64,000 nucleotides of DNA from contig NZ_JAPZTZ010000004.1 in NCBI RefSeq assembly GCF_027532945.1, forward strand, positions 124,001 through 188,000. Reading direction: 5' to 3'. The notes beneath the pieces were generated by a model, which was not told the origin of the DNA, did not search any database, and saw only the letters and a list, made by a program, of their open reading frames with translations. Of this stretch, positions 1 to 64,000 are shown piece by piece (the stretch's first letter is position 1; the number at the start of each line of letters is the position of its first letter). The position numbers and the translations under genes were made by a program. The stretch comes from Phreatobacter sp. (lineage in GTDB: Bacteria; Pseudomonadota; Alphaproteobacteria; Rhizobiales; Phreatobacteraceae).

Positions 1-851
1 CCGAGCGGCTTCTCGCACAGGTCCGCGAAGGAGAAGCGCGCCGTGCCATGGGCCTGGAGCGGGACGGCGACACTGCGACCCTTGACCTGGAGGGTCGCCG
101 GCGTGCCTTCGGCCCCGCCCGCGAGCCGCGACCAGGTTGTGTCCATGGCTGTGTCACTCTGCGGTCCAAGCGGCGTCAGCCAGACCGGCTGGCCGGAGAG
201 CTTCTCCATGCGGAAATCGGTGCGCGATTCGAGCTTCACCACCGCCATCCGCTCCTGCATGAGGCCGATGAAGGGCAGGAAGAGCGCCCGGTTGAGGCCG
301 TCGCGATAGAGCAGGTCGGGCACGACGTTGGAGGTCGCTACCACCACAACGCCCTCCTCGAACAGCTTGCCGAAGAGCCGGCCGAGAATCATCGCATCGG
401 CGATGTCGGTGACCGAGAACTCGTCGAAACAGAGGAGCCATGCCTCCTCGGCAAGATCCGCAGCGACCGGCCCGATCGGGTCGTCGCCCTTGACCTCGCC
501 GGCCTTCAGCTTCTGCCGATAGGCATGGATGCGCTCGTGGACATCGGCCATGAACTCATGGAAATGCGCCCGGCGCTTGCGGCGCACCGGGCTGGTGGCC
601 ATGAACAGGTCCATCAGCATGGTCTTGCCGCGGCCGACATCGCCCCAGATGTAGAGGCCGCGCACCGGCTCCTGCTTCTGCCCGCGCGAGAACAGCCAGG
701 CGAGGGCCGAGGATTTGCGGCGGGCGAGGCGATAGCTCGCCAGGCTCTCGTTCAGCGATGACAAACGCCGCGCCACCGCGGCCTGCGCGGGGTCGAACGA
801 AATCTCGCCGGAATCGACGAGCGCCTGGTAGCGGGACAGCGTGTCGGCCAT
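1..851 (-). CDS. zapE: Cell division protein ZapE / AFG1-like ATPase (3' end cut by window edge)
   Basis: P-loop ATPase of the AFG1/ZapE family, which acts at the division ring in proteobacteria and resembles mitochondrial Lace1/Afg1. About 283 residues are visible before the window edge removes the C-terminus. The Walker A motif GDVGRGKT lies at residues 70-77 and Walker B CFDEF at 141-145, followed by the family-typical segment ATSNVVPDLLYRDGLNR. The ATG at 849-851 gives the usual family N-terminus (MADTLSRYQALVDSGEI). It is divergent from sdhC, with about 197 bp between them. In many Hyphomicrobiales zapE lies near TCA-cycle genes, which fits. Family assignment is firm; the exact cellular role here is inferred. 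Confidence 0.93.
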   Translation of the reverse strand, partial: MADTLSRYQALVDSGEISFDPAQAAVARRLSSLNESLASYRLARRKSSALAWLFSRGQKQEPVRGLYIWGDVGRGKTMLMDLFMATSPVRRKRRAHFHEFMADVHERIHAYRQKLKAGEVKGDDPIGPVAADLAEEAWLLCFDEFSVTDIADAMILGRLFGKLFEEGVVVVATSNVVPDLLYRDGLNRALFLPFIGLMQERMAVVKLESRTDFRMEKLSGQPVWLTPLGPQSDTAMDTTWSRLAGGAEGTPATLQVKGRSVAVPLQAHGTARFSFADLCEKPL

Positions 852-957
852 GCCGCACCGCCATAATGGCCCGCCTCGCCCCCGGCAAGCGCGCCAAAGC
901 GCCTGAAGTCATGCGGAACTGCGGGTCTCGTCCCTCCTTTGTCTCATTCCAGACTCG

Positions 958-986
958 TTGCGTCGGCGCGCACGCTCCCTTAAACA
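958..986 (+). promoter_or_regulatory. Candidate sdh promoter
   Basis: TTGCGT at 958-963 and TAAACA at 981-986 are separated by 17 bp, in the zapE-sdhC divergent gap. This gives a predicted start about 55 nt before the sdhC ATG. The -10 match is only partial and no other support is available. Confidence 0.3.
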
Positions 987-1048
987 GGCGCTGGATTTCC
1001 GGTGGGCGCTGCACCATGGTTCGCCGCCGGTTGCAAGGAATGCCCCAG

Positions 1049-1456
1049 ATGGCCGATTCAAAGCCCGTGATCGAGCGTCCGCTCTCACCGCACCTGCAGA
1101 TCTACCGCCCGATGCTGACGATGATGATGTCCATCGTCCACCGCATCACTGGCGTCGCCCTGTTCTTCGGCACGCTGCTGCTCGCCTGGTGGCTGATAGC
1201 GGTCGCCTCCGGCCCGTCGAGCTACGCCGCCTTCCAGTGGTTCGCCGGCTCGTTCATCGGTCGCATCGTCCTGTTCGGCTACACCTGGGCTCTGTTCCAC
1301 CACATGCTTGGCGGCATCCGCCACTTCATCTGGGACACCGGCCGCGGCTTCGGCGTCAACGAGCGCGAGTGGCTTGCCCGCGCGACGCTGATCGGTTCGG
1401 TCGCGCTGACGCTTGTGACCTGGATCATCGCCTACGCCGTGCGCGGCGGCGTCTGA
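1049..1456 (+). CDS. sdhC: Succinate dehydrogenase cytochrome b556 subunit
   Basis: Membrane anchor of complex II, carrying heme b and the ubiquinone site together with SdhD. The protein is 135 residues, normal for the family, with three membrane helices (about 27-52, 65-90 and 110-130). Family motifs are [12 protein letters not shown] near the N-terminus, SIVHRITG at 28-35 and the heme-ligand region [10 protein letters not shown] at about 83-92. The ATG at 1049 has AAGGA about 10 bp upstream; an in-frame ATG at 1040 has no such spacing. It is followed 14 bp later by sdhD and then sdhA, so the three form an operon. Confidence 0.95.
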
Positions 1457-1470
1457 GAAGGAACGGAACG

Positions 1471-1866
1471 ATGGGCCAGTCCAACTCCAGCATGCGCACC
1501 CCGCTCGGCCGCGTCCGCGGTCTCGGCTCCGCCAAGTCCGGCACCGAGCATTTCTGGCTGCAGCGCCTGACGGCGGTCGCCAACCTGCCGCTGTCGCTCT
1601 TCGTCATCGGCCTGATCATCTCGACGGCGGGGTCGAACTTCGCTGCCGTCAAGGCGACGCTCGGCTCGCCGCTTGTCGCCATCCCGCTGCTGCTCTTCGT
1701 GATCTCCGCCGCCTGGCACATGCGTATCGGTATGCAGGTGATCATCGAGGACTACGTGCCGGCCGAGGGGCCGAAGGTGGCGCTGCTGCTGGCCAACACC
1801 TTCTTCACCTTCGCGGTCGGCATCGGCTGCGTCTTCGCGATCCTGAAGATTTCCTTCGGCGTATAA
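1471..1866 (+). CDS. sdhD: Succinate dehydrogenase hydrophobic membrane anchor subunit
   Basis: Second membrane anchor of complex II. The protein is 131 residues with the N-terminal segment [20 protein letters not shown] typical of alphaproteobacterial SdhD and three hydrophobic helices. His83 in [15 protein letters not shown] is the expected heme b axial ligand, and the following Asp-Tyr pair contributes to the quinone pocket in the family. The start ATG follows a GAAGGAACG ribosome site. It sits 14 bp after sdhC and 32 bp before sdhA. Confidence 0.95.
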
Positions 1867-1898
1867 CCGTCGAAACCTCGCATCACGGGAGCCTTCCC

Positions 1899-3719
1899 AT
1901 GGCTGATTCCGCTGCCCCCGCCACCAATGGCCGGGCCTACGACATCACCGACCACACCTATGACGTGGTCATCGTCGGAGCCGGTGGCGCAGGCCTTCGC
2001 GCCGTCGTCGGCTGCGCCCAGGCGGGCCTGAAGACCGCCTGCATCTCCAAGGTCTTCCCGACCCGCTCGCACACCGTCGCCGCCCAGGGCGGCGTTGCCG
2101 CCTCCCTCGGCAATATGGGCGAGGACAACTGGCAGTGGCACATGTACGACACCGTCAAGGGGTCGGACTGGCTCGGCGACCAGGACGCGATCGAGTATCT
2201 TGTCCGCAATGCGCCTGCCGCCGTCTATGAGCTCGAGCACTGGGGCGTGCCCTTCTCGCGCACCGAGAGCGGCAAGATCTACCAGCGCCCCTTCGGCGGC
2301 ATGACCACCCATTTCGGCAAGGGCACGGCCCAGCGCACCTGCGCCGCGGCGGACCGCACCGGCCACGCCATGCTGCACACGCTCTATGGCCAGGCGCTGA
2401 AGAACAATGCCGAGTTCTTCATCGAGTATTTCGCCATCGACCTGATGATGAGCGAGAGCGGCCGCTGCCTCGGCGTCGTCGCCCTGAAGATGGACGACGG
2501 CACCATCCACCGCTTTCGTGGCCGGCAGACCATCCTCGCCACCGGCGGCTATGGCCGTGCCTATTTCTCCGCGACCTCCGCCCACACCTGCACCGGCGAC
2601 GGCAACGCCATGGTGCTGCGCGCCGGCCTGCCGCTGCAGGACATGGAGTTCGTGCAGTTCCACCCGACCGGCATCTACGGCTCGGGCTGCCTCATCACGG
2701 AAGGCTCGCGCGGCGAGGGCGGCTACCTCACCAATTCCGAGGGCGAGCGCTTCATGGAGCGCTATGCGCCCTCCGCCAAGGATCTTGCCTCGCGTGACGT
2801 CGTCTCGCGCTCGATGACCGTCGAGATCCGCGAGGGCCGCGGCGTCGGCAAGAACAAGGACCACATCTACCTGCACCTCGACCATCTCGACCCGAAAATC
2901 CTCCACGAGCGCCTGCCGGGCATCTCGGAGAGCGCAAAGATCTTCGCCGGCGTGGATGTCACCAAGGAGCCGATCCCGGTCATTCCGACGGTGCACTACA
3001 ACATGGGCGGCATCCCCACGAACTTCCACGGCGAGGTGCTGACCAAGAAGAACGGCGATCCCGACGCTGTCGTCCCGGGCCTCATGGCCATCGGCGAGGC
3101 CGCCTGCGTCTCCGTCCACGGCGCCAACCGCCTCGGCTCCAACTCGCTGATCGACCTCGTGGTCTTCGGCCGTGCCGCCGGCCTCCGCGCCGCCGAGACG
3201 GTCACGCCGGGCGAGAAGCACGAGGACCTGCCGGCCAATGCCTCGGACCTCGCTCTCTCGCGCCTCGACGCCATGCGCCACGCCTCCGGCTCGACGGGCA
3301 CCGCCGAGCTGCGCTCCCGCATGCAGAAGGTGATGCAGTCGAACTGCGCCGTCTTCCGCACCGGCGAGGTGCTGGAGGAGGGCCGCAAGCTCATCTCCGA
3401 GGTTTGGCAGGGCTCGACCGACATCCGCACCACCGACCGCTCGCTGGTGTGGAACTCCGACCTCATCGAGACGCTGGAGTTCGACAATCTCATCGCCCAG
3501 GCGGTGGTCACCATGGAATCGGCGGCGAACCGCACCGAGAGCCGCGGCGCTCACGCGCGCGAGGACTTCCCCGACCGCAACGATCGCGATTGGATGAAGC
3601 ACACGCTGGCCTTCGCCGACGATGCGAAGAAGCAGGTGACCCTGGACGACCGTCCGGTCCACACCTACACGATGACCAACGAGATCCAGTACATCGAGCC
3701 CAAGGCCCGCGTGTACTGA
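1899..3719 (+). CDS. sdhA: Succinate dehydrogenase flavoprotein subunit
   Basis: Catalytic flavoprotein of complex II; it oxidises succinate to fumarate and passes electrons through the SdhB iron-sulfur clusters to quinone. The 606-residue length is normal. The FAD-binding GAGGAGLR begins near residue 27, and His58 in [10 protein letters not shown] is the expected covalent FAD attachment site. The substrate region HPTGIYGSG and the [11 protein letters not shown] motif are intact. The reading frame is undamaged. The usual next gene, sdhB, is absent; a strong terminator follows about 35 bp later. Confidence 0.97.
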
Positions 3720-3754
3720 TGGTACAGCGCGCGCTGCGCGCCGATTGATCCGGC

Positions 3755-3795
3755 AAGGGGAGGTCGACCGACGGTCGGCCTCCCCTTCGTCATTT
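3755..3795 (+). terminator. Rho-independent terminator after sdhA
   Basis: AAGGGGAGG at 3755-3763 pairs with CCTCCCCTT at 3779-3787, with a further inner stem (CCGACGGTCGG region), followed by a T-rich tail TTCGTCATTT. It closes the sdhCDA transcript. Confidence 0.75.
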
Positions 3796-3958
3796 GGGCC
3801 CGGACGATCAGGCCGCACCGTGTCGTGTGACTGGAACGACGATGGGGCCGATCGGTGGACCGGACCGCGCTGAATGCGGCCTTGGTGTTTCACTCTGTAA
3901 CCCCGGTTGCTAAAGGGAGATGGCCGGGAGGTTCCTGGCGGGCTCGGAGCCTGATCGC

Positions 3959-4783
3959 GTGTCACTGGACATTCCGCCTTTCGGGACTTTTGCGCCGACG
4001 AGCGCCCAGCGCCTCGTCATCGAGGCCTGCATGGCCGGCCCCTTGAGCCCCGTCCTGCGGCGCGGTGCCTTTCGCAGGCCGCTGGCCCGCCTCGTCTCGG
4101 CGCTGCGCCCGGGCCCTGTGGACGTGGCACGCGGTGCCCTGCGCTACCGGCTCGACCCCAGCGACAATGCCGCCGAGGTCGGCCTGCTGCTCGACCCCCT
4201 CTACCAGCAGGTGAGCCTCGATTTCGTCCGCACCCATCTGCCGCCGGGCGGGGTCTTCGTCGATTGCGGCGCCAATGTCGGCCAATACGCGCTGGTCGGC
4301 GCCGAGGCGGTCGGTCCGACGGGCCGCGTCGTCGCCGTGGAGGCGACGGCCAATCCGATGCGGCGCCTGCGTGCCAACGCGGAGCTGTCGGGCCTTGCCG
4401 ATCGCATCACCTTCGCCGAATGCGCGGTGGGCGACCGTGACGGCGAACTGCGTTTCGCGGTCAATGCCGCCGACACCGCCCTGTCCCGCGCCGATGCCGC
4501 CGGGGATCTCGTCGTGCCGATGAAGGCACTGACCACCATCGTCGCGGAGGCCGGCCTCGACCGCATCGACGTCCTCAAGATCGATGTCGAGGGCATGGAG
4601 GACCGCGTCCTCGCCGCCTTCTTCGACGCCGCTCCGGAAGCGCTCTGGCCGCGCTCCATTTGCATGGAGGACGAACTCGCCTCCGACTGGCAGGGGGACG
4701 TGCGGCCTCGCCTTGCCGCCCTCGGCTACGAGACCCTGTCGCAGCGCTCGCGAGGAAACGCGTTTCTCGTCCGCACGGCATGA
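3959..4783 (+). CDS. FkbM family SAM-dependent methyltransferase
   Basis: Predicted class I methyltransferase of the FkbM family, which O-methylates sugars or small metabolites; the substrate is unknown here. The SAM-binding motif VDCGANVGQYA is followed by VVAVEAT (motif II acidic residue) and the family-typical DVLKIDVEGMED. The GTG at 3959 has GGAG 9 bp upstream. An in-frame ATG at 3920 would add 13 residues, but its AAAGGGAG sequence directly abuts the codon, so the later start is preferred. The protein is about 274 residues. It lies alone after the sdh terminator, upstream of a small membrane protein in the same direction. Confidence 0.8.
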   Translation: MSLDIPPFGTFAPTSAQRLVIEACMAGPLSPVLRRGAFRRPLARLVSALRPGPVDVARGALRYRLDPSDNAAEVGLLLDPLYQQVSLDFVRTHLPPGGVFVDCGANVGQYALVGAEAVGPTGRVVAVEATANPMRRLRANAELSGLADRITFAECAVGDRDGELRFAVNAADTALSRADAAGDLVVPMKALTTIVAEAGLDRIDVLKIDVEGMEDRVLAAFFDAAPEALWPRSICMEDELASDWQGDVRPRLAALGYETLSQRSRGNAFLVRTA

Positions 4784-4843
4784 ACCGGTGACGGCATTTC
4801 GCCACGATCCGCGGGCACTGTCGCTGTGTCACGGGAGATCCAC

Positions 4844-5404
4844 GTGAAGCCCCCCGCCTATCGCCTGCTGCGCCCGCTCATCGTCCTCGCCGCCATCGTC
4901 ATCCTGGTGGAGACCTGGCTGTGGGAGCGGATCGGACCGCTGGTCGGGTGGATCATCGAGCGACTGCCCTTTGCAGCGCTGAAACAGGCGATCCATGACG
5001 GCATCGAGCGGCTGCCGCCCTACGCGACCCTCGCCGTCTTCGCCATTCCCGCCGCGCTGCTCTTCCCCTTCAAGCTGGCCGCGCTGGGGCTCATTGCCTC
5101 CGGCCATCTTGTCCTTGGCGGCCTCGTCCTCGTGCTCGCCAAGGTCGTGGGCGTCGGCGTAACGGCCTTCCTCTTCGAGACCTGCAAGCCGAAGCTGATG
5201 CAGATCCCGCTCTTTGTCCGCCTCTACGCCACCTGGAACCGCTGGCTTGTCTGGGCCCATGGCCATATCGATCCGGTGAAGCGCCGTATCAGGGCGCATC
5301 TGCGCATCCTGCGGGGTGGCCGCGCCAGCCGGTCCATCAGGCTGCTGCGCCGCTTTCGCCGCGTGCGGCAGGAGCGTGCGGTGCTGCTTGCCCGCAAGGC
5401 GTGA
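4844..5404 (+). CDS. Conserved membrane protein of unknown function
   Basis: A 186-residue protein with two clear hydrophobic regions (about residues 8-32 and 65-110) and a strongly basic C-terminus rich in Arg (LRILRGGRASRSIRLLRRFRR), so the tail is probably cytoplasmic. The GTG at 4844 has GGGAG 6 bp upstream; a GTG at 4826 would add six residues without a ribosome site. It follows the FkbM gene by 60 bp and may be cotranscribed. It converges on xerC, separated by only 3 bp. I do not recognise a named family. Confidence 0.65.
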   Translation: MKPPAYRLLRPLIVLAAIVILVETWLWERIGPLVGWIIERLPFAALKQAIHDGIERLPPYATLAVFAIPAALLFPFKLAALGLIASGHLVLGGLVLVLAKVVGVGVTAFLFETCKPKLMQIPLFVRLYATWNRWLVWAHGHIDPVKRRIRAHLRILRGGRASRSIRLLRRFRRVRQERAVLLARKA

Positions 5405-5407
5405 GTG

Positions 5408-6403
5408 TCAGGCGCGCGGATGCGCGCTGGCATAGACCCGCAGCAGCGCCGCCGTATCGACCTCGGTATAGATCTGCGTCGTCGACAGCGAGGCGTGGCC
5501 GAGCAGCTCCTGGATGGACCTGAGGTCGCCGCCCCGCCCGAGCAGGTGGGTCGCGAAGGAATGGCGCAGCGCGTGCGGCGTTGCTGTCTCGGGCAGGCCC
5601 AGCGCACCTCTCAGCCGCGCCATGGCGAGCTGGATGATCCGCGGCGACAGCGGTCCCCCCTTCACGCCGACGAAGAGCGGATCGTCCGGCCCGAGCGTCC
5701 AGGGGCAGAGGCCGCGATAGCGGTCGATCTCGGCCACCACCTTGGCGATGACAGGGACCTGACGGGTCTTGCCGCCTTTCCCCAGCACGGTGATCTGGCC
5801 GTCGCCCCCGCGGGGCGGCGCGTCCTTCTGGGTGAGGCCCAGCGCCTCGGAGATGCGCAGGCCCGAGCCGTAAAGCAGCGCGAGGACTGCGGTATCGCGG
5901 GCGATCACCCAGGCCGGCTGGTCCTCATGCTCGCGGATCTCGGAGGAGGCCACCGCACGGGCAGCCGGGACGGCGAGGGGACGCGGCAGGCGCCGCCCGG
6001 TCTTCGGCGTGCGGACAGCCGCAAAGGCAGCCATGCGGCCGCGGCCCTCGCGTTCGAGGAAACGGGCGAAGGACCGCACCGCCGCGAGCGCGCGCGCGAT
6101 GGAGCGGGAATCGAGCCCGTCCGCGCGGCGCTTCGCCATGAAGGCACGCAGGTCGCGCGGCTGGAGGCCGTCGAGGGCGCCGAGGTCCACGGCGCCGCCG
6201 AGATGGTCGGCGAGGAAGGCGATGAAGCCGCGGGCGTCACGGCCATAGGCTTCCAGCGTCTTGGGCGACAGGCCGCGCTCGGCGGACAGGTGCTGCAGCC
6301 ATTGGCCGAGGGCCGTGGCGGTGTCGCCGGCGGCACCGGGGATGGCGAGGGAAAGCGGGGAGGGGGCTGCCATGGCGACAAGAGTGCCATGGCGGGGGTT
6401 CAT
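5408..6403 (-). CDS. xerC: Tyrosine recombinase XerC
   Basis: Site-specific recombinase that with XerD resolves chromosome dimers at dif. The protein is 331 residues. An N-terminal SAM-like core-binding domain covers about 25-120 and the catalytic domain about 150-320. All active-site residues are visible: Arg183 (GSGLRISEALGL), Lys near 209-212, His277 and Arg280 (HALRHSFATHLL), His303 (LGHASLSTTQ) and the nucleophile Tyr312. The ATG at 6403 is used; an ATG at 6373 would remove ten residues, and neither has a strong ribosome site. Location near priA favours XerC over XerD, as in other Hyphomicrobiales. Confidence 0.9.
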   Translation of the reverse strand: MNPRHGTLVAMAAPSPLSLAIPGAAGDTATALGQWLQHLSAERGLSPKTLEAYGRDARGFIAFLADHLGGAVDLGALDGLQPRDLRAFMAKRRADGLDSRSIARALAAVRSFARFLEREGRGRMAAFAAVRTPKTGRRLPRPLAVPAARAVASSEIREHEDQPAWVIARDTAVLALLYGSGLRISEALGLTQKDAPPRGGDGQITVLGKGGKTRQVPVIAKVVAEIDRYRGLCPWTLGPDDPLFVGVKGGPLSPRIIQLAMARLRGALGLPETATPHALRHSFATHLLGRGGDLRSIQELLGHASLSTTQIYTEVDTAALLRVYASAHPRA

Positions 6404-6443
6404 GGGCGGTGAACGGGGGAGCTGGCGCGCACCGCCCCTCGCC

Positions 6444-6929
6444 TCAGTGATCCCCGCCGACCGGGCCCATATGCTTCTGGATATAGAGCTGGACGCCGAT
6501 CGTCTTGATGATCTCCAGCTGCGTCTCGAGGAAGTCGATGTGACCTTCCTCATCGGTCATCAGCTGGATGAACAGGTCGCGCGAGGGATAGTCCTTCACG
6601 GTCTCGCAATAGGCCGCGGCCTCCTGGTAGAGCGCGCGGGCGCCGATCTCTGCGTTGAGGTCGCACTGGATGACCTCGCCGACGTCCTGGCCGATCTGCA
6701 GCGGGTCGAGCACCTGCAGGTTCGGATGGCCCTCAAGGAACAGGATCCGGTCGATGAACTTGTCGGCATGGACCATCTCCTCGATCGATTCCTTGCGCCA
6801 GTACTTGGCGAGGTCGAGTAAGCCCCAATTGTGCAGCATGCGGTAGTGGAGCCAGTACTGGCTGACCGCGGTCAATTCGCTGCGAAGGCCCTTGTTGAGG
6901 TAGTCGATGACCTTCTTGTCGCCCTTCAT
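6444..6929 (-). CDS. bfr: Bacterioferritin
   Basis: Iron-storage 24-mer with heme at subunit interfaces. The 161-residue length is exact for the family. Ferroxidase ligands Glu18, Glu51, His54, Glu94, Glu127 and His130 and the heme ligand Met52 are all in the expected positions. The chosen ATG (MKGDKKVIDYLNKGL) gives the canonical N-terminus and has a GGAG/AGGA ribosome site; a longer in-frame extension upstream is unlikely to be translated. It lies 107 bp downstream of bfd on the same strand, with a candidate Irr-type site in between. Confidence 0.97.
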   Translation of the reverse strand: MKGDKKVIDYLNKGLRSELTAVSQYWLHYRMLHNWGLLDLAKYWRKESIEEMVHADKFIDRILFLEGHPNLQVLDPLQIGQDVGEVIQCDLNAEIGARALYQEAAAYCETVKDYPSRDLFIQLMTDEEGHIDFLETQLEIIKTIGVQLYIQKHMGPVGGDH

Positions 6930-6979
6930 GGTCCTGCTCCGGCTGTGCAACGGGTGCGATCGCACCGCATGCGATCCAC

Positions 6980-6994
6980 TCTAGCATCGTTCCA
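6980..6994 (-). promoter_or_regulatory. Candidate Irr-type iron control element upstream of bfr
   Basis: On the minus strand TGGAACGATGCTAGA resembles the rhizobial Irr box (TAGAAC-N2-TTCTAA type) at most informative positions, and lies about 50 bp upstream of the bfr start. Irr control of bacterioferritin is known in this order. The match is degenerate, so this is a hypothesis. Confidence 0.3.
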
Positions 6995-7036
6995 GATGGA
7001 GGTGACAAGCCGGCGAACACCCGCCGGCGGGCCGTG

Positions 7037-7288
7037 TCACTCGGCGGCGATCATCAGCGAAGGCGCTGCCTCGTCATTACCGGAGCAGTCGCCCACGGGG
7101 CAGGTGCCGCAGCCGCCGACGCCGGCCTCGCGCAGGATGGCGCGGATGGTGCGGGCGCAGCGCCCGCATTCCGGGCTGCAGCCGAGACAGGTATAGACCT
7201 CTCCGACCGCGCGCGGGCAGTCGGGACCGTCGCCGAGGCAGGCGCGGATGTCGCGGTCACTGAGCACGTTGCAGTGGCAGACGATCAA
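7037..7288 (-). CDS. bfd: Bacterioferritin-associated ferredoxin, long form
   Basis: [2Fe-2S] protein that reduces bacterioferritin to release stored iron. The protein is 83 residues, against about 64 in E. coli. Cys4 and Cys6 (MIVCHCN) plus Cys41 and Cys44 (ECGRC) match the cluster ligands of the family. An additional CLGC pair (34 and 37) and a C-terminal GGCGTCPVGDC segment with three more cysteines are extra. It is directly upstream of bfr in the same orientation, which supports the assignment. A perfect TGA-N9-TCA palindrome lies about 29 bp upstream. Confidence 0.9.
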   Translation of the reverse strand: MIVCHCNVLSDRDIRACLGDGPDCPRAVGEVYTCLGCSPECGRCARTIRAILREAGVGGCGTCPVGDCSGNDEAAPSLMIAAE

Positions 7289-7316
7289 AGGCGGTCTCCG
7301 GCGCAGCCCGCAAAGT

Positions 7317-7331
7317 TGACTGCAACAGTCA
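7317..7331 (-). promoter_or_regulatory. Candidate iron-responsive operator (RirA-type) upstream of bfd
   Basis: TGACTG (7317-7322) and CAGTCA (7326-7331) form a perfect inverted repeat with a 3-bp spacer, fitting the TGA-N9-TCA iron-responsive operator described for rhizobial RirA regulons. It lies 29 bp upstream of the bfd ATG, a position suited to repression when iron is plentiful. Confidence 0.5.
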
Positions 7332-7476
7332 GCTATTTACGCCTGCCCGGCGTCGGCTGCAATCCACCGGCAAAACATTGGAAACATTCCAGGGTGAAAG
7401 GCGCCGATCCTCACCGAGCACAGGCCGGTCGTCACGGCCCATTCCCTTCGCGGCCCGGTCGCGCTAGGCCATCCCG

Positions 7477-9651
7477 ATGACTGCGCCGCTCTATGCCGAC
7501 GTGCTGATTCCGGTCGCCGTCGACCGGCCCTACAGCTACCGCGTCCCGGCGGGGATGACGCTCGCGCCGGGTGACGTGGTGGCCGTGCCGCTCGGCAACC
7601 GCACCACGATCGGCGCGGTGTGGAGCCTGCGCGACGAGCCGGGCGGTGTGTCGCACAACCGGCTGAAGGACATTGCCGAGCGCTTCGACGTGCCGCCCGT
7701 GCCGCAGGCCGTGCGCCGGCTCTGCGACTGGCTGGCGGATTACACGCTCGCGCCGCGCGGGATGGTGCTGCGCATGGCGCTGCGCGATCCCGAGGATCTC
7801 GCCCCGCCGAAGCCGCGTGTCGGCATCCGCGTCACCGGCCAGGCTCCGGGCCGCATGACGCCAGCCCGGGGTCGGCTCCTCGCCCATCTCGCCGATGGCC
7901 TCGCCCGCGCCAAGGGCGAGGCCGCGCGCGAGGCTGGCGTCTCCGCCTCGGTGGTGGACGGCCTGGTCGACGAGGGCGTGCTGGAGGCGATCCTGCTGCC
8001 GCCGGAGGTGCTCGCCCGGCTGGAACCGGATCATGCGGTCGCCGCCCTCAACGATGCCCAGCACGCCGCCGCGCTCGCCCTTTGCGATGCGGTGGCGGCC
8101 GAGCGCTTCTCGGTGCAGCTCCTCGACGGCGTCACCGGCTCGGGCAAGACCGAGGTCTATCTCGAAGGCGTCGCCGAGGCGCTGCGCCGCGGCCGGCAGG
8201 TGCTGATCCTCGTCCCGGAGATCGCGCTCACCACCCAGTTCCTCGACCGTTTCGCCGCTCGCTTCGGCCACCGTCCCGCCGCCTGGCATTCGGGCGTCGG
8301 CGCGACGAAGCGTGGCCGCGTCTGGGCCGGCGTCGCTTCCGGCGAGGTCCAGGCGGTGGTCGGGGCACGCTCCGCGCTGTTCCTGCCCTTCCGCGACCTC
8401 GGCCTCGTCGTCGTCGACGAGGAGCACGAGGGCGCCTACAAGCAGGATGACGGCGTCCACTACCATGCCCGCGACATGGCGGTGGTCCGCGCCCATCTCC
8501 AGTCCATCCCCGTCGTGCTCGCTTCGGCGACGCCCTCCGTCGAGAGCCGCGTCAATGCCGATCGCGGTCGCTACCGCCGCCTCGTCCTGCCCGAGCGCTT
8601 CGGCGGCCATGCCATGCCGAAGATCACCACGGTGGACCTGCGGACCGCCGGTCCCGAGCGCGGCCGCTGGATCGCCCCGGCGCTGGAGCGCGAAATCCGC
8701 GCGACCCGCGAGGCCGGCGAACAGACGCTGCTCTTCCTCAACCGCCGCGGCTATGCACCACTCACCCTCTGCCGCACCTGCGGCGAGCGCATCCAGTGCC
8801 CGAACTGCTCGGCCTGGCTGGTCGACCACCGCTTCCGCCGCCGGCTCGTCTGCCACCATTGCGGCTACAACACCGCCCCGCCCGAGCACTGTCCGAAATG
8901 CGAGGCCGTGGACAGCTTCGTCGCCTGCGGTCCCGGCGTCGAGCGCCTCGCCGAGGAATGCGCGACGCTGTTCCCGGACAGCCGCCTGCTCGTCCTGTCC
9001 TCGGACATGGCCGGCGGCGTCGAACGCATCCGCCAAGAGATCGAGGCGGTGGCGCGCGGCGAGGCCGACATCGTCATCGGCACGCAGCTCGTCGCCAAGG
9101 GCCACAACTTCCCGAACCTCGCCCTCGTCGGGGTCATCGACGCCGATATCGGCCTGTCCAATGCTGATCCGCGGGCGGGCGAGCGCACCTTCCAATTGCT
9201 GCAGCAGGTGGTCGGCCGCGCCGGCCGCGCCAAGGACGGCTCGCGGGCGCTGATCCAGACCCACCAGCCGCAGCACCCGATCATCCAGGCCATCGTGAAG
9301 GGCGACCGCGAGGGCTTCTACGAGGCCGAGATCGCCATGCGCGAGGCGGCCGAACTGCCGCCCTTCGGCCGGCTCGCCGCCCTCGTCATCTCCGCCGAGG
9401 CTCTGGGCGACGCGCAGGCCTATGCGCGGATGCTGGTGCGGGCCGTGCCGCCGACGCCGGAGGTGCGGGTGCTGGGGCCCGCCGAGGCGCCGCTTGCGCT
9501 GGTGCGTGGCCGCCACCGTGTCCGGCTTCTCGCCCGCTCCCCCCGCGCCTTCGACCTCTCGGGCTGGATGCGCGGCTGGCTCTCATCCGTCGAGGCGCCG
9601 CGCGGCAATGTCCGGTTGGAGATCGACGTCGACCCGCAGAGCTTCCTTTAG
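7477..9651 (+). CDS. priA: Primosomal replication protein N' (PriA helicase)
   Basis: DNA helicase that restarts stalled replication forks. The 724-residue protein has the N-terminal DNA-binding region, the Walker A motif GVTGSGKTEVYLEG and a DEEH box in the helicase core. The paired zinc-binding cysteines appear in CRTCGERIQCPNCS, CHHCGYN and HCPKC. The conserved segment IGTQLVAKGHNFPNL and a VGRAGR motif follow. The ATG at 7477 gives the normal N-terminus (YADVLIPVAVDRPYSYRVP). It is divergent from bfd and convergent with ygfZ, the two ends overlapping by 4 bp. Confidence 0.97.
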   Translation: MTAPLYADVLIPVAVDRPYSYRVPAGMTLAPGDVVAVPLGNRTTIGAVWSLRDEPGGVSHNRLKDIAERFDVPPVPQAVRRLCDWLADYTLAPRGMVLRMALRDPEDLAPPKPRVGIRVTGQAPGRMTPARGRLLAHLADGLARAKGEAAREAGVSASVVDGLVDEGVLEAILLPPEVLARLEPDHAVAALNDAQHAAALALCDAVAAERFSVQLLDGVTGSGKTEVYLEGVAEALRRGRQVLILVPEIALTTQFLDRFAARFGHRPAAWHSGVGATKRGRVWAGVASGEVQAVVGARSALFLPFRDLGLVVVDEEHEGAYKQDDGVHYHARDMAVVRAHLQSIPVVLASATPSVESRVNADRGRYRRLVLPERFGGHAMPKITTVDLRTAGPERGRWIAPALEREIRATREAGEQTLLFLNRRGYAPLTLCRTCGERIQCPNCSAWLVDHRFRRRLVCHHCGYNTAPPEHCPKCEAVDSFVACGPGVERLAEECATLFPDSRLLVLSSDMAGGVERIRQEIEAVARGEADIVIGTQLVAKGHNFPNLALVGVIDADIGLSNADPRAGERTFQLLQQVVGRAGRAKDGSRALIQTHQPQHPIIQAIVKGDREGFYEAEIAMREAAELPPFGRLAALVISAEALGDAQAYARMLVRAVPPTPEVRVLGPAEAPLALVRGRHRVRLLARSPRAFDLSGWMRGWLSSVEAPRGNVRLEIDVDPQSFL

Positions 9652-10508
9652 GCCTCCGTCTCCCCCGGCCACGCAAACCTTGCCCAGTCTGGCTTCACCG
9701 GCACCAGCGGAATGCCACCTGCGGTGATCGGCTCGCCGGCATCCGCCGCTTCCGCCACGCGGTCGAGCCTGAGCTTGGCGAGGCCGCGGCCATGGACGGA
9801 GGAGCCCATGACGCCGAGCTGCTTGTCGCCCGCCACCACGTCGAGCCCTTCCATGGGCGGGAAATCGGCGAAGGTCACCGGCACGACGCGGGTGCGGGCG
9901 GTGCCGCGATGCTGCATCCGGCTCACCACCTCCTGGCCGACATAGCAGCCCTTGGCGAAGTCGACCCCGGCGAGCTGGTCCATGTCGGCCTCGTGCGGGA
10001 AGGCATCGCCATAGGCGAAGTCGCGGCCGCCGGCCGGGATGCCGAGGCCGATGCGATGCGCCTCGTAATCACCGGTGGGCGCAGGCGCCTCCGCCGGCTT
10101 TGGCCCCACCAGGCGCCAGCCGAGCGCCGTATGGCGCGGATCGCGCGCCACGAGCCCCTCGGGCGACGGCGCCGTCTCCTCGCCCCAGACGGCAGTGACG
10201 GCGAGCTGCGCCGACAGGTCCTCGACCGCGACCTTTGCCCGCAGCCGGTAGAAGCCGAGCTTCTTGGCGAGTTCGGCCGCCAGCACGCCCGGCGTGTCGA
10301 GGAGGAAGCCGCCGCCATCGTCGGCGGGAACGCCGATGCAGAGGAAATCCACGACGATCTTGCCCTGCGGCGTCAACAGCGCGCCATAGCGGGCCTCGCC
10401 CGCGCCGAGCGTCTCGACATTGCAGGTCACGAGCCCCTGCAGGAAGCGCGCGGCATCCTCGCCGCTGACACGGACGACACCTCGATCGGACAAAACGGCA
10501 CGCGGCAT
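9648..10508 (-). CDS. ygfZ: Folate-binding protein YgfZ (GcvT-like)
   Basis: Tetrahydrofolate-binding protein that supports repair or assembly of some Fe-S enzymes. The protein is 286 residues. The signature KGCYVGQE lies at residues 186-193, with the catalytically important Cys188. The N-terminus reads LSDRGVVRVSGEDAARFLQG as in the family. The chosen ATG has GAGGTG 5 bp upstream; longer in-frame extensions lack this. It is divergent from the dihydroorotase-family gene, an arrangement often seen in Hyphomicrobiales. Confidence 0.92.
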   Translation of the reverse strand: MPRAVLSDRGVVRVSGEDAARFLQGLVTCNVETLGAGEARYGALLTPQGKIVVDFLCIGVPADDGGGFLLDTPGVLAAELAKKLGFYRLRAKVAVEDLSAQLAVTAVWGEETAPSPEGLVARDPRHTALGWRLVGPKPAEAPAPTGDYEAHRIGLGIPAGGRDFAYGDAFPHEADMDQLAGVDFAKGCYVGQEVVSRMQHRGTARTRVVPVTFADFPPMEGLDVVAGDKQLGVMGSSVHGRGLAKLRLDRVAEAADAGEPITAGGIPLVPVKPDWARFAWPGETEA

Positions 10509-10614
10509 CGATGCACCTCGCTGGCCAGGCACGCGCTTGGCACGGCTCAGGTTCTTCGACATAAGCGAGGCAGCGCCGGCGGCAAGGGCCGGCGCGCAGA
10601 AGGGGAGCCGCGCC

Positions 10615-11943
10615 ATGCCGAATTTCGACGTCATCTACAGGAACGGCACGGTGGTCAACCAGGACGGCGCGGCTTTGCGCGACGTCGGCGTCACGGCTGG
10701 CAAGGTGGCGGCCATCGGCGACCTGTCGCAGTCCTCGGCCGGCCAGGTGGTGGATTGCACCGGCCTGCACATCCTGCCCGGCGTCATCGACAGCCAGGTG
10801 CATTTCCGCGAGCCGGGTCCCACCCACAAGGAGGACCTCGAAAGCGGCTCGCGCGCGGCCGTCATGGGCGGTGTCACCGCCGTCTTCGAGATGCCGAACA
10901 CCGATCCGCTGACGACATCCGAGGCGGCGCTGGCCGACAAGGTCAAGCGCGCCACGGCGCGAATGCATTGCGACTTCGCCTTCTGGGTCGGTGGCACCCA
11001 CGACAATGCCAAGGACGTCGCCGAGCTGGAGCGCCTGCCGGGCGCCGCCGGCATCAAGGTCTTCATGGGCTCCTCCACCGGCTCCTTGCTGGTCGAGGAC
11101 GACGATGGCGTCTCGTCGATCCTCAAGAACACCCGCCGCCGCGCGGCTTTCCATTCCGAGGACGAATATCGCCTGCGCGACCGCAAGGGCGAGCGTATCG
11201 AGGGCGATCCGCGCTCCCATCCCGTCTGGCGCGACGTGACCGCGGCGCTGATGTGTACGGAACGGCTGGTCACCATCGCCCGCCGGCACAATGCCAAGAT
11301 TCACGTGCTGCACATCTCCACCGCCGAGGAGATCGACTATCTGGAGCAGCACAAGGACGTCGCCACCTGCGAGGCGACGCCGCATCACCTCACCCTCGTC
11401 GCCCCCGACTGCTACGAGCGGCTCGGCACCCTCGCCCAGATGAACCCGCCGGTGCGTGACGAGCACGCCCGCCGCGGCATCTGGCGCGGCATCGTCGATG
11501 GCGTCGTCGACGTGCTCGGCTCCGACCACGCGCCCCACACGCTGGAGGAGAAGGCCAAGACCTACCCGGCCTCGCCCTCCGGCATGACCGGCGTGCAGAC
11601 CCTCGTTCCCACCATGCTGGACCATGTGAACGCCGGAAAGCTCACGCTGGAGCGCTTCGTCGACCTCACCAGCCACGGCCCCTCGCGCATCTTCGCCATG
11701 GCCGGCAAGGGCCGCATCGCCGCCGGCTACGATGCCGATTTCACCATCGTCGACATGAAGCGCAAGGTGACCATCACCAACGACTGGATCGCCTCCAAGG
11801 GCCGCTGGACGCCGTATGACGGCAAGACCGTGCATGGCTGGCCCATCGGCACCATCATCCGCGGCCGTCGCGTGATGTGGGAGGGCGAGCTGGTGACCCC
11901 GTCGGGCGGCGAGGCCGTGCGCTTCCAGGACCGGGCTCCGTGA
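10615..11943 (+). CDS. pyrC: Dihydroorotase family amidohydrolase
   Basis: Cyclic amidohydrolase, probably dihydroorotase of pyrimidine synthesis. The protein is 442 residues. The metal-site motif reads IDSQVHFREPG at about 58-68: the first histidine of the usual HxH pair is Gln, while HFREPG is kept. Further metal-site segments are AFHSEDEYRL, KIHVLHIST and GSDHAPHT, and the candidate carboxylated Lys lies in GIKVFMGSSTG. The ATG has AGAAGGGGAG about 8 bp upstream. It overlaps the next gene by a GTGA junction. Hydantoinase or allantoinase activity is less likely because of the HFREPG context, but the substrate is inferred. Confidence 0.8.
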   Translation: MPNFDVIYRNGTVVNQDGAALRDVGVTAGKVAAIGDLSQSSAGQVVDCTGLHILPGVIDSQVHFREPGPTHKEDLESGSRAAVMGGVTAVFEMPNTDPLTTSEAALADKVKRATARMHCDFAFWVGGTHDNAKDVAELERLPGAAGIKVFMGSSTGSLLVEDDDGVSSILKNTRRRAAFHSEDEYRLRDRKGERIEGDPRSHPVWRDVTAALMCTERLVTIARRHNAKIHVLHISTAEEIDYLEQHKDVATCEATPHHLTLVAPDCYERLGTLAQMNPPVRDEHARRGIWRGIVDGVVDVLGSDHAPHTLEEKAKTYPASPSGMTGVQTLVPTMLDHVNAGKLTLERFVDLTSHGPSRIFAMAGKGRIAAGYDADFTIVDMKRKVTITNDWIASKGRWTPYDGKTVHGWPIGTIIRGRRVMWEGELVTPSGGEAVRFQDRAP

Positions 11944-12542
11944 CCACTGCCTCGATGGCGGGCTATGGCTGCGAGGCGGATAACCTCGCGGTCCAATACG
12001 AGAGCATCACCTTCGAGCAGGTCCACGCCCCGGTCCTGCACCTGCTCCCCGACGCGCCGGGCCACGCCCTCGACATCGGTGCAGGAACCGGGCGCGATGC
12101 TGCGGCGCTGGCCGCGCAGGGCCATCGGGTCGTCGCGGTGGAACCGACCGCCGAGCTGCGCGCCCATGGTGCGCGGATCCATGCCGGCCAGCCCATCACC
12201 TGGCTCGACGACGGCCTGCCGGACCTGCCGGTGCTGGCCGGGCGCGCCGAGCGCTTCGACCTGATCCTGCTCACCGCCGTCTGGATGCATCTCGACGCGG
12301 CCGAGCGGCAGCGCGCCATGGCGCGCCTTGCCGATCTCGCGGCTCCCGGCGCCCGCATCGTCATCACGCTGCGCCATGGACCGGTGCCCGAGGGCCGACG
12401 CATGTTCGATGTGTCGCTGCAGGAGACCGTGGCTCTCGCCGCACGTCACGGGCTGTCGAGCCTGTTCGAGACACGTCGCCCCGACATGTTCGGGCGTCCC
12501 GGCGTGACCTGGTCCGTGCTGGTGCTGACGCCTCTGGCCTGA
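11940..12542 (+). CDS. Class I SAM-dependent methyltransferase
   Basis: A small methyltransferase of 200 residues. The SAM site ALDIGAGTGRDAAALAAQG is followed by VVAVEPT, and a motif IV-like FDLILLTAVWMHL. The GTG start overlaps the TGA of the upstream dihydroorotase-family gene (GTGA), so the two are translationally coupled; an internal ATG at 11955 is an alternative. The substrate cannot be told from sequence; Ubie/COQ5-like small-molecule methylation is possible. It converges with a DUF2336 gene. Confidence 0.8.
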   Translation: MTTASMAGYGCEADNLAVQYESITFEQVHAPVLHLLPDAPGHALDIGAGTGRDAAALAAQGHRVVAVEPTAELRAHGARIHAGQPITWLDDGLPDLPVLAGRAERFDLILLTAVWMHLDAAERQRAMARLADLAAPGARIVITLRHGPVPEGRRMFDVSLQETVALAARHGLSSLFETRRPDMFGRPGVTWSVLVLTPLA

Positions 12543-12546
12543 CGCC

Positions 12547-13311
12547 TCAGACGAAGCGCACGCCGATGTCGCGGCCATCCTGCCAGACGGCCTCGCAGGG
12601 GCGCTGCACGGCCGCGCTGGCGAAGCTGAGGACCAGACGACCGGTCGGCCGGGCCATGGCCGCCAGCGTCAGCCGCGCGCCAGTCTTGGAAATGTCGATC
12701 AGCCGGCAGCGCACCGGCTTCTCGCCATCCTCGCGGTGAAGCTCGGCGGGATATTCCACCGCCTTGCGCGGCGCCTTGCGCAACTCTTCCAGTCGCGCCG
12801 TTTGCCGCTTGTCGAGGTCGCGGCGGGCCTCGGGCGACAGGTTCACGCCCGGATTGCGCGCCAGCGTGCGAATGACAGTGCGGTTGCCGCGCTCGACGAG
12901 GCTCTCCGCCACCGCCGGTGCAATGGTGCGCCGCCGGCTGATGGCCAGCAGGTGCGAATGGCCCTTGCTGTCGATGATGCGCAGCAGGGTCTCGTCGGAG
13001 AGCCGGGGTGATTTCGTCAGCACCGGCGAGGCGACCTCGGCCCAGTCGTCGCCGGCAAGCTGCTCAATCACCAGCGGCGGCGCTTTGGGGTCGCTCGCGA
13101 TCCGCTCGGCGATAGCGATGCGTCCTTCCGGCGTGATGTCGACGATGAGCCGCGCAATGACCTCGTCGACCGTCACCGCCTGCTCGGCCGTGTAGCTGTC
13201 GGCATTCTCGGCGTAACTGTCGATGAGGCGGTTCACCTTGTCGGTGAGGCCTGCGCGCGCCCTGTGGGCGACAATGTCGTCGATGACGTGACGGGCCGAG
13301 TTGTCGGGCAT
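12547..13311 (-). CDS. DUF2336 protein with C-terminal PilZ-like domain
   Basis: A 254-residue cytoplasmic protein. Residues about 1-165 resemble the alphaproteobacterial DUF2336 helical-repeat family (LTKSPRLSDETLLRIID, HLLAISRRRTI, RTLARNPG). Residues about 180-254 look like a PilZ-type beta-barrel: an Arg-containing linker (RKAPRKAV), then CRLIDISKTGARLTL, which matches the D/NxSxxG pattern of c-di-GMP binders, and AVWQDGRDIGVRF at the end. This suggests a c-di-GMP-responsive helical scaffold. An inverted repeat lies at 13414-13428, about 100 bp upstream. Function is inferred from domains only. Confidence 0.75.
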   Translation of the reverse strand: MPDNSARHVIDDIVAHRARAGLTDKVNRLIDSYAENADSYTAEQAVTVDEVIARLIVDITPEGRIAIAERIASDPKAPPLVIEQLAGDDWAEVASPVLTKSPRLSDETLLRIIDSKGHSHLLAISRRRTIAPAVAESLVERGNRTVIRTLARNPGVNLSPEARRDLDKRQTARLEELRKAPRKAVEYPAELHREDGEKPVRCRLIDISKTGARLTLAAMARPTGRLVLSFASAAVQRPCEAVWQDGRDIGVRFV

Positions 13312-13413
13312 GTCGACGTTCCGCGGGAGGTCGCCTCATGCGACCGGACCCCTTTCGCCTACCGCCGGGCCCCTTAACGCGATCATAAGCCGGAGGTGCG
13401 CGAGCGGCCCCGC

Positions 13414-13428
13414 ATGACCCAAGGTCAT
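13414..13428. repeat. Short inverted repeat, possible operator
   Basis: ATGACC and GGTCAT flank a 3-bp spacer between the DUF2336 gene and the preceding minus-strand gene. It could be a regulator site for the DUF2336 gene; there is no further support. Confidence 0.3.
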
Positions 13429-13447
13429 CCGCAGGGTTAACAGCCCG

Positions 13448-14275
13448 TCATTCCCCCGCGAGGAAGAAGTGCACGGTGCCGTCCGGGCCGATGCCGAGGC
13501 GCCAGAAGACCCAGGAGCCCAGCGTGCGCATATCGCGCACGTCCTGCGCCGTCATCAGTCGGTAGAGATCCACCGACTGCCGCGGCGAAAGGTCGGCCAG
13601 CGGCACATGGGCGAGATAGGGCCAGACATACATTTCCTGCGGCGTGCCCTTGTTGATGAGGGCGGGCGGCAGGTCGAGGATGTTGAGCAGGATGGCGAGG
13701 ATCTCGCGACCCTCGCCGTCGCCGGAGGCCTTGCGCCAGAAGGCCACGGGATCGCGCTCGCCGCCGCGGGCGAAGACCGGCAGCGTCTCGTTCATCTGGA
13801 AGACCACGCCGAGCCGGCCGATATCGCCGGAACGCGCCGCGAGCATCAGCCGTTCGCGCATCGAGCCGACGCGCTCCCTCAGATCCTCGTTGTCGGGAAG
13901 GACCTCGACCGAGGCCGGCCGCGGCGGCGCCGGGCGGCGGGCATTGGGTGTCGGGACGGGAGCGCCGGCCGCCGGCGGGGGCGGGACAGGCGTCGCTGCG
14001 GGAGGAGAGGGGACCGGTGTCGCCGGGGTGGCGGGAGCCGGTGTCGCCGCGGGCGGCGGTTGCGGGGCGGGCTGCGCCTGCGCGGCGATCGCCGAGGCGG
14101 CGGGCGGCTCGCCCGGCCCGGGCGTCACGTCACGGATGGTGGCGCGGAGCGGTGTCGCAGGGACGGCTGGCTCGACGATGCGCGGCGCCTCGCGCGGCAT
14201 GATCCGGATGACCGCGACGGCGAGCACCACGGTCGTCACCAATCCCGCGAGAAGGGCCAGCCTGCGAGGGTCCAC
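13448..14275 (-). CDS. Membrane-anchored Pro/Ala-rich protein of unknown function
   Basis: A 275-residue protein with an N-terminal signal anchor (LALLAGLVTTVVLAVAVIRI, residues about 6-25). A low-complexity linker of Pro, Ala and Thr runs from about 50 to 125, followed by a folded C-terminal domain at about 130-275 (RERVGSMRERLMLAARSGDI, SVDLYRLMTAQDVRDMRTLG). The layout suggests a periplasmic domain tethered through a flexible spacer that crosses the periplasm or cell wall. No family name is recognised. The gene after it on this strand, transcribed earlier, is a small protein, and the two may form a unit. Confidence 0.6.
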   Translation of the reverse strand: MDPRRLALLAGLVTTVVLAVAVIRIMPREAPRIVEPAVPATPLRATIRDVTPGPGEPPAASAIAAQAQPAPQPPPAATPAPATPATPVPSPPAATPVPPPPAAGAPVPTPNARRPAPPRPASVEVLPDNEDLRERVGSMRERLMLAARSGDIGRLGVVFQMNETLPVFARGGERDPVAFWRKASGDGEGREILAILLNILDLPPALINKGTPQEMYVWPYLAHVPLADLSPRQSVDLYRLMTAQDVRDMRTLGSWVFWRLGIGPDGTVHFFLAGE

Positions 14276-14317
14276 GTTGCGTCCCGGAGCCTCTGCCTTT
14301 GGGGGATAGAGACCGGC

Positions 14318-14581
14318 TCAGTGCGAGGAACGGTCCACGGTGAACTCACCGGCGCGCACCCGTTCGGCGAGGCGGTCGGCGAAGGTTGCCGTCGCCTCCT
14401 CGCCATAGGTGGCGACCATTTCCACGAAGGAGGCGAAGATCGCCGCCTGCGCGATGCAATCGATGTCGAGCCCGTCGAGCCGGGCCTCCGCGAAGGCTTC
14501 GGAGACGTAGCCCATGGCGGCGTGGCGCTGGTCCTCGGCTTCGGCCGAGCGGGCGGGCGTCGCGGGAGAAATGTACATCAT
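14318..14581 (-). CDS. Conserved small protein of unknown function
   Basis: An 87-residue, acidic, mainly helical protein beginning MMYISPATPARSAEAEDQ and containing AMGYVSEAFAEARLDGLDIDCIAQAAIFASFVEMV, which looks like a conserved globular helix pair. The frame is open further upstream, but the extension is rich in Arg and Pro and looks non-coding. The start is not fixed by a ribosome site (14578, 14581 and 14584 are all possible). It lies 42 bp upstream of the membrane-anchored protein. Confidence 0.5.
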   Translation of the reverse strand: MMYISPATPARSAEAEDQRHAAMGYVSEAFAEARLDGLDIDCIAQAAIFASFVEMVATYGEEATATFADRLAERVRAGEFTVDRSSH

Positions 14582-14720
14582 CACGTCCACTGGCGGGCCC
14601 GTTGATCGGGCCTGTCTCGTCGGTGGAACCGTAGCATGGTGGCGCCGGGGCGGCACCCGTTTCTGACCAGAAGGTTAACGCGCGAGAAGAAACTCGCGGT
14701 GTCTCCTGTGTACAACGTCG

Positions 14721-15140
14721 TCAGTTGCCATAGCGGCTGGTGAGGTCCGCAACGATGCGCCGTGCTTCGGTGACGTATCGGCGCGTCGCCACCCGCGCGG
14801 CGGGGGTGCAGGTGCGGTGGGTCTGCTCGAATCCGCCATAGCCCCGGTTGAAGGCCTGGACGAGCCTCTCCCGCCGCTCGCCGCCCGCCGCCTCGGCATC
14901 GAGCAGGGACTGCATCTCCCGCCGCCAGGCGCCGTCCTCCGGCCCCTGGCAGAGCGTGCGCAGGTAGTGAAGGGCGCCGATGATCTCCGATAGGCGCAGG
15001 AGCTGCGGCTCGTAGGGCGCCTGCAGCGCCGCGGTGGGCACGGCCGCCTCGGGCGACGGCGCGCGGGCGGGCTGCGCCGCCAGCGGCGGGCTGGCGGCCG
15101 CGAGGGCCGCGACGGCGATGATGGCGAGAAGCCGGGTCAT
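14721..15140 (-). CDS. TIGR02301 family secreted protein
   Basis: A 139-residue protein with a classical signal peptide (MTRLLAIIAVAALAAASPPLAAQ). The mature part contains LSEIIGALHYLRTLCQG and FNRGYGGFEQTHRTCTPAA, the two conserved cysteine segments of the alphaproteobacterial TIGR02301 family; these cysteines probably pair in the periplasm. It follows a NUDIX gene on the same strand, a neighbourhood I recall for this family. Function is unknown. Confidence 0.75.
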   Translation of the reverse strand: MTRLLAIIAVAALAAASPPLAAQPARAPSPEAAVPTAALQAPYEPQLLRLSEIIGALHYLRTLCQGPEDGAWRREMQSLLDAEAAGGERRERLVQAFNRGYGGFEQTHRTCTPAARVATRRYVTEARRIVADLTSRYGN

Positions 15141-15207
15141 GGGCGAGATATGCGGCAGGCCGGCGCGGGCCGCAATGGAAAGCTCCGCCGGTGGTTGACG
15201 CCGCCGC

Positions 15208-15669
15208 TCAGCGCGCCGCGAGGGCGATGGCCGCCTCAAGCGTCATCAGCAGCCCGTCGGTCGTCGGCAGGCCGCGGGCCTCGGGCAGCGTCACCCAGCG
15301 CACATCGGTCGCTTCGTCCGAGCGCTCGCCCTCGCCGCTGTGCCAGCGCGCGGCATAGGTGAGCACGACGAAATGGCGCTCGATGCGGCCCTCACCGTCG
15401 AGGCCGATAATGTCACGGGCCCCGCAGAGGCCGATCGGGTGGGCGCGGACGCCGACCTCCTCCATGAGCTCGCGGGCAGCGGCCTCGGCCAGTGTCTCGC
15501 CCACCTCGACGAGCCCGCCCGGCAGGCTGTAGAGCCCGGCGCCGGGCGCCCGTGCCCGCTGCGCCACGAGCACCTGTCCATCACGCACCACGGCGGTGGA
15601 GACCGCGAGAATGGGACGGGCGGGATAGGCGCGATCGGCGGCCATGGCCGCGCCGGCGGCTCTGTTCAC
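15208..15669 (-). CDS. NUDIX hydrolase
   Basis: Nucleoside-diphosphate-X hydrolase of about 153 residues. The Nudix box is complete: GGLVEVGETLAEAA followed by RELMEEVGV, with the metal-binding Glu residues in place. The DGLL...DVRW context resembles ADP-ribose or CoA-type pyrophosphatases, but the substrate is open. The GTG at 15669 overlaps the TGA of the upstream gene (GTGA), suggesting coupling; an ATG at 15645 is an alternative start. Confidence 0.85.
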   Translation of the reverse strand: MNRAAGAAMAADRAYPARPILAVSTAVVRDGQVLVAQRARAPGAGLYSLPGGLVEVGETLAEAAARELMEEVGVRAHPIGLCGARDIIGLDGEGRIERHFVVLTYAARWHSGEGERSDEATDVRWVTLPEARGLPTTDGLLMTLEAAIALAAR

Positions 15670-16163
15670 CGGGTCATCAGCGCGTCGACCGCGTCCTGGG
15701 TCGAGGATTCGTCCTCACCCGCCACGCCGTTCATCACGCCGGCGGTACGGGCCACGAGGTGCTTGAGGAGGTGAGCGGCTTCCTCGGCGACCGCCCCGCC
15801 GAGCGGCGTGCCGCCATGCAGCCGGAGCTGTGCGAGCGCATCGAGCATGATCGTGTCCATCTCCGCCACGAGGACGAGGAAGCGCCGCTTCGCTCCGGCC
15901 GGGGCCGCATCGAAGGCCGCCAGCACGAGGTCCTTGTCGCGATAGCTGGAGCGGACGAAATGCTCCTCGTAAGTGGCCGGCTCCCAGGCCAGCACGTCCT
16001 CGAGGCAGTCGGGCATCGAAGGCACCAGCTCCAGGAGCATGATGACCTCGTTGAAATGATTCAGGTAGTCGGTGGCCAGCCGCGTATCCGGATGGATATT
16101 GGCCGCGCGCAGCCGTTCCGGCGTCAACGCAGTGTCGGCCTCCTGGCGAACGACGTCGAGCAT
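15666..16163 (-). CDS. Conserved hypothetical protein
   Basis: A soluble, mostly helical, acidic protein of 165 residues with the segments DTRLATDYLNHFNEVIMLLE and FLVLVAEMDTIMLDALAQL. No signal peptide, membrane helix or catalytic motif is seen. It overlaps the NUDIX start by 4 bases and is divergent from yedK. I do not recognise a named family; conservation-like composition and coupling to the NUDIX gene support that it is real. Confidence 0.65.
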   Translation of the reverse strand: MLDVVRQEADTALTPERLRAANIHPDTRLATDYLNHFNEVIMLLELVPSMPDCLEDVLAWEPATYEEHFVRSSYRDKDLVLAAFDAAPAGAKRRFLVLVAEMDTIMLDALAQLRLHGGTPLGGAVAEEAAHLLKHLVARTAGVMNGVAGEDESSTQDAVDALMTR

Positions 16164-16277
16164 AGACAGTGAAAACCCCCGAACCTACATGTCTATGAGC
16201 CATGGGTGCGGTGAAGGAAGACTTAAAGCCCTTCCGTCGGGGCAGAACCGCAGAGCGGGACGGATCGCGAGGACCTC

Positions 16278-17033
16278 ATGTGCGGGCGCTACGCCATCAA
16301 GACCATCCCGGAAGTGATGCAGCAGGCCTTCGGCTATGAGGAGCGGCCGAACTTCCCGCCGCGCTACAACATCGCGCCGACCCAGCCCGTGCCGGTCGTC
16401 ACCATCGACCACGGCAAGCGCCGCTTCGTGCTGATGCGCTGGGGCTTCATTCCCGGCTGGGTGAAGGACCCGAAGGACTTTCCCCTTGTCATCAACGTGC
16501 GCACCGAGACGGCGCGGGAGAAACCCTCCTTCCGCAACGCCTTCACCCGCCGCCGCGCGCTCATGCCGGCCGATGCCTTCTATGAATGGCACACGGAGGG
16601 GCGCACCAAGACGCCCTACATGGCGCGGCGGCCGGACGGCGGGCTCTTCGCCTTCCCGGCGCTGTGGGAGACCTGGACCTCGCCCGATGGCTCCGAGGTC
16701 GACACCGTCGCCATGATGACCGCGCCGGCCGTGGCGCCGCTTTCGGCCATCCACCACCGCACCCCGGTGATTCTCGATCCCGCCAACTGGGACGCCTGGC
16801 TCGATCCGGCGACGAGCCCGGACGAGGCGGCGGCGCTGCTCGAGCCTCCGGTCCAGACCGAACTCGAACTGGTCGCGGTCTCAACCGCCGTGAACAAGGT
16901 GGCGAATGACGGGCCGGAGATCCAGGCGCCGGTGGCCTCGCCCATGGCCGTGGTGAAACCCGAGCCGGGGAGGGCTCGCGCCCATTCGCAGAGTCGGGCA
17001 GCCGGCGACGGGCAGGGCAGCCTCTTCGACTGA
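16278..17033 (+). CDS. yedK: SOS response-associated peptidase family protein (YedK/HMCES)
   Basis: SRAP-domain protein that forms a covalent thiazolidine link with abasic sites in single-stranded DNA, shielding them at replication forks. Cys2, which becomes N-terminal after Met removal (MCGRYA), is present. The other active-site parts are RYNIAPTQ, VRTETAREKPSFR, the Glu in FYEWHTEG and the His pair in IHHRTPV. The protein is 251 residues, with about 40 additional low-complexity residues at the C-terminus beyond the core (PEPGRARAHSQSRAAG). It is divergent from the preceding operon. Confidence 0.93.
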   Translation: MCGRYAIKTIPEVMQQAFGYEERPNFPPRYNIAPTQPVPVVTIDHGKRRFVLMRWGFIPGWVKDPKDFPLVINVRTETAREKPSFRNAFTRRRALMPADAFYEWHTEGRTKTPYMARRPDGGLFAFPALWETWTSPDGSEVDTVAMMTAPAVAPLSAIHHRTPVILDPANWDAWLDPATSPDEAAALLEPPVQTELELVAVSTAVNKVANDGPEIQAPVASPMAVVKPEPGRARAHSQSRAAGDGQGSLFD

Positions 17034-17162
17034 GGCCTTCACGGTTGCGGTAAAGAAACACCTTCAATCCTTGGTTAAGGGTTCCGCAACCCGTTCCGGT
17101 GGATTCTGGTTGTGCGGCCGCCCCCATCCGCGCCTGCTGCCCTGTCACCGGTCTTTCACGTC

Positions 17163-17510
17163 ATGCCCTCACCCCGTCGGCCCTGCACCAGGTCCGTCAC
17201 CATCCTTGCTGTCGCAGCCGCCGTCACCGTCCTCGCGCCGCTGGTCTTCGCTGCGGCTCCGAAGGACGGGCGGCCGATGGCGGTGATCACGTGGTCCGAC
17301 GTGGACGGCGGCGCCGCCGCCGTGGCCGCGCGGGCCGAAGGGCTTCTTCACAGCGCCTCCGCCGGAAACCGTGTGGTGATCGCCAGCGCCGCAGAGCCGG
17401 GCTTCGCAGCGCGGCTCTATGCGGCCGGCGCGGCCCTCGTGCTCGACGGGGCTCTCGCAACTGCCTGCCTGTCGCCTCTCATCTCTCTCACAATGGTCCG
17501 CACTCCATGA
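17163..17510 (+). CDS. Small secreted protein coupled to a chemoreceptor gene
   Basis: A 115-residue protein with an N-terminal signal sequence ([20 protein letters not shown]) and a short mature part that begins [19 protein letters not shown] and ends in an Ala/Leu-rich hydrophobic stretch ([19 protein letters not shown]). Its stop codon overlaps the start of the chemoreceptor (ATGA at 17507-17510), so translation is probably coupled. It could be a periplasmic partner of the receptor, but no family is recognised and the function is unknown. Confidence 0.6.
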
Positions 17511-18994
17511 CGATCAGCGCGTCCTCTCTGTCTTCGGCCACCTCTCCGACCCTCGAGGCGCTCCGCCTCACGGTCGCCCGGGTGATGCAAGGCGTCATCG
17601 CGACCCTCGCCATCGTCATCCTCGCCGTCCTGTTCGGACGGGGGTCTGGCGTGCTGCTCGGATCGCTGTCCGTCGTGGCGGTGGCCGCTGTCGGTTTCCT
17701 CGCCATCGGAGCCGGGCGCAGCGACGTTCCCGCGCGGATCGCCTCTTCGCTGTCGGTCGGCGCGCTGGTGGCGCTCCTGACCTTCGCCATGGAAGGCTCG
17801 GTCTACCAGATCGATATGCACATGGCCTTTTTCGCGGGCCTCGCCATCGTGGCGCTCTGGTGCTGCTGGTACTCGGTCGCCGCCTACACCGCCCTCGTCG
17901 CCGTGCATCACCTCGGCCTGAACTTCATCTACCCGATGGCGGTGTTCCCGCAGGGCGGGGATCTCGTCCGTGTCGTCATCCATGCCGTGATCCTCGTCGC
18001 CCAGGCCGTCGCGCTCGCCTGGCTCTGCAATCGTCTGGCGAACGCCTTCGTCGTCTCCGACGCCGCCGTGCGTGAAGCCAAGGAGGCCGCATCCCGCCTC
18101 GAGGCGGCGACCGCCGAGGATCGCGCCCGCGCCGCCGACAAGGCTCGCCGGCAGGCCGAACTCGAGGCGGGCATCGCCGCTTTCAAGGCCGAGATCGCCG
18201 GCGTCATGACCGGCGTGCGCGGTGGCATGGCCGAGCTCGGCAAGGCTGCCGCGACCGTGCGCGGCGCCGCCGCCGGCACTGCCGACACCGTTCAGGCCGC
18301 GACCGGTTCGGCCCGCGCCGCCGTCACCAATATCAGCGCCGTCGCCGGCGCCAGCGACCAGCTCTCCTCGTCGGTCGGCGAACTCGCCCACAAGGTCAGC
18401 GAGACCGCCAGCGTCGTGCGCGAACTTGCCGGCGAGGCCCATGCCGCCAACGGCAACATCGCCGAACTCTCCGGCGCCGCCGAGAAGATCGGCGCCGTTG
18501 TCGCCCTCATCCAGTCCATCGCCGAACAGACGAACCTGCTCGCCCTCAACGCCACCATCGAGGCGGCCCGCGCCGGCGATGCCGGCAAGGGTTTCGCGGT
18601 GGTGGCCTCCGAGGTGAAGTCGCTGGCGGTCCAGACCTCCAAGGCAACGGAAGAGATCGCCCAGCAGATCGGCGCGGTGCAGCACCTCACGGTCGGCGCG
18701 GTCGGCGCCATCCGCACCATCACCGAGCGGATGGAGGTCATCGACGGCAACGCTTCGGCGCTGGCCGCCGGGATCGAGGAGCAGGCGAGCGCCGTCCAGG
18801 AGATCAACCGCAGCATCGCCGAAGCCAACGCCCTGACCCTGCGCATCGAGCAGGCCATCGGCGACATCGCGTCCAAGGCGGAGGTCTCCGCCACCTCGTC
18901 GCGGGCCATGGACGACACGACGCGCAGCGTCGAGGAGAGCGCCGGCGGCGTCAGCAAGGCTGTCGAGAGCTTCCTCGGCAAGGTCGCCGCCTGA
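17507..18994 (+). CDS. Methyl-accepting chemotaxis protein with polytopic N-terminal sensor
   Basis: A 495-residue chemoreceptor. Unlike classical receptors it has about six membrane helices in residues 20-190 ([41 protein letters not shown] and others) and no large periplasmic domain or obvious HAMP. The cytoplasmic signalling domain has the invariant hairpin tip [19 protein letters not shown]. The membrane part has a conserved-looking [16 protein letters not shown] segment. Ligand sensing is therefore likely within or at the membrane. A terminator follows the stop. Confidence 0.9.
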
Positions 18995-19006
18995 GGCGGC
19001 AGGGCA

Positions 19007-19040
19007 GGGCCGCGGCGCTCGCGCCGCGGCGGCCCTTTTT
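19007..19040 (+). terminator. Rho-independent terminator of the chemoreceptor gene
   Basis: GCCGCGGCGC (19009-19018) pairs with GCGCCGCGGC (19021-19030) and is followed by GGCCC and five T residues. The tail overlaps the stop codon of the convergent oxidase gene. Confidence 0.75.
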
Positions 19041-20484
19041 AGAGAACCTTGCCGGGATTGAGGATGTTCTTCGGGTCGAGGACCGCCTTGACCTGTCGCA
19101 TGATGTCCATGGCGACGGGATCCTTCACTCCCGGCAGCAGGTCGCGCTTCATCCGGCCGATGCCGTGCTCGGCCGAGATCGAGCCGCCATGCTTGCCCAC
19201 GATGTCGTGGACGATGGTCTGCACCCGGTCCCAGTGGTCGAGGAAGGCTGCCTTGTCCATGCCGACGGGCTGGCTGACGTTGAAGTGGATGTTGCCGTCG
19301 CCGAGATGGCCGAAAGGCACCGGCCGGCAATCCGGCATATAGGCGAGGCAGGCCGCCACAGCCTCGGCGATGAAGGCGGGCACGGCGGCGACGGGCACGG
19401 AGACGTCGTGCTTGATCGAGCCGCCCTCCATCTTCTGCACCTCGCTCATGCCCTCGCGCAGCCGCCAGAAGCCGTTGCGCTGGTCGATCGAGTCGGCGAG
19501 CGCCGCGTCGGTGACGATGCCCTCCTCGAAGCCGGCGGCGAGGATTTCCTCCAGCGTCTCGCGCATGCCGGAGGCCGAGGCGCTGGAAAGCTCCATCAGG
19601 CAGTACCAGGGTGATGCTTCAGCGAGGGGATCGCGCGCGCCGGCGAGATGCTTCAGCACGAAGTCGAAGAGGTTGCGCGGCATCAGCTCGAAGCCGGTGA
19701 CGGACGGGCCGGCCCGCTCCTGCGCGGCGTTGAGGAGGGCCAGGCCCGCCTCGGCCGAGGGCACGGCGACCCAGGCCGCCTCGATGGAGCGCGGCGCGGG
19801 GTAGAGCTTCAGAACCGCCGCGGTGATGATGCCGAGCGTGCCTTCCGCCCCCATGAACAGGTGCTTGAGGTCGTAGCCGGTATTGTCCTTCTTCAGCGTG
19901 CGCAGCCCGTGCCAGATGCGGCCGTCGGCGAGCACCACCTCGAGCCCGAGCACGAGGTCGCGCGCCATGCCATAGGCGATGGCCTGGGTGCCGCCGGCAT
20001 TGGTCGAGAGATTGCCGCCGATGGTGCAGGAGCCCTTGGAGCCGATATTGAGCGGGAAGAGACGGCCGACCTCGGTTGCCGCGTCCTGCGCCTGCTGCAG
20101 GGTCACGCCGGCATCGACCGTGAGGGTGTTGCCGGCCGGATCGACGGCGCGCACCGCCGTCATGCGGTTCAGCGAGATGACGATCTCCGCCCCTGTCTCA
20201 TGCGGCACGTGGCCACCGACGAGGCCGGTGGCGCCGCCCTGCGGCACCACGGGCGTGCCGGTCTCATGGGCCAGCGCCATGACCGCCGCCACCTCCTCGG
20301 TATTGGCAGGCCGGACCACCAGTGAGGTGCGGCCGATATAGAGGCCGCGGTCATCGCGCAGGTAGGGCGCCTGGTCGTTCGCGTCGGTGATGGCGTAGCG
20401 GTCGCCGACAATCGCCTTGAAGCGCTGGATCAGCGGTTCCGGCATGGGCGGGGCGAGGGCGGCGACGGGCTTCGGCAGCGGCAT
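19039..20484 (-). CDS. FAD-linked D-2-hydroxyacid dehydrogenase (GlcD / D-2-hydroxyglutarate dehydrogenase type)
   Basis: Flavoprotein of 481 residues in the VAO/PCMH family. The FAD-binding segment PVVPQGGATGLVGG lies near residue 80 and NIGSKGSCTIGGNLSTNAGG near 150. The C-terminal domain has the metal and substrate site PFGHLGDGNIHFN and the conserved ISAEHGIGRMKRD. It would oxidise D-2-hydroxyglutarate, D-lactate or a similar acid and pass electrons to the respiratory chain. Absence of adjacent glcE and glcF argues against a three-part glycolate oxidase. The substrate is not determinable from sequence. Confidence 0.9.
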   Translation of the reverse strand: MPLPKPVAALAPPMPEPLIQRFKAIVGDRYAITDANDQAPYLRDDRGLYIGRTSLVVRPANTEEVAAVMALAHETGTPVVPQGGATGLVGGHVPHETGAEIVISLNRMTAVRAVDPAGNTLTVDAGVTLQQAQDAATEVGRLFPLNIGSKGSCTIGGNLSTNAGGTQAIAYGMARDLVLGLEVVLADGRIWHGLRTLKKDNTGYDLKHLFMGAEGTLGIITAAVLKLYPAPRSIEAAWVAVPSAEAGLALLNAAQERAGPSVTGFELMPRNLFDFVLKHLAGARDPLAEASPWYCLMELSSASASGMRETLEEILAAGFEEGIVTDAALADSIDQRNGFWRLREGMSEVQKMEGGSIKHDVSVPVAAVPAFIAEAVAACLAYMPDCRPVPFGHLGDGNIHFNVSQPVGMDKAAFLDHWDRVQTIVHDIVGKHGGSISAEHGIGRMKRDLLPGVKDPVAMDIMRQVKAVLDPKNILNPGKVL

Positions 20485-20639
20485 GGCTGGCTTCCTGCGA
20501 CGGCGTGTCTTCGGGCGAGGCTGCTGCCGCCGCGGGGGCGGGACGGTTCAAGGGGGGGGGAGGTTTGGGAGCGGTGAAAATCGCGCGAGCGAAAAAGGCG
20601 GGAGTGGACGGGGAGGGGTCTTCCGCCGGCTGATGATCC

Positions 20640-20815
20640 GACCTATCTCTCACCTCGGAGCTGCGACGTACGTCAGGACACACATATCCCCGGGGCCTTA
20701 TCGATCTTGAGGGAGCTGTCCCTGCCCTTGTCCGTGGACTTGGGCACCACGGCGCCCACCTACTTAGGTAGGTTCCCGGGATCGATCGTCCAACGGCAGA
20801 GTGGCTCCACTTGAA
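20640..20815 (+). ncRNA. ssrS: 6S RNA (SsrS), approximate ends
   Basis: Regulatory RNA that binds the housekeeping RNA polymerase holoenzyme. The gene lies directly upstream of and parallel to the 5-FCL gene, the classical ssrS context. It can fold as a long rod: the closing stem pairs GGAG and CTGC of 20657-20664 with GCAG (20796-20799) and CTCC (20805-20808); ATCGAT-containing and CCCGGG-containing segments pair in the middle; and the apical arm TGCCC-tt-GTCC loops to GGAC-tt-GGGCA. The downstream hairpin ACCTAC/GTAGGT and the 3' text CGTCCAACGGCA look like other alphaproteobacterial 6S RNAs. The ends are estimated. Confidence 0.7.
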
Positions 20816-20913
20816 TTTGCGGGGCGGTGAGGTAAGGGCGGAAAAGCCCGCCGGCCGCCGCCATCAGGCCGGTGGCTGCCGAGCGTCACGGTCCTTCCTC
20901 CCGAACCTCCGCC

Positions 20914-21005
20914 CGTCATGCCCGGCCTTGTGCCGGGCATCCACGAATTCTCAGCATGGCGCAGTGTTCAAGTCGTGGATGCCCGGGATCAACCCGGGCA
21001 TGACG
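20914..21005. repeat. REP-like palindromic element
   Basis: Two nested hairpins (GCCCGGC/GCCGGGC and GCCCGGG/CCCGGGC) lie within a larger inverted repeat whose outer arms are CGTCATGCCCGG and CCGGGCATGACG. This resembles the dispersed Hyphomicrobiales palindromic units with the CATGCCCGG...CATCCACG pattern. It sits between 6S RNA and the 5-FCL gene. Confidence 0.75.
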
Positions 21006-21068
21006 GATGGGCCAGCGTTCCTCTTGGTCCCCGGTGACACCCCGGCCGGGCTCCGCTACTCCTCCCCC

Positions 21069-21638
21069 ATGACCCAGCCCACCAAGGCCGACCTGCGCGC
21101 TGCCGCCCTCGCGCGGCGCGATGCCCTCGACCCCGCCGCCCGCATCGAGGCCGCCCTCGTCCTCGCCGAGACCTTCCCGCTCGACCTGATCCCGGTTGCC
21201 GGCAAGGTTGTCTCGGGCTTCCTGCCCATCCAGTCGGAGATCGACGTCCGCCCGCTGATGGACCGGCTGCGTCTCGCCGGCGCGCGTCTGGCGCTCCCCG
21301 CCTTCCCCGACCGCAAAGGCCCGATGATCTTCCGCGAACTCATCCGCGGCGCCGACCTCGTCCCCATGGGCTTTGGCACCTATGGCCCCGGTCCCGAAGC
21401 CGCAGAGGTCTTCCCCGAGGTGCTGATCACGCCGCTTGCCGCCTTCGATGCGCGCGGCCACCGCATCGGCTACGGCAAGGGCCATTACGACCGGGCGCTG
21501 GCCCGGCTCGACGAGATGGGCCGGCGTATCGCCGTCGGCGTCGCCTTCGCCTGTCAGGCGGTTGACGCGGTGCCCCACGAGCCCCATGACCGAGGTCTTG
21601 ATTTTCTTCTCACCGAGACCGGTTTCAGGACCTTCTGA
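21069..21638 (+). CDS. 5-formyltetrahydrofolate cyclo-ligase
   Basis: Converts 5-formyl-THF to 5,10-methenyl-THF in the one-carbon pool. The 189-residue length is normal. Motifs are KADLRAAALARRDAL at the N-terminus, the substrate segment FLPIQSEIDVRPLM, and the ATP/Mg site ITPLAAFDARGHRIGYGKGHYDRAL near the C-terminus. An open in-frame extension to 20811 runs through the REP element and 6S RNA and is not coding. It overlaps the next gene by one base (TGATG). The pair 6S RNA plus this gene is conserved in proteobacteria. Confidence 0.95.
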   Translation: MTQPTKADLRAAALARRDALDPAARIEAALVLAETFPLDLIPVAGKVVSGFLPIQSEIDVRPLMDRLRLAGARLALPAFPDRKGPMIFRELIRGADLVPMGFGTYGPGPEAAEVFPEVLITPLAAFDARGHRIGYGKGHYDRALARLDEMGRRIAVGVAFACQAVDAVPHEPHDRGLDFLLTETGFRTF

Positions 21639-22438
21639 TGCGCCTTCTTTTCCTCGGCGACGTCGTCGGCAAGGCCGGCCGCACCGCCGTCACCGAACGC
21701 CTGCCGGGCCTCGCCGCCGACCTCAAGCTCGACTGCGTCGTCATCAATGGCGAGAACGCTGCCCATGGCTTCGGCATCACCGAGGCCATCTACGAGGAGC
21801 TCTGCGAGGCGGGTGCCGACTGCATCACCCTCGGCAACCATTCCTGGGACCAGCGCGAGGCGCTGGTCTTCATCGACAGGGCGCCGCGCCTCGTCCGCCC
21901 GGTGAACTATCCCGCCGGCACGCCGGGCCGCGGCGCAACCCTCGTCACCGCCAAGAACGGCGCCCAGGTCCTCGTCGTCAATGTCATGGGCCGCGTCTTC
22001 ATGGACGCCATGGACGACCCCTTCGCCGCCGTTGAGCGCGAGGTCGAGGCCGCCCCGCTCGGCCGCGTCGCCGATGCCATCGTCGTCGACATCCATGCCG
22101 AGGCGACCAGCGAGAAGCAGGTCATGGGGCATATCCTCGACGGCCGGGTCTCGCTCATCGTCGGCACCCACACCCATGTGCCGACCGCCGACCATCGCGT
22201 GCTGCCGGGCGGCACGGCCTTCCAGACCGATGTCGGCATGTGCGGCGACTATGACGGCGTCATCGGCATGGACAAGGCCGAGCCGATGCGCCGGATGCGG
22301 GAGAAGACGCCCGGCGGCAAGTTCGAACCGGCCGGCGGCCCGGCGACCCTCTCCGGCCTCATCGTCGACATCGGCGCCAACGGCCTCGCCACCGCCGTGA
22401 CGCCGCTGCGCGTTGGCGGAGTGCTGGCGCCGACCTGA
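21638..22438 (+). CDS. TIGR00282/YmdB family metallophosphoesterase
   Basis: Calcineurin-like phosphoesterase, 266 residues, of the family containing Bacillus YmdB, which has been reported as a 2',3'-cyclic-nucleotide phosphodiesterase. The metal-site motifs are all present: [47 protein letters not shown] and [19 protein letters not shown]. The start ATG overlaps the stop of the 5-FCL gene, so the two are translationally coupled. The physiological substrate in this organism is unknown. Confidence 0.92.
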
Positions 22439-22496
22439 TCCAAAGCGTGGCGCCCTCCGCTTGCCGAGCGCCGCGCGCGCCTGTAATTCGCAGGCC

Positions 22497-23582
22497 ATGT
22501 CGCACAACACCTTCGGCCACCTGTTCCGTGTCACCACCTTCGGCGAGAGCCACGGCGTGGCGCTCGGCTGCGTCGTCGACGGATGCCCGCCGCGAATCCC
22601 GCTGACCGCCGAGGGCATCCAGGCCGATCTCGACCGCCGTCGCCCCGGCACCTCGCGCTTCACCACCCAACGCCGCGAGCCCGATGAGGTGAAGATCCTC
22701 TCCGGCGTGATGGTCGACGACGACGGCGTGCAGGTGACCACCGGCACGCCCATCGCGCTGATGATCGAGAACACCGACCAGCGCTCGAAGGACTATTCCG
22801 ACATCAAGGACAAATTCCGCCCCGGCCATGCCGACTTCACCTACGAGGCGAAATACGGCATCCGCGACTATCGCGGCGGCGGGCGCTCCTCCGCGCGCGA
22901 GACGGCGGCCCGTGTCGCCGCCGGCGCCATTGCCCGCAAGATCGTCCCCGGCCTGACCGTTCGCGGCGCGCTGGTGCAGATGGGCCCGCACGCCATCGAC
23001 CGCGACAAGTGGGACTGGGACCAGGTCGGCGCCAATCCGTTCTTTTGTCCCGACGCCGACAAGGCCGCCTTCTACGAGACCTATCTCGACAGCATCCGCA
23101 AGGCCGGCTCCTCCATCGGCGCCGTCATCGAGATCGTCGCCGAGGGCGTGCCGCCGGGCCTTGGCGCGCCGATCTACGGCAAGCTCGACGCCGAGATCGC
23201 CAGCGCACTCATGGGCATCAACGCCGTGAAGGGCGTCGAGATCGGCTCGGGCTTCGCCTCCGCGGCGCTCACCGGCGAGGAGAATGCCGACGAGATCCGC
23301 ATGGGCAATGACGGCGCCCCGCTGTTCCTGTCGAACCATGCCGGCGGCATCCTCGGCGGCATCTCGACGGGGCAGGCCGTGGTGGCCCGCTTCGCCGTGA
23401 AGCCGACCTCGTCGATCCTCACGCCGCGCCTGACGATCGACAAGAAGGGTGGCGAGACCGATATCCTCACCAAGGGCCGCCACGATCCCTGCGTCGGCAT
23501 CCGTGCCGTGCCGGTGGGCGAGGCCATGGTCGCCTGCGTGATCGCCGACCATTACCTGCGGAACCGCGGCCAGAACGGGTGA
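22497..23582 (+). CDS. aroC: Chorismate synthase
   Basis: Last common step of aromatic synthesis: EPSP to chorismate, FMN-dependent. The 361-residue protein starts [20 protein letters not shown], the first family signature. The second, [17 protein letters not shown], lies near 125-140, and the third, [17 protein letters not shown], near 335-350. The ATG at 22497 is supported by the canonical N-terminus; the frame is open about 84 bp further upstream. It lies 58 bp after the phosphoesterase gene. Confidence 0.97.
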
Positions 23583-23627
23583 TACCCATCGGCCTTCACC
23601 CTTGCTGAAATGCAGGTCTGTGTCGGC

Positions 23628-23652
23628 GGATTTTCAGTTTGACTGAAAATCC
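23628..23652. promoter_or_regulatory. Perfect 10-bp inverted repeat upstream of the HTH-RibB gene
   Basis: GGATTTTCAG (23628-23637) and CTGAAAATCC (23643-23652) are exact inverted copies around a 5-bp centre. The element overlaps a possible -35 TTGACT (23639-23644), with a weak -10-like CATTTT 17 bp downstream. It ends 21 bp before the first ATG. There is no T-run, so an operator is more likely than a terminator. Confidence 0.6.
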
Positions 23653-23673
23653 TGCTGCGACCATTTTCCCCAC

Positions 23674-24999
23674 ATGAAGCTCGACATCTGGCTCGCGCGC
23701 GCCGGCATGACCCGGATGGCCTTCGCCCGCCGCCTCGGCGTGTCGCCGGCCACTGTCACGGCCCTGTGCAACGGTGATGCGCCCTGGATGTCCCGGGAGA
23801 CTGCCGCGCGCATTGCCGAGATCACGGCCGGCGCCGTCACGCCCAATGATTTTATCGGCCTGCCCGGGCCGCGCGATGAGGAGAGAACCATGCTCGAAGC
23901 CGCCGAACGCGTGAAGGCCGCCCTCGACGCCTTCGCCAAGGGGCAGATTGTCGTGGTGACCGACGATGACGACCGCGAGAACGAGGGCGACCTTATCGTC
24001 GCCGCCTCGCTGTGCACGCCGGAGCAGATGGCCTTCATCGTCCGCCATACCTCCGGCATCGTCTGCACGCCGCTGACCCTGCAGGAGGCGCAGCGCCTGC
24101 GCCTCGACCCCATGGTCTCCTCCAACGACTCACCCCACGGCACGGCCTTCACCGTCTCGGTGGACTACCGCCATGGCACCACCACCGGCATCTCCGCCGA
24201 TGACCGCACTGCGACTGTGCGCGCCCTCGCCAATCCCAATGTTGGCGCCGTCGACTTCGTCCGCCCCGGCCACATCTTTCCGCTGATTGCCAAGGACGGC
24301 GGCGTGCTCATGCGCTCCGGCCATACCGAGGCGGCGGTGGACCTCTGCAAGCTCGCCGGGCTCCCGCCCATCGGCGTCATCTGCGAGCTGGTGAATGACG
24401 ACGGCACGGTCACGCGCGGGCCGCAGGTGACGGCCTTCGCCGCCCAGCATGGTCTCGTGATGGTCTCGGTCGCCGACCTCATCAAATATCGCCAGGCCCG
24501 CGACCGCCTGGTCGAGCGCGCCGGCGAGTTCACCGTCGAGACGCCCTATGGCCCGGCCCGCGGCATCGCCTATCGCACCCCCTATGACCGGGTGGAGCAT
24601 CTGGCGGTGGTCTTCGGCGATATCGACGAGGCCGGCGCGACGCTGGTCCGGCTGCATCGCGAGACGGTACTGCGCGATGTCTTCGGCAAGAACCGCTCGC
24701 CGGACCGTGCCATGAAGAAGCTGGCGGAAAAGGGCGGCGTGCTGGTCTATCTGCGCGACGGCACGGCCGGTGTTCCGGCCCAGTCGCTCGCCGCGACCGC
24801 CCCGGGTGCCGACATTCACGAGACCCACGGCTCGGCGCGGATGCGGGATGACCAGTGGCGCGAGATCGGCCTCGGCGCGCAGATCCTGCGCGACCTTGGC
24901 GCCAACCGCATCCGGCTGCTCGCCTCCAAGACCCGCCACTATGTCGGCCTCGGCGGCTTCGGCATCGAGATCGTCTCGACCGAGATGCTGGAGGGGTAG
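23674..24999 (+). CDS. ribB: HTH-domain fused 3,4-dihydroxy-2-butanone-4-phosphate synthase with degenerate GTP cyclohydrolase II domain
   Basis: A 441-residue riboflavin-pathway protein with three parts. Residues 1-65 form a Cro/YdaS-like helix-turn-helix (MTRMAFARRLGVSPATVTAL). Residues about 73-280 are RibB, with the Mg/ribulose-5-phosphate site DDDDRENEGDL at 97-107, SSNDSPHGTAFTVSVD and KDGGVLMRSGHTEAAVDL. Residues about 285-441 resemble GTP cyclohydrolase II, but all zinc cysteines are missing (RLHRETVLRDVFG, NRSPDRAM), so this part should not be catalytic. ATG 23890 (Met73) has GAGGAGAG upstream and could give a shorter 369-residue RibB-only product. A perfect palindrome precedes the first ATG. 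Confidence 0.88.
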   Translation: MKLDIWLARAGMTRMAFARRLGVSPATVTALCNGDAPWMSRETAARIAEITAGAVTPNDFIGLPGPRDEERTMLEAAERVKAALDAFAKGQIVVVTDDDDRENEGDLIVAASLCTPEQMAFIVRHTSGIVCTPLTLQEAQRLRLDPMVSSNDSPHGTAFTVSVDYRHGTTTGISADDRTATVRALANPNVGAVDFVRPGHIFPLIAKDGGVLMRSGHTEAAVDLCKLAGLPPIGVICELVNDDGTVTRGPQVTAFAAQHGLVMVSVADLIKYRQARDRLVERAGEFTVETPYGPARGIAYRTPYDRVEHLAVVFGDIDEAGATLVRLHRETVLRDVFGKNRSPDRAMKKLAEKGGVLVYLRDGTAGVPAQSLAATAPGADIHETHGSARMRDDQWREIGLGAQILRDLGANRIRLLASKTRHYVGLGGFGIEIVSTEMLEG

Positions 25000-25051
25000 G
25001 GCGAGCTATCGGCCCGCAGGTCTGTCCCCAAGACGGAGGTCGGGGCTGCTT

Positions 25052-25207
25052 GGCCCCTCACCCTTCCCTCTCCCCGCTTGCGGGGAGAGGGGACTTCGAC
25101 GTCGCATATGCTCTTAACCCCGAGGGCCAAGCGGGCTGTTTTCCGCCGAGGGCGCAACGCTATTGCACCCTCTCCCCGCAAGCGGGGAGAGGGAAGGGTG
25201 AGGGGCC
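25052..25207. repeat. Large inverted repeat, REP-like element
   Basis: About 40-bp arms, GGCCCCTCACCCTTCCCTCT... (from 25052) and its exact inverse ending ...GAGGGGCC (25207), flank about 75 bp. Each arm also carries its own CCCCGC/GCGGGG hairpin. This is the common Hyphomicrobiales CCCTCTCCCCGC-type intergenic repeat, here as a full inverted pair between convergent genes. Confidence 0.8.
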
Positions 25208-25243
25208 TTCAGCCGACGCGGTACGCGCCTCGGGCAGCGAGTC

Positions 25244-26020
25244 CTACTTCCGCGTCATGAAGGCCATGAAGGCCTGCTTCGCCTCGTCGCCCCTCAGCAG
25301 TTCGGCGAAGAGCGCGCCTTCCTCGTCCATGCGGGCGCGGATCTCGGCGGCATCCTTGCGCAGCAGCCGGCGCGAATGGGCCAGCGCGATGGGCGGCTTC
25401 GAGGCGAGCTTCGTCGCCGATGCGAGCGCCTTCGCCTCGAGCTCGGCCGGCGGTAGCACGGCATTGACGAGGCCGATGCTCTCCGCCTCCGCTGCGCCGA
25501 AAGGCTCGGCCATCAGGATGTATTCGGTGGCCTTCTTGATCCCCGCGAGGCGCGGGAAGATCAGCGACGAGGCCGCCTCGGGCACCAGGCCAAGATCGAC
25601 GAAGGGCATGCGGAACAGCGCATTGGGGCTCGCATAGGCGAGGTCCATGTGCAGCACCATGGTCGTGCCGATGCCGATGCCGAGACCATCGACGGCCGCG
25701 ATCATCGGCACCTCGACGGTCGCCAGCGCCTTGATGAAATCACCGGCCGGCGACCGCGTCTCACCGCCAGCCGACCGCTGGACGAAGTCGGCAATGTCGT
25801 TGCCGGAGGTGAAGACGCCCGGCACGCCTGCGAAGACGACGGCCCGCGTGCCATCCGCCGCGGCATTCTCGATGACGCCGCGCATGGCGTCATACATCGC
25901 GCCGGTCAGGGCGTTCTTCTTGTCCGGGCGGTTCATCCGGACGAGCACCACGCCATGCGGGTGGCGCTCGAGGGTGACATTGCCGCCGGCAAGGGCGGTG
26001 GTGGCCGTGGCTGCGTCCAT
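25244..26020 (-). CDS. Enoyl-CoA hydratase/isomerase family protein
   Basis: Crotonase-fold enzyme of 258 residues. The oxyanion-hole segments are ALTGAMYDAM/VVFAGVPGVFTSGNDIADF and AAVDGLGIGIGTTMVLHMDL; the latter replaces the classical GGGxE with IGIGTT, and the second Glu falls in LVPEAASSLI. The ATG at 26020 has GAGGAGC 6 bp upstream. It starts 10 bp after the acyl-CoA dehydrogenase, so the two form a fatty-acyl oxidation operon. Hydratase versus isomerase cannot be decided here. Confidence 0.88.
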   Translation of the reverse strand: MDAATATTALAGGNVTLERHPHGVVLVRMNRPDKKNALTGAMYDAMRGVIENAAADGTRAVVFAGVPGVFTSGNDIADFVQRSAGGETRSPAGDFIKALATVEVPMIAAVDGLGIGIGTTMVLHMDLAYASPNALFRMPFVDLGLVPEAASSLIFPRLAGIKKATEYILMAEPFGAAEAESIGLVNAVLPPAELEAKALASATKLASKPPIALAHSRRLLRKDAAEIRARMDEEGALFAELLRGDEAKQAFMAFMTRK

Positions 26021-26030
26021 CGCGTGCTCC

Positions 26031-27815
26031 TCAGCTGGCGAGCGGAATGTCGAGATCGACCACCGCCTGGCCGCCGGTGACGACGGTTTCGGCGAGGCCC
26101 GGTGCGGCGGTGGCGAGGTTTTCGGCGAAGAATCGCGCAAGGCCCGTCGCCTCGGCGCGGGCGAGGTCGGAGACGCCGTTGGCGCGCATCTTCAATGCCT
26201 TCTGCGCCAGAGCCGTGCCGCCCAGAGCAAGGCCGAAGAGGCGGGTAAAGGGCGTCGCGCCGGCCTGGGCGTCGGCCGGATTGTTGGCGAGCGCGCCGAG
26301 CAGATGCTTCGTCGCGGTTTCCAGCGCATCCACCGTCTCCCGCAGACGCGAGGCGGTGAGGCCGAACTCGACGGCGTTGGACTTCGCCACATCGGCGACG
26401 ATGCCCCGCATCCGCGCGATTTCGGCCGCGACCAGCGCGCCGCCCTCGATGCCGATCTTGCGGCTGACGAGGTCGATGGCCTGGATACCGTTGGTGCCCT
26501 CGTAGATCGCGTAGATGCGCGCGTCGCGCATGTGCTGGGCGGCGCCGGTCTCCTCGACGAAGCCCATGCCGCCATGAACCTGCACGCCGAGGGAGGCGAC
26601 CTCGTTGCCGATATCGGTGGAATAGGCCTTGGCGATGGGGGTGAGCAGCGAGGCGCGGGCATGCCCCGCCTTGCGCTCCTCGGGCGTGCGCGCGAGATGG
26701 GCGCGGTCGATCTCGGCGGCGAGCATGTAGCAGATGGCGCGCGCGGCCTGGGTCGAGGCGCGCATGGTCGCCAGCATGCGCTTCACATCCGGGTGCTCGA
26801 TGATCGGGCTCATGCCCTCGGCCTCCCAGCCCGGCGCCTTGCCCTGACGGCGCTCGGCGGCGAAGGCCAGGGCCTTCTGCGTGGCGCGCTCGGCAATCGA
26901 GACGCCCTGCAGCGCCACGGCGAGGCGGGCATTGTTCATCATCGTGAACATGGCCATAAGGCCGCGGTTCTCCTCACCCACAAGCCAGCCGATCGCACCT
27001 CCCGCATCGCCATAGACCATGGTGCAGGTTGGCGAGGCATGGACGCCGAGCTTGTGCTCGATCGAATGGCAGCGCACGTCGTTGCGCGCCCCGAGCGAAC
27101 CGTCCTCGTTCACCAGGAACTTCGGCACGAGGAAGAGCGAGATGCCCTTGGTGCCGGGCGGTGCGTCGGGGAGGCGTGCGAGGACCAGATGGATGATGTT
27201 CTCCGTCAGGTCGTGCTCGCCATAGGTGATGAAGATCTTCTGGCCGGTGATGCGATAGGTGCCATCGCCGACGCGCTCGGCCCGGCTGCGCAGGGCCGAG
27301 AGGTCCGAGCCTGCCTGCGGCTCGGTCAGGTTCATCGTGCCGGTCCATTCGCCGGAGATCATCTTCGGCAGGTACTTGGCTTTCAGCTCCGGCGCGGCAT
27401 GGGCCTGCAGCGCCTCGATGGCGCCCTGGGTCAGGAGCGGGCCGAGGCCGAAGGCGCCGGAGGCGGCGTTCCACATTTCGAGGCAGGCGGAATTGATGAC
27501 GCAGGGCAGGCCCTGGCCCCCGAGCGCCTCTTCCGCCATCAGCCCGTTCCAGCCGGCGGCGGTCCAGTCGGAATAGACCTCCTTCCAGCCATGGGGCATG
27601 GTCACGGTGCCGTCGTGGAAATGGGCGCCCTCGCGGTCGCCGACGCGGTTCAGCGGCGCGATGCGCTCGCCGGCGAACTTGCCGGCTTCGTCGAGGATCG
27701 CGGTGATGTCGTCGAGGCCGAGCTCGCCATAGAGGCCCTGGGCGAGGGATTGTTCGAGACCGGCGGCATGTTTGAGGGTGGCGATCATGTCGGCGACGGG
27801 CGCGCGATAGGGCAT
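26031..27815 (-). CDS. Acyl-CoA dehydrogenase, long (AcdB/DmdC-like) type
   Basis: FAD-dependent acyl-CoA oxidation enzyme. The protein is 594 residues, about 200 longer than the ordinary family, with the short N-terminal extension (MPYRAPVADMIATLKHAAGL) and a C-terminal helical domain typical of the 3-methylmercaptopropionyl-CoA dehydrogenase-like clade. FAD and substrate segments are MNLTEPQAGSDLSALRS and KIFITYGEHDLTENI; the catalytic base is the Glu in IYEGTNGIQAIDL. The ATG is preceded by GGAGGAAAGCC. The substrate is unknown; DmdC-type activity is only one option. Confidence 0.9.
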   Translation of the reverse strand: MPYRAPVADMIATLKHAAGLEQSLAQGLYGELGLDDITAILDEAGKFAGERIAPLNRVGDREGAHFHDGTVTMPHGWKEVYSDWTAAGWNGLMAEEALGGQGLPCVINSACLEMWNAASGAFGLGPLLTQGAIEALQAHAAPELKAKYLPKMISGEWTGTMNLTEPQAGSDLSALRSRAERVGDGTYRITGQKIFITYGEHDLTENIIHLVLARLPDAPPGTKGISLFLVPKFLVNEDGSLGARNDVRCHSIEHKLGVHASPTCTMVYGDAGGAIGWLVGEENRGLMAMFTMMNNARLAVALQGVSIAERATQKALAFAAERRQGKAPGWEAEGMSPIIEHPDVKRMLATMRASTQAARAICYMLAAEIDRAHLARTPEERKAGHARASLLTPIAKAYSTDIGNEVASLGVQVHGGMGFVEETGAAQHMRDARIYAIYEGTNGIQAIDLVSRKIGIEGGALVAAEIARMRGIVADVAKSNAVEFGLTASRLRETVDALETATKHLLGALANNPADAQAGATPFTRLFGLALGGTALAQKALKMRANGVSDLARAEATGLARFFAENLATAAPGLAETVVTGGQAVVDLDIPLAS

Positions 27816-27966
27816 GGCTTTCCTCCAATGTACTGTTTCTAGGTCCGGCCGTTCTGCGCCACAAGGATGCCGGACGGATGACGGTTGCGCCCCGCCGGCA
27901 TGGTGAACGATGCGTCTGCCGCGGGCGATCTGTGTTTTCGGGCGGGGGCGTGCTAAGCGCCGCGCC

Positions 27967-28947
27967 ATGGACGACAAGTCGAAGGATCAACGCGCCACCC
28001 GGCGCCTCGGAACCGATGACGCCGGCATCGCCGCCGCGGCCGGGATTCTGCGTGCGGGTGGTCTCGTCGCCTTCCCGACCGAGACGGTCTATGGCCTCGG
28101 CGCCGATGCCACCGATGGCCGCGCCGTCGCCACCATCTATGCCGCCAAGGGCCGGCCGAGCTTCAACCCGCTCATCGCCCATGTGGCGACGGTGGAGGCG
28201 GCGCTGGCCCTTGGGACATTCGATGCCGAGGCCGAAGCGCTGGCCCGTGCCTTTTGGCCAGGGCCGCTGACCCTCGTGGTGCCCATGGCGCCAAGCGCCG
28301 GCATTTCCGACCTCGCCCGCGCGGGGCTCGACACGGTTGGCTTGCGGGTTCCTTCACACCCGGTGGCGCAGGCCCTGCTCAGGGCGGCGGGACGCCCCAT
28401 CGCCGCGCCCTCCGCCAACCGGTCCGGCCATGTCAGCCCGACGACGGCCGACCATGTCCTTGCCGATCTCGCAGGTCGCATCGACGCCGTCGTGGATGGT
28501 GGGCCGACCGAGGTCGGTGTCGAATCCACCATCGTCGCCTGCCTTGGCGGGCCGCCGGCCCTGCTGCGGCCGGGCGGCGTGCCGCGCGAGGCGATCGAAA
28601 AGGTGATCGGCCGGCCGCTCGTCGCCTCCACCGGTGAGGCCACCATCGCGCCGGGCATGCTCGCCTCGCATTATGCGCCGCAATCGGGCCTTCGCCTCGA
28701 TGTCACGGCGCCAGCCCCGGGCGAGGCGCTGCTCGCCTTCGGGCGCGACGTCCCGGTGGCCGATGGGCCGGTGCTGAACCTCTCGCCATCGGGCGATCTC
28801 GCTGAAGCCGCGGCCCATCTCTTCGGCCACCTGCGCGCGCTGGATGCCGCGGCGGCCTGCGGCATCGCCGTCATGCCGATCCCGGGCGCAGGGCTGGGCG
28901 AAGCCATCCGCGACCGGCTCGCCAGGGCAGCCGCACCGCGGGGGTGA
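27967..28947 (+). CDS. tsaC: L-threonylcarbamoyladenylate synthase (Sua5/YciO/YrdC)
   Basis: Makes threonylcarbamoyl-AMP for the t6A modification at position 37 of ANN-decoding tRNAs. The 326-residue length indicates the Sua5 form: the YrdC domain at about 15-205 (AFPTETVYGLGADA, KGRPSFNPL, APSANRSGHVSPTTA) and a C-terminal Sua5 domain (IAPGMLASHYAP). It is divergent from the acyl-CoA dehydrogenase and convergent with the RNA methyltransferase gene 3 bp away. Motifs are complete. Confidence 0.95.
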   Translation: MDDKSKDQRATRRLGTDDAGIAAAAGILRAGGLVAFPTETVYGLGADATDGRAVATIYAAKGRPSFNPLIAHVATVEAALALGTFDAEAEALARAFWPGPLTLVVPMAPSAGISDLARAGLDTVGLRVPSHPVAQALLRAAGRPIAAPSANRSGHVSPTTADHVLADLAGRIDAVVDGGPTEVGVESTIVACLGGPPALLRPGGVPREAIEKVIGRPLVASTGEATIAPGMLASHYAPQSGLRLDVTAPAPGEALLAFGRDVPVADGPVLNLSPSGDLAEAAAHLFGHLRALDAAAACGIAVMPIPGAGLGEAIRDRLARAAAPRG

Positions 28948-28950
28948 GCC

Positions 28951-30171
28951 TCACCGCTCGAAGGTCGCCACCAGTTCCACATGCGCCGACCAGCGGAACT
29001 GGTCGACCGGCGTGACAGCGCCGAGCTTCCAGCCGGCGGCGACGAGGATCGCCGCATCGCGCGCGAAGGTCGCGGCGTTGCAGGAGACCGCGACGATCCG
29101 GCCGATATCGGCCTTGGCGAGGAGCTTCGCCTGGGCCTCTGCCCCGGCGCGCGGCGGATCGAAAACGACCGCGTCGAGGCCCTTGAGTTCGGCGGCGAGC
29201 AGGGGACGGCGGAAGAGGTCGCGCGCCTCGGCCTGCACCGGCTTCAGGCCGCTCGCCTTGCGCAGCGCCTGGCCGAGCGCGGCAATGGCCGGCGCATCGG
29301 AATCGACGGCGCGCACCTTGGCCCGCCGGGCGAGCCTCAGGGCGAAGGGGCCGATGCCGCAGAAGAGATCGGCGACACTCTTCGCCTTGCCGACGCCCGC
29401 GAGCACGAGATCGGCGAGCGCCGCCTCGCCGGCATCCGTCGCCTGCAGGAAGGCGCCGGGCGGCAGCGCCACGGCGAGTCCGTCGATGGCGATGCTGGGC
29501 ACCCCGCGCTGCATGACGAGGTCGCCATGATTGGTGAGGCGCACGAGCCCTGCCGCATTGGCGGCGGCGATGAGGCCGAGCCTGTCGCGCTCGCTCAGCT
29601 TGCCCGCGCCGCGCAGCTCCATGTCGAGCCCTTCGGCCGCAGCGGTCACCTGGATGTCGAGCGACTTGCCGAGCCCTTCCAGCGCCACCGCGATCCGCCG
29701 CGCGGCGGGCAGGGCGCCGGCGAGCGACGGCGCCAGCAGCGGACAGGCCTCGATGGGGACGATGGCGTGGCTGCGCGCGGCGGCGAAGCCGACGACGAGG
29801 CGGGTTCCGGCCCCGCGCCGGGCATGGAAGGTCACCCGCCGCCTGCCCGATCCGCGGGCGTCCACCGTCGGCGCGATCTCCGGCGTCAGGCCGTGCTGGG
29901 CGAGGGTGGCGGCGAGGATGTCGCGCTTCCAGGCGAGATAGGGCGCATCCGCCCAGTGCTGCAGCGCGCAGCCGCCACAGGTGCCGAAATGCGGGCAGGG
30001 CGGCGTCACCCGGTCGGGACTGGGGCTGACGATGCGGACGGGCGGTGCGCGGTCCTCGCTGCCCTCCACTTCCACCACCTCGCCCGGCAGGGTGAAGGGC
30101 ACGTAGCGGCCCTCGGCGACGCCGTCGCCGCGATGGCCGACATGGGAGATGGTGAGGCGGGTGGTCGTCAC
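28951..30171 (-). CDS. TrmA/RlmD family 23S rRNA (uracil-5)-methyltransferase-like protein
   Basis: Class I RNA m5U methyltransferase, 406 residues, with an N-terminal TRAM-like domain (LTISHVGHRGDGVAEGRYVPF). A [4Fe-4S] motif uses Cys59, Cys65 and Cys68 (CPHFGTCGGC) plus Cys in IEACPLL. The SAM site is VADLFCGIGPFALRLA, and the nucleophile region is VAVSCNAATFARD, with the C-terminal Glu in HVELVATFER. The GTG start overlaps the tlyA stop (GTGA), so it is coupled to dxs-tlyA. RlmD is the likely ortholog, but target-site specificity is inferred. Confidence 0.88.
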   Translation of the reverse strand: MTTTRLTISHVGHRGDGVAEGRYVPFTLPGEVVEVEGSEDRAPPVRIVSPSPDRVTPPCPHFGTCGGCALQHWADAPYLAWKRDILAATLAQHGLTPEIAPTVDARGSGRRRVTFHARRGAGTRLVVGFAAARSHAIVPIEACPLLAPSLAGALPAARRIAVALEGLGKSLDIQVTAAAEGLDMELRGAGKLSERDRLGLIAAANAAGLVRLTNHGDLVMQRGVPSIAIDGLAVALPPGAFLQATDAGEAALADLVLAGVGKAKSVADLFCGIGPFALRLARRAKVRAVDSDAPAIAALGQALRKASGLKPVQAEARDLFRRPLLAAELKGLDAVVFDPPRAGAEAQAKLLAKADIGRIVAVSCNAATFARDAAILVAAGWKLGAVTPVDQFRWSAHVELVATFER

Positions 30172-30905
30172 GGCCGCACTCCATGGATCAGCACTTCGCG
30201 GTTGCCGTCGCCGCCGGCGATGGGGCTGTCGATCTGGCCGGTGATGCGCCAGCCGAGCCGCTCCGCCACGCCGCGCACCCGCAGGATGGCCGCCTCCCGC
30301 GCCGCCTCGTCGGTGACGATGCCGTTCTTGCCGACATGGGCACGGCCGACCTCGAATTGCGGCTTCACCAGCGCAACCAGCTCTGCGGCCGGCGCGAGCA
30401 GGGCGGTGACGGCGGGGAGGACCAGCGCCAGCGAAATGAAGCTGACGTCGATGACTGCGAGATCGGGGAGGGCCGGCATGTCGGCCGGCGTCAGGCGGCG
30501 GATGTCGGTGCCCTCCATCAGGGTGATGCGCGGATCGTGCCTGAGGCTCGCATGGAACTGGTCGCGGCCGGTGTCGATGGCGATGATCCCCGCCGCGCCA
30601 CCGGTCAGCAGCACATGGCTGAAGCCGCCGGTGGAGGAGCCGACATCGAGGCAGGTGCGGCCCTTCGGCGCCACGCCGAACGCGGCCAGTGCCGCCGCGA
30701 GCTTGACGCCGCCGCGCGACACCCAGGGATGCGGCTGTTCCGCGGTGATGGCGGCCCCATCTGCGATGGGCTCTGACGCCTTGCGCAGAACGCGCCCGTC
30801 GACGCTCACAAGGCCTGCGGCGATCGCCTCCTGGGCGCGGGCGCGGCTGTCGAAATGGCCGCGTTCCACAAGAACCAGATCGGCGCGCGCCCGTATGCCA
30901 CTCAA
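30168..30905 (-). CDS. tlyA: TlyA family rRNA (cytidine-2'-O)-methyltransferase
   Basis: 2'-O-methyltransferase with an N-terminal S4-type RNA-binding domain ([21 protein letters not shown]) and a Rossmann methyltransferase domain ([38 protein letters not shown]). In mycobacteria TlyA methylates 16S C1409 and 23S C1920. The 245-residue length is typical. The start appears to be TTG at 30903-30905, overlapping the dxs stop codon (TTGA); there is no ATG nearby with the correct N-terminus. Coupling with dxs and the downstream RNA methyltransferase is notable. Confidence 0.92.
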
Positions 30906-32839
30906 GCCCTGAGGACCCCGCCGGCCACCGGCACGGCGCCGCGGCCGAGCGCCTCGAACACCTTGGCGACGATGCCCTTCGCATCGAGCCCGGCCGTCGC
31001 ATACATCGCCTCGGGCTTGTCGTGGTCGAGATAGACGTCGGGCAGCACCATGGAGCGGACGCGGCAGGCCCCGTCGAGGAGGCCGGCGTCGGAGAGTGCG
31101 TGCAGCACGAAGGAGCCGAAGCCGCCGATGGAGCCTTCCTCCACGGTGATCAGCACCTCATGCTCGCGGGCGAGCCGGGTGACGAGGTCCATGTCGAGGG
31201 GCTTGGCGAAGCGGGCATCGGCCACGGTCGTCGACAGGCCGAGCGCGCCGAGATCCTCGGCTGCGCGCAGACATTCGGCAAGGCGGGTGCCGAGCGACAG
31301 GAGGGCGATGCGCGTGCCCTCGCGCAGGATGCGGCCCTTGCCGATGGCGAGTGGAACGCCCTCGGCCGGCAGGTCGATGCCGACGCCTTCGCCGCGCGGG
31401 TAGCGGAAAGCGATCGGACCCTCGTCGAAGGCGGCGGCGGTCGCGACCATGTGCACGAGCTCGGCCTCGTCGGCAGCCGCCATGATGGTCATGCCCGGCA
31501 GGCAGCCGAGATAGGCGACGTCGAAGGAGCCGGCATGGGTCGCGCCATCGGCGCCGACGAGACCGGCGCGGTCGATGGGGAAGCGCACGGGCAGGCCCTG
31601 GAGGGCCACGTCATGCACCACCTGGTCATAGGCGCGCTGCAGGAAGGTCGAGTAGATGGCGCAGAATGGCTTGTAGCCTTCCGTGGCAAGGCCCGCCGCG
31701 AAGGTCACGGCATGCTGCTCGGCGATGCCGACATCGAAGGTGCGGGCGGGGTAGACCTTCTCGAACAGGTCGATGCCGGTCCCCGACGGCATGGCTGCGG
31801 TGATGGCGACGACCTTGTCGTCCTTGGCGGCCTCCTTGATCAGGCTCTCGCCGAAGACCTTGGTGTAGCTCGGCGCATTGGCCTTGGCCTTGGCCTGCGT
31901 GCCCGTCACCACGTCGAACTTCACGACGCCATGGTACTTGTCGGCGCTCGCCTCGGCCGGGGCGTAGCCCTTGCCCTTCTGCGTCACGACATGGACGAGG
32001 ATGGGGCCAAAATCGGCGTCGCGGACGTTCTTCAGGACGGGGAGCAGGTGGTCGAGATTGTGCCCGTCGATGGGCCCGACATAGTAGAAGCCTAGTTCCT
32101 CGAACAGCGTGCCGCCGGTGACGAAGCCGCGGGCGTGCTCCACCGCGCGGGTCACCGTACGGTCGATGGTCTTGCCGAGGCGGCTCGTCAGCTGCTTTCC
32201 GATGTCGCGCAGCTTCAGATAGGTCTTCCCCGAGGCGAGACGCGCCAGATAGGCCGACATGGCTCCGACCGGCGGGGCGATCGACATGTCGTTGTCGTTG
32301 AGGATGACGATCAGCCGCTCGTGGCGGGCACCGGCATTGTTCATCGCCTCATAGGCCATACCGGCCGACATGGCGCCGTCGCCGATGACCGCGATCACGT
32401 TGTTCTTGGCGCCTGCGAGGTCGCGCGCCACGGCCATGCCGAGCCCGGCCGAGATCGAGGTCGATGAATGGGCCGCGCCGAAGGGGTCGTATTCGCTCTC
32501 CGAGCGCTTGGTGAAGCCGGAGAGGCCGCCGCCCTGGCGCAGCGTACGGATGCGGTCGCGCCGGCCGGTGAGGATCTTGTGCGGATAGGCCTGGTGGCCG
32601 ACATCCCAGATGATGCGGTCAGCGGGCGTGTCGAAGACATAGTGCAACGCCGTCGTCAGCTCGATCACGCCAAGGCCGGCGCCGAGATGGCCGCCGGTCA
32701 CCGAGACGGCGGAGATGGTCTCGGCGCGCAATTCGTTCGCCACCTGTTTGAGCTGGCCTTCCGGCAGCTTCCTCAGGTCGGCAGGGATGCGGATCGTGTC
32801 GAGAAGCGGCGTGTCGGGGCGGTCTGTCACTCGTCTCAC
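30902..32839 (-). CDS. dxs: 1-deoxy-D-xylulose-5-phosphate synthase
   Basis: First enzyme of the MEP isoprenoid pathway; condenses pyruvate and glyceraldehyde-3-phosphate using TPP. The 645-residue length is normal. Visible motifs are [28 protein letters not shown], the TPP motif [25 protein letters not shown] and the catalytic-domain segment [15 protein letters not shown] with [10 protein letters not shown]. The start is GTG at 32839, with another GTG at 32830; neither has a strong ribosome site. It is followed by tlyA with overlapping codons. Confidence 0.96.
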
Positions 32840-33006
32840 CAGGCCAAGGACGTCAGGGGCGGTCTTCAGGACTTCCTACGCAGGGTAGGCCGTGCCGGAC
32901 CCGCCGGGCGCCACGCCTGAGCGTGCTCACGCTGGCCGGAGGGGTTACACCACGCCGCCGCCCGGCGCAATGCGACGGGGGCGTGACGGCCCTGCGGGCT
33001 TGCGGT

Positions 33007-33924
33007 TCATTCCGGAAGCGGAATGAACTCCTCCTCGTCGCCGGGAACCGTGTCGAAGCGCTTCTGCTTCCAGTCCTCCTTGGCCTGTTCCAGGCGCTCC
33101 TTGGAGGAGGACACGAAGTTCCACCAGATGAGGCGCGGCCCGTCCATGGTCGCGCCGCCGCACAGGATCAGCCGCGCCGGCCGCGTCGCCGAGAGGGTGA
33201 TGCGGTCGCCGGGGCGCAGCACCAGCAGCTGTCCGGGCTGGAACAGGTCGCCCTGCACGTCGATCTCGCCGGAGACGACATAGAGGCAGCGCTCCTCGGT
33301 GTCGGCATCGACGGGCAGTTTCGCGCCGGCCTCCAGCACGATGTCGCCGTAGATGGTCTCCCAGTTCTGGGTGACCGGCGAGGTCTTGCCGTAGAGCGTG
33401 CCCATGACGACGCGGATGGTCTTGCCCTCACCGGTGATGACCGGGAGGTCGCGCTCCTCCACATGCTCGAAGCCCGGAGCGGTCTCCTCGTGGGTCTTCG
33501 GCAGCGCGACCCAGCTCTGGATGCCGTGCAGCTTGTGGCCGGAGGCTTTGAGCGCCGGATCGGTGCGCTCGGAATGGACGATGCCGCGGCCGGCGGTCAT
33601 CAGGTTCACCTCGCCCGGCCGCACCGGCACATAGGTGCCGAGCGAGTCGCGGTGCTGGATCTCGCCCTCGAAGAGATAGGTGACAGTGGACAGGCCGATA
33701 TGGGGGTGCGGCCGCACGTCGATACCGCCGCCATCCTTGAACTCGGCCGGTCCCATCTCGTCGAAGAAGATGAAGGGGCCGACCATCCGCCGCTTGGCGA
33801 AGGGCAGGGCGCGGCGGACGGTGAAGCCGCCGAGATCGTGGGTGCGCGGCACGATGACCATGTCGATCGCGTCGCAGGCGAGCTTGTCGCCCGGGGTCGG
33901 GTCAGGCGTCGGGGCGAAGGACAT
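33007..33924 (-). CDS. Pirin family protein
   Basis: Bicupin protein of 305 residues. The N-terminal cupin carries the pirin metal site and signature (FIFFDEMGPAEF, DVRPHPHIGLSTVTYLFEGE and HSERTDP). Bacterial pirins include quercetin dioxygenases and proteins modulating metabolic enzymes. The C-terminal cupin (EERCLYVVSGEIDVQG) is intact. The ATG has AAGGAG 7 bp upstream. It stands alone between dxs and the SDR gene; the role is not determinable. Confidence 0.9.
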   Translation of the reverse strand: MSFAPTPDPTPGDKLACDAIDMVIVPRTHDLGGFTVRRALPFAKRRMVGPFIFFDEMGPAEFKDGGGIDVRPHPHIGLSTVTYLFEGEIQHRDSLGTYVPVRPGEVNLMTAGRGIVHSERTDPALKASGHKLHGIQSWVALPKTHEETAPGFEHVEERDLPVITGEGKTIRVVMGTLYGKTSPVTQNWETIYGDIVLEAGAKLPVDADTEERCLYVVSGEIDVQGDLFQPGQLLVLRPGDRITLSATRPARLILCGGATMDGPRLIWWNFVSSSKERLEQAKEDWKQKRFDTVPGDEEEFIPLPE

Positions 33925-34098
33925 CGCGGGGCTCCTTGGCGTAGGGCGTCGATGTCGGAAAGGCTAGCGGAGGCGGGGCGTCGGGGCGACCGGCAATCCG
34001 GCGCGACGGGATTGCGGGGACGCAAGGAGGTGTGAGGGAGGAGGCCGGAGAAACGGCACACGTGCCCGGATGATTTGCCCGTCATGTCGGGCACGTCC

Positions 34099-34123
34099 CA
34101 CCTCTCCCCGCTGGGGAGAGGTG
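34099..34123. repeat. Short REP-like hairpin
   Basis: CACCTCTCCCC and GGGGAGAGGTG form an 11-bp perfect stem around GCT, between the pirin and SDR genes. The sequence resembles one arm of the larger 25052-25207 element. It may also serve as a processing hairpin for the upstream SDR transcript. Nothing else is recognised in this 256-bp gap. Confidence 0.55.
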
Positions 34124-34180
34124 AAGGTCTTGTCGTGGCACCGTCAGGGCCGTCCGCTTGAGACGGCCTCGCTCCCACCC

Positions 34181-34969
34181 TCAGACGTTCTTCGTCGCGC
34201 CGCCGTCGACGCGGATCTTCGAGCCGGTGATGTAGCCGGCCTGCTCCGAGCAGAGGAACGCGGCGGTCGCGCCGAATTCCGCCGCCGTGCCGAGCCGACC
34301 GGCCGGAATCGTCGCGATCGAGGCGGCCTGGATGTCGTCCATCGACTTGCCGGAGCGCTTGGCATTGGCCTCGTCGAGCTCGCGGATGCGGTCGGTGGCG
34401 ATGCGGCCCGGCAGGATCATGTTGACGGTGACATTGTCCTTGGCGACCTCGGTCGACAGGGTCTTCGACCAGCCGACAATGGTCGAGCGCAGGGCGTTCG
34501 ACAGGGCGAGGTTCGGGATCGGGTTCTCGACGCCGGAGGAGGCGACCGTGATGATGCGGCCCCATTTGCGGGCGCGCATGCCCGGCAGGACCTTGGCGGT
34601 GATCTGGAAGACCGGCTCCACCATGGTCTTGAAGTACTTGGCCCATTCGTCGCCGGCCACCTCGACGGCGGGCTTGGCGGGCGGGCCGCCGGTGTTGTTC
34701 ACCAGGATATCGATGCGCCCCAGCGTCTTCTCGGCGAGCGCCACGATCTCCTCCACGGCACCATCGGCGCCGAGATCGGCGGCCATGCCATAGGCCTTGC
34801 CCTTGCCGCGCGCGGTGATCGCCTCGGCATTGGCCTTGATGCGGTCGGCGGTGCGGCCGACCAGCATGACGGTGACGCCTTCGGCGGCGAGCGCTTCGGC
34901 AATGCCGAGGCCGAGACCGCGGCTCGAGGCCAGAACGAGGGCTTTCTTGTCGGACAGGCCGAAATCCAT
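34181..34969 (-). CDS. SDR family oxidoreductase with altered catalytic residues
   Basis: Short-chain dehydrogenase/reductase fold of 262 residues. The coenzyme motif is LASSRGLGLG, with ADLG and a NNTGGPP segment instead of the usual NNAG. At the catalytic position, where YxxxK is expected, the sequence reads LSNALRSTIVGWSKTL after VASSGVENP; by alignment Tyr is Ser and Lys is Arg. This matches an atypical BKR-like SDR group. The ATG follows GGAGGATGAC. It is divergent from a VOC gene, with about 195 bp between them. Substrate unknown; annotation as 3-oxoacyl-ACP reductase would be unsafe. Confidence 0.85.
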   Translation of the reverse strand: MDFGLSDKKALVLASSRGLGLGIAEALAAEGVTVMLVGRTADRIKANAEAITARGKGKAYGMAADLGADGAVEEIVALAEKTLGRIDILVNNTGGPPAKPAVEVAGDEWAKYFKTMVEPVFQITAKVLPGMRARKWGRIITVASSGVENPIPNLALSNALRSTIVGWSKTLSTEVAKDNVTVNMILPGRIATDRIRELDEANAKRSGKSMDDIQAASIATIPAGRLGTAAEFGATAAFLCSEQAGYITGSKIRVDGGATKNV

Positions 34970-35165
34970 GTCATCCTCCAAAGGGAAACGGCGCGCAGAT
35001 GAGCCCGAAGTGCCGGGGGATGCAAGAGGACGGCACGCGGGACAGGTCGGCGGATGAGGGGCCGGCCCCTGTCGTGGCTCTCCCGAATGTGATGGTGCAG
35101 TGCAAGGACGTGAACACCCAGACAACAACGGCCATGGCATCAGACGGCCAACAGGGGGGCCTGCC

Positions 35166-36143
35166 ATGACCAATGCCATCACACGCCGTCGCATTATCGA
35201 ACTCACCGGGGCGGGAAGCCTTGTGGCCGCCACCGCTGCCGCGCTCCGCGCCGAGGGTGCTCCGCCCGCCGGCACGGCGCCGGTCCTTGCCGCCCATGCG
35301 ACGCCGCTGCGCATTGGCGCGGTGAGCCTGGTGGTGCGCGACCTCGAGCGTGTCGCCGCCTTCTACCGCGATGCCATCGGGCTCGCGGTGCTGGAGCGCA
35401 GGGCCGACGGCGCGACGCTCGGCGTCGACGGCACGGCTCTCCTGCACCTCGTCCATCGTCCCGCCGCCCCCTTCGAGGCGCGGGGGTCAGCCGGCCTCTA
35501 TCACACGGCCTTCCTCATGCCGACGCGCAAGGACCTCGCCCGCTGGCTGGTCCATGTGGCCTCGAACCGCGTGCGGCTCACCGGCTTCGCCGACCATCAC
35601 GTCAGCGAGGCGGTCTATCTCGACGATCCCGAGGGCAATGGCATCGAGGTCTATGCGGACCGCCCGCCGGAGCGCTGGCGCTGGGACGGCGCCGCCGTCA
35701 CCATGACCACCGAGCATCTCGACATCGACGACCTCGTCTCGCTCACTAATGTCCGCGTCCCCGATTATGCCGCAGCGCCATCAGGCCTGCGCATCGGTCA
35801 TGTCCATTTGAAGGTCGGCGACACTGACCGCGCCGCTGCCTTCTATGGCGGGCTCGTCGGCCTCGACATGACCCGCCAGCGGCCGGGCGCGGCTTTCATG
35901 TCGGCAGGGCGCTACCATCACCATCTCGGCCTGAACATCTGGCAGAGCCGCGGCGCCGGCCTCCGCGATCGGGAGGCCACCGGCCTCGGCTGGTTCTCGC
36001 TGGAGGCGGCGAGTGCCGACCTGGTGGAGGCGCGGCGCGACAAGCTCACCGCAGGCGGTGCAAACCTCGTTTCGGTGCCGGGCGGGATCGAGACCGCCGA
36101 TCCCTGGGGCACCAACGTCCGGATCGTGCCGCGCCCGGCCTGA
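35166..36143 (+). CDS. Tat-exported VOC (glyoxalase/extradiol dioxygenase-like) family protein
   Basis: A 325-residue protein with a twin-arginine signal (TRRRIIELTGAGSLVAATAAAL), so it is probably folded with a metal in the cytoplasm and exported. Two vicinal-oxygen-chelate modules follow at about 50-165 (IGAVSLVVRDLERVAAFYRD) and 215-325 (IGHVHLKVGDTDRAAAFYGG, RYHHHLGLN), as in catechol 2,3-dioxygenase-like CatE proteins. Candidate metal ligands include the His of HVHLKV and the HHH cluster. Periplasmic VOC enzymes are uncommon. Substrate unknown. Confidence 0.82.
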   Translation: MTNAITRRRIIELTGAGSLVAATAAALRAEGAPPAGTAPVLAAHATPLRIGAVSLVVRDLERVAAFYRDAIGLAVLERRADGATLGVDGTALLHLVHRPAAPFEARGSAGLYHTAFLMPTRKDLARWLVHVASNRVRLTGFADHHVSEAVYLDDPEGNGIEVYADRPPERWRWDGAAVTMTTEHLDIDDLVSLTNVRVPDYAAAPSGLRIGHVHLKVGDTDRAAAFYGGLVGLDMTRQRPGAAFMSAGRYHHHLGLNIWQSRGAGLRDREATGLGWFSLEAASADLVEARRDKLTAGGANLVSVPGGIETADPWGTNVRIVPRPA

Positions 36144-36150
36144 TCGCCGG

Positions 36151-36969
36151 TCAGTTGCGCTCCCAGCGCTCCCGCCATAGCCGCTCGCCGGCGAGGCAAT
36201 CGGCTTTCTGGTTCTGGGTCGGGACGATGCCGGGCATGTCGGGCAGCGGCCAGACCGGGGTGATGCCGGCGACCTCGAGGATCAGCTTGCGCCGCGTCGC
36301 GGTGACGAATTCCTCGGGCGTGGTGATCGGGATCATGAACGAGCCGGGCCCGCCGACCACGCAATCCTGATAATAGGTGTCGAGGTTGGGGATATCGACG
36401 AAGCGCTGGTTGGCGCGCGGCATGAGGATCGGCAATCCGTTGATCACGATCCCCTTCCCAAGAGCGTCATCGCGCGCGATCTCCACATGGTGCCCGCTGT
36501 TGTTGGAGCCGTCCCCGGAGACGTCGATGACCCGCCGCATGGCGCGGATGCCGGATTTCTCGATCAGCGCGACGCTCGCCTCGATGCCGCCGGAGATCGA
36601 GGTGCGAAACGCCCGCCGGTACGGCTTGCTCTCCAGCTCGGCGGCAAAGGCGCGGGCGGTCTCCGGCCCGTCGATGATGCGCCAGTCGATGACGACCTGC
36701 CGCTCCTGGTGGCCTGCCCATTCCAGATAGGCCACGGCGATCTTGCCGATCAGTCCTTTGCGGATGGCGTCGATCACCTCCTGCGAGGTGATGGCCTTGA
36801 TGTAGCCCTCACGCTGGAGCCGCTGCTCCTCCGGGTCCATCGAATAGGAAATATCGACCGCCAGAACGATCTGGACGTCGACTTCCGTCACCGCCGCGCG
36901 GTTTTGCGCGACGGCGGGACCGGCCACCGCACCGAGCAGCGACACGACAAGGATCAATGCACGGATCAT
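36151..36969 (-). CDS. DUF1194 secreted von Willebrand A-like protein
   Basis: A 272-residue protein with a signal peptide (MIRALILVVSLLGAVAGPAVA). The mature region starts with a VWA-type metal-ion site: AVDISYSMDPEEQ supplies the DxSxS motif, and DVSGDGSNNSG the later Asp. The DUF1194 family is widespread in alphaproteobacteria with unknown function; the VWA fold suggests Mg-dependent protein binding in the periplasm. It is convergent with the VOC gene (7 bp between them). Confidence 0.85.
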   Translation of the reverse strand: MIRALILVVSLLGAVAGPAVAQNRAAVTEVDVQIVLAVDISYSMDPEEQRLQREGYIKAITSQEVIDAIRKGLIGKIAVAYLEWAGHQERQVVIDWRIIDGPETARAFAAELESKPYRRAFRTSISGGIEASVALIEKSGIRAMRRVIDVSGDGSNNSGHHVEIARDDALGKGIVINGLPILMPRANQRFVDIPNLDTYYQDCVVGGPGSFMIPITTPEEFVTATRRKLILEVAGITPVWPLPDMPGIVPTQNQKADCLAGERLWRERWERN

Positions 36970-37188
36970 GAAAAACCCCGAGCAATGGGCCGAACGTCAT
37001 CAGCCTGACACAAGGTGACCCAGGGGGAAACGCATGATCCACAACGGTTCGCGCCGCGACGCGGCGCCTCCCATCACGATTGCGTGGGCGCAATTGGTTG
37101 CACGGGCCGCGCCGTGGTTCCATCATCGCCCATGGAGCGGCTCCGAGGCGGGCCGGCTTCCCGCCAGTGCATCGAGGGGCCGGCCGCT

Positions 37189-38118
37189 GTGACCACACTC
37201 GTCATCTCCCACGCCAAGTGCCTCGAGCACCAGACGCCCTTCGGCCATCCCGAGCGTGCAGACCGCCTGCGGATGATCACCCACGTGCTGGAGCATGAAC
37301 GCTTCGCGGATCTCGCCCGCGACGAGGCCCCCGAGGCCCCGGTCGAGGCCATCATCCGCGTTCATCCGCCGGAATTCGTCGACAAGCTGCGGAACGCCAC
37401 CCCCTTTGTCGGGCTCGTCCATGTCGACGGCGACACGACGCTGTCGCCCGGCTCCTTCGAGGCCGCCCTGCGCTCGGCCGGCGGTGGCATTTTCGCGGTG
37501 GACGAGGTGATGACATCCAAGGTCAGCAACGCCTTCGTCGCGACGCGCCCGCCCGGCCACCATGCCGAGATGGCCACCGCCATGGGCTTCTGCCTGTTCA
37601 ACAATGCCGCGATCGCCGCACGCCACGCCCAGGCCAAGTACGGCGCCGAGCGGGTGGCGATCATGGATTTCGACGTCCACCACGGCAACGGCACCCAGGA
37701 CGTCTTCTGGTCCGACGCCTCCGTCATGTACCTGTCGACCCACGAGATGCCACTTTATCCCGGCACCGGTGCCCTCAACGAGACCGGCGCCCACAACCAG
37801 ATCGTCAATGCGCCGCTGCGTGCCGGAGATGGTGGTGACGAATTCCGCGAGGCGATGGACACGGTGATCCTGCCGCGGATGCGCGCCTTCCGGCCGGACC
37901 TCGTCATCATCTCCGCCGGCTTTGACGCCCACGAGCGCGACCCGCTCGCCAACATCAACCTCAACGAGGCGGATTTCGCCTGGGCCACCAAGCGGATGAT
38001 GGAGGTGGCCGACGAATCCTGCGGCGGCCGTGTCGTCTCGCTGCTGGAGGGCGGCTATGACCTCGAAGGCCTCGGCCGTTCCGTCAGCGCCCATGTCATG
38101 GCATTGATGCGCGGCTGA
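37189..38118 (+). CDS. Histone deacetylase-like (acetylpolyamine/acetoin-utilisation type) deacetylase
   Basis: Zn-dependent deacetylase of the HDAC superfamily; bacterial members act on acetylpolyamines or acetyl-lysine. The 309-residue form starts at GTG 37189, with a GAGGGG site about 9 bp upstream. The active site is complete: [31 protein letters not shown] (Zn Asp and His), [11 protein letters not shown] (Zn Asp) and [10 protein letters not shown] (catalytic Tyr). It is 31 bp upstream of xseB, a pairing conserved in many alphaproteobacteria. Confidence 0.92.
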
Positions 38119-38149
38119 CCGACCGATTCCCTCATCCGAGAGTTCCGCC

Positions 38150-38410
38150 ATGAGCGACACCAGCGCCGCAACCCATGCCGACGTCGCCGGCCTCTCCTTC
38201 GAGAAGGCGCTGGGTGAGCTTGAGGCCATCGTGACGCGGCTCGAGCGTGGTGATGTCGCGCTCGAGGAGTCCATCGCCATCTACGAGCGCGGTGAGGCGC
38301 TGAAGAAGCGCTGCGAGGCCCTGCTGCGCGACGCCGAGGCGCGGGTGCAGAAGATCACGCTCGCCGCCGATGGCTCGCCCTCCGGCACCACGCCGCTCGA
38401 TCCAGGCTGA
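38150..38410 (+). CDS. xseB: Exodeoxyribonuclease VII small subunit
   Basis: Small subunit of exonuclease VII, which degrades single-stranded DNA with XseA. The 86-residue protein has the family core [20 protein letters not shown] followed by [19 protein letters not shown] and an AEARVQKI end. It follows the deacetylase gene. In many relatives dxs follows xseB directly; here dxs lies about 5 kb away on the other strand. Confidence 0.95.
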
Positions 38411-38559
38411 GACGTCCGACATTAACGTTACGTCAGATATTCCCGTCCCGCGCTGTGACGCGGGCTTAACCCCTTGGTAAGAACGGACCGTCGGTGGTCC
38501 CACCGATGGCCATACGGGCGCGCCCCGGAAGCCTGTTCCGCGTATCGAGGGGAAGTTCC

Positions 38560-38853
38560 ATGCGTATCACCCTGAAGGGCGCCGCTGTTGCGCTCGCCCT
38601 GTCGCTCTCCGCCGTCGTCGCCGCTGCCCCGGCCGCCCAGGCCAAGCCGAAGGTCATCGTCGTCGGCACCAGCGCCGCCGCCAAGTGGTCCGCCATCGGC
38701 ATCATCGGCGTCGCCAGCGTCTTCGTCGGCTATGACATCATGCGCCGCTTCGGCTGCACCGGCGACTTCCTGCGTCTCGGTGGCCCTGGCTTCGACGGCC
38801 CGGTCGGCAACAACGCCATCATGCCGCCGCGCCGCTGCACCCCGCCGCGCTGA
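38560..38853 (+). CDS. Small secreted or membrane protein of unknown function
   Basis: A 97-residue protein with a signal peptide (AAVALALSLSAVVAAAPAAQA), a second hydrophobic segment (WSAIGIIGVASVFVGYDIMRR) and a short glycine-rich tail with two Cys residues (RRFGCTGDF, PRRCTPPR) that may pair. The ATG follows GAGGGGAAG. No known family is recognised. A hairpin terminator lies just downstream. Confidence 0.6.
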   Translation: MRITLKGAAVALALSLSAVVAAAPAAQAKPKVIVVGTSAAAKWSAIGIIGVASVFVGYDIMRRFGCTGDFLRLGGPGFDGPVGNNAIMPPRRCTPPR

Positions 38854-38877
38854 ACGACGACTCATTTTCACTCTCCG

Positions 38878-38910
38878 ACGCCCGGCCGCCCCGCGGTCGG
38901 GCGTTGTCGT
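38878..38910 (+). terminator. Probable terminator after the small secreted protein gene
   Basis: ACGCCCGGCCGC (38878-38889) pairs with GCGGTCGGGCGT (38893-38904) around CCC, followed by a weak T-rich TGTCGTGTCT. Confidence 0.5.
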
Positions 38911-39170
38911 GTCTGGGCGACCGTCGTCCAGCCCGCTCCGGTCGCCGGCTAAGATCGCGCCTATCGCCACACCTGCGGCTTTCGGACGCAGGCCCCGGAC
39001 ATCAGGTCGCGGCGCAAGGGGCGGAACGATTCCAATGTCTTCCCGCAACGCACCATGGCGTCGCCTCGGCTTTCCCTACCAAAGTCTACACGGGCCCGGG
39101 TTGTGGGGGATACTGCTTAGGGTAGCTGTCTCCCCGCAGGGCCTAACGCCCGCCTAGTGGGGAAATTGCG
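38911..39170 (+). other. Intergenic region upstream of the MHS transporter
   Basis: No convincing ORF is seen. The last 60 bp hold imperfect inverted segments (TCCCCGC ... GGGGA and GGGC...GCCC) just ahead of the transporter start, which could form a leader hairpin, but no riboswitch class is recognised. Confidence 0.4.
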
Positions 39171-40886
39171 ATGACAACAGCGACACCGACGGTGGATGAA
39201 CGAACGCGTCCGATGACGCGGGAAGAGAAGAAGGTGATCCTGGCCTCCTCGGCCGGCACCATCTTCGAATGGTACGACTTCTATCTCTACGGCTCCCTGG
39301 CCGCCATCATCGGCGCCCAGTTCTTCTCCGCCTTCCCGGAAGCCACCCGCAACGTCTTCGCGCTGCTGGCCTTCGCCGCCGGCTTCCTCGTGCGCCCCTT
39401 CGGTGCGCTGTTCTTCGGCCGCCTCGGCGACATGGTGGGCCGCAAGTACACCTTCCTCATGACCATCCTGATCATGGGCATCTCGACCTTCGTGGTCGGC
39501 CTCCTGCCGAGCTACGAGACGATCGGCTGGATCGCCCCGGTCATCCTCATCATCCTGCGCATGCTCCAGGGCCTCGCCCTCGGTGGTGAGTATGGTGGTG
39601 CCGTCGTCTATGTCGCCGAGCACGCGCCCAATCATCGCCGCGGCTTCTACACCTCGTGGATCCAGACCACGGCGACCCTCGGCCTGCTGCTGTCGCTGAT
39701 GGTCATCCTTGCCGTCCGCTCCTGGACCGGCGAGGCCGCCTTCGCCGCCTGGGGCTGGCGCATTCCCTTCCTGCTGTCGATCTTCCTGCTCGGCATCTCG
39801 CTCTACATCCGTCTGCAGATGGAGGAGAGCCCGGCCTTCTCGAAGATGAAGGCGGAAGGCACCGGCTCGAAGGCGCCGCTCTCCGAGGCTTTCGGCCAGT
39901 GGAAGAACGCCAAGTTCGCGGTCATCGCCCTGCTCGGCCTCGTCGCCGGCCAGGCGGTCGTCTGGTACACCGGCCAGTTCTATGCGCTGTTCTTCCTGCA
40001 GTCGATCCTTCGCGTCGACATGTACACGGCGAACGTGCTCATTGCCTGGTCGCTGCTCCTCGGCACCGGTGGCTTCATCATCTTCGGTTCGCTGTCGGAC
40101 AGGATCGGCCGCAAGCCGATCATCCTCGCCGGCTGCGTGCTCGCTGCGGTGACCTATTTCCCGGTCTTCAAGTTCATCACGGCGACGGCGAACCCCGCCC
40201 TCCATGCCGCGCATGAGCGGACCAAGGTCACGGTCATCGCCGACAAGGAGCAGTGCTCGTTCCAGTTCAATCCGACCGGTACGGCGCGCTTCACCTCGTC
40301 CTGCGACATCGCCAAGTCGCTGCTCGCCCGCTCCTCGGTGAACTACTCCGTCGAGGAGGCCCCGAAGGGCGCGATCACCAAGATCCGCGTCGGCACGACC
40401 GAGGTTTCGGCCTACGACATGTCGAAGCTGACGGGTGACCAGGTTCGCACGGTGCCGGCCGAGTTCACCCGCGCGGTGAATGCGGCCCTTGCCGCTGGTG
40501 GCTACCCGCCGCCCGGCGCGCCGAATCCGACCACGGTGAAGATGAATCACTTCTTCGACCTGTTCAATGCGCAGGTCTTCCCGCTGGTCCTCGTGCTGAC
40601 CTACCTCGTGGTGCTCGTCACCATGGTGTACGGCCCGATCGCCGCGGCGCTGGTCGAGCTCTTCCCGACCCGCATCCGCTACACTGGCATGTCGCTGCCC
40701 TACCATATCGGCAACGGCTGGTTCGGCGGCCTGATGCCCGCCACGTCCTTCGCGATGATCGCGCAGACCGGCGACATCTATTACGGCCTCTGGTACCCGA
40801 TCGTCATCGCCATGATGACCGTCGTGATCGGCGCGATCTTCGTGCCCGAGAACAAGGACAAGGACATCTTCGCCGACGCGCGGTGA
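39171..40886 (+). CDS. MHS-type major facilitator transporter with large inserted domain
   Basis: Proton-symport carrier of the metabolite:H+ symporter group (ProP/KgtP/ShiA-like), 571 residues. N-terminal motifs are SSAGTIFEWYDFYLYGSLA, RPFGALFFGRLGDMVGRKY and the RGFYTSW region. The usual C-terminal MFS motif GSLSDRIGRKPIILAG is near 300-320. Residues about 340-457 form an insert of roughly 115 residues with two Cys, predicted between two helices and so probably outside the membrane. Organic acids or osmolytes are possible substrates. A terminator follows the stop. Confidence 0.88.
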   Translation: MTTATPTVDERTRPMTREEKKVILASSAGTIFEWYDFYLYGSLAAIIGAQFFSAFPEATRNVFALLAFAAGFLVRPFGALFFGRLGDMVGRKYTFLMTILIMGISTFVVGLLPSYETIGWIAPVILIILRMLQGLALGGEYGGAVVYVAEHAPNHRRGFYTSWIQTTATLGLLLSLMVILAVRSWTGEAAFAAWGWRIPFLLSIFLLGISLYIRLQMEESPAFSKMKAEGTGSKAPLSEAFGQWKNAKFAVIALLGLVAGQAVVWYTGQFYALFFLQSILRVDMYTANVLIAWSLLLGTGGFIIFGSLSDRIGRKPIILAGCVLAAVTYFPVFKFITATANPALHAAHERTKVTVIADKEQCSFQFNPTGTARFTSSCDIAKSLLARSSVNYSVEEAPKGAITKIRVGTTEVSAYDMSKLTGDQVRTVPAEFTRAVNAALAAGGYPPPGAPNPTTVKMNHFFDLFNAQVFPLVLVLTYLVVLVTMVYGPIAAALVELFPTRIRYTGMSLPYHIGNGWFGGLMPATSFAMIAQTGDIYYGLWYPIVIAMMTVVIGAIFVPENKDKDIFADAR

Positions 40887-40893
40887 TGATCCA

Positions 40894-40923
40894 CCCGCCG
40901 CGCCCCGGCGCGGCGGGTTCGTT
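40894..40923 (+). terminator. Terminator hairpin after the transporter gene
   Basis: CCCGCCGCGCC and GGCGCGGCGGG form a strong stem at 40894-40917, followed by TTCGTTC. Confidence 0.6.
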
Positions 40924-40925
40924 CA

Positions 40926-40967
40926 AAGAAAGACGCCCGGTTGCGCAAGCAGCCGGGCGTTTCCGTT
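40926..40967. terminator. Second, possibly bidirectional terminator
   Basis: ACGCCCGG (40933-40940) pairs with CCGGGCGT (40953-40960); the right flank is TTCCGTT and the left flank AAAGAAAG, so it could end both the transporter and the DUF2147 transcripts. Confidence 0.6.
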
Positions 40968-40989
40968 CAGTGATGACGGATTGCGGCTC

Positions 40990-41361
40990 TCAGCGGGCCG
41001 CCGTCCAGGTCACCTCGCGGCAGAGCAGCCGACCAAGGATGCAGCCCTTGGTGCTCATCTGCTGGCCGTTCGAGGTGATGATGATGTTGTAGCTGCGCTG
41101 CCGCTTCGGGTCGAAGGCCGTGCCGGCGAGGCGCCCGCCGGTCTCCGGCGCGAGCGTCATGATGAGGCGGTCGCCCACCTCCTCGCCGTTGCTGGGGTCG
41201 CCGATCCAGACATTGGTGGCGCAGACCTTGTCGCCGCAGGGGGCGATGCGGACGCGCGCATTGCCGTCGCCGCGCATCCAGGTGCCGTCGATCGTGTTGG
41301 CGCCGGCCGCGGACGCCGCGAGGATCAGGCCGGACGCCGCGAAAAGGGACAGATACCGCAT
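40990..41361 (-). CDS. DUF2147 secreted protein
   Basis: A 123-residue protein with a signal peptide (MRYLSLFAASGLILAASAAGA). The mature part reads IDGTWMRGDGNARVRIAPCGDK, the DUF2147 core start, and has four cysteines (CGDKVC, KGCILGRLLC) likely paired in the periplasm. The family is a small beta-barrel fold of unknown function common in alphaproteobacteria. It is convergent with the transporter gene. Confidence 0.85.
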   Translation of the reverse strand: MRYLSLFAASGLILAASAAGANTIDGTWMRGDGNARVRIAPCGDKVCATNVWIGDPSNGEEVGDRLIMTLAPETGGRLAGTAFDPKRQRSYNIIITSNGQQMSTKGCILGRLLCREVTWTAAR

Positions 41362-41512
41362 GGAACATCTCCGCCGATGGTCATGTCAGGCTGACTACGG
41401 CGGAGGTCGCGATCTGGTTCCCACCGCGCTGCAAAAAAGTCGGCAAACAGCGCGTCAGGTCAAGCCGTGAAGTGGGGGGTGGGACGACGTGACGCCGTCC
41501 CGCCCCGTGTCG

Positions 41513-43201
41513 TCACGCGGCGCGGACCGTGGCGAGGAAGCGGTCCACCTGCGACTTGAGGCGGTCGCCCTGCTGCGACAGTTCCTGCGCAGCCGAGAGA
41601 ACCTGCGTGGAGGCAGAGCCGGTCTCGACGGCACCCTGGTTCACCTCGACGATGGAGGAGGCGACCTCCACCGTTCCCTTTGCCGCCTGCTGGACGTTGC
41701 GCGCGATTTCCTGCGTCGCGGCGCCCTGCTGCTCCACCGCCGCGGCGATGGCGGCGGCGACGTCGGACACCTCGAAGATGGTCGTGCCGATCGCCTGGAT
41801 CGAGGCAGCGGCCTCGCGGGTCGCAGCCTGCATGGCCGTGATCTGCGCACCGATGGCCTCGGTGGCCTTGGCGGTCTGGCCGGCGAGCTGCTTCACCTCG
41901 GAGGCGACCACCGCGAAGCCCTTGCCGGCCTCGCCGGCGCGGGCGGCCTCGATCGTCGCGTTGAGGGCGAGAAGATTGGTTTGCTCGGCAACGGCGGTGA
42001 TGAGCTTCACCACGTCACCGATCCGGCCGGCGGCTTCAAGGAGTTCCGTCACCTTGGCATCCGTCGCCTTGACGTCGACCACCGCGGCGCGCGCCTTGAG
42101 GGTCGAGTGCTGAACCTGGCGGGCGATCTCGTGGACGGACGAGGTCATCTCGTCGGTGGCGGCAGCGACAGCCTGGACATTGCTGGAGGCCTGTTCGGAG
42201 GCGGCGGCCACCATGCCCGACTTGTGCTGGGTCTGATCCGCCGTGGCCGTGAGCGTACCGGCAGCGGCCTCGAGTTCCGTGGAGGCGGAGTTCACGGTGG
42301 CGACGACCTCGCTGACCGAGGCCTCGAAATCGGAGACGGCCGCCGCGACCACATTGGCGCGGCGCTCCTTGGCGGCGCGCTCGGCCTCCTGCTCGGCAGC
42401 GAGGCGGCGGCTCTCGAGGAGGTTGGCCTTGAAGGTCTCCAGGGCCCCCGCGAGCTTGCCGATCTCGTCGGCCTGGCCGAGCGCAGGCACGGCGACGGTG
42501 GCGTCGCCATCGGCGACCTTGAGCATCGCCGCCGTCATGGCGTTGAGCGGACGGGTGATGAAGCCGATCAGGATGATGCCGGCGAGGGCAAGGCTGGCGA
42601 CGATGCCGACGCCAAGAACAATCCCGATGCTCCAGGTGGCCTGGGCCATGGCTACATCGGAGGCGGCGACTGCGTCCTGCTGGCGCTTCATCGCCCGGTC
42701 CTCGAGGCTGCGCATCACCTGCCGGATCGAGGCGATGATCCCAGCCGTTTCGAAGGCGATCTTGCCGGCCTCGTCATAGGCTCCATCACGCGACAGCTTT
42801 TGGATCTGCCGGGCCTTCTCTTCGTGCTGGGCCAGCAGCTGGCGCATGCGGGCGACGTCGTCGCGCCCGGCCTGCTGGCGTGCGTCGGCCTCAAGCTGGT
42901 CCAGTCGGCGGCGAAAGCGGGCAGCTTCATCGACCATCGCCTTCTCGAAAGCCTCGCGCTCGGCGACCGGCATCTCGATGGGCAGGAACTCGACGGCCCG
43001 GGCATAGGACAGCAGGTTCGCGGTGCCGCGACCGGACTGTTCGACACGCGTGCTGGAGGCCTCGACCTCCTTCCGGGCATCGTTGATGGCGCCGAAGCCC
43101 CAGAAGGCGGTGGCCGCCACGATGAGCAATGTCGCGAGCAGGAGCCCCATTGCGATGAGGACCTTCGGGGCGATGGGAATGTTGCGGAGCAGGCGGTTCA
43201 T
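41513..43201 (-). CDS. Methyl-accepting chemotaxis protein with HAMP domain
   Basis: A 562-residue chemoreceptor. TM1 covers about 12-34 and TM2 about 190-214, enclosing a helical periplasmic ligand domain (about 35-189, four-helix-bundle type). HAMP is at 215-268 ([19 protein letters not shown]). The MCP domain tip reads [19 protein letters not shown] near 400. The ATG at 43201 gives a normal N-terminus; in-frame ATGs at 43240 and further upstream are open, but none has a good ribosome site. Ligand unknown. Confidence 0.9.
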
Positions 43202-43545
43202 GGGTGCGGTGCGTCCATATGACCTTTGGTAAGGCCGCATGAAAGCATCGCGGGAATTAACAAAATGCATCGGCGAAAAAAGAAACTCGCGCCTATCCGA
43301 TAAAAAATGTGCCTGAAATGCCAAATGTTTCGCCCCATCGTAGCTGTGGGCATTTGGCTGCACGTCAGGCGCGCAGGCCCTGCGGCAGTTGTACCGCAAA
43401 GCGATACACGCGGCGTTAGTTCTTTGTTTCCATTATCGTAAGGGCAAGTGCCGTCCGTGACGATTGAAACAAGTCCGATAGCGCAGCCGCTCCGTGTGGT
43501 CGGCGCCGTTCCGGCCCCCTTAACGCTCCCCGCGGAAGCCGCTAT
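43202..43545. other. Divergent regulatory region between chemoreceptor and miaB
   Basis: A 344-bp region with an AT-rich stretch (about 43240-43320) expected to hold the chemoreceptor promoter on the minus strand; a TTGGCA-like -35 at about 43320 is the best candidate, without a clean -10. The rest, toward miaB, shows no recognisable RNA element. Confidence 0.35.
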
Positions 43546-44955
<1,410 letters not shown>

Positions 44956-44985
44956 ACGGAACCACGTGAACGAAGGACGGCGCGG

Positions 44986-46071
44986 TTGAAAAATCCCAGC
45001 GGGGGCGGCTTCGGGCCGAATAGCGGGCGCAACATTCCCTGGCTTGCTACCGATGACGATGCGGCCGAGGCCGAGATCACCCTCTCCTTCGATGACAACC
45101 GCCTCGCCAGCCGATTGTTCGGCCAGTACGACCAGAACCTCGCCTTCATCGAAAAGCGCCTTGGCATCCGGGCCACCGCCCGCGGCAACCTCGTCAACCT
45201 CGTCGGCTCCGCCGATCCTTGCGAGCAGGGCAAGGTGGTGCTCGAAAATCTCTATGCGCGGCTGAAGAGCGGCCACGACGTCAATCTCGGCGACGTCGAC
45301 GGCGCCATCCGCATGACGACGTCGCAGGGCTCCCTGTTCGAGGCCGACGGCGCGCCGCGCCTCGGCCACGAGGAGATCGTCACGCGCAAGCGCACGGTGC
45401 GCGCCCGCACCCCGGCGCAGGATGCCTATATCCGCGCGCTGAAGCGCCACGAACTGGTGTTCGGCATCGGCCCGGCCGGCACCGGCAAGACCTGGCTTGC
45501 GGTGGCGCAGGCCGTTGCGCTGCTCGACAAGGGCATGGTCGATCGCCTCATCCTCACCCGCCCGGCGGTCGAGGCCGGCGAGCGCCTCGGCTTCCTGCCC
45601 GGCGACATGAAGGAGAAGGTCGATCCCTATCTCCGGCCCATTTATGACGCGCTCTACGATCTGATGGATGCGCCGCGGGTCGAGCGCGGCATGCAGTCCG
45701 GCATGATCGAGATCGCGCCGCTGGCCTTCATGCGCGGCCGCACCCTCACCAATGCCGTCGTCATCCTCGACGAGGCGCAGAACACCACCTCCATGCAGAT
45801 GAAGATGTTCCTCACCCGTCTGGGCGAGAACTCCCGCATGATCATCACCGGCGACCCGACGCAGGTCGACCTGCCGTCGGGCATGAAGTCCGGCCTGTCC
45901 GAGGCCCTCGATCTGCTCGATGGCGTCGAGGGCATCGCCCAGAGCTATTTCAGCGAGGACGACGTGGTCCGTCACGAGCTCGTCGGCCGGATCGTGCGCG
46001 CCTACGAGGCGGCGACCCGGTCGGGCGACCATTCAGCGCCCCACCAGCCGCGCCGCATGCGCGAATCATGA
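44986..46071 (+). CDS. PhoH family ATPase
   Basis: P-loop protein of 361 residues, implicated in RNA metabolism together with YbeY. Walker A is GPAGTGKT at 162-169 and Walker B AVVILDEAQN at about 255-264, with ITGDPTQVDLP following. An N-terminal KH-like region covers about 25-110. The likely start is TTG at 44986, with AAGGA 8 bp upstream; other starts are out of frame. It begins 30 bp after miaB and overlaps ybeY by 4 bp (ATGA). Confidence 0.92.
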   Translation: MKNPSGGGFGPNSGRNIPWLATDDDAAEAEITLSFDDNRLASRLFGQYDQNLAFIEKRLGIRATARGNLVNLVGSADPCEQGKVVLENLYARLKSGHDVNLGDVDGAIRMTTSQGSLFEADGAPRLGHEEIVTRKRTVRARTPAQDAYIRALKRHELVFGIGPAGTGKTWLAVAQAVALLDKGMVDRLILTRPAVEAGERLGFLPGDMKEKVDPYLRPIYDALYDLMDAPRVERGMQSGMIEIAPLAFMRGRTLTNAVVILDEAQNTTSMQMKMFLTRLGENSRMIITGDPTQVDLPSGMKSGLSEALDLLDGVEGIAQSYFSEDDVVRHELVGRIVRAYEAATRSGDHSAPHQPRRMRES

Positions 46072-46583
46072 CCCTCGGGCAGGCAGACGCCGCGCCGATC
46101 GAGACGGACATCGCGGTTCTCTCCGACCTCTGGGACAGGCTCCCCGAGGCCGAGGCGGTGGCGCGTCGCGCGGTCGCCGCCGTGGCCGCGCGCGCCGACA
46201 TCCGGCTGCCGCCCGACGCCGAACTGTCGCTGGCGCTCGCCGACGACGCGATGGTGCGAAATCTCAACCGCGACTATCGCGCCAAGGACAAGCCGACCAA
46301 CGTCCTGTCCTTCCCCGCACCCCACGGCGCGCTGCTCGGCGATGTCATCATTGCGTGGGAAACCCTGCTCCGCGAGGCCGAGGAGGAGGGCATCACGCCC
46401 GCCGATCATCTCGCGCACTTGACGATCCATGGCCTCTTGCATCTTTTGGGCTATGATCACGAGACCGAAGCCGAGGCCGTGGCGATGGAAGCGCTGGAGA
46501 CAGCCATCCTCGCCTCTCTCGGCATCAAGGATCCCCACGCGGCCGGGCGCATGACGCCCGATGGAACCGATGCCCGACCCTAG
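46068..46583 (+). CDS. ybeY: Endoribonuclease YbeY
   Basis: Single-strand endoribonuclease for 16S rRNA 3' processing and 70S quality control. The 171-residue protein has the Zn signature HLTIHGLLHLLGYDHE and the earlier RDYRAKDKPTNVLSFP. The ATG overlaps the phoH stop (ATGA), and the 3' end overlaps the next gene by 23 bp, so the three are translationally linked. Confidence 0.95.
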   Translation: MTLGQADAAPIETDIAVLSDLWDRLPEAEAVARRAVAAVAARADIRLPPDAELSLALADDAMVRNLNRDYRAKDKPTNVLSFPAPHGALLGDVIIAWETLLREAEEEGITPADHLAHLTIHGLLHLLGYDHETEAEAVAMEALETAILASLGIKDPHAAGRMTPDGTDARP

Positions 46584-47916
46584 CGACAGTCGATACCGAA
46601 CCACCGCGGCAGAGGCCGCCACGACCCCCATATCGCCGACCGAGGCGACGCCGGAAGGCCCAAGAGCCGAACGCGGGCCCGACCGTCACGAGCGCTGGAT
46701 CGACCGGCTGCTCGGACGGCTCCGGTTGCGCTCGTCCACCTCCGCCCGCCAGAACCTCGAGGACGTGCTCGAGGACAATGCCCCCGCCGCCGCCGGCTTT
46801 ACGCCGGAGGAGCGGTCCATGCTCCGCAACATCCTCGATCTGCGCGAAAGCCGGGTGAACGACCTCGCCCAGCCGCGCGCCGACATCATGGCGGTGCAGA
46901 AGGACATCTCGCTGGCCGCCCTCATGCAGGCCTTCGAGGATGCCGGCCACACCCGCCTCATCGTCTTCGACGACACGCTCGACGATCCCGTGGGCATGGT
47001 CCACATCAAGGATCTGGTGAAGCATCTTTTCGCCGAGGCGAAAAAGGCGACCCGCAAGCGTCGTCCCCGGGCGAAGGTCGCCGAGGCGCCCGACGCTTCC
47101 GCCAGCAAGCCTGACGCCGCCAAGGTTGACGCCCCGAAGGTCAATGGCGGCCTCGACCTCGGCGCGGTCGACTTGTCGGTGCCGCTGGCCGCGACCCGCC
47201 TCATCCGCCCGATCCTCTTCGTCCCCCCCTCCATGCCGGCCATCGACCTCCTGGCGCGGATGCAGGCGACGCGCATCCAGCTCGCCCTTGTCATCGACGA
47301 ATATGGCGGCACCGACGGCCTCATCGCGATGGAGGACATCGTCGAGAGCATCGTCGGCGACATCGAGGACGAGCACGACGTCGACGACGGCAAGACCGTC
47401 GCCCAGACCGCCGATGGCGCCTATGTCGCCGATGCCCGGGCACGCCTCGAGGAGGTGCGTGAGGTGGTGGGCCCCGATTTCGACCCCGGTGCCGAGGTGA
47501 GCGAGGAGGTCGACACGCTCGGCGGCTATCTCACTGTCCTTGCCGGCCACGTGCCGGTTCGCGGCGAGTTGCTCGCAGGCCCCGCCGAGCTCGAATTCGA
47601 GATCATCGACGCCGATCCGCGCCGCGTGAAGCGGGTGAAGATCACCCGCGGCCGTGGCCTCATCAGCCGGCCGGCGCCGGTGCGCGGCCGTCGCCGCGAC
47701 GAGGAGGATCAGGCCGCCGCGGCGGCTCTCGCCTCCGATCCGGCGCCCGCAGCCGGCCCCGCCGCCGCCATGGCGGCACGGTCCGCGGCAGCGCCCACGG
47801 ATATGCCGGCTGCGGCCGGCGGTCCGCCGGACGCGCCGCAAGCCTTACCGTCGCCGGCTACCCAGTCCCAGCGCCCCGCGCCCGCCAAACCACCCGGCTC
47901 CGAGGCCGGCGCTTGA
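46561..47916 (+). CDS. CBS-domain hemolysin/CorC-like protein
   Basis: A 451-residue cytoplasmic protein of the CorC/TlyC group without the DUF21 membrane domain. A paired CBS region spans about 95-275 (NDLAQPRADIMAVQKDISL, LALVIDEYGGTDGLIAMED), with a low-complexity basic/Ala loop at about 160-195 inserted between the two CBS units. A CorC_HlyC transporter-associated domain follows (VDTLGGYLTVLAGHVP), then an Ala/Pro-rich tail of about 90 residues. Mg or Co efflux and outer-membrane acylation links are reported for relatives. It precedes lnt by 81 bp. Confidence 0.88.
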   Translation: MEPMPDPSDSRYRTTAAEAATTPISPTEATPEGPRAERGPDRHERWIDRLLGRLRLRSSTSARQNLEDVLEDNAPAAAGFTPEERSMLRNILDLRESRVNDLAQPRADIMAVQKDISLAALMQAFEDAGHTRLIVFDDTLDDPVGMVHIKDLVKHLFAEAKKATRKRRPRAKVAEAPDASASKPDAAKVDAPKVNGGLDLGAVDLSVPLAATRLIRPILFVPPSMPAIDLLARMQATRIQLALVIDEYGGTDGLIAMEDIVESIVGDIEDEHDVDDGKTVAQTADGAYVADARARLEEVREVVGPDFDPGAEVSEEVDTLGGYLTVLAGHVPVRGELLAGPAELEFEIIDADPRRVKRVKITRGRGLISRPAPVRGRRRDEEDQAAAAALASDPAPAAGPAAAMAARSAAAPTDMPAAAGGPPDAPQALPSPATQSQRPAPAKPPGSEAGA

Positions 47917-47997
47917 CCGGCGGGCGGGCCTGCCCGACACGGGGGCCATGACGACAGCGCTCCGCGATTCGGCCGGCCCGGCGCCGGGCCTTGCCCG

Positions 47998-49611
47998 GTG
48001 ACGGCCGCCGCCCTCGCGCGGGCCGTGATCCTCGTCTGGGGATGGCGGCGCACCGCCCTGGCCTTCGGCGCGGGCGCTCTCGCCGCCTTCGCCATGCCGC
48101 CCTTCGGCGCCTTTCCCGTTCTCGCCATCAGCCTGCCGGTCCTCGTCTGGCTGGTGGATGGGGCGGCTGCCGCCGGCGGTGGCTGGCGCACGCTGTTTGC
48201 CGCGGCACGCACCGGCTGGTGGTTCGGCTTCGGCTACCACCTCGCGGGATTGTGGTGGATTGGCGCTGCCTTCCTCGTCGAGGCAGACCGCTTCGCCTGG
48301 CTGCTGCCTGTGGCGGTGACGTTGCTGCCGGCCGGCCTCGCGCTCTTCACCGCCATCGGTACGCTCGTCGCCCGGCTCCTGTGGCGGCCGGGAGCCCGCC
48401 GCATCCTGGCGCTCGCCTTCGGCCTCACCATCGCCGAACTGCTGCGCGGCACGGTGCTCACCGGCTTTCCCTGGAACCTCTACGGCTATGCACTGACCCA
48501 ATATCCCTGGCTCGCTCAAGGGGCGGCCTATGTCGGGGTCTACGGCCTCACCCTGCTGACCGTCATCCTCTTCGCCAGCCCGGCGGTCCTTGGCGACGAG
48601 GACCTGTCACCGACCCGCCGCTTCGCTGTCCCGGCTGGCGCCGTGCTCTCGCTCATGTGCCTGGCGCTGGTCGGCGGCTGGCGCCTGTCGGGCGCCGAGA
48701 CCGGCACGGTTCCGGGCGTCAAGCTGCGCATCGTCCAGCCCGACATTCCCCAGGACCAGCGCTTCCGTCCGGAGGCGCGCGACGAGATCCTCGCGCGCTA
48801 CGCCCAGCTCTCCGACAAGCCGACCTCACCGGAGCGCTCAGGCATCCGCGATGTCACCCATGTCATCTGGCCGGAATCGGCCTTCCCCTTCTTCCTCATC
48901 TGGGACCGCGAGGCGCTGGCCAGGATCGCCGACCTCGTGCCTCCCGGCGTCACCCTCATCACCGGCGCCGCCCGCCCCGAGGAGCCGTTGCCCGGTCGCC
49001 GTGAGCCGCGGGTCTTCAACTCCGCCTATGTGATCGATCACGAGGGCACGATCAGCCAGACCTATGACAAGGTGCACCTCGTGCCCTTCGGCGAGTACCT
49101 GCCGTTCCAGGACCAGCTGGAGGCCATGGGGCTCGAAGCGCTGACCCGGCAGCGTGGCGGCTTCTCCGCAGGCGACCGCCGCCGCACCCTACCCATTCCC
49201 GCCGCGCCGCCGGCGGGCATCCTGATCTGCTACGAGGTGGTCTTCCCCGGTGCGGTCACCGCGGCCGACCGCCGGCCGCAATGGCTCATCAACGTCACCA
49301 ACGACGCCTGGTTCGGGATGACGCCCGGCCCCTACCAGCACCTGCACCAGACGGCTGTTCGCGCGCTGGAGGAGGGACTGCCCATGGTGCGCGCCGCCAA
49401 TAACGGCGTCTCCGCGGTCATCGATCCTTATGGCCGGATCCTCCGTTCGCTGCCGCTCGGCGCTCGTGACGTGCTTGATTCGGACCTGCCCCGCGCCCTG
49501 CCTCCCACCGTGTTTTCCCGCGCTGGTCACGTGCCTCTGGCGGTTGTACTTGGCGGTATTCTGATGATCCTGCTCCGTAAGGGAAGGCAGCGCATCATAC
49601 AATCCACATGA
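47998..49611 (+). CDS. lnt: Apolipoprotein N-acyltransferase
   Basis: Inner-membrane enzyme that N-acylates lipoproteins, the last maturation step. The 537-residue protein has several membrane helices in 15-215 and a nitrilase-like periplasmic domain with the catalytic triad: Glu in VIWPESAFPF, Lys in YDKVHLVPFGEYLPF and Cys in ILICYEVVFPG. The GTG at 47998 is used; it lies 81 bp after the CBS gene. A further membrane helix closes the C-terminus. Confidence 0.95.
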   Translation: MTAAALARAVILVWGWRRTALAFGAGALAAFAMPPFGAFPVLAISLPVLVWLVDGAAAAGGGWRTLFAAARTGWWFGFGYHLAGLWWIGAAFLVEADRFAWLLPVAVTLLPAGLALFTAIGTLVARLLWRPGARRILALAFGLTIAELLRGTVLTGFPWNLYGYALTQYPWLAQGAAYVGVYGLTLLTVILFASPAVLGDEDLSPTRRFAVPAGAVLSLMCLALVGGWRLSGAETGTVPGVKLRIVQPDIPQDQRFRPEARDEILARYAQLSDKPTSPERSGIRDVTHVIWPESAFPFFLIWDREALARIADLVPPGVTLITGAARPEEPLPGRREPRVFNSAYVIDHEGTISQTYDKVHLVPFGEYLPFQDQLEAMGLEALTRQRGGFSAGDRRRTLPIPAAPPAGILICYEVVFPGAVTAADRRPQWLINVTNDAWFGMTPGPYQHLHQTAVRALEEGLPMVRAANNGVSAVIDPYGRILRSLPLGARDVLDSDLPRALPPTVFSRAGHVPLAVVLGGILMILLRKGRQRIIQST

Positions 49612-49719
49612 CGGGTATCGGGTTGTGGTAATTTACTTGTAACGATCTGGACAATTGGCCATAAGCAAAAAACCCTGATGCGGATCCCCGTGGTTGGTGC
49701 GGCCAATCATGAGTGCTAA

Positions 49720-49731
49720 GGTTGTACAACC
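49720..49731. promoter_or_regulatory. Perfect 12-bp palindrome upstream of the XRE regulator
   Basis: GGTTGTACAACC lies 82 bp upstream of the XRE-family start and is an exact palindrome. It could be the regulator's own operator. Only symmetry supports this. Confidence 0.4.
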
Positions 49732-49813
49732 GCATGCGTGATCGTGGGCGGTGAGCCTGGGGAGGCTGCTGGGTGGGTCAACTGAGGACGTGCCGAGGCA
49801 CGGAGAAGCGCTG

Positions 49814-50233
49814 ATGGTTGTCAAGAAAACCCCGAATCCCATCGACAAACACGTCGGCAGCCGCGTCCGAATGCGTCGTATGATGCTCGGCATGAGCCAG
49901 GAAAAGCTCGGTGAGCGCCTCGGTCTGACCTTCCAGCAGGTCCAGAAATACGAAAAGGGCACCAACCGCATCGGCGCCAGCCGGTTGCAACAGATCGGTG
50001 CCATCCTCTCGGTTCCCGTGTCCTTCTTCTTCGAGGGTGCTCCCTCCGGCGAGCCGGCTCCCGAGGGCGGTTTCTCCGACGTCAGCGCTGCCTCCTACGT
50101 CGCCGATTTCCTCTCGACCAGCGAAGGCCTCGCCCTCAACCGCGCCTTCATCCGGATCAAGAACCCCAAGATCCGCCGCAAGATCGTCGATCTGGTCTCC
50201 TCCATCGCCGGCGACGACGACGAGCCCGCCTGA
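49814..50233 (+). CDS. XRE family transcriptional regulator
   Basis: A 139-residue DNA-binding protein with an N-terminal helix-turn-helix (RVRMRRMMLGMSQEKLGERL, LTFQQVQKYEKGTNRIGASRL) and a short C-terminal domain. The type is regularly found just before metK in alphaproteobacteria, so a role in methionine/SAM or cell-cycle control has been suggested, without proof here. The start MVVKKTPNPIDKHVG at 49814 fits the family; the frame is open to 49751. A perfect palindrome lies upstream. Confidence 0.88.
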   Translation: MVVKKTPNPIDKHVGSRVRMRRMMLGMSQEKLGERLGLTFQQVQKYEKGTNRIGASRLQQIGAILSVPVSFFFEGAPSGEPAPEGGFSDVSAASYVADFLSTSEGLALNRAFIRIKNPKIRRKIVDLVSSIAGDDDEPA

Positions 50234-50490
50234 TCCCCCTCAAATCCTGCGCCAGATCGCCTCGCCGCGTTCTTTTTTGCGAACGAACCGGTCTTTTTGC
50301 CAGTTTCGGACTTGACCGAAGAACGCGCTATTGCCAGAACCTCGGCCGCTTGGGCGTCGGGAAAGCGCGCGTCCCCGGCGGCCGCGCGCCCTGACGGTGC
50401 GCGGATGTTCAAATCCGGTTCATGGAGCCGTCGTTAGCGACGATCCGCGTCCCGCGATCCCCGTGGGCTTCTGTTTCTGGAGGACGGTTC
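50234..50490 (+). promoter_or_regulatory. metK leader region, no recognised riboswitch
   Basis: A 257-bp gap between the XRE gene and metK. It contains a TTCGG/CCGAA inverted repeat around ACTTGA (about 50304-50320), GC-rich stems near 50360-50400, and a GGAGGACGG ribosome site ahead of the GTG. I looked for SAM-II and SAM/SAH riboswitch cores and did not find either. Confidence 0.4.
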
Positions 50491-51756
<1,266 letters not shown>

Positions 51757-51782
51757 GGCGACGCGCTCCTGACGGAATAGGG

Positions 51783-51812
51783 AAGGGGGCCTCGGGCCCC
51801 CTTTCTGCTTTC
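51783..51812 (+). terminator. Rho-independent terminator of metK
   Basis: GGGGGCC (51785-51791) pairs with GGCCCCC (51795-51801) around TCG, followed by TTTCTGCTTT. Confidence 0.8.
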
Positions 51813-51818
51813 CGGGCC

Positions 51819-52358
51819 TTAGTCGGGTGAGGCTCCGTCCAGCACCGCACAGGTGCGCCGCGGCGCCGCCGCGAGCTCGAGCGTGCTGTCGGCGGGACCG
51901 AAGGGCAGCACCACCACCCGCGAGACCGCTTCGCCGAGGGGCGTGACCTTGAGGCTGGAGCCTATCGACAGGCGGGCGCTGCGCGTGCCTTCGCCGAGCG
52001 TGACGGTGGTGTCGCCGGCCTCTTCCGCGCTTCCCGGCGTCAGGAAGCCCATGCAGCCAGCGCCGTTCGGCAGCGGATCAACGCAGGTTGCGCGGTAGCC
52101 GAAGATGCCCGGACGATCGGTCCGGGTCAGCACCACCATGATCTCCGCCACAGCGGGATCGCCGGGCTTCAGCGGGGCGGCCCGCACGACTTCGAGCGTC
52201 AGCGATCGCACCGTCTGGTCCGGGCGCGCGCGCAGCTCGGTGGCGGTAAACTGGCGGGAAAAGCAGGCGCCACCGCCGTCGCGAACGAGGTCGGTCAGCG
52301 GGTCGGCCCGGGCCGGCAGGGCCAGGACCAGAAGGGCGAGAGCGATGGCGCGGGTCAC
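51819..52358 (-). CDS. Secreted protein of unknown function
   Basis: A 179-residue protein with a signal peptide (MTRAIALALLVLALPARA). The mature part has four cysteines (GACFSRQ, ATCVDPLPNGAGC, RTCAVL) and beta-rich segments. It lies opposite in direction between metK and trmB, interrupting the usual metK-trmB pair. No family is recognised. Confidence 0.65.
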   Translation of the reverse strand: MTRAIALALLVLALPARADPLTDLVRDGGGACFSRQFTATELRARPDQTVRSLTLEVVRAAPLKPGDPAVAEIMVVLTRTDRPGIFGYRATCVDPLPNGAGCMGFLTPGSAEEAGDTTVTLGEGTRSARLSIGSSLKVTPLGEAVSRVVVLPFGPADSTLELAAAPRRTCAVLDGASPD

Positions 52359-52540
52359 GATGGAGCCCCTTGCGGGTGAATGTTGACGCCATCATCCAGG
52401 ACCTGCGTTGCGGCTCCATGCTGCGGCGCAACATGAATCGCTGCAAACGCTTCCACCTTCGTGTCCGCCGGGGCTTGCCAAGGGACCGACTTGCACCGAT
52501 GAAGTGCGCCCGCATCGCGGGGCGATGAGCCGAGACCTTG

Positions 52541-53254
52541 ATGACCGACGAGACCATGACCGACGACAAGCGCCTCGCGGGGCAAGGCTCCTTCTTCGGC
52601 CGGCGCAAGGGCAAGGCGCTGCGCCCGCACCAGGCCGACCTGTTCGAAACGCTCCTGCCGCGCCTGCGGGTCGATCCCTCGCGCCCCTGCGACCTCGCTG
52701 GACTCTTTCCCCGCCCGCTCGACGGCTATGTGCTGGAGATCGGCTTCGGCGGCGGCGAGCACCTGGTGCGCGAGGCGACGGCCCATCCCCATCTCGGTTT
52801 CGTCGGCGTCGAACCCTTCATCAACGGCATGGCCAAGATGCTGGCCGAGATCGAGCGGCAGGCGATCGACAATGTCCGCCTGCACACCGAGGATGCCGGC
52901 GTCCTCCTGCCCTGGTTCCCGAACACCAGCCTCGACCTCGTCTACCTGCTCTATCCCGATCCCTGGCCAAAGACGCGCCACCACAAGCGCCGTTTCGTCT
53001 CCGACGAGACGGTCGCCCAGTTCGCCCGCATCCTGAAGCCGGGGGCGGAGTTCCGCTTCGCCAGCGACATCGACCACTATTCCGCCTGGACGCTGGAGCG
53101 GCTGCTGCGCTCGCCCCACTTCACCTTCTCGGCCAGAAGCGCGAGCGACTGGACGACGCCCTGGCCGAACTGGCAGTCCACCCGCTACGAGGCCAAGGCG
53201 CTGCGCGAGGGCCGCAAGCCCTGCTACCTGACCTTCCGCCGCAACGATCCTTGA
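52541..53254 (+). CDS. trmB: tRNA (guanine-N7-)-methyltransferase
   Basis: Forms m7G46 in tRNA. The 237-residue protein has the N-terminal FFGRRKGKALRPHQ, SAM motif LEIGFGGGEHLV, the FVGVEPF segment, and the TrmB signature YLLYPDPWPKTRHHKRRF. Asp and Thr residues of the active-site loop are kept. Starts at 52541 or 52556 are both possible. Position after metK is the usual alphaproteobacterial arrangement. Confidence 0.95.
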   Translation: MTDETMTDDKRLAGQGSFFGRRKGKALRPHQADLFETLLPRLRVDPSRPCDLAGLFPRPLDGYVLEIGFGGGEHLVREATAHPHLGFVGVEPFINGMAKMLAEIERQAIDNVRLHTEDAGVLLPWFPNTSLDLVYLLYPDPWPKTRHHKRRFVSDETVAQFARILKPGAEFRFASDIDHYSAWTLERLLRSPHFTFSARSASDWTTPWPNWQSTRYEAKALREGRKPCYLTFRRNDP

Positions 53255-53337
53255 GGCGCAGCGCAGGCCTGCACCGCGGGGCTTGCGGCGCCGTGAGGGC
53301 AGGCTAGCCTTTCGGCTTCGGATCCCGGAGCCGCCCC

Positions 53338-54510
53338 ATGCCCGTCATCGACCGCATCGCCGCCTATCACGACGAGATGACCGCCTGGCGGCGCGACTTC
53401 CACGCCCATCCCGAAATCGGCTTCGAGGAGGTGCGCACCTCCGGCATCGTCGCCGAGAAGCTGGAATCCTGGGGCATCGAGGTCCACCGCGGCTTCGGCA
53501 AGACCGGCATCATGGGCGTGATCCATGGCCGGCCCGGCAACCGCAAGATCGGGCTGCGCGCCGACATGGACGCCCTGCCCATGCCGGAGCTGAACGACAT
53601 CCCCCACAAGAGCACCTATGAGAACCGCATGCATGCCTGCGGCCATGACGGCCACACGACCATGCTGCTGGGCGCGGCGCGCTACCTCGCCGAGACCCGC
53701 AACTTCTCCGGGACGGTGCATCTCATCTTCCAGCCGGCGGAGGAGGGGCTCACCGGCGCTGCCGAGATGCTGCGCGACGGGCTCTTCGAGAAATTCCCCT
53801 GCGACCAGGTCTACGGCATCCACAACGCCCCGCAGCTGCCGCTGGGCACCGCGGCGATCAGGCCCGGCACGGTGCTGGCGGCGGTCGACTATTTCGACAT
53901 CACCCTGAAGGGCCGTTCGTCCCACGCCGCCGAGCCGCACCGCGGCATCGACCCCTTGCCCTGCGCGGTGCAGATCTATACGGCGCTGCAGAGCCTCGTC
54001 AGCCGCCGCATGGACCCGCATGACACGGTCGTCCTCTCCATCGGCAAGTTCATCGCCGGCACCTCTCAGATCGTCATCCCCGAGACGGTGACGATGTCCG
54101 GCACGATCCGCACCCTCAAGCCCGCCACCCGCAAGGCCATGGACGAGCTCTTCCACCAGACGCTGGAGGGGCTCTGCGCCGCCCATGGCATCGAACTGAC
54201 GCTCGACTACCGCCGCTCCTACCCGCCGACCATCAACACCGCCGAGGAGGCCTCGGCCTTCGAACAGGCGGCGCGTGATGTGGTCGGTGACGACCTCATC
54301 AAGGTTGACCTGCCCTCGCTCACCGCCGGCGAGGACTTCGCCTACTACCTGGAAAAGGCCCCGGGCGCCTTCATGCTGCTGGGTCAGTCCTCCCCCGAGC
54401 ATGGCTCGGTGCCGGTCCACAACGGCCGCTACGACTTCAACGATGCGCTGCTTCCCATCGGCGCGAGCTGCTTCGCGCGGCTGGTGGAGCAGCAGCTGTC
54501 GGGGGTGTGA
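53338..54510 (+). CDS. M20 family amidohydrolase (hippurate hydrolase-like)
   Basis: Metal-dependent peptidase/amidohydrolase of 390 residues in the M20D group, acting on N-acyl amino acids, amino-acid conjugates or hippurate. The metal site has the Cys ligand in MHACGHDGHTTMLLGA, the catalytic Glu pair in FQPAEEGLTGA, His in GIHNAPQLP and LTAGEDFAYYLEKAPGAFMLLG near the C-terminus. The dimerisation domain lies at about 180-295. It converges with the dCTP deaminase gene. The substrate is open. Confidence 0.9.
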   Translation: MPVIDRIAAYHDEMTAWRRDFHAHPEIGFEEVRTSGIVAEKLESWGIEVHRGFGKTGIMGVIHGRPGNRKIGLRADMDALPMPELNDIPHKSTYENRMHACGHDGHTTMLLGAARYLAETRNFSGTVHLIFQPAEEGLTGAAEMLRDGLFEKFPCDQVYGIHNAPQLPLGTAAIRPGTVLAAVDYFDITLKGRSSHAAEPHRGIDPLPCAVQIYTALQSLVSRRMDPHDTVVLSIGKFIAGTSQIVIPETVTMSGTIRTLKPATRKAMDELFHQTLEGLCAAHGIELTLDYRRSYPPTINTAEEASAFEQAARDVVGDDLIKVDLPSLTAGEDFAYYLEKAPGAFMLLGQSSPEHGSVPVHNGRYDFNDALLPIGASCFARLVEQQLSGV

Positions 54511-54532
54511 GGGGCCTTGGGACGCGCCGCCC

Positions 54533-55627
54533 TTACCGGAAGTGCTTGGACAGCTTCAGGCCCTGCGCCTGGTAGTTCGAGCCGACCTGCCCGTAGAGGC
54601 TCCGCGGCCGCTCGGTCATCCGCTCATAGACGAGCCGCGCCACGATCTGCCCGTGTTCGAGGATGAAGGGCACCTCGCGCGAACGCACCTCCAGCACCGC
54701 GCGCGCGCCCTTGCCGCCCGCCGCCACATGGCCGAAGCCCGGATCGAAGAAGCCGGCATAGTGGGCGCGGAACTCGCCCACCAGCGGGTCGAAGGGCAGC
54801 ATCTCCGCCGCATAGTCCGGCGGCACCACCACCGCCTCCTTTGAGGCGAGGATGTAGAACTCGTCGGGGTCGAGGATCATCTCGCCCTTGCCGCGCTCCT
54901 GGATCGGCTCCCAGAAATCCAGCACGTCGTGTGCCGCCTTCTTGTCCACGTCGATGACGCTGGAATGGCGCTTGGCGCGGTAGCCGAGGAGCCCGCCCCA
55001 GGCTTCGCCCATGAGGTCGATGGACACCGCGATGCCGACCGGGCCGACCATCGGCGTGCCGGTGTCGACGAGGCGCTCGGTCTCCTGCAACCCGTTGATC
55101 TCATCCAGCGTCAGCTCCGCCCGGCCGCGCCGGAAGCGGATCTGCGACAGGCGGGAGCCGGTGCGGACCAGGACGGGGAAGGTCTGCGGCGAGATTTCGA
55201 GAAAGAGCGGCCCCTCGTAGTCGGCCGGGATCGTGTCGAAGGCCTGGGCCCGGTCGAGGATGACGCGGGTGAAGACGTCGAGCCGGCCGGTCGAGCTCTT
55301 CGGATTGGCGGTGGCGGAAATGCCACCCCGCAGCGCCAGGCCCTCCATCAGCTCGACAAGATAGACGCAGCCCGTCTCCAGGACCGCGCCGCGGGTGAGG
55401 TCGATCTCGTGCAGCGCCAGGGACTGCAGCCGGTCCACCACGGTGGTGGACGGCCCGGGCAGGAAGCTGGCGCGGATGCGGAAAGCGCGGGTGCCGAGGC
55501 GCAGGTCGAGCGAGGCCGGCTGCACCTGGTCGGCGTCGAGCCCGCGGGCAATGCGGATCTGGCCGCGCGCCACCAGGTCCTCGATGGCCTGCGCCGGCAG
55601 GATGCCTTGAATGGTTTCGTCCACCAT
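54533..55627 (-). CDS. dcd: 2'-deoxycytidine 5'-triphosphate deaminase, long two-domain form
   Basis: Deaminates dCTP to dUTP for thymidylate supply. The 364-residue length is nearly twice that of E. coli Dcd; two dUTPase-fold repeats are visible, one around QPASLDLRLGTRAFRI and ATANPKSSTGRLDVFTRV, the other around AHYAGFFDPGFGHV and REVPFILEHGQIVARLVYE. This long form is common in Hyphomicrobiales. The ATG at 55627 is favoured; upstream extension lacks a ribosome site. It is divergent from metZ. Confidence 0.88.
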   Translation of the reverse strand: MVDETIQGILPAQAIEDLVARGQIRIARGLDADQVQPASLDLRLGTRAFRIRASFLPGPSTTVVDRLQSLALHEIDLTRGAVLETGCVYLVELMEGLALRGGISATANPKSSTGRLDVFTRVILDRAQAFDTIPADYEGPLFLEISPQTFPVLVRTGSRLSQIRFRRGRAELTLDEINGLQETERLVDTGTPMVGPVGIAVSIDLMGEAWGGLLGYRAKRHSSVIDVDKKAAHDVLDFWEPIQERGKGEMILDPDEFYILASKEAVVVPPDYAAEMLPFDPLVGEFRAHYAGFFDPGFGHVAAGGKGARAVLEVRSREVPFILEHGQIVARLVYERMTERPRSLYGQVGSNYQAQGLKLSKHFR

Positions 55628-55711
55628 CGTCCCAACTCCGACGAACAAACCGTTCGTCAAAACGAACAAAACGCTTGACGCTCTCTCCCGGCCGCCCTAG
55701 GACCCTTGCCC

Positions 55712-55772
55712 ACGACGTGGAGATTTGGCCGGCTGGCTTGCGAACCACGCTAAACCATTCGCTAAAAGGCCG
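55712..55772 (+). ncRNA. SAM-II riboswitch
   Basis: SAM-binding H-type pseudoknot upstream of metZ. P1 pairs CGTGG (55716-55720) with CCACG (55745-55749). The conserved loop AGATTTG, GCTTGC, CGCTAAAC and GCTAAAAGG elements of the class are present, and GGCC of the loop can pair with GGCC at about 55768-55771 to close the pseudoknot. The class is known ahead of metZ/metX/metA genes in alphaproteobacteria. Confidence 0.9.
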
Positions 55773-55785
55773 GGCGCGCGGGATC

Positions 55786-55825
55786 AACCCGGCCTCGGCA
55801 CTTGCCGGGCCGGGTTCTGTTTTTT
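55786..55825 (+). terminator. Riboswitch-controlled attenuator terminator
   Basis: AACCCGGCC (55786-55794) pairs with GGCCGGGTT (55808-55816), with an inner CGGC/GCCG stem, then CTG and six T residues. AGGCCGGG at 55767-55774 can instead pair with CCCGGCCT at 55788-55795, an antiterminator that uses bases of the riboswitch pseudoknot. Confidence 0.8.
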
Positions 55826-55864
55826 CCGGGGGACAAGTCCCGGATCGTGCCGTGAGGTCGCGCC

Positions 55865-57091
55865 ATGAAGAAGCCCTTTGATCCCTCCCGCGTTCGGCCG
55901 GCGACCCGGCTGGTCCATGGCGGCACGCTGCGCTCCGAGTTCGGCGAGACCTCCGAGGCGCTGTTCCTGACGCAGGGCCATGTCTACGACAGCGCCGAGC
56001 AGGCCGAGGCCCGCTTCAAGGGCACCGATGCGGGCTTCATCTATGCCCGCTTTTCCAATCCGACCGTGCAGATGTTCGAGGACCGCATCGCGCTGCTCGA
56101 AGGGGCGGAGGCCGCCAAGGCGACGGCTACCGGCATGGCCGCGGTGAACGCGGCCATGTTCGGCCAGCTCTCGGCCGGTGACCACGTGGTGGCCTGCAAG
56201 GCGCTGTTCGGCTCCTGCCGCTACATCATCGAGACGCTGCTGCCGCGCTTCGGCGTGCAGTCGACGCTGGTCGACGGCGCGGACCTCGCCCAGTGGGAGG
56301 CGGCGGTCCGCCCCAATACCAAGGTCTTCTTCCTGGAGAGCCCGACCAATCCGACCCTCGAGGTCTATGACATCGCCGCCATCGTGGCGATCGCTAAGAA
56401 GAGCGGCATCAAGGTCACCGTCGACAACGTCTTCGCCACGCCGATGATGCAGAGCCCGCTGGCGCTCGGCGCCGACTGCGTCGTCTATTCCACCACCAAG
56501 CATATCGACGGCCAGGGCCGCTGCCTCGGCGGCGTCATCCTCGGCTCGAAGCAGTTCATCCAGGACAACGTCTACCAGTATCTGCGCCAGACCGGCCCGG
56601 CCATGAGCCCGTTCAACGCCTGGGTGGTGCTGAAGAGCCTCGAGACCCTGCCGCTGCGCGTCGAGCGCCAGACCTCGAGCGCGGCGAAGGTGGCCGATGC
56701 GCTGTCCTCCCTGCCGGGTGTTACCAAGGTCATCTATCCCGGCCGCAAGGACCATCCGCAATACGAACTCGCCAAGCGCCAGATGAAGGGCGGCTCCACG
56801 CTCATCGCCTTCGAGGTCGAGGGCGGCAAGGCCGGCGCCTTCCGCGTCGCCAATGCGCTGAACATCATCAAGATTTCCAACAATCTCGGTGACTCCAAGA
56901 GCCTCATCACCCATCCGCCGACCACCACCCATGACCGCTTCACGCCGGAAGAGAAGCTGGAAATGGGCATCACCGACGGCCTGCTGCGCCTGTCGGTCGG
57001 CCTCGAGGACCCGGATGATCTGATCGACGACCTCGCCCAGGCGCTGAAGACGCTGGAATGGCCGCACGACGCCAAGATCGTGCGGATCTGA
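55865..57091 (+). CDS. metZ: O-succinylhomoserine sulfhydrylase
   Basis: PLP enzyme that makes homocysteine from O-succinylhomoserine and sulfide. The 408-residue protein has the Cys/Met metabolism signature: FIYARFSNPTV, ATATGMAAVNAAMF, ESPTNPTLEVYDI and the PLP Lys in VYSTTKHIDGQGRCLGG. The substrate is inferred from the MetZ-like N-terminus (RPATRLVHGGTLRSEFGETSE). Expression is probably SAM-repressed through the upstream SAM-II switch and attenuator. Confidence 0.92.
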   Translation: MKKPFDPSRVRPATRLVHGGTLRSEFGETSEALFLTQGHVYDSAEQAEARFKGTDAGFIYARFSNPTVQMFEDRIALLEGAEAAKATATGMAAVNAAMFGQLSAGDHVVACKALFGSCRYIIETLLPRFGVQSTLVDGADLAQWEAAVRPNTKVFFLESPTNPTLEVYDIAAIVAIAKKSGIKVTVDNVFATPMMQSPLALGADCVVYSTTKHIDGQGRCLGGVILGSKQFIQDNVYQYLRQTGPAMSPFNAWVVLKSLETLPLRVERQTSSAAKVADALSSLPGVTKVIYPGRKDHPQYELAKRQMKGGSTLIAFEVEGGKAGAFRVANALNIIKISNNLGDSKSLITHPPTTTHDRFTPEEKLEMGITDGLLRLSVGLEDPDDLIDDLAQALKTLEWPHDAKIVRI

Positions 57092-57104
57092 CGGGCTGTT
57101 GAGG

Positions 57105-57131
57105 GGCAAGGGGTGACGTCCACCCCTTGCC
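57105..57131. terminator. Strong hairpin after metZ, probable terminator without T-run
   Basis: GGCAAGGGGTG (57105-57115) and CACCCCTTGCC (57121-57131) form an 11-bp stem with a 5-nt loop, 14 bp after the metZ stop. No T-tract follows. Confidence 0.5.
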
Positions 57132-57161
57132 GCCCTCGCCGTGCGGTGCCAGAACGCCCCC

Positions 57162-58241
57162 ATGTCCCTGCTCTCGCTCGCCTCGCGCCTCGCCCGTCCG
57201 GTCCTGCTCGCGACCGACCCGGAAACCGGTCACAACCTCGCCGTCGCGGCGCTGAAGACCCTGCCGCTACCGGCCTGCGGCGCCGACGACCGCCGCCTCG
57301 CCGTCTCCGCCTTCGGGCTGTCCTTCCCCAACCCCGTGGGCCTTGCCGCCGGCTTCGACAAGCATGCGGAGGTACCCGATCCGGCGCTCCGCCTCGGCTT
57401 CGGCTTTGTCGAGGTCGGTGGGGTCACGCCGAAACCGCAGGTCGGCAATCCGAAGCCGCGCGTGTTCCGCCTGGTGCCCGACGAGGCGATCATCAACCGC
57501 TACGGCCTCAATTCCGACGGCGTCGATGTGGTCGCCCGCCGCCTCGCCGCACGCGCGGGCAAGCCCGGCATCGTCGGCATCAATATCGGCCCCAACAAGG
57601 ATTCGACCGACCGCGTCGCGGATTACGGCCTGCTCATCGATAAGCTCGGACCCCACGTCTCCTATCTCTCGGTCAATGTTTCCTCGCCCAACACGCCGGG
57701 CCTGCGCGACCTCCAGCAGGCCTCCTTCCTCGACGACGTGCTGGCCCGCTCGATCGAGGCGCGCGACGCCGTGGCGCCGGGCAAGCCGATCCTCGTCAAG
57801 ATTGCGCCCGACCTGTCGCTCGAAGGCCTCGACGACATGGTCAGCGTCTGCCGCCGCCGCCGCGTCGACGGCATGATCGTCTCGAACACCACCATCGCCC
57901 GCCCCGACACGCTCGCCGACCAGGCGACGGCGCGCGAGACCGGCGGCCTGTCGGGCCGGCCGCTCTTCCGCCGCTCCACCGAGATGCTGGCCGAGACCTA
58001 CCGGCGCGTCGAAGGGCAGTTCCCGCTCGTTGGCGTCGGCGGCATCGCCTCACCCGAGGACGCCATCGCCAAGATCGCCGCCGGCGCGACGCTGGTGCAG
58101 CTCTATTCCGCGCTGGTCTTCCGCGGCTTCGGCTTGGTCGAGGAGATCAAGCAGGGGCTCGTCCACCGGCTGATGCGCGAGCGGCTGGCTTCCGTCACCG
58201 ACCTCGTCGGCACGGCCAACGCCGACTGGCGCCTCACCTGA
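57162..58241 (+). CDS. pyrD: Dihydroorotate dehydrogenase (quinone), class 2
   Basis: Membrane-associated flavoenzyme of pyrimidine synthesis; oxidises dihydroorotate with ubiquinone. The 359-residue protein starts [15 protein letters not shown] with the class 2 amphipathic N-terminus, followed by [15 protein letters not shown], the FMN/substrate segment [15 protein letters not shown], catalytic Ser in [13 protein letters not shown] and [12 protein letters not shown]. An upstream in-frame ATG at 57141 is less likely. The 3' end overlaps the MATE gene by 8 bp. Confidence 0.96.
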
Positions 58242-59565
58242 AGGTCGCGCGCATCAGGCCGGGCATGGCGAGGCCGAGATAGAGGCCGCGCACCGCCTGC
58301 AGGATGAGATAGGCGATCCACAGCCCGTCATTGCCGAGCCCTGAGAGCAGCCACCAGGCCGCAATGAAGGTCGCGAACGAGGCGAGCATGCAGTTGCGCA
58401 TGGCGACCGCCCAGGTCGCGCCGATGAACACGCCGTCGAACAGGAAGGCCATGACCCCCGTGAAGGGCGTCAGCGCCATATAGGGCAGGTAGCGCTTCGC
58501 CTCCGCCCGCACGGCTTCCGATGTCGAGACGAAATCAATCGCCGCGCCGCCGCCGAGGAAGAAGGCGGCCGACGCGACGGCCCCGAAGGTGATGGCCCAG
58601 ATCGATGAGAGCCAGACGGCGCGCCGGAACGAGGCCTCGTCGCGCGCCCCCACCGCCTGTCCGCCGAGCTGCTCGGCGGAAGTGGCGAAGCCGTCGAGGA
58701 AGAAGGCGACGATGCCGACGAAGTTCATGAGGATGGCGTTGGCGGCGAGCACCGTGTCTCCGCCCACCGCACCCTGACGGGTGAAGAAGGCGAGCGAAGC
58801 CAGCAGCGCCGCCGTGCGGATCATGATGTCGCGGTTGATGGCGAAGGTCTGGATGAGGCGGGCGCGGTCGAGAACTACCGTCCAAGGAACAGCAAAGCGC
58901 CAGCCGAGCGAGGCCATCACCACGACGAGGCCCACCGCCGCGCCGATCCACTCCGCCAACGCATTGGCCGTGGCGGCACCGGCAATCCCGAGCCCCAGGC
59001 CTGAGACGAAGAGCACGGTCAGCGCCATGTTGCCGACATTGATGACGATCTGCAGCACCAGCCCCGTCATCGTCCGGGCCTGGCCGATGAGCCAGCCGAG
59101 CACGGCGAAGTTGATGAAGACGGCAGGGATCGAGACGAGGCGGACGGAGACATAGGTGTCGGCCGCAGCCGTCACCGCGGGCGAGGCCCCCATGGCGAGG
59201 AAGATCAGCCAGAGCAGCGGCACCTTCAGGGCAAGGATGGCGAGGCCGCAGCCCATGGCGATGAGCAGGGCGCGGGCGATGACGGCGCGCCGCTCGGTCT
59301 CGTCGGCGCGGCCGCGGGCCTGGGCGGTCAGCCCGATCGTGCCCATGCGCAGGAAGGCGAAGGCCCAGACCAGCATGTCCATGATGACCGCGCCGAGCGC
59401 GACGGCGGCGAGCGCCACCGGATCGCCGAGCCGGCCGATGGCGGCGGTGCTGACGATGCCGAGCAGTGGCGTCGTCACATGGGCGAAGATCATCGGCACC
59501 GCGATGGAGAGGATCCGGCGGTGGCTGACCTCGGGCGGAGCTGAGTGGGGGATGGCCTGCGTCAC
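58234..59565 (-). CDS. MATE family efflux transporter (DinF-like)
   Basis: A 443-residue membrane protein with twelve predicted helices in two six-helix halves, such as [21 protein letters not shown] and the second-half [21 protein letters not shown]. It matches the DinF branch of MATE proteins, which export cationic or oxidised compounds by Na+ or H+ antiport. The start is GTG at 59565 with only a weak ribosome site. Substrate unknown. Confidence 0.9.
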
Positions 59566-59653
59566 CGCTTCGTTCTAGCCGGCGCGCGCGCGGATTTCAG
59601 CCGCCGGACGGGCAGGGGAGCCATGGGGCGGTGGCGGATCGGGGCGGACCGCC

Positions 59654-60541
59654 TCACCCCGTATGCCCGGCCTCCCAGCCGAGCATGGCCTGCTTGCGCG
59701 TCAGTCCCCAGTGATAGCCGGTGAGCGCGCCGGAGCGGCCAAGCACCCGGTGGCAGGGCACGACGAAGGAGATGGGGTTCTTGCCCACCGCCGCGCCCAC
59801 CGCCCGCGCCGCCGTCGGCCGGCCGATATGGCTGGCGATGGTCGAATAGGTCGTCGCCTTGCCCATGGGGATGCGCAGCAGGGTCTCCCAGACGCGCACC
59901 TCGAAATCCGTGCCGATGAGGCAGACGCGGAGTGGCCGTTCTTCGCGCCAGGCCTCCGGGTCGAAGATCCGGTGGGCGAGGGGCGCCGTCACACCGGTAT
60001 CCTCGACGAAGCTTGCCCGCGGCCAGCGGCCCCGCATGTCCGCGAGCGCCGAAGGCTCGCCGCCCGGCTCGCAGAAGCCGACGCCGGCCAGGCCACGCTC
60101 GGTCGCCACGACGATAGCGACGCCGAAGGGCGAGGGGTGGAAGCCGTAGCGCATCACGAGCCCCGCGCCGCCGGTCTTGTACTCGCCCGGCGACATGGCC
60201 TCATGGGTCACGAAGAGGTCGTGCAGGCGCCCCGGCCCGGAATAGCCGACCTCATAGGCCGTATCGAGGACCGAGGCCTCGTCGCGCAGCAGGGAGCGCG
60301 CCGCATCCAGCGTGATGGCCTGCAGGAAGTCCTTTGGCGTCAGCCCGGCCCAGCGGCGGAACAGGTGGTGGAGATGGCCGGGCGACAGGCCGACATGCTC
60401 GGCCATCTCCTCGACGCTCGGCTGGCGGCGCCAGTGGTCGGTGATGAAGGCGAGGGTGCGCCGGACGATCTCGTAATCGTCGGCCGCCTCGGCGAGGCGG
60501 ATCGGGATGCCGTGCTTTTCGAGCTGGACGACGTTGAGCAT
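59654..60541 (-). CDS. AraC-type regulator fused to O6-methylguanine-DNA methyltransferase
   Basis: A 295-residue Ada-like protein. The N-terminal AraC helix-turn-helix covers about 20-115 (VEEMAEHVGLSPGHLHHLFRR). The C-terminal O6-alkylguanine transferase domain has the acceptor Cys in VVPCHRVLGRSGALTGYHWG and the conserved GRPTAARAVGAAVGKNP. The Ada N-terminal zinc/phosphotriester domain is absent, so the sensing mechanism of E. coli Ada does not apply directly. The ATG follows GGAGGCCCCC. Confidence 0.92.
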   Translation of the reverse strand: MLNVVQLEKHGIPIRLAEAADDYEIVRRTLAFITDHWRRQPSVEEMAEHVGLSPGHLHHLFRRWAGLTPKDFLQAITLDAARSLLRDEASVLDTAYEVGYSGPGRLHDLFVTHEAMSPGEYKTGGAGLVMRYGFHPSPFGVAIVVATERGLAGVGFCEPGGEPSALADMRGRWPRASFVEDTGVTAPLAHRIFDPEAWREERPLRVCLIGTDFEVRVWETLLRIPMGKATTYSTIASHIGRPTAARAVGAAVGKNPISFVVPCHRVLGRSGALTGYHWGLTRKQAMLGWEAGHTG

Positions 60542-60608
60542 GGGGGCCTCCGCGGCTGAACCTGCCCGCAAGATTGCGCCGGCCGGGCGGTCCCCGCCAC
60601 CCGATTTC

Positions 60609-61076
60609 TCAGCCCTCGGCGATGTCCGCGACCTGGCCCCCGCTGATCCGCACGAGATCGTCGAAGCGCGTCTCGAACACGGCGTTCGGCGCGCCCGCCG
60701 CCGCCCAGATGCGATCGAGCGTGCCGAGATCCTGGTCGATCAGCACGATCGGCGGTGTGAGATGCCCGACCGGCGCGACGCCGCCGATGGCGAAGCCCGT
60801 GACCTGCCGCACCCAGGTGGCGTCCGGCCGTTCGACCGGCGTGCCGACAATCGCCGCCACCTTCGCCGCGTCGATACGGTTCACGCCGGAAGCGACGACC
60901 AGCACGGGGCGGTCCCCGGCGCGGAAGAGGATCGACTTGGCGATCTGCGCCACCTCGCAGCCGACCGCCGCGGCGGCATCCGCGGCCGTGCGCGTGCTCG
61001 CCGGAAAGGTGACGATCGCGTCGGAATGGCCGGAGGCCGTGAGGGCCTGCCTCACCCGATCCACCGAACCGGCCAT
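60609..61076 (-). CDS. YbaK/EbsC-type aminoacyl-tRNA deacylase family protein
   Basis: A 155-residue protein of the YbaK/ProX fold, which hydrolyses mischarged tRNAs such as Cys-tRNAPro or Ala-tRNAPro. Motifs are VAQIAKSILFRAG near residue 45 (the conserved Lys), DAAKVAAIVG and TGFAIGGVAPVGH near the active site. Specificity between Cys and Ala editing cannot be told. Confidence 0.88.
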   Translation of the reverse strand: MAGSVDRVRQALTASGHSDAIVTFPASTRTAADAAAAVGCEVAQIAKSILFRAGDRPVLVVASGVNRIDAAKVAAIVGTPVERPDATWVRQVTGFAIGGVAPVGHLTPPIVLIDQDLGTLDRIWAAAGAPNAVFETRFDDLVRISGGQVADIAEG

Positions 61077-61087
61077 GGTTGATCTCC

Positions 61088-61624
61088 TCAGTCGAAGCGC
61101 GTGCGATCCGGTCCGCGCTTAGCCTCGGCAAGCGCCGCCGACAAGGCCTTGCCGAAGCCCTCGCGCTCGACCGGCGGCAGGAAGGTCGCAATGTCGAGCT
61201 GCCGCCGCCCTTCGTCCAGCGTCAGGGCGAGAACCTGACCGTCCTCCTCGTCACGCTTCTGCGTGAGCCGCGTCCAGGCCGGGTTGAACCGCCACTCCCG
61301 GGCATGGCCGTGCCAGGTCACCTTGCGGATTCTGAGCTCTGTCGGGGTGACGATGACCTCCTCGAAGGCCCGGGCATGGCGGTAATTGGCACGGAAGGCG
61401 AGGAAGATGATCAGCACGTCGAGCCCGAGGAAGGGCAGGACGGGCCAGGCGCCGATGGCGGTGAAGATGACAGCGCCGATGAGGTTGAGGGCGCCCACCG
61501 CGACCATCAGGGCGATGAAGCCGGGCCATCCCATCGAGCGGTGGGGTGTGAGGATCGCCGCGAAGAGCGGCGGATCGTCGGCGTCGGCGAGGGCCGCGCC
61601 CGCATGCATATTGCCGGTGCTCAT
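61088..61624 (-). CDS. DUF2244 membrane protein
   Basis: A 178-residue protein with two membrane helices near 30-80 (PGFIALMVAVGALNLIGAVIF, WPVLPFLGLDVLIIFLAF) and a C-terminal domain with the family segment RANYRHARAFEEVIVTPTEL and a WxWRFNPAW-like Trp pattern (GHAREWRFNPAWTRL). DUF2244 proteins are common next to endonuclease III genes in alphaproteobacteria. Its start codon overlaps that of nth on the other strand. Function unknown. Confidence 0.85.
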   Translation of the reverse strand: MSTGNMHAGAALADADDPPLFAAILTPHRSMGWPGFIALMVAVGALNLIGAVIFTAIGAWPVLPFLGLDVLIIFLAFRANYRHARAFEEVIVTPTELRIRKVTWHGHAREWRFNPAWTRLTQKRDEEDGQVLALTLDEGRRQLDIATFLPPVEREGFGKALSAALAEAKRGPDRTRFD

Positions 61625-62438
61625 GACGACCGACTATACGAGCCTCATGCCCGGTCCGACCACATCGAAGTCGTCATCGAAGCCCTCCTCGCCCAAGCCG
61701 AAAAAGCCGGCGCGCAAACGGGCGCCGAAGGTCACCGCCGGCATGGCGCTCGCCAACACCGCTGCGGCCAAGGCGGCCGCCAAGCGCCGCAAGCGCGACG
61801 GCCTGACGCCGGCCGAGATCGAGGCGATCTTCTTCCGCTTCCACGAGGTCGAGCCCGAACCGAAGGGCGAGCTCGAAAGCGTCAATGCCTACACGCTGCT
61901 GGTGGCCGTGGTGCTGTCGGCACAGGCGACAGATGTCGGCGTCAACAAGGCGACGCGGCCGCTATTCCAGGTGGTCGACACGCCGGAGAAGATGGTGGCT
62001 CTCGGTGAGGAGGGCCTCGTCTCCTACATCAAGACCATCGGCCTCTTCCGCAACAAGGCGAAGAACGTCATCGCCCTGTCACGCCTGCTGATCGAGCGGC
62101 ACGGCGGCGACGTCCCGGTGGACCGCGAGGCGCTGGAGCAGCTTCCCGGGGTGGGGCGCAAGACCGCCAATGTCGTGCTCAACATGGCCTTCGGCATTCC
62201 CACCATCGCGGTGGACACACATCTGTTCCGCGTCGCCAACCGCACGGGCCTTGCGCCCGGCGCGACGCCGCTCGCCGTCGAGCTTGGCCTTGAGAAGGTG
62301 GTGCCGGATGCCTACCGCCTCCATGCCCACCACTGGCTGATCCTGCACGGCCGTTACATCTGCAAGGCGGCGAAGCCGGATTGTCCGCGCTGCGTCATCG
62401 CCGACATCTGCCGCTTCGAGCAGAAGACGCCGGCCTGA
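61623..62438 (+). CDS. nth: Endonuclease III
   Basis: DNA glycosylase/AP lyase for oxidised pyrimidines. The 271-residue protein has about 55 extra N-terminal residues rich in Lys, Ser and Pro. The core has the helix-hairpin-helix LPGVGRKTANVVLNMAFG with the catalytic Lys, the catalytic Asp in VDTHLFRVANR and the [4Fe-4S] Cys motif C-x6-C-x2-C-x5-C (CKAAKPDCPRCVIADIC). ATG 61623 overlaps the divergent DUF2244 start; ATG 61647 is an alternative that would shorten the basic tail. Confidence 0.94.
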   Translation: MTTDYTSLMPGPTTSKSSSKPSSPKPKKPARKRAPKVTAGMALANTAAAKAAAKRRKRDGLTPAEIEAIFFRFHEVEPEPKGELESVNAYTLLVAVVLSAQATDVGVNKATRPLFQVVDTPEKMVALGEEGLVSYIKTIGLFRNKAKNVIALSRLLIERHGGDVPVDREALEQLPGVGRKTANVVLNMAFGIPTIAVDTHLFRVANRTGLAPGATPLAVELGLEKVVPDAYRLHAHHWLILHGRYICKAAKPDCPRCVIADICRFEQKTPA

Positions 62439-62560
62439 TCGCGCCGGCAGAGGCGGGGCCAAAAGGGCAAGGCACCATCCGTCACACCCGCCTTCCCCTC
62501 CGGCCTGCTTTCGCTAAGATCGCCGCGATAAAGGGCCCCGCCGGGGGCCGGGAGGATGAA

Positions 62561-63787
62561 ATGACCCAATCGACCCGCCTGTCCCGCCGTACCGTCATGG
62601 TCGGCGCTGCCGCCGCCTTCGCCGCGCCCGCCATCGTCAAGGCGCAAGGCCAGACCCTCAAGATCGGCTCGCTGCTGCCGCGCTCCGGCTTCTTCGCCCA
62701 GGCTGGCCAGTCCATGCATCGCGGCGCGCTCGCCGCGCCTGAGCTCCTCGCCCAGCTCGGCTACCGCGTCGAGATCGTCCATATCGACACGGAATCCAAC
62801 GCCGACGTGGCCCGCACCCAGGCCGAGCGCGCCATCAATGAGGGCTGCCACGTCCTCACCGGCGCCTTTGATTCCGGCCACACCCTCGCCATCGCCCAGG
62901 TGACCGAGCAGCGGCAGATCCCCTTCGTGGTGAACGTCGCCGCCGCCCCGCAGATCACCGAGCAGGGCTACAAGTTCCTCGTGCGCAACTTCCAGACCGG
63001 CGGCCAGCTCGTCACCAATGGCCTGCGCCTCATCAAGGACGTGATGGATGCGAAGTCCATCAAGTTCGACAAGGCGGTCTTCCTGCACGCCAACGACACG
63101 TTCGGCACCGCCCAGCGCAACGCCATGGACGCCATCTGGCCCCGTGTCGGCCTGCCGATCGAGCTTGTCGACAAGATCGCCTACGATCCGCGCGCCCAGG
63201 ACCTCTCCGTCGAGGTCACCCGGATCCGCTCCCTCAACCCCGACCTCGTCATGTGCGTCACCCGCGCCTCGGACGCCATCAAGATGGTGCGCGACATGGT
63301 GCGCCAGCGCTTCCAGCCGAAGGCCATCATCTCGCCGGGCTCGCCGGGCTTCTACGACGAAGAGTTCTACCAGGCCCTCGGCCCTCTGGCGGATTTCGTG
63401 ATGTTCGGCCTGCCCTGGGCGAACCCCAAGGCGACGATGACCCAGGCCTTCGAGCGCGCCTTCGTCAAGGCCAACCCCAACAACCGCTTTGCCGTCGACA
63501 GCTTCAATGCCGGCTTCACCTTCGAGGGCCTGCTCATCGCGGCAGATGCCTTCAAGCGCGCCGGCACCACCAGCGGCCCGCAGCTCATGGAGGCGGTGCG
63601 CGCCACCAACATCACCGACCACGTGATGATCGGCGGTCCCATCACCTTCGACGCCAAGGGGCAGAACCCCAACATCGGCTCGGCACTGGTGCAGAATATC
63701 AGGCGCACCGCGACCGTCGTCCTGCCGAAGGACGTGGCCCTGGCCGAGCCGGTCCTGCCGCTGCCGGCCTGGCAGGGGCGGAGCTGA
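62561..63787 (+). CDS. Branched-chain amino acid-type ABC transporter substrate-binding protein
   Basis: Periplasmic receptor of the LivJ family, 408 residues, with a Tat-like signal (LSRRTVMVGAAAAFAAPAIV). The mature part has two periplasmic-binding-protein lobes typical of this family (LKIGSLLPRSGFFAQAGQSM, DLVMCVTRASDAIKMVRD). The ATG has GGAGGATGAA upstream. It precedes a LivH-type permease, the usual order, so the operon continues to the right. The substrate may be an amino acid, urea or an aromatic compound. Confidence 0.9.
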   Translation: MTQSTRLSRRTVMVGAAAAFAAPAIVKAQGQTLKIGSLLPRSGFFAQAGQSMHRGALAAPELLAQLGYRVEIVHIDTESNADVARTQAERAINEGCHVLTGAFDSGHTLAIAQVTEQRQIPFVVNVAAAPQITEQGYKFLVRNFQTGGQLVTNGLRLIKDVMDAKSIKFDKAVFLHANDTFGTAQRNAMDAIWPRVGLPIELVDKIAYDPRAQDLSVEVTRIRSLNPDLVMCVTRASDAIKMVRDMVRQRFQPKAIISPGSPGFYDEEFYQALGPLADFVMFGLPWANPKATMTQAFERAFVKANPNNRFAVDSFNAGFTFEGLLIAADAFKRAGTTSGPQLMEAVRATNITDHVMIGGPITFDAKGQNPNIGSALVQNIRRTATVVLPKDVALAEPVLPLPAWQGRS

Positions 63788-63913
63788 GGCGAGGCGTCTA
63801 TACCGCTGAGACGGGGCGTCGCATGGTCGGCGCCCCTTCCGGTACGGATGTTGCTCCCGCTGCGCTGACCGTTTAACTCGCCCTGTCGCATCGCACCGGG
63901 ATCGTCAACGCCC

Positions 63914-64000
63914 ATGCTCTGGTCGCTCTATGCCAACGTCCTCGTCCAGGGCGTCCTGACCGGCCTCGTCTATGGCCTGATGGCGCTCGGGCTCTCCGTC
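63914..64000 (+). CDS. Branched-chain amino acid ABC permease, LivH type (5' part only)
   Basis: The first 29 residues read MLWSLYANVLVQGVLTGLVY with a GLMALGLSV continuation, the conserved start of the LivH permease family. The window ends inside the first membrane segment. It lies 126 bp after the substrate-binding protein gene. Confidence 0.85.
   Translation, partial: MLWSLYANVLVQGVLTGLVYGLMALGLSV

Follow-up and report, generated by a model that had tools for sequence, protein, structure and literature searches.

The locus examined here raises the question of whether an enzyme of riboflavin biosynthesis can also act as the transcriptional regulator of its own gene. In the window (the whole stretch of DNA that was analyzed, 64,000 nucleotides from Phreatobacter sp.), the plus-strand open reading frame at 23674–24999 encodes a single protein of 441 amino acids, uninterrupted in the ORF list and translation and covered by several Pfam domains. 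Its same-strand upstream neighbor (22497–23582), named from its sequence, is taken to be aroC (chorismate synthase), the start at ATG 22497 being our own choice. A first-pass annotation of this DNA had proposed that RibB is fused in frame to an N-terminal helix–turn–helix (HTH; residues 1–65) of a “Cro/YdaS-like” kind, that a 10-bp perfect inverted repeat lies at its promoter, and that the protein may bind this repeat as its own operator. Our comparative evidence supports the idea of such a self-regulating enzyme, the binding itself being inferred, and we refer to the protein as HTH–RibBX.

The in-frame HTH held, as indicated by the open reading frame and by Pfam. The domain (23674–23868, + strand) rests on Pfam, a predicted model, and Foldseek: residues 2–50 match HTH_31 (30.1 bits, cut-off 27) and HTH_26 (26.9 bits, cut-off 22), and a model of the HTH alone, which is better (pLDDT 86.2) than the moderate-confidence model of the full protein (mean pLDDT 68.1), has helices at residues 3–10, 14–21, 25–33, 41–50, and 57–61, the third being the predicted recognition helix (23746–23772, + strand). 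A five-helix fold with both profiles above cut-off is what we required of a Cro/C1-type (XRE) HTH. The “Cro/YdaS-like” label held in part: the Cro/C1 type was met, YdaS membership was rejected (PF15943 at 16.1 bits vs. a cut-off of 30), and the YdaS structure 8co2 is a weak Foldseek match, third in the ranking (E 0.027). For the HTH, Foldseek returned nothing at E < 0.001, its neighbors being mainly regulators and prophage proteins, together with HppE and cyanase (weak), and a comparison of the HTH profile with PDB sequences gave weak matches only (best E 0.027). In 12 genes of the genus, dN/dS was 0.147 for the HTH, 0.056 for RibB, and 0.183 for the C-terminal X domain (up to residue 388); the HTH is thus under purifying selection and therefore a maintained domain. 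This value and the conservation from the first residues onward rule out that the HTH is the product of a mis-called start.

As for the rest of the chain, the DHBP synthase (RibB) domain (residues 82–272; 23917–24489, + strand) is supported by Pfam, motifs, and alignment: PF00926 matches at 2.6e-84 over profile positions 2–191 of 191, as required to call a DHBP synthase, and both RibB motifs, DDDDRENEGD and RSGHTEA, can be read in the chain. It is followed by a GTP-cyclohydrolase-II-like X domain (GTP_cyclohydro2 in Pfam, residues 282–435; 24517–24978, + strand), in which the zinc cysteines of Mycobacterium tuberculosis RibBA (4i14) find no match in the alignment, a feature that we used to define RibBX. 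Since these cysteines are missing, the NCBIfam ribA model gives 42.6 bits for a cut-off of 205.85, and the whole-chain model is most similar in fold to 4i14 and to 6mnz (titled RibBX, from A. baumannii), the body of the protein is by sequence a RibBX; its RibB activity and the inactivity of its cyclohydrolase-like part are inferred from sequence alone. A stronger RibA candidate lies elsewhere in the same genome (C15, 178.5 bits), also below the cut-off of the ribA model.

The 91-bp gap between the aroC stop (23580–23582) and the ribB start contains the operator candidate GGATTTTCAGT-TTG-ACTGAAAATCC (23628–23652, unstranded), which rests on its palindromy, a genome scan, and conservation, and whose conserved core TTTCAGTTTGACTGAAA (23632–23648) reads TTTCAGT-TTG-ACTGAAA. 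The inverted repeat of the first-pass annotation held and is slightly longer than claimed, with 11-bp arms (23628–23638 and 23642–23652) that are 100% complementary around a 3-nt spacer; that it ends 21 bp upstream of ATG 23674 and overlaps a TTGACT −35 candidate held as well. With up to 2 mismatches allowed, the core pattern TTTCAGTNNNACTGAAA matches nowhere else in the 4.13 Mb of the genome, so no further regulon was found there at that tolerance. The claim that the gap lacks an FMN riboswitch was likewise borne out: Rfam gave no match in the 91 bp, its window-wide matches being just a 6S RNA and a SAM_alpha riboswitch located elsewhere, and the FMN riboswitch RF00050 is absent from both the window and the whole genome, so that ribB shows no sign of control by this riboswitch. 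No T run follows the palindrome, and a riboswitch, terminator, or leader RNA was ruled out on these two absences. The more specific rival, an RNA hairpin or terminator within an aroC read-through transcript, has in its favor that the 11-bp arms could pair and that aroC lies upstream, but we regard it as all but excluded: besides the missing T run and Rfam match, the letters are conserved and not merely the pairing, the site also precedes ribN, and it is absent from 48 sampled genes without this HTH, an aroC motif being found no more than 700 bp upstream in 33 of them.

It had also been suggested to look for the same architecture and palindrome in other genomes of the order, and both are found. 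A match to the protein exists in 371 of 397 genomes of the order, and in at least 73 (own genome included) the HTH is covered too, the match starting at the first residues. Scoring as operator any site with at most 2 mismatches to TTTCAGTNNNACTGAAA or TATTAGCNNNGCTAATA within 150 bp upstream, we found one upstream of 68 of these 73 genes (58 by TTTCAGTNNNACTGAAA, 10 by TATTAGCNNNGCTAATA), upstream of 0 of the 48 ribB genes sampled that lack this HTH, and in about 0.07% of shuffled upstream regions. The 48 genes (L076–L123) were hand-picked across families from the listed matches and are only a subset of the 371; L077 and L096 among them carry other HTHs, and L078 seems mis-anchored in aroC. 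A named-genome scan with HTH alignment, in which the best 80 of 206 relatives were kept, gave an operator in 77 of 80 loci; as the order and named sets overlap (136 of 153 genes being non-redundant), the combined figure is 128 of 136 non-redundant fusion genes. The palindrome is therefore beyond chance, being the sole match in its genome and recurring upstream of fusion genes, not of the sampled genes without this HTH and hardly ever in shuffles.

The five order-set fusion genes without a site within 2 mismatches are L027, L060, L063, L074, and L075, several of which show a variant dyad. Among the rows of the tree, HTH and site occur together in 68, the HTH without the site in 5, the site without the HTH in 0, and neither in 44. 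A phylogenetically independent test of the HTH–operator association is underpowered, with 6 usable pairs only, of which 3–5 agree and 0 oppose (median p 0.125). Genome-wide, TTTCAGTNNNACTGAAA at no more than 1 mismatch hits 66 places in 58 HTH-bearing genomes (forward counts), namely 49 at ribB, 9 at ribN-type genes, and 8 elsewhere, vs. 16 places for the reversed-pattern control; exact matches number 31, of which 26 are at ribB, 4 at ribN-type genes, and 1 elsewhere (G327 C8). Of 12 genomes scanned with the second pattern, TATTAGCNNNGCTAATA (class C), 9 have a single site, which lies at ribB every time. Exact sites are absent from 48 genomes that lack a first-residue match, and their 27 one-mismatch places (vs. 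17 in the control) include none at the listed ribB or riboswitch places, which are unlisted for some genomes.

The eight extra sites, spread over eight fusion genomes, were set aside as background-like given the 16 places of the control. As a separate observation, two loci (L155 1969–1985 and L156 1463–1479) in the related genomes G116 and G299 share a one-mismatch site, TTTCAGTTCATCTGAAA, in similar surroundings with no rib gene; this could be a third target or background. Another concerns L077 (G029), where RibB bears a different N-terminal HTH (HTH_31, 8.8e-13) and a different dyad of 17 bp, GTTGCCA-AAA-TGGCAAC, which shares the 7-3-7 geometry, stands about 20 bp ahead of the ORF, possibly an independent fusion with its own operator. 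In L096 (G255), the upstream frame of ribB holds a third HTH type (HTH_3, 7.6e-09), with no clear dyad.

If the HTH reads the palindrome, its recognition helix and the operator letters should change together, and across 155 loci they do. The first and sixth recognition-helix residues are known to contact bases in lambda Cro. Here, half-site base 2 is A in 21 of 22 half-sites with Gln25 and in 0 of 288 otherwise; base 4 departs from C in 38 of 44 with Gln30 vs. 2 of 266; and base 7 is C in 20 of 24 with Arg27 vs. 41 of 286. Operator letters thus change along with residues 25, 27, and 30, in counts that come from a redundant set and are not corrected for relatedness. Gln30 is paired with an altered base 4 in more than one group, each separate from the others (L062/L063; L165/L239/L240; L214; family f22), with exceptions in which C is kept in both half-sites (L048, L053) or in one (L059, L062). 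These data bear on a rival according to which the HTH is a structural or oligomerization part without DNA binding and the palindrome belongs to another regulator. The presence of two enzymes, HppE and cyanase, among the weak fold neighbors speaks for it; that operator and HTH co-occur and co-vary, and that the site is near-confined to ribB and ribN, speaks against it and makes it very unlikely. We consider it very likely, from comparative evidence and without binding data, that HTH–RibBX binds the palindrome at its own promoter.

The distribution of the fusion is wide. HTH identity to relatives in Phreatobacter is 83–95%, and named genera with the HTH comprise Phreatobacter, Bosea, Labrys, Azorhizobium, Xanthobacter, Methylobacterium, Ancylobacter, Pannonibacter, Pseudovibrio, Prosthecomicrobium, Pinisolibacter, and others, plus Zavarzinia. 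A class-wide draw gave an HTH match at E ≤ 1e-8 in 11 of 385 genomes, three of them within the order (own included); two others, L239 and L240, come from a different family of the class and are fused to RibB, and the remaining six were not found to be RibB fusions (L242 and L244–L247 inspected, L243 unresolved). In a quick tree of 119 enzyme parts, which leaves out rows L104 and L116 (motif variant), 9 HTH gains or losses are needed, at least 6 of them on well supported branches. On the side, L247 (1285–1533, − strand) is a stand-alone HTH relative of 82 amino acids that ends in VTPNDFF and lies divergently beside a repressor-like gene; since this arrangement resembles that of phage Cro genes, it is a possible source of the fused domain.

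How binding would act on transcription depends on where the operator sits. Taking the A of the ATG as +1, the long-product start codon (23674–23676, + strand) coincides with the predicted transcription start, on the basis of ATG conservation (ATG in 72 of the 73 order-set fusion genes, GTG in 1) and of −10/−35 spacing. The −35 candidate TTGACT (23639–23644, + strand) lies within the operator and its TTG is conserved in relatives; the −10 candidate CATTTT (23662–23667, + strand), which begins 17 bp after TTGACT, is a weak hexamer in the window, a weakness of the case, with T−12, A−11, and T−7 conserved in relatives. In 141 class A/B genes, TTG occupies −35 to −33 in 75–89%, and T−12, A−11, and T−7 are found in 69%, 85%, and 73%, respectively; with 1–2 bases of slack, both elements are present in 107 of 136 non-redundant genes vs. 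1.1% of shuffles. A Shine-Dalgarno of at least 4 letters precedes the N-terminal start in merely 5 of the 136. Because the promoter elements stand at −35 and −12 from the start codon, a leaderless mRNA is probable, with the operator lying over the promoter; a transcript starting at the A of the ATG is the simplest reading and a likely one, although inferred from promoter positions.

The operator overlaps the −35 in the genus of the window and covers the −10 in class C, a placement that favors occlusion of RNA polymerase. Negative autoregulation of ribB by an enzyme-repressor, extending to ribN in some species, is thus likely, with no experiment in hand and repression inferred from position. 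The alternative, that HTH–RibBX binds the site and mainly activates, a class B upstream site (~−52) recruiting RNA polymerase and a weaker −35 site tuning the response, draws support from most class B genes, in which a stronger site ends ~51–52 bp upstream and a weaker copy sits at −35, the commonest spacing being 28 bp. It is nevertheless unlikely, given the overlap with the −35 in the genus of the window and the coverage of the −10 in class C, where activation is improbable.

Under autorepression, HTH–RibBX would be enzyme and transcription factor in one chain; dimers, themselves inferred, would bind the 17-bp dyad TTTCAGT-N3-ACTGAAA over the promoter and block RNA polymerase, turning the gene off and keeping RibB supply at a set point. 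With transcription predicted to start at the A of the ATG, there would be no space for a riboswitch or a Shine-Dalgarno, and regulation would fall to the protein. This self-regulation is strongly supported on comparative grounds because HTH and operator co-occur, bases follow the helix, the site is near-confined to ribB, and ribN is an extra target. Of the marks of a self-regulating enzyme, a single chain that holds both a catalytic and a DNA-binding domain and a conserved operator at its own promoter (68 of 73) are present, and binding with an effect on transcription is inferred.

An internal start adds a further layer. The first-pass annotation had treated ATG 23674 and ATG 23890 as alternatives; they need not be, as the evidence suggests that both may be used. 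The sequence AGGAG (23879–23883) lies six bases before the in-frame ATG 23890, codon 73, the whole (23879–23892, + strand) being a probable start of an HTH-less RibBX. An in-frame start that lies 20–28 codons ahead of the RibB motif and follows a Shine-Dalgarno of 4 letters or more is present in 147 of the 153 genes (130 of the 136 non-redundant ones) vs. 55% of synonymous shuffles, and in HTH-less genes the commonest start stands 24 codons ahead of the motif (19 of 45), the same as ATG 23890. This recurrence suggests a second, HTH-less product; because one of six control windows also has frequent internal Shine-Dalgarno starts (71%), we hold this product with modest confidence only, as an inference for which the balance of evidence is slightly favorable.

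Beyond ribB, nine HTH-bearing genomes have an extra operator at an FMN riboswitch, exact in G116, G299, G327, and G352 and with one mismatch in G271, G286, G340, G364, and G387, located from 74 bp before to 3 bp inside the riboswitch 5′ end. The gene after the riboswitch encodes a two-EamA-domain transporter in 9 of 9 cases checked, which we take to be RibN from the riboswitch and the family; RibN has been described as riboswitch-linked in alphaproteobacteria (PMC4418817). Class A/B HTH-bearing genomes with a riboswitch number 14; of the 12 inspected (G087 and G365 being outside), 9 have a ribN-type gene, all with the site, and 3 have ribH (lumazine synthase) downstream (G279, G041, G198), none with it. 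Loci L143–L147 and L150 were picked through operator hits, in genomes already on the riboswitch list. In these species HTH–RibBX may thus also control the gene of a riboflavin importer, upstream of its FMN riboswitch. In the order, RF00050 occurs in 149 of 397 genomes, and in the genus in 1 of 12; most Proteobacteria examined elsewhere have one FMN-riboswitch pathway gene, ribB or ribH2 (PMC3766115). In family f22, 1 of 12 HTH-bearing genomes has the riboswitch vs. 5 of 7 listed without a first-residue match (riboswitch loci read in four of those seven only, L137–L140, without G163 and G394), a small sample from which it is possible that the HTH system replaces the riboswitch.

That the protein responds to substrate or flavin status, as had been suggested, has no experimental support and stays a suggestion; a ligand, if any, would most plausibly be a flavin or else the substrate of RibB, with either the RibB or the X domain as its sensor. 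A bolder reading, possible but less likely than not, makes HTH–RibBX a flavin-responsive autorepressor with its dead cyclohydrolase as sensor. One leaderless mRNA would give two proteins, HTH–RibBX from the 5′ AUG and RibBX from the internal Shine-Dalgarno start, and the repressor-to-enzyme ratio would depend on these two ways of initiating translation. Such a protein switch would do the work of a riboswitch at ribB and, jointly with the FMN riboswitch, at ribN.

How new is such an arrangement? Enzymes that regulate genes of their own pathway are familiar, BirA, PutA, and NadR among them; like HTH–RibBX, they join enzyme and regulator in one chain, but they belong to other pathways and use other DNA-binding folds, and HTH–RibBX is probably leaderless with two products. 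The archaeal RbkR, a riboflavin kinase fused to an HTH that regulates flavin genes, also pairs a flavin-pathway enzyme with a DNA-binding domain, but involves another enzyme in another domain of life, with an unrelated protein architecture. In Wolbachia, also an alphaproteobacterium, the transcription factors wBmxR1 and wBmxR2 bind the promoter of the RibB/RibA enzyme gene and activate a ribA reporter (PMC3518464); unlike HTH–RibBX, they are separate regulators, without fusion or binding to their own promoters. The FMN riboswitch (RF00050) likewise controls the flavin pathway and is found alongside the operator at the ribN-type genes of 9 genomes, but is RNA. Closest in sequence are the RibBX proteins of S. 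oneidensis, A. salmonicida, Bradyrhizobium ORS285, and A. baumannii (6mnz), which share RibB and a cyclohydrolase-like domain without zinc cysteines; in S. oneidensis, the X domain regulates RibB activity by an unknown mechanism (PMC10012899), and the sections of that work bearing on it mention neither an HTH nor a self-operator, both of which HTH–RibBX adds. The first reading of the locus had known of no described system of this kind in alphaproteobacteria, and we recognized no report of an HTH–RibB fusion in the literature searched (titles and abstract openings, subscription papers being mostly outside). While self-regulating enzymes are already known, an HTH–RibB fusion that probably acts on its own ribB promoter is thus likely undescribed.

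Bacterial riboflavin control has been described mainly through the FMN riboswitch, and in the present case the repressor appears to be part of the biosynthetic enzyme itself, in a putative circuit that extends over a large group of bacteria from soil and water, culturable environmental species included. The circuit suggests what the so far unexplained X domain of RibBX may do; the HTH and operator variants form a natural protein–DNA recognition series, and ribB is a possible two-product leaderless gene. Elsewhere in the window, downstream of ribB (25053–25206), two facing repeat copies were seen by eye around CTCCCCGC-GCGGGGAG. The 6S RNA (RF00013, 74.1 bits; 20655–20811, + strand) stands just ahead of an ORF that we take, by resemblance, to encode a 5-formyltetrahydrofolate cyclo-ligase, and the SAM_alpha riboswitch (RF00521, 56.3 bits) lies at 55707–55785 (+ strand).
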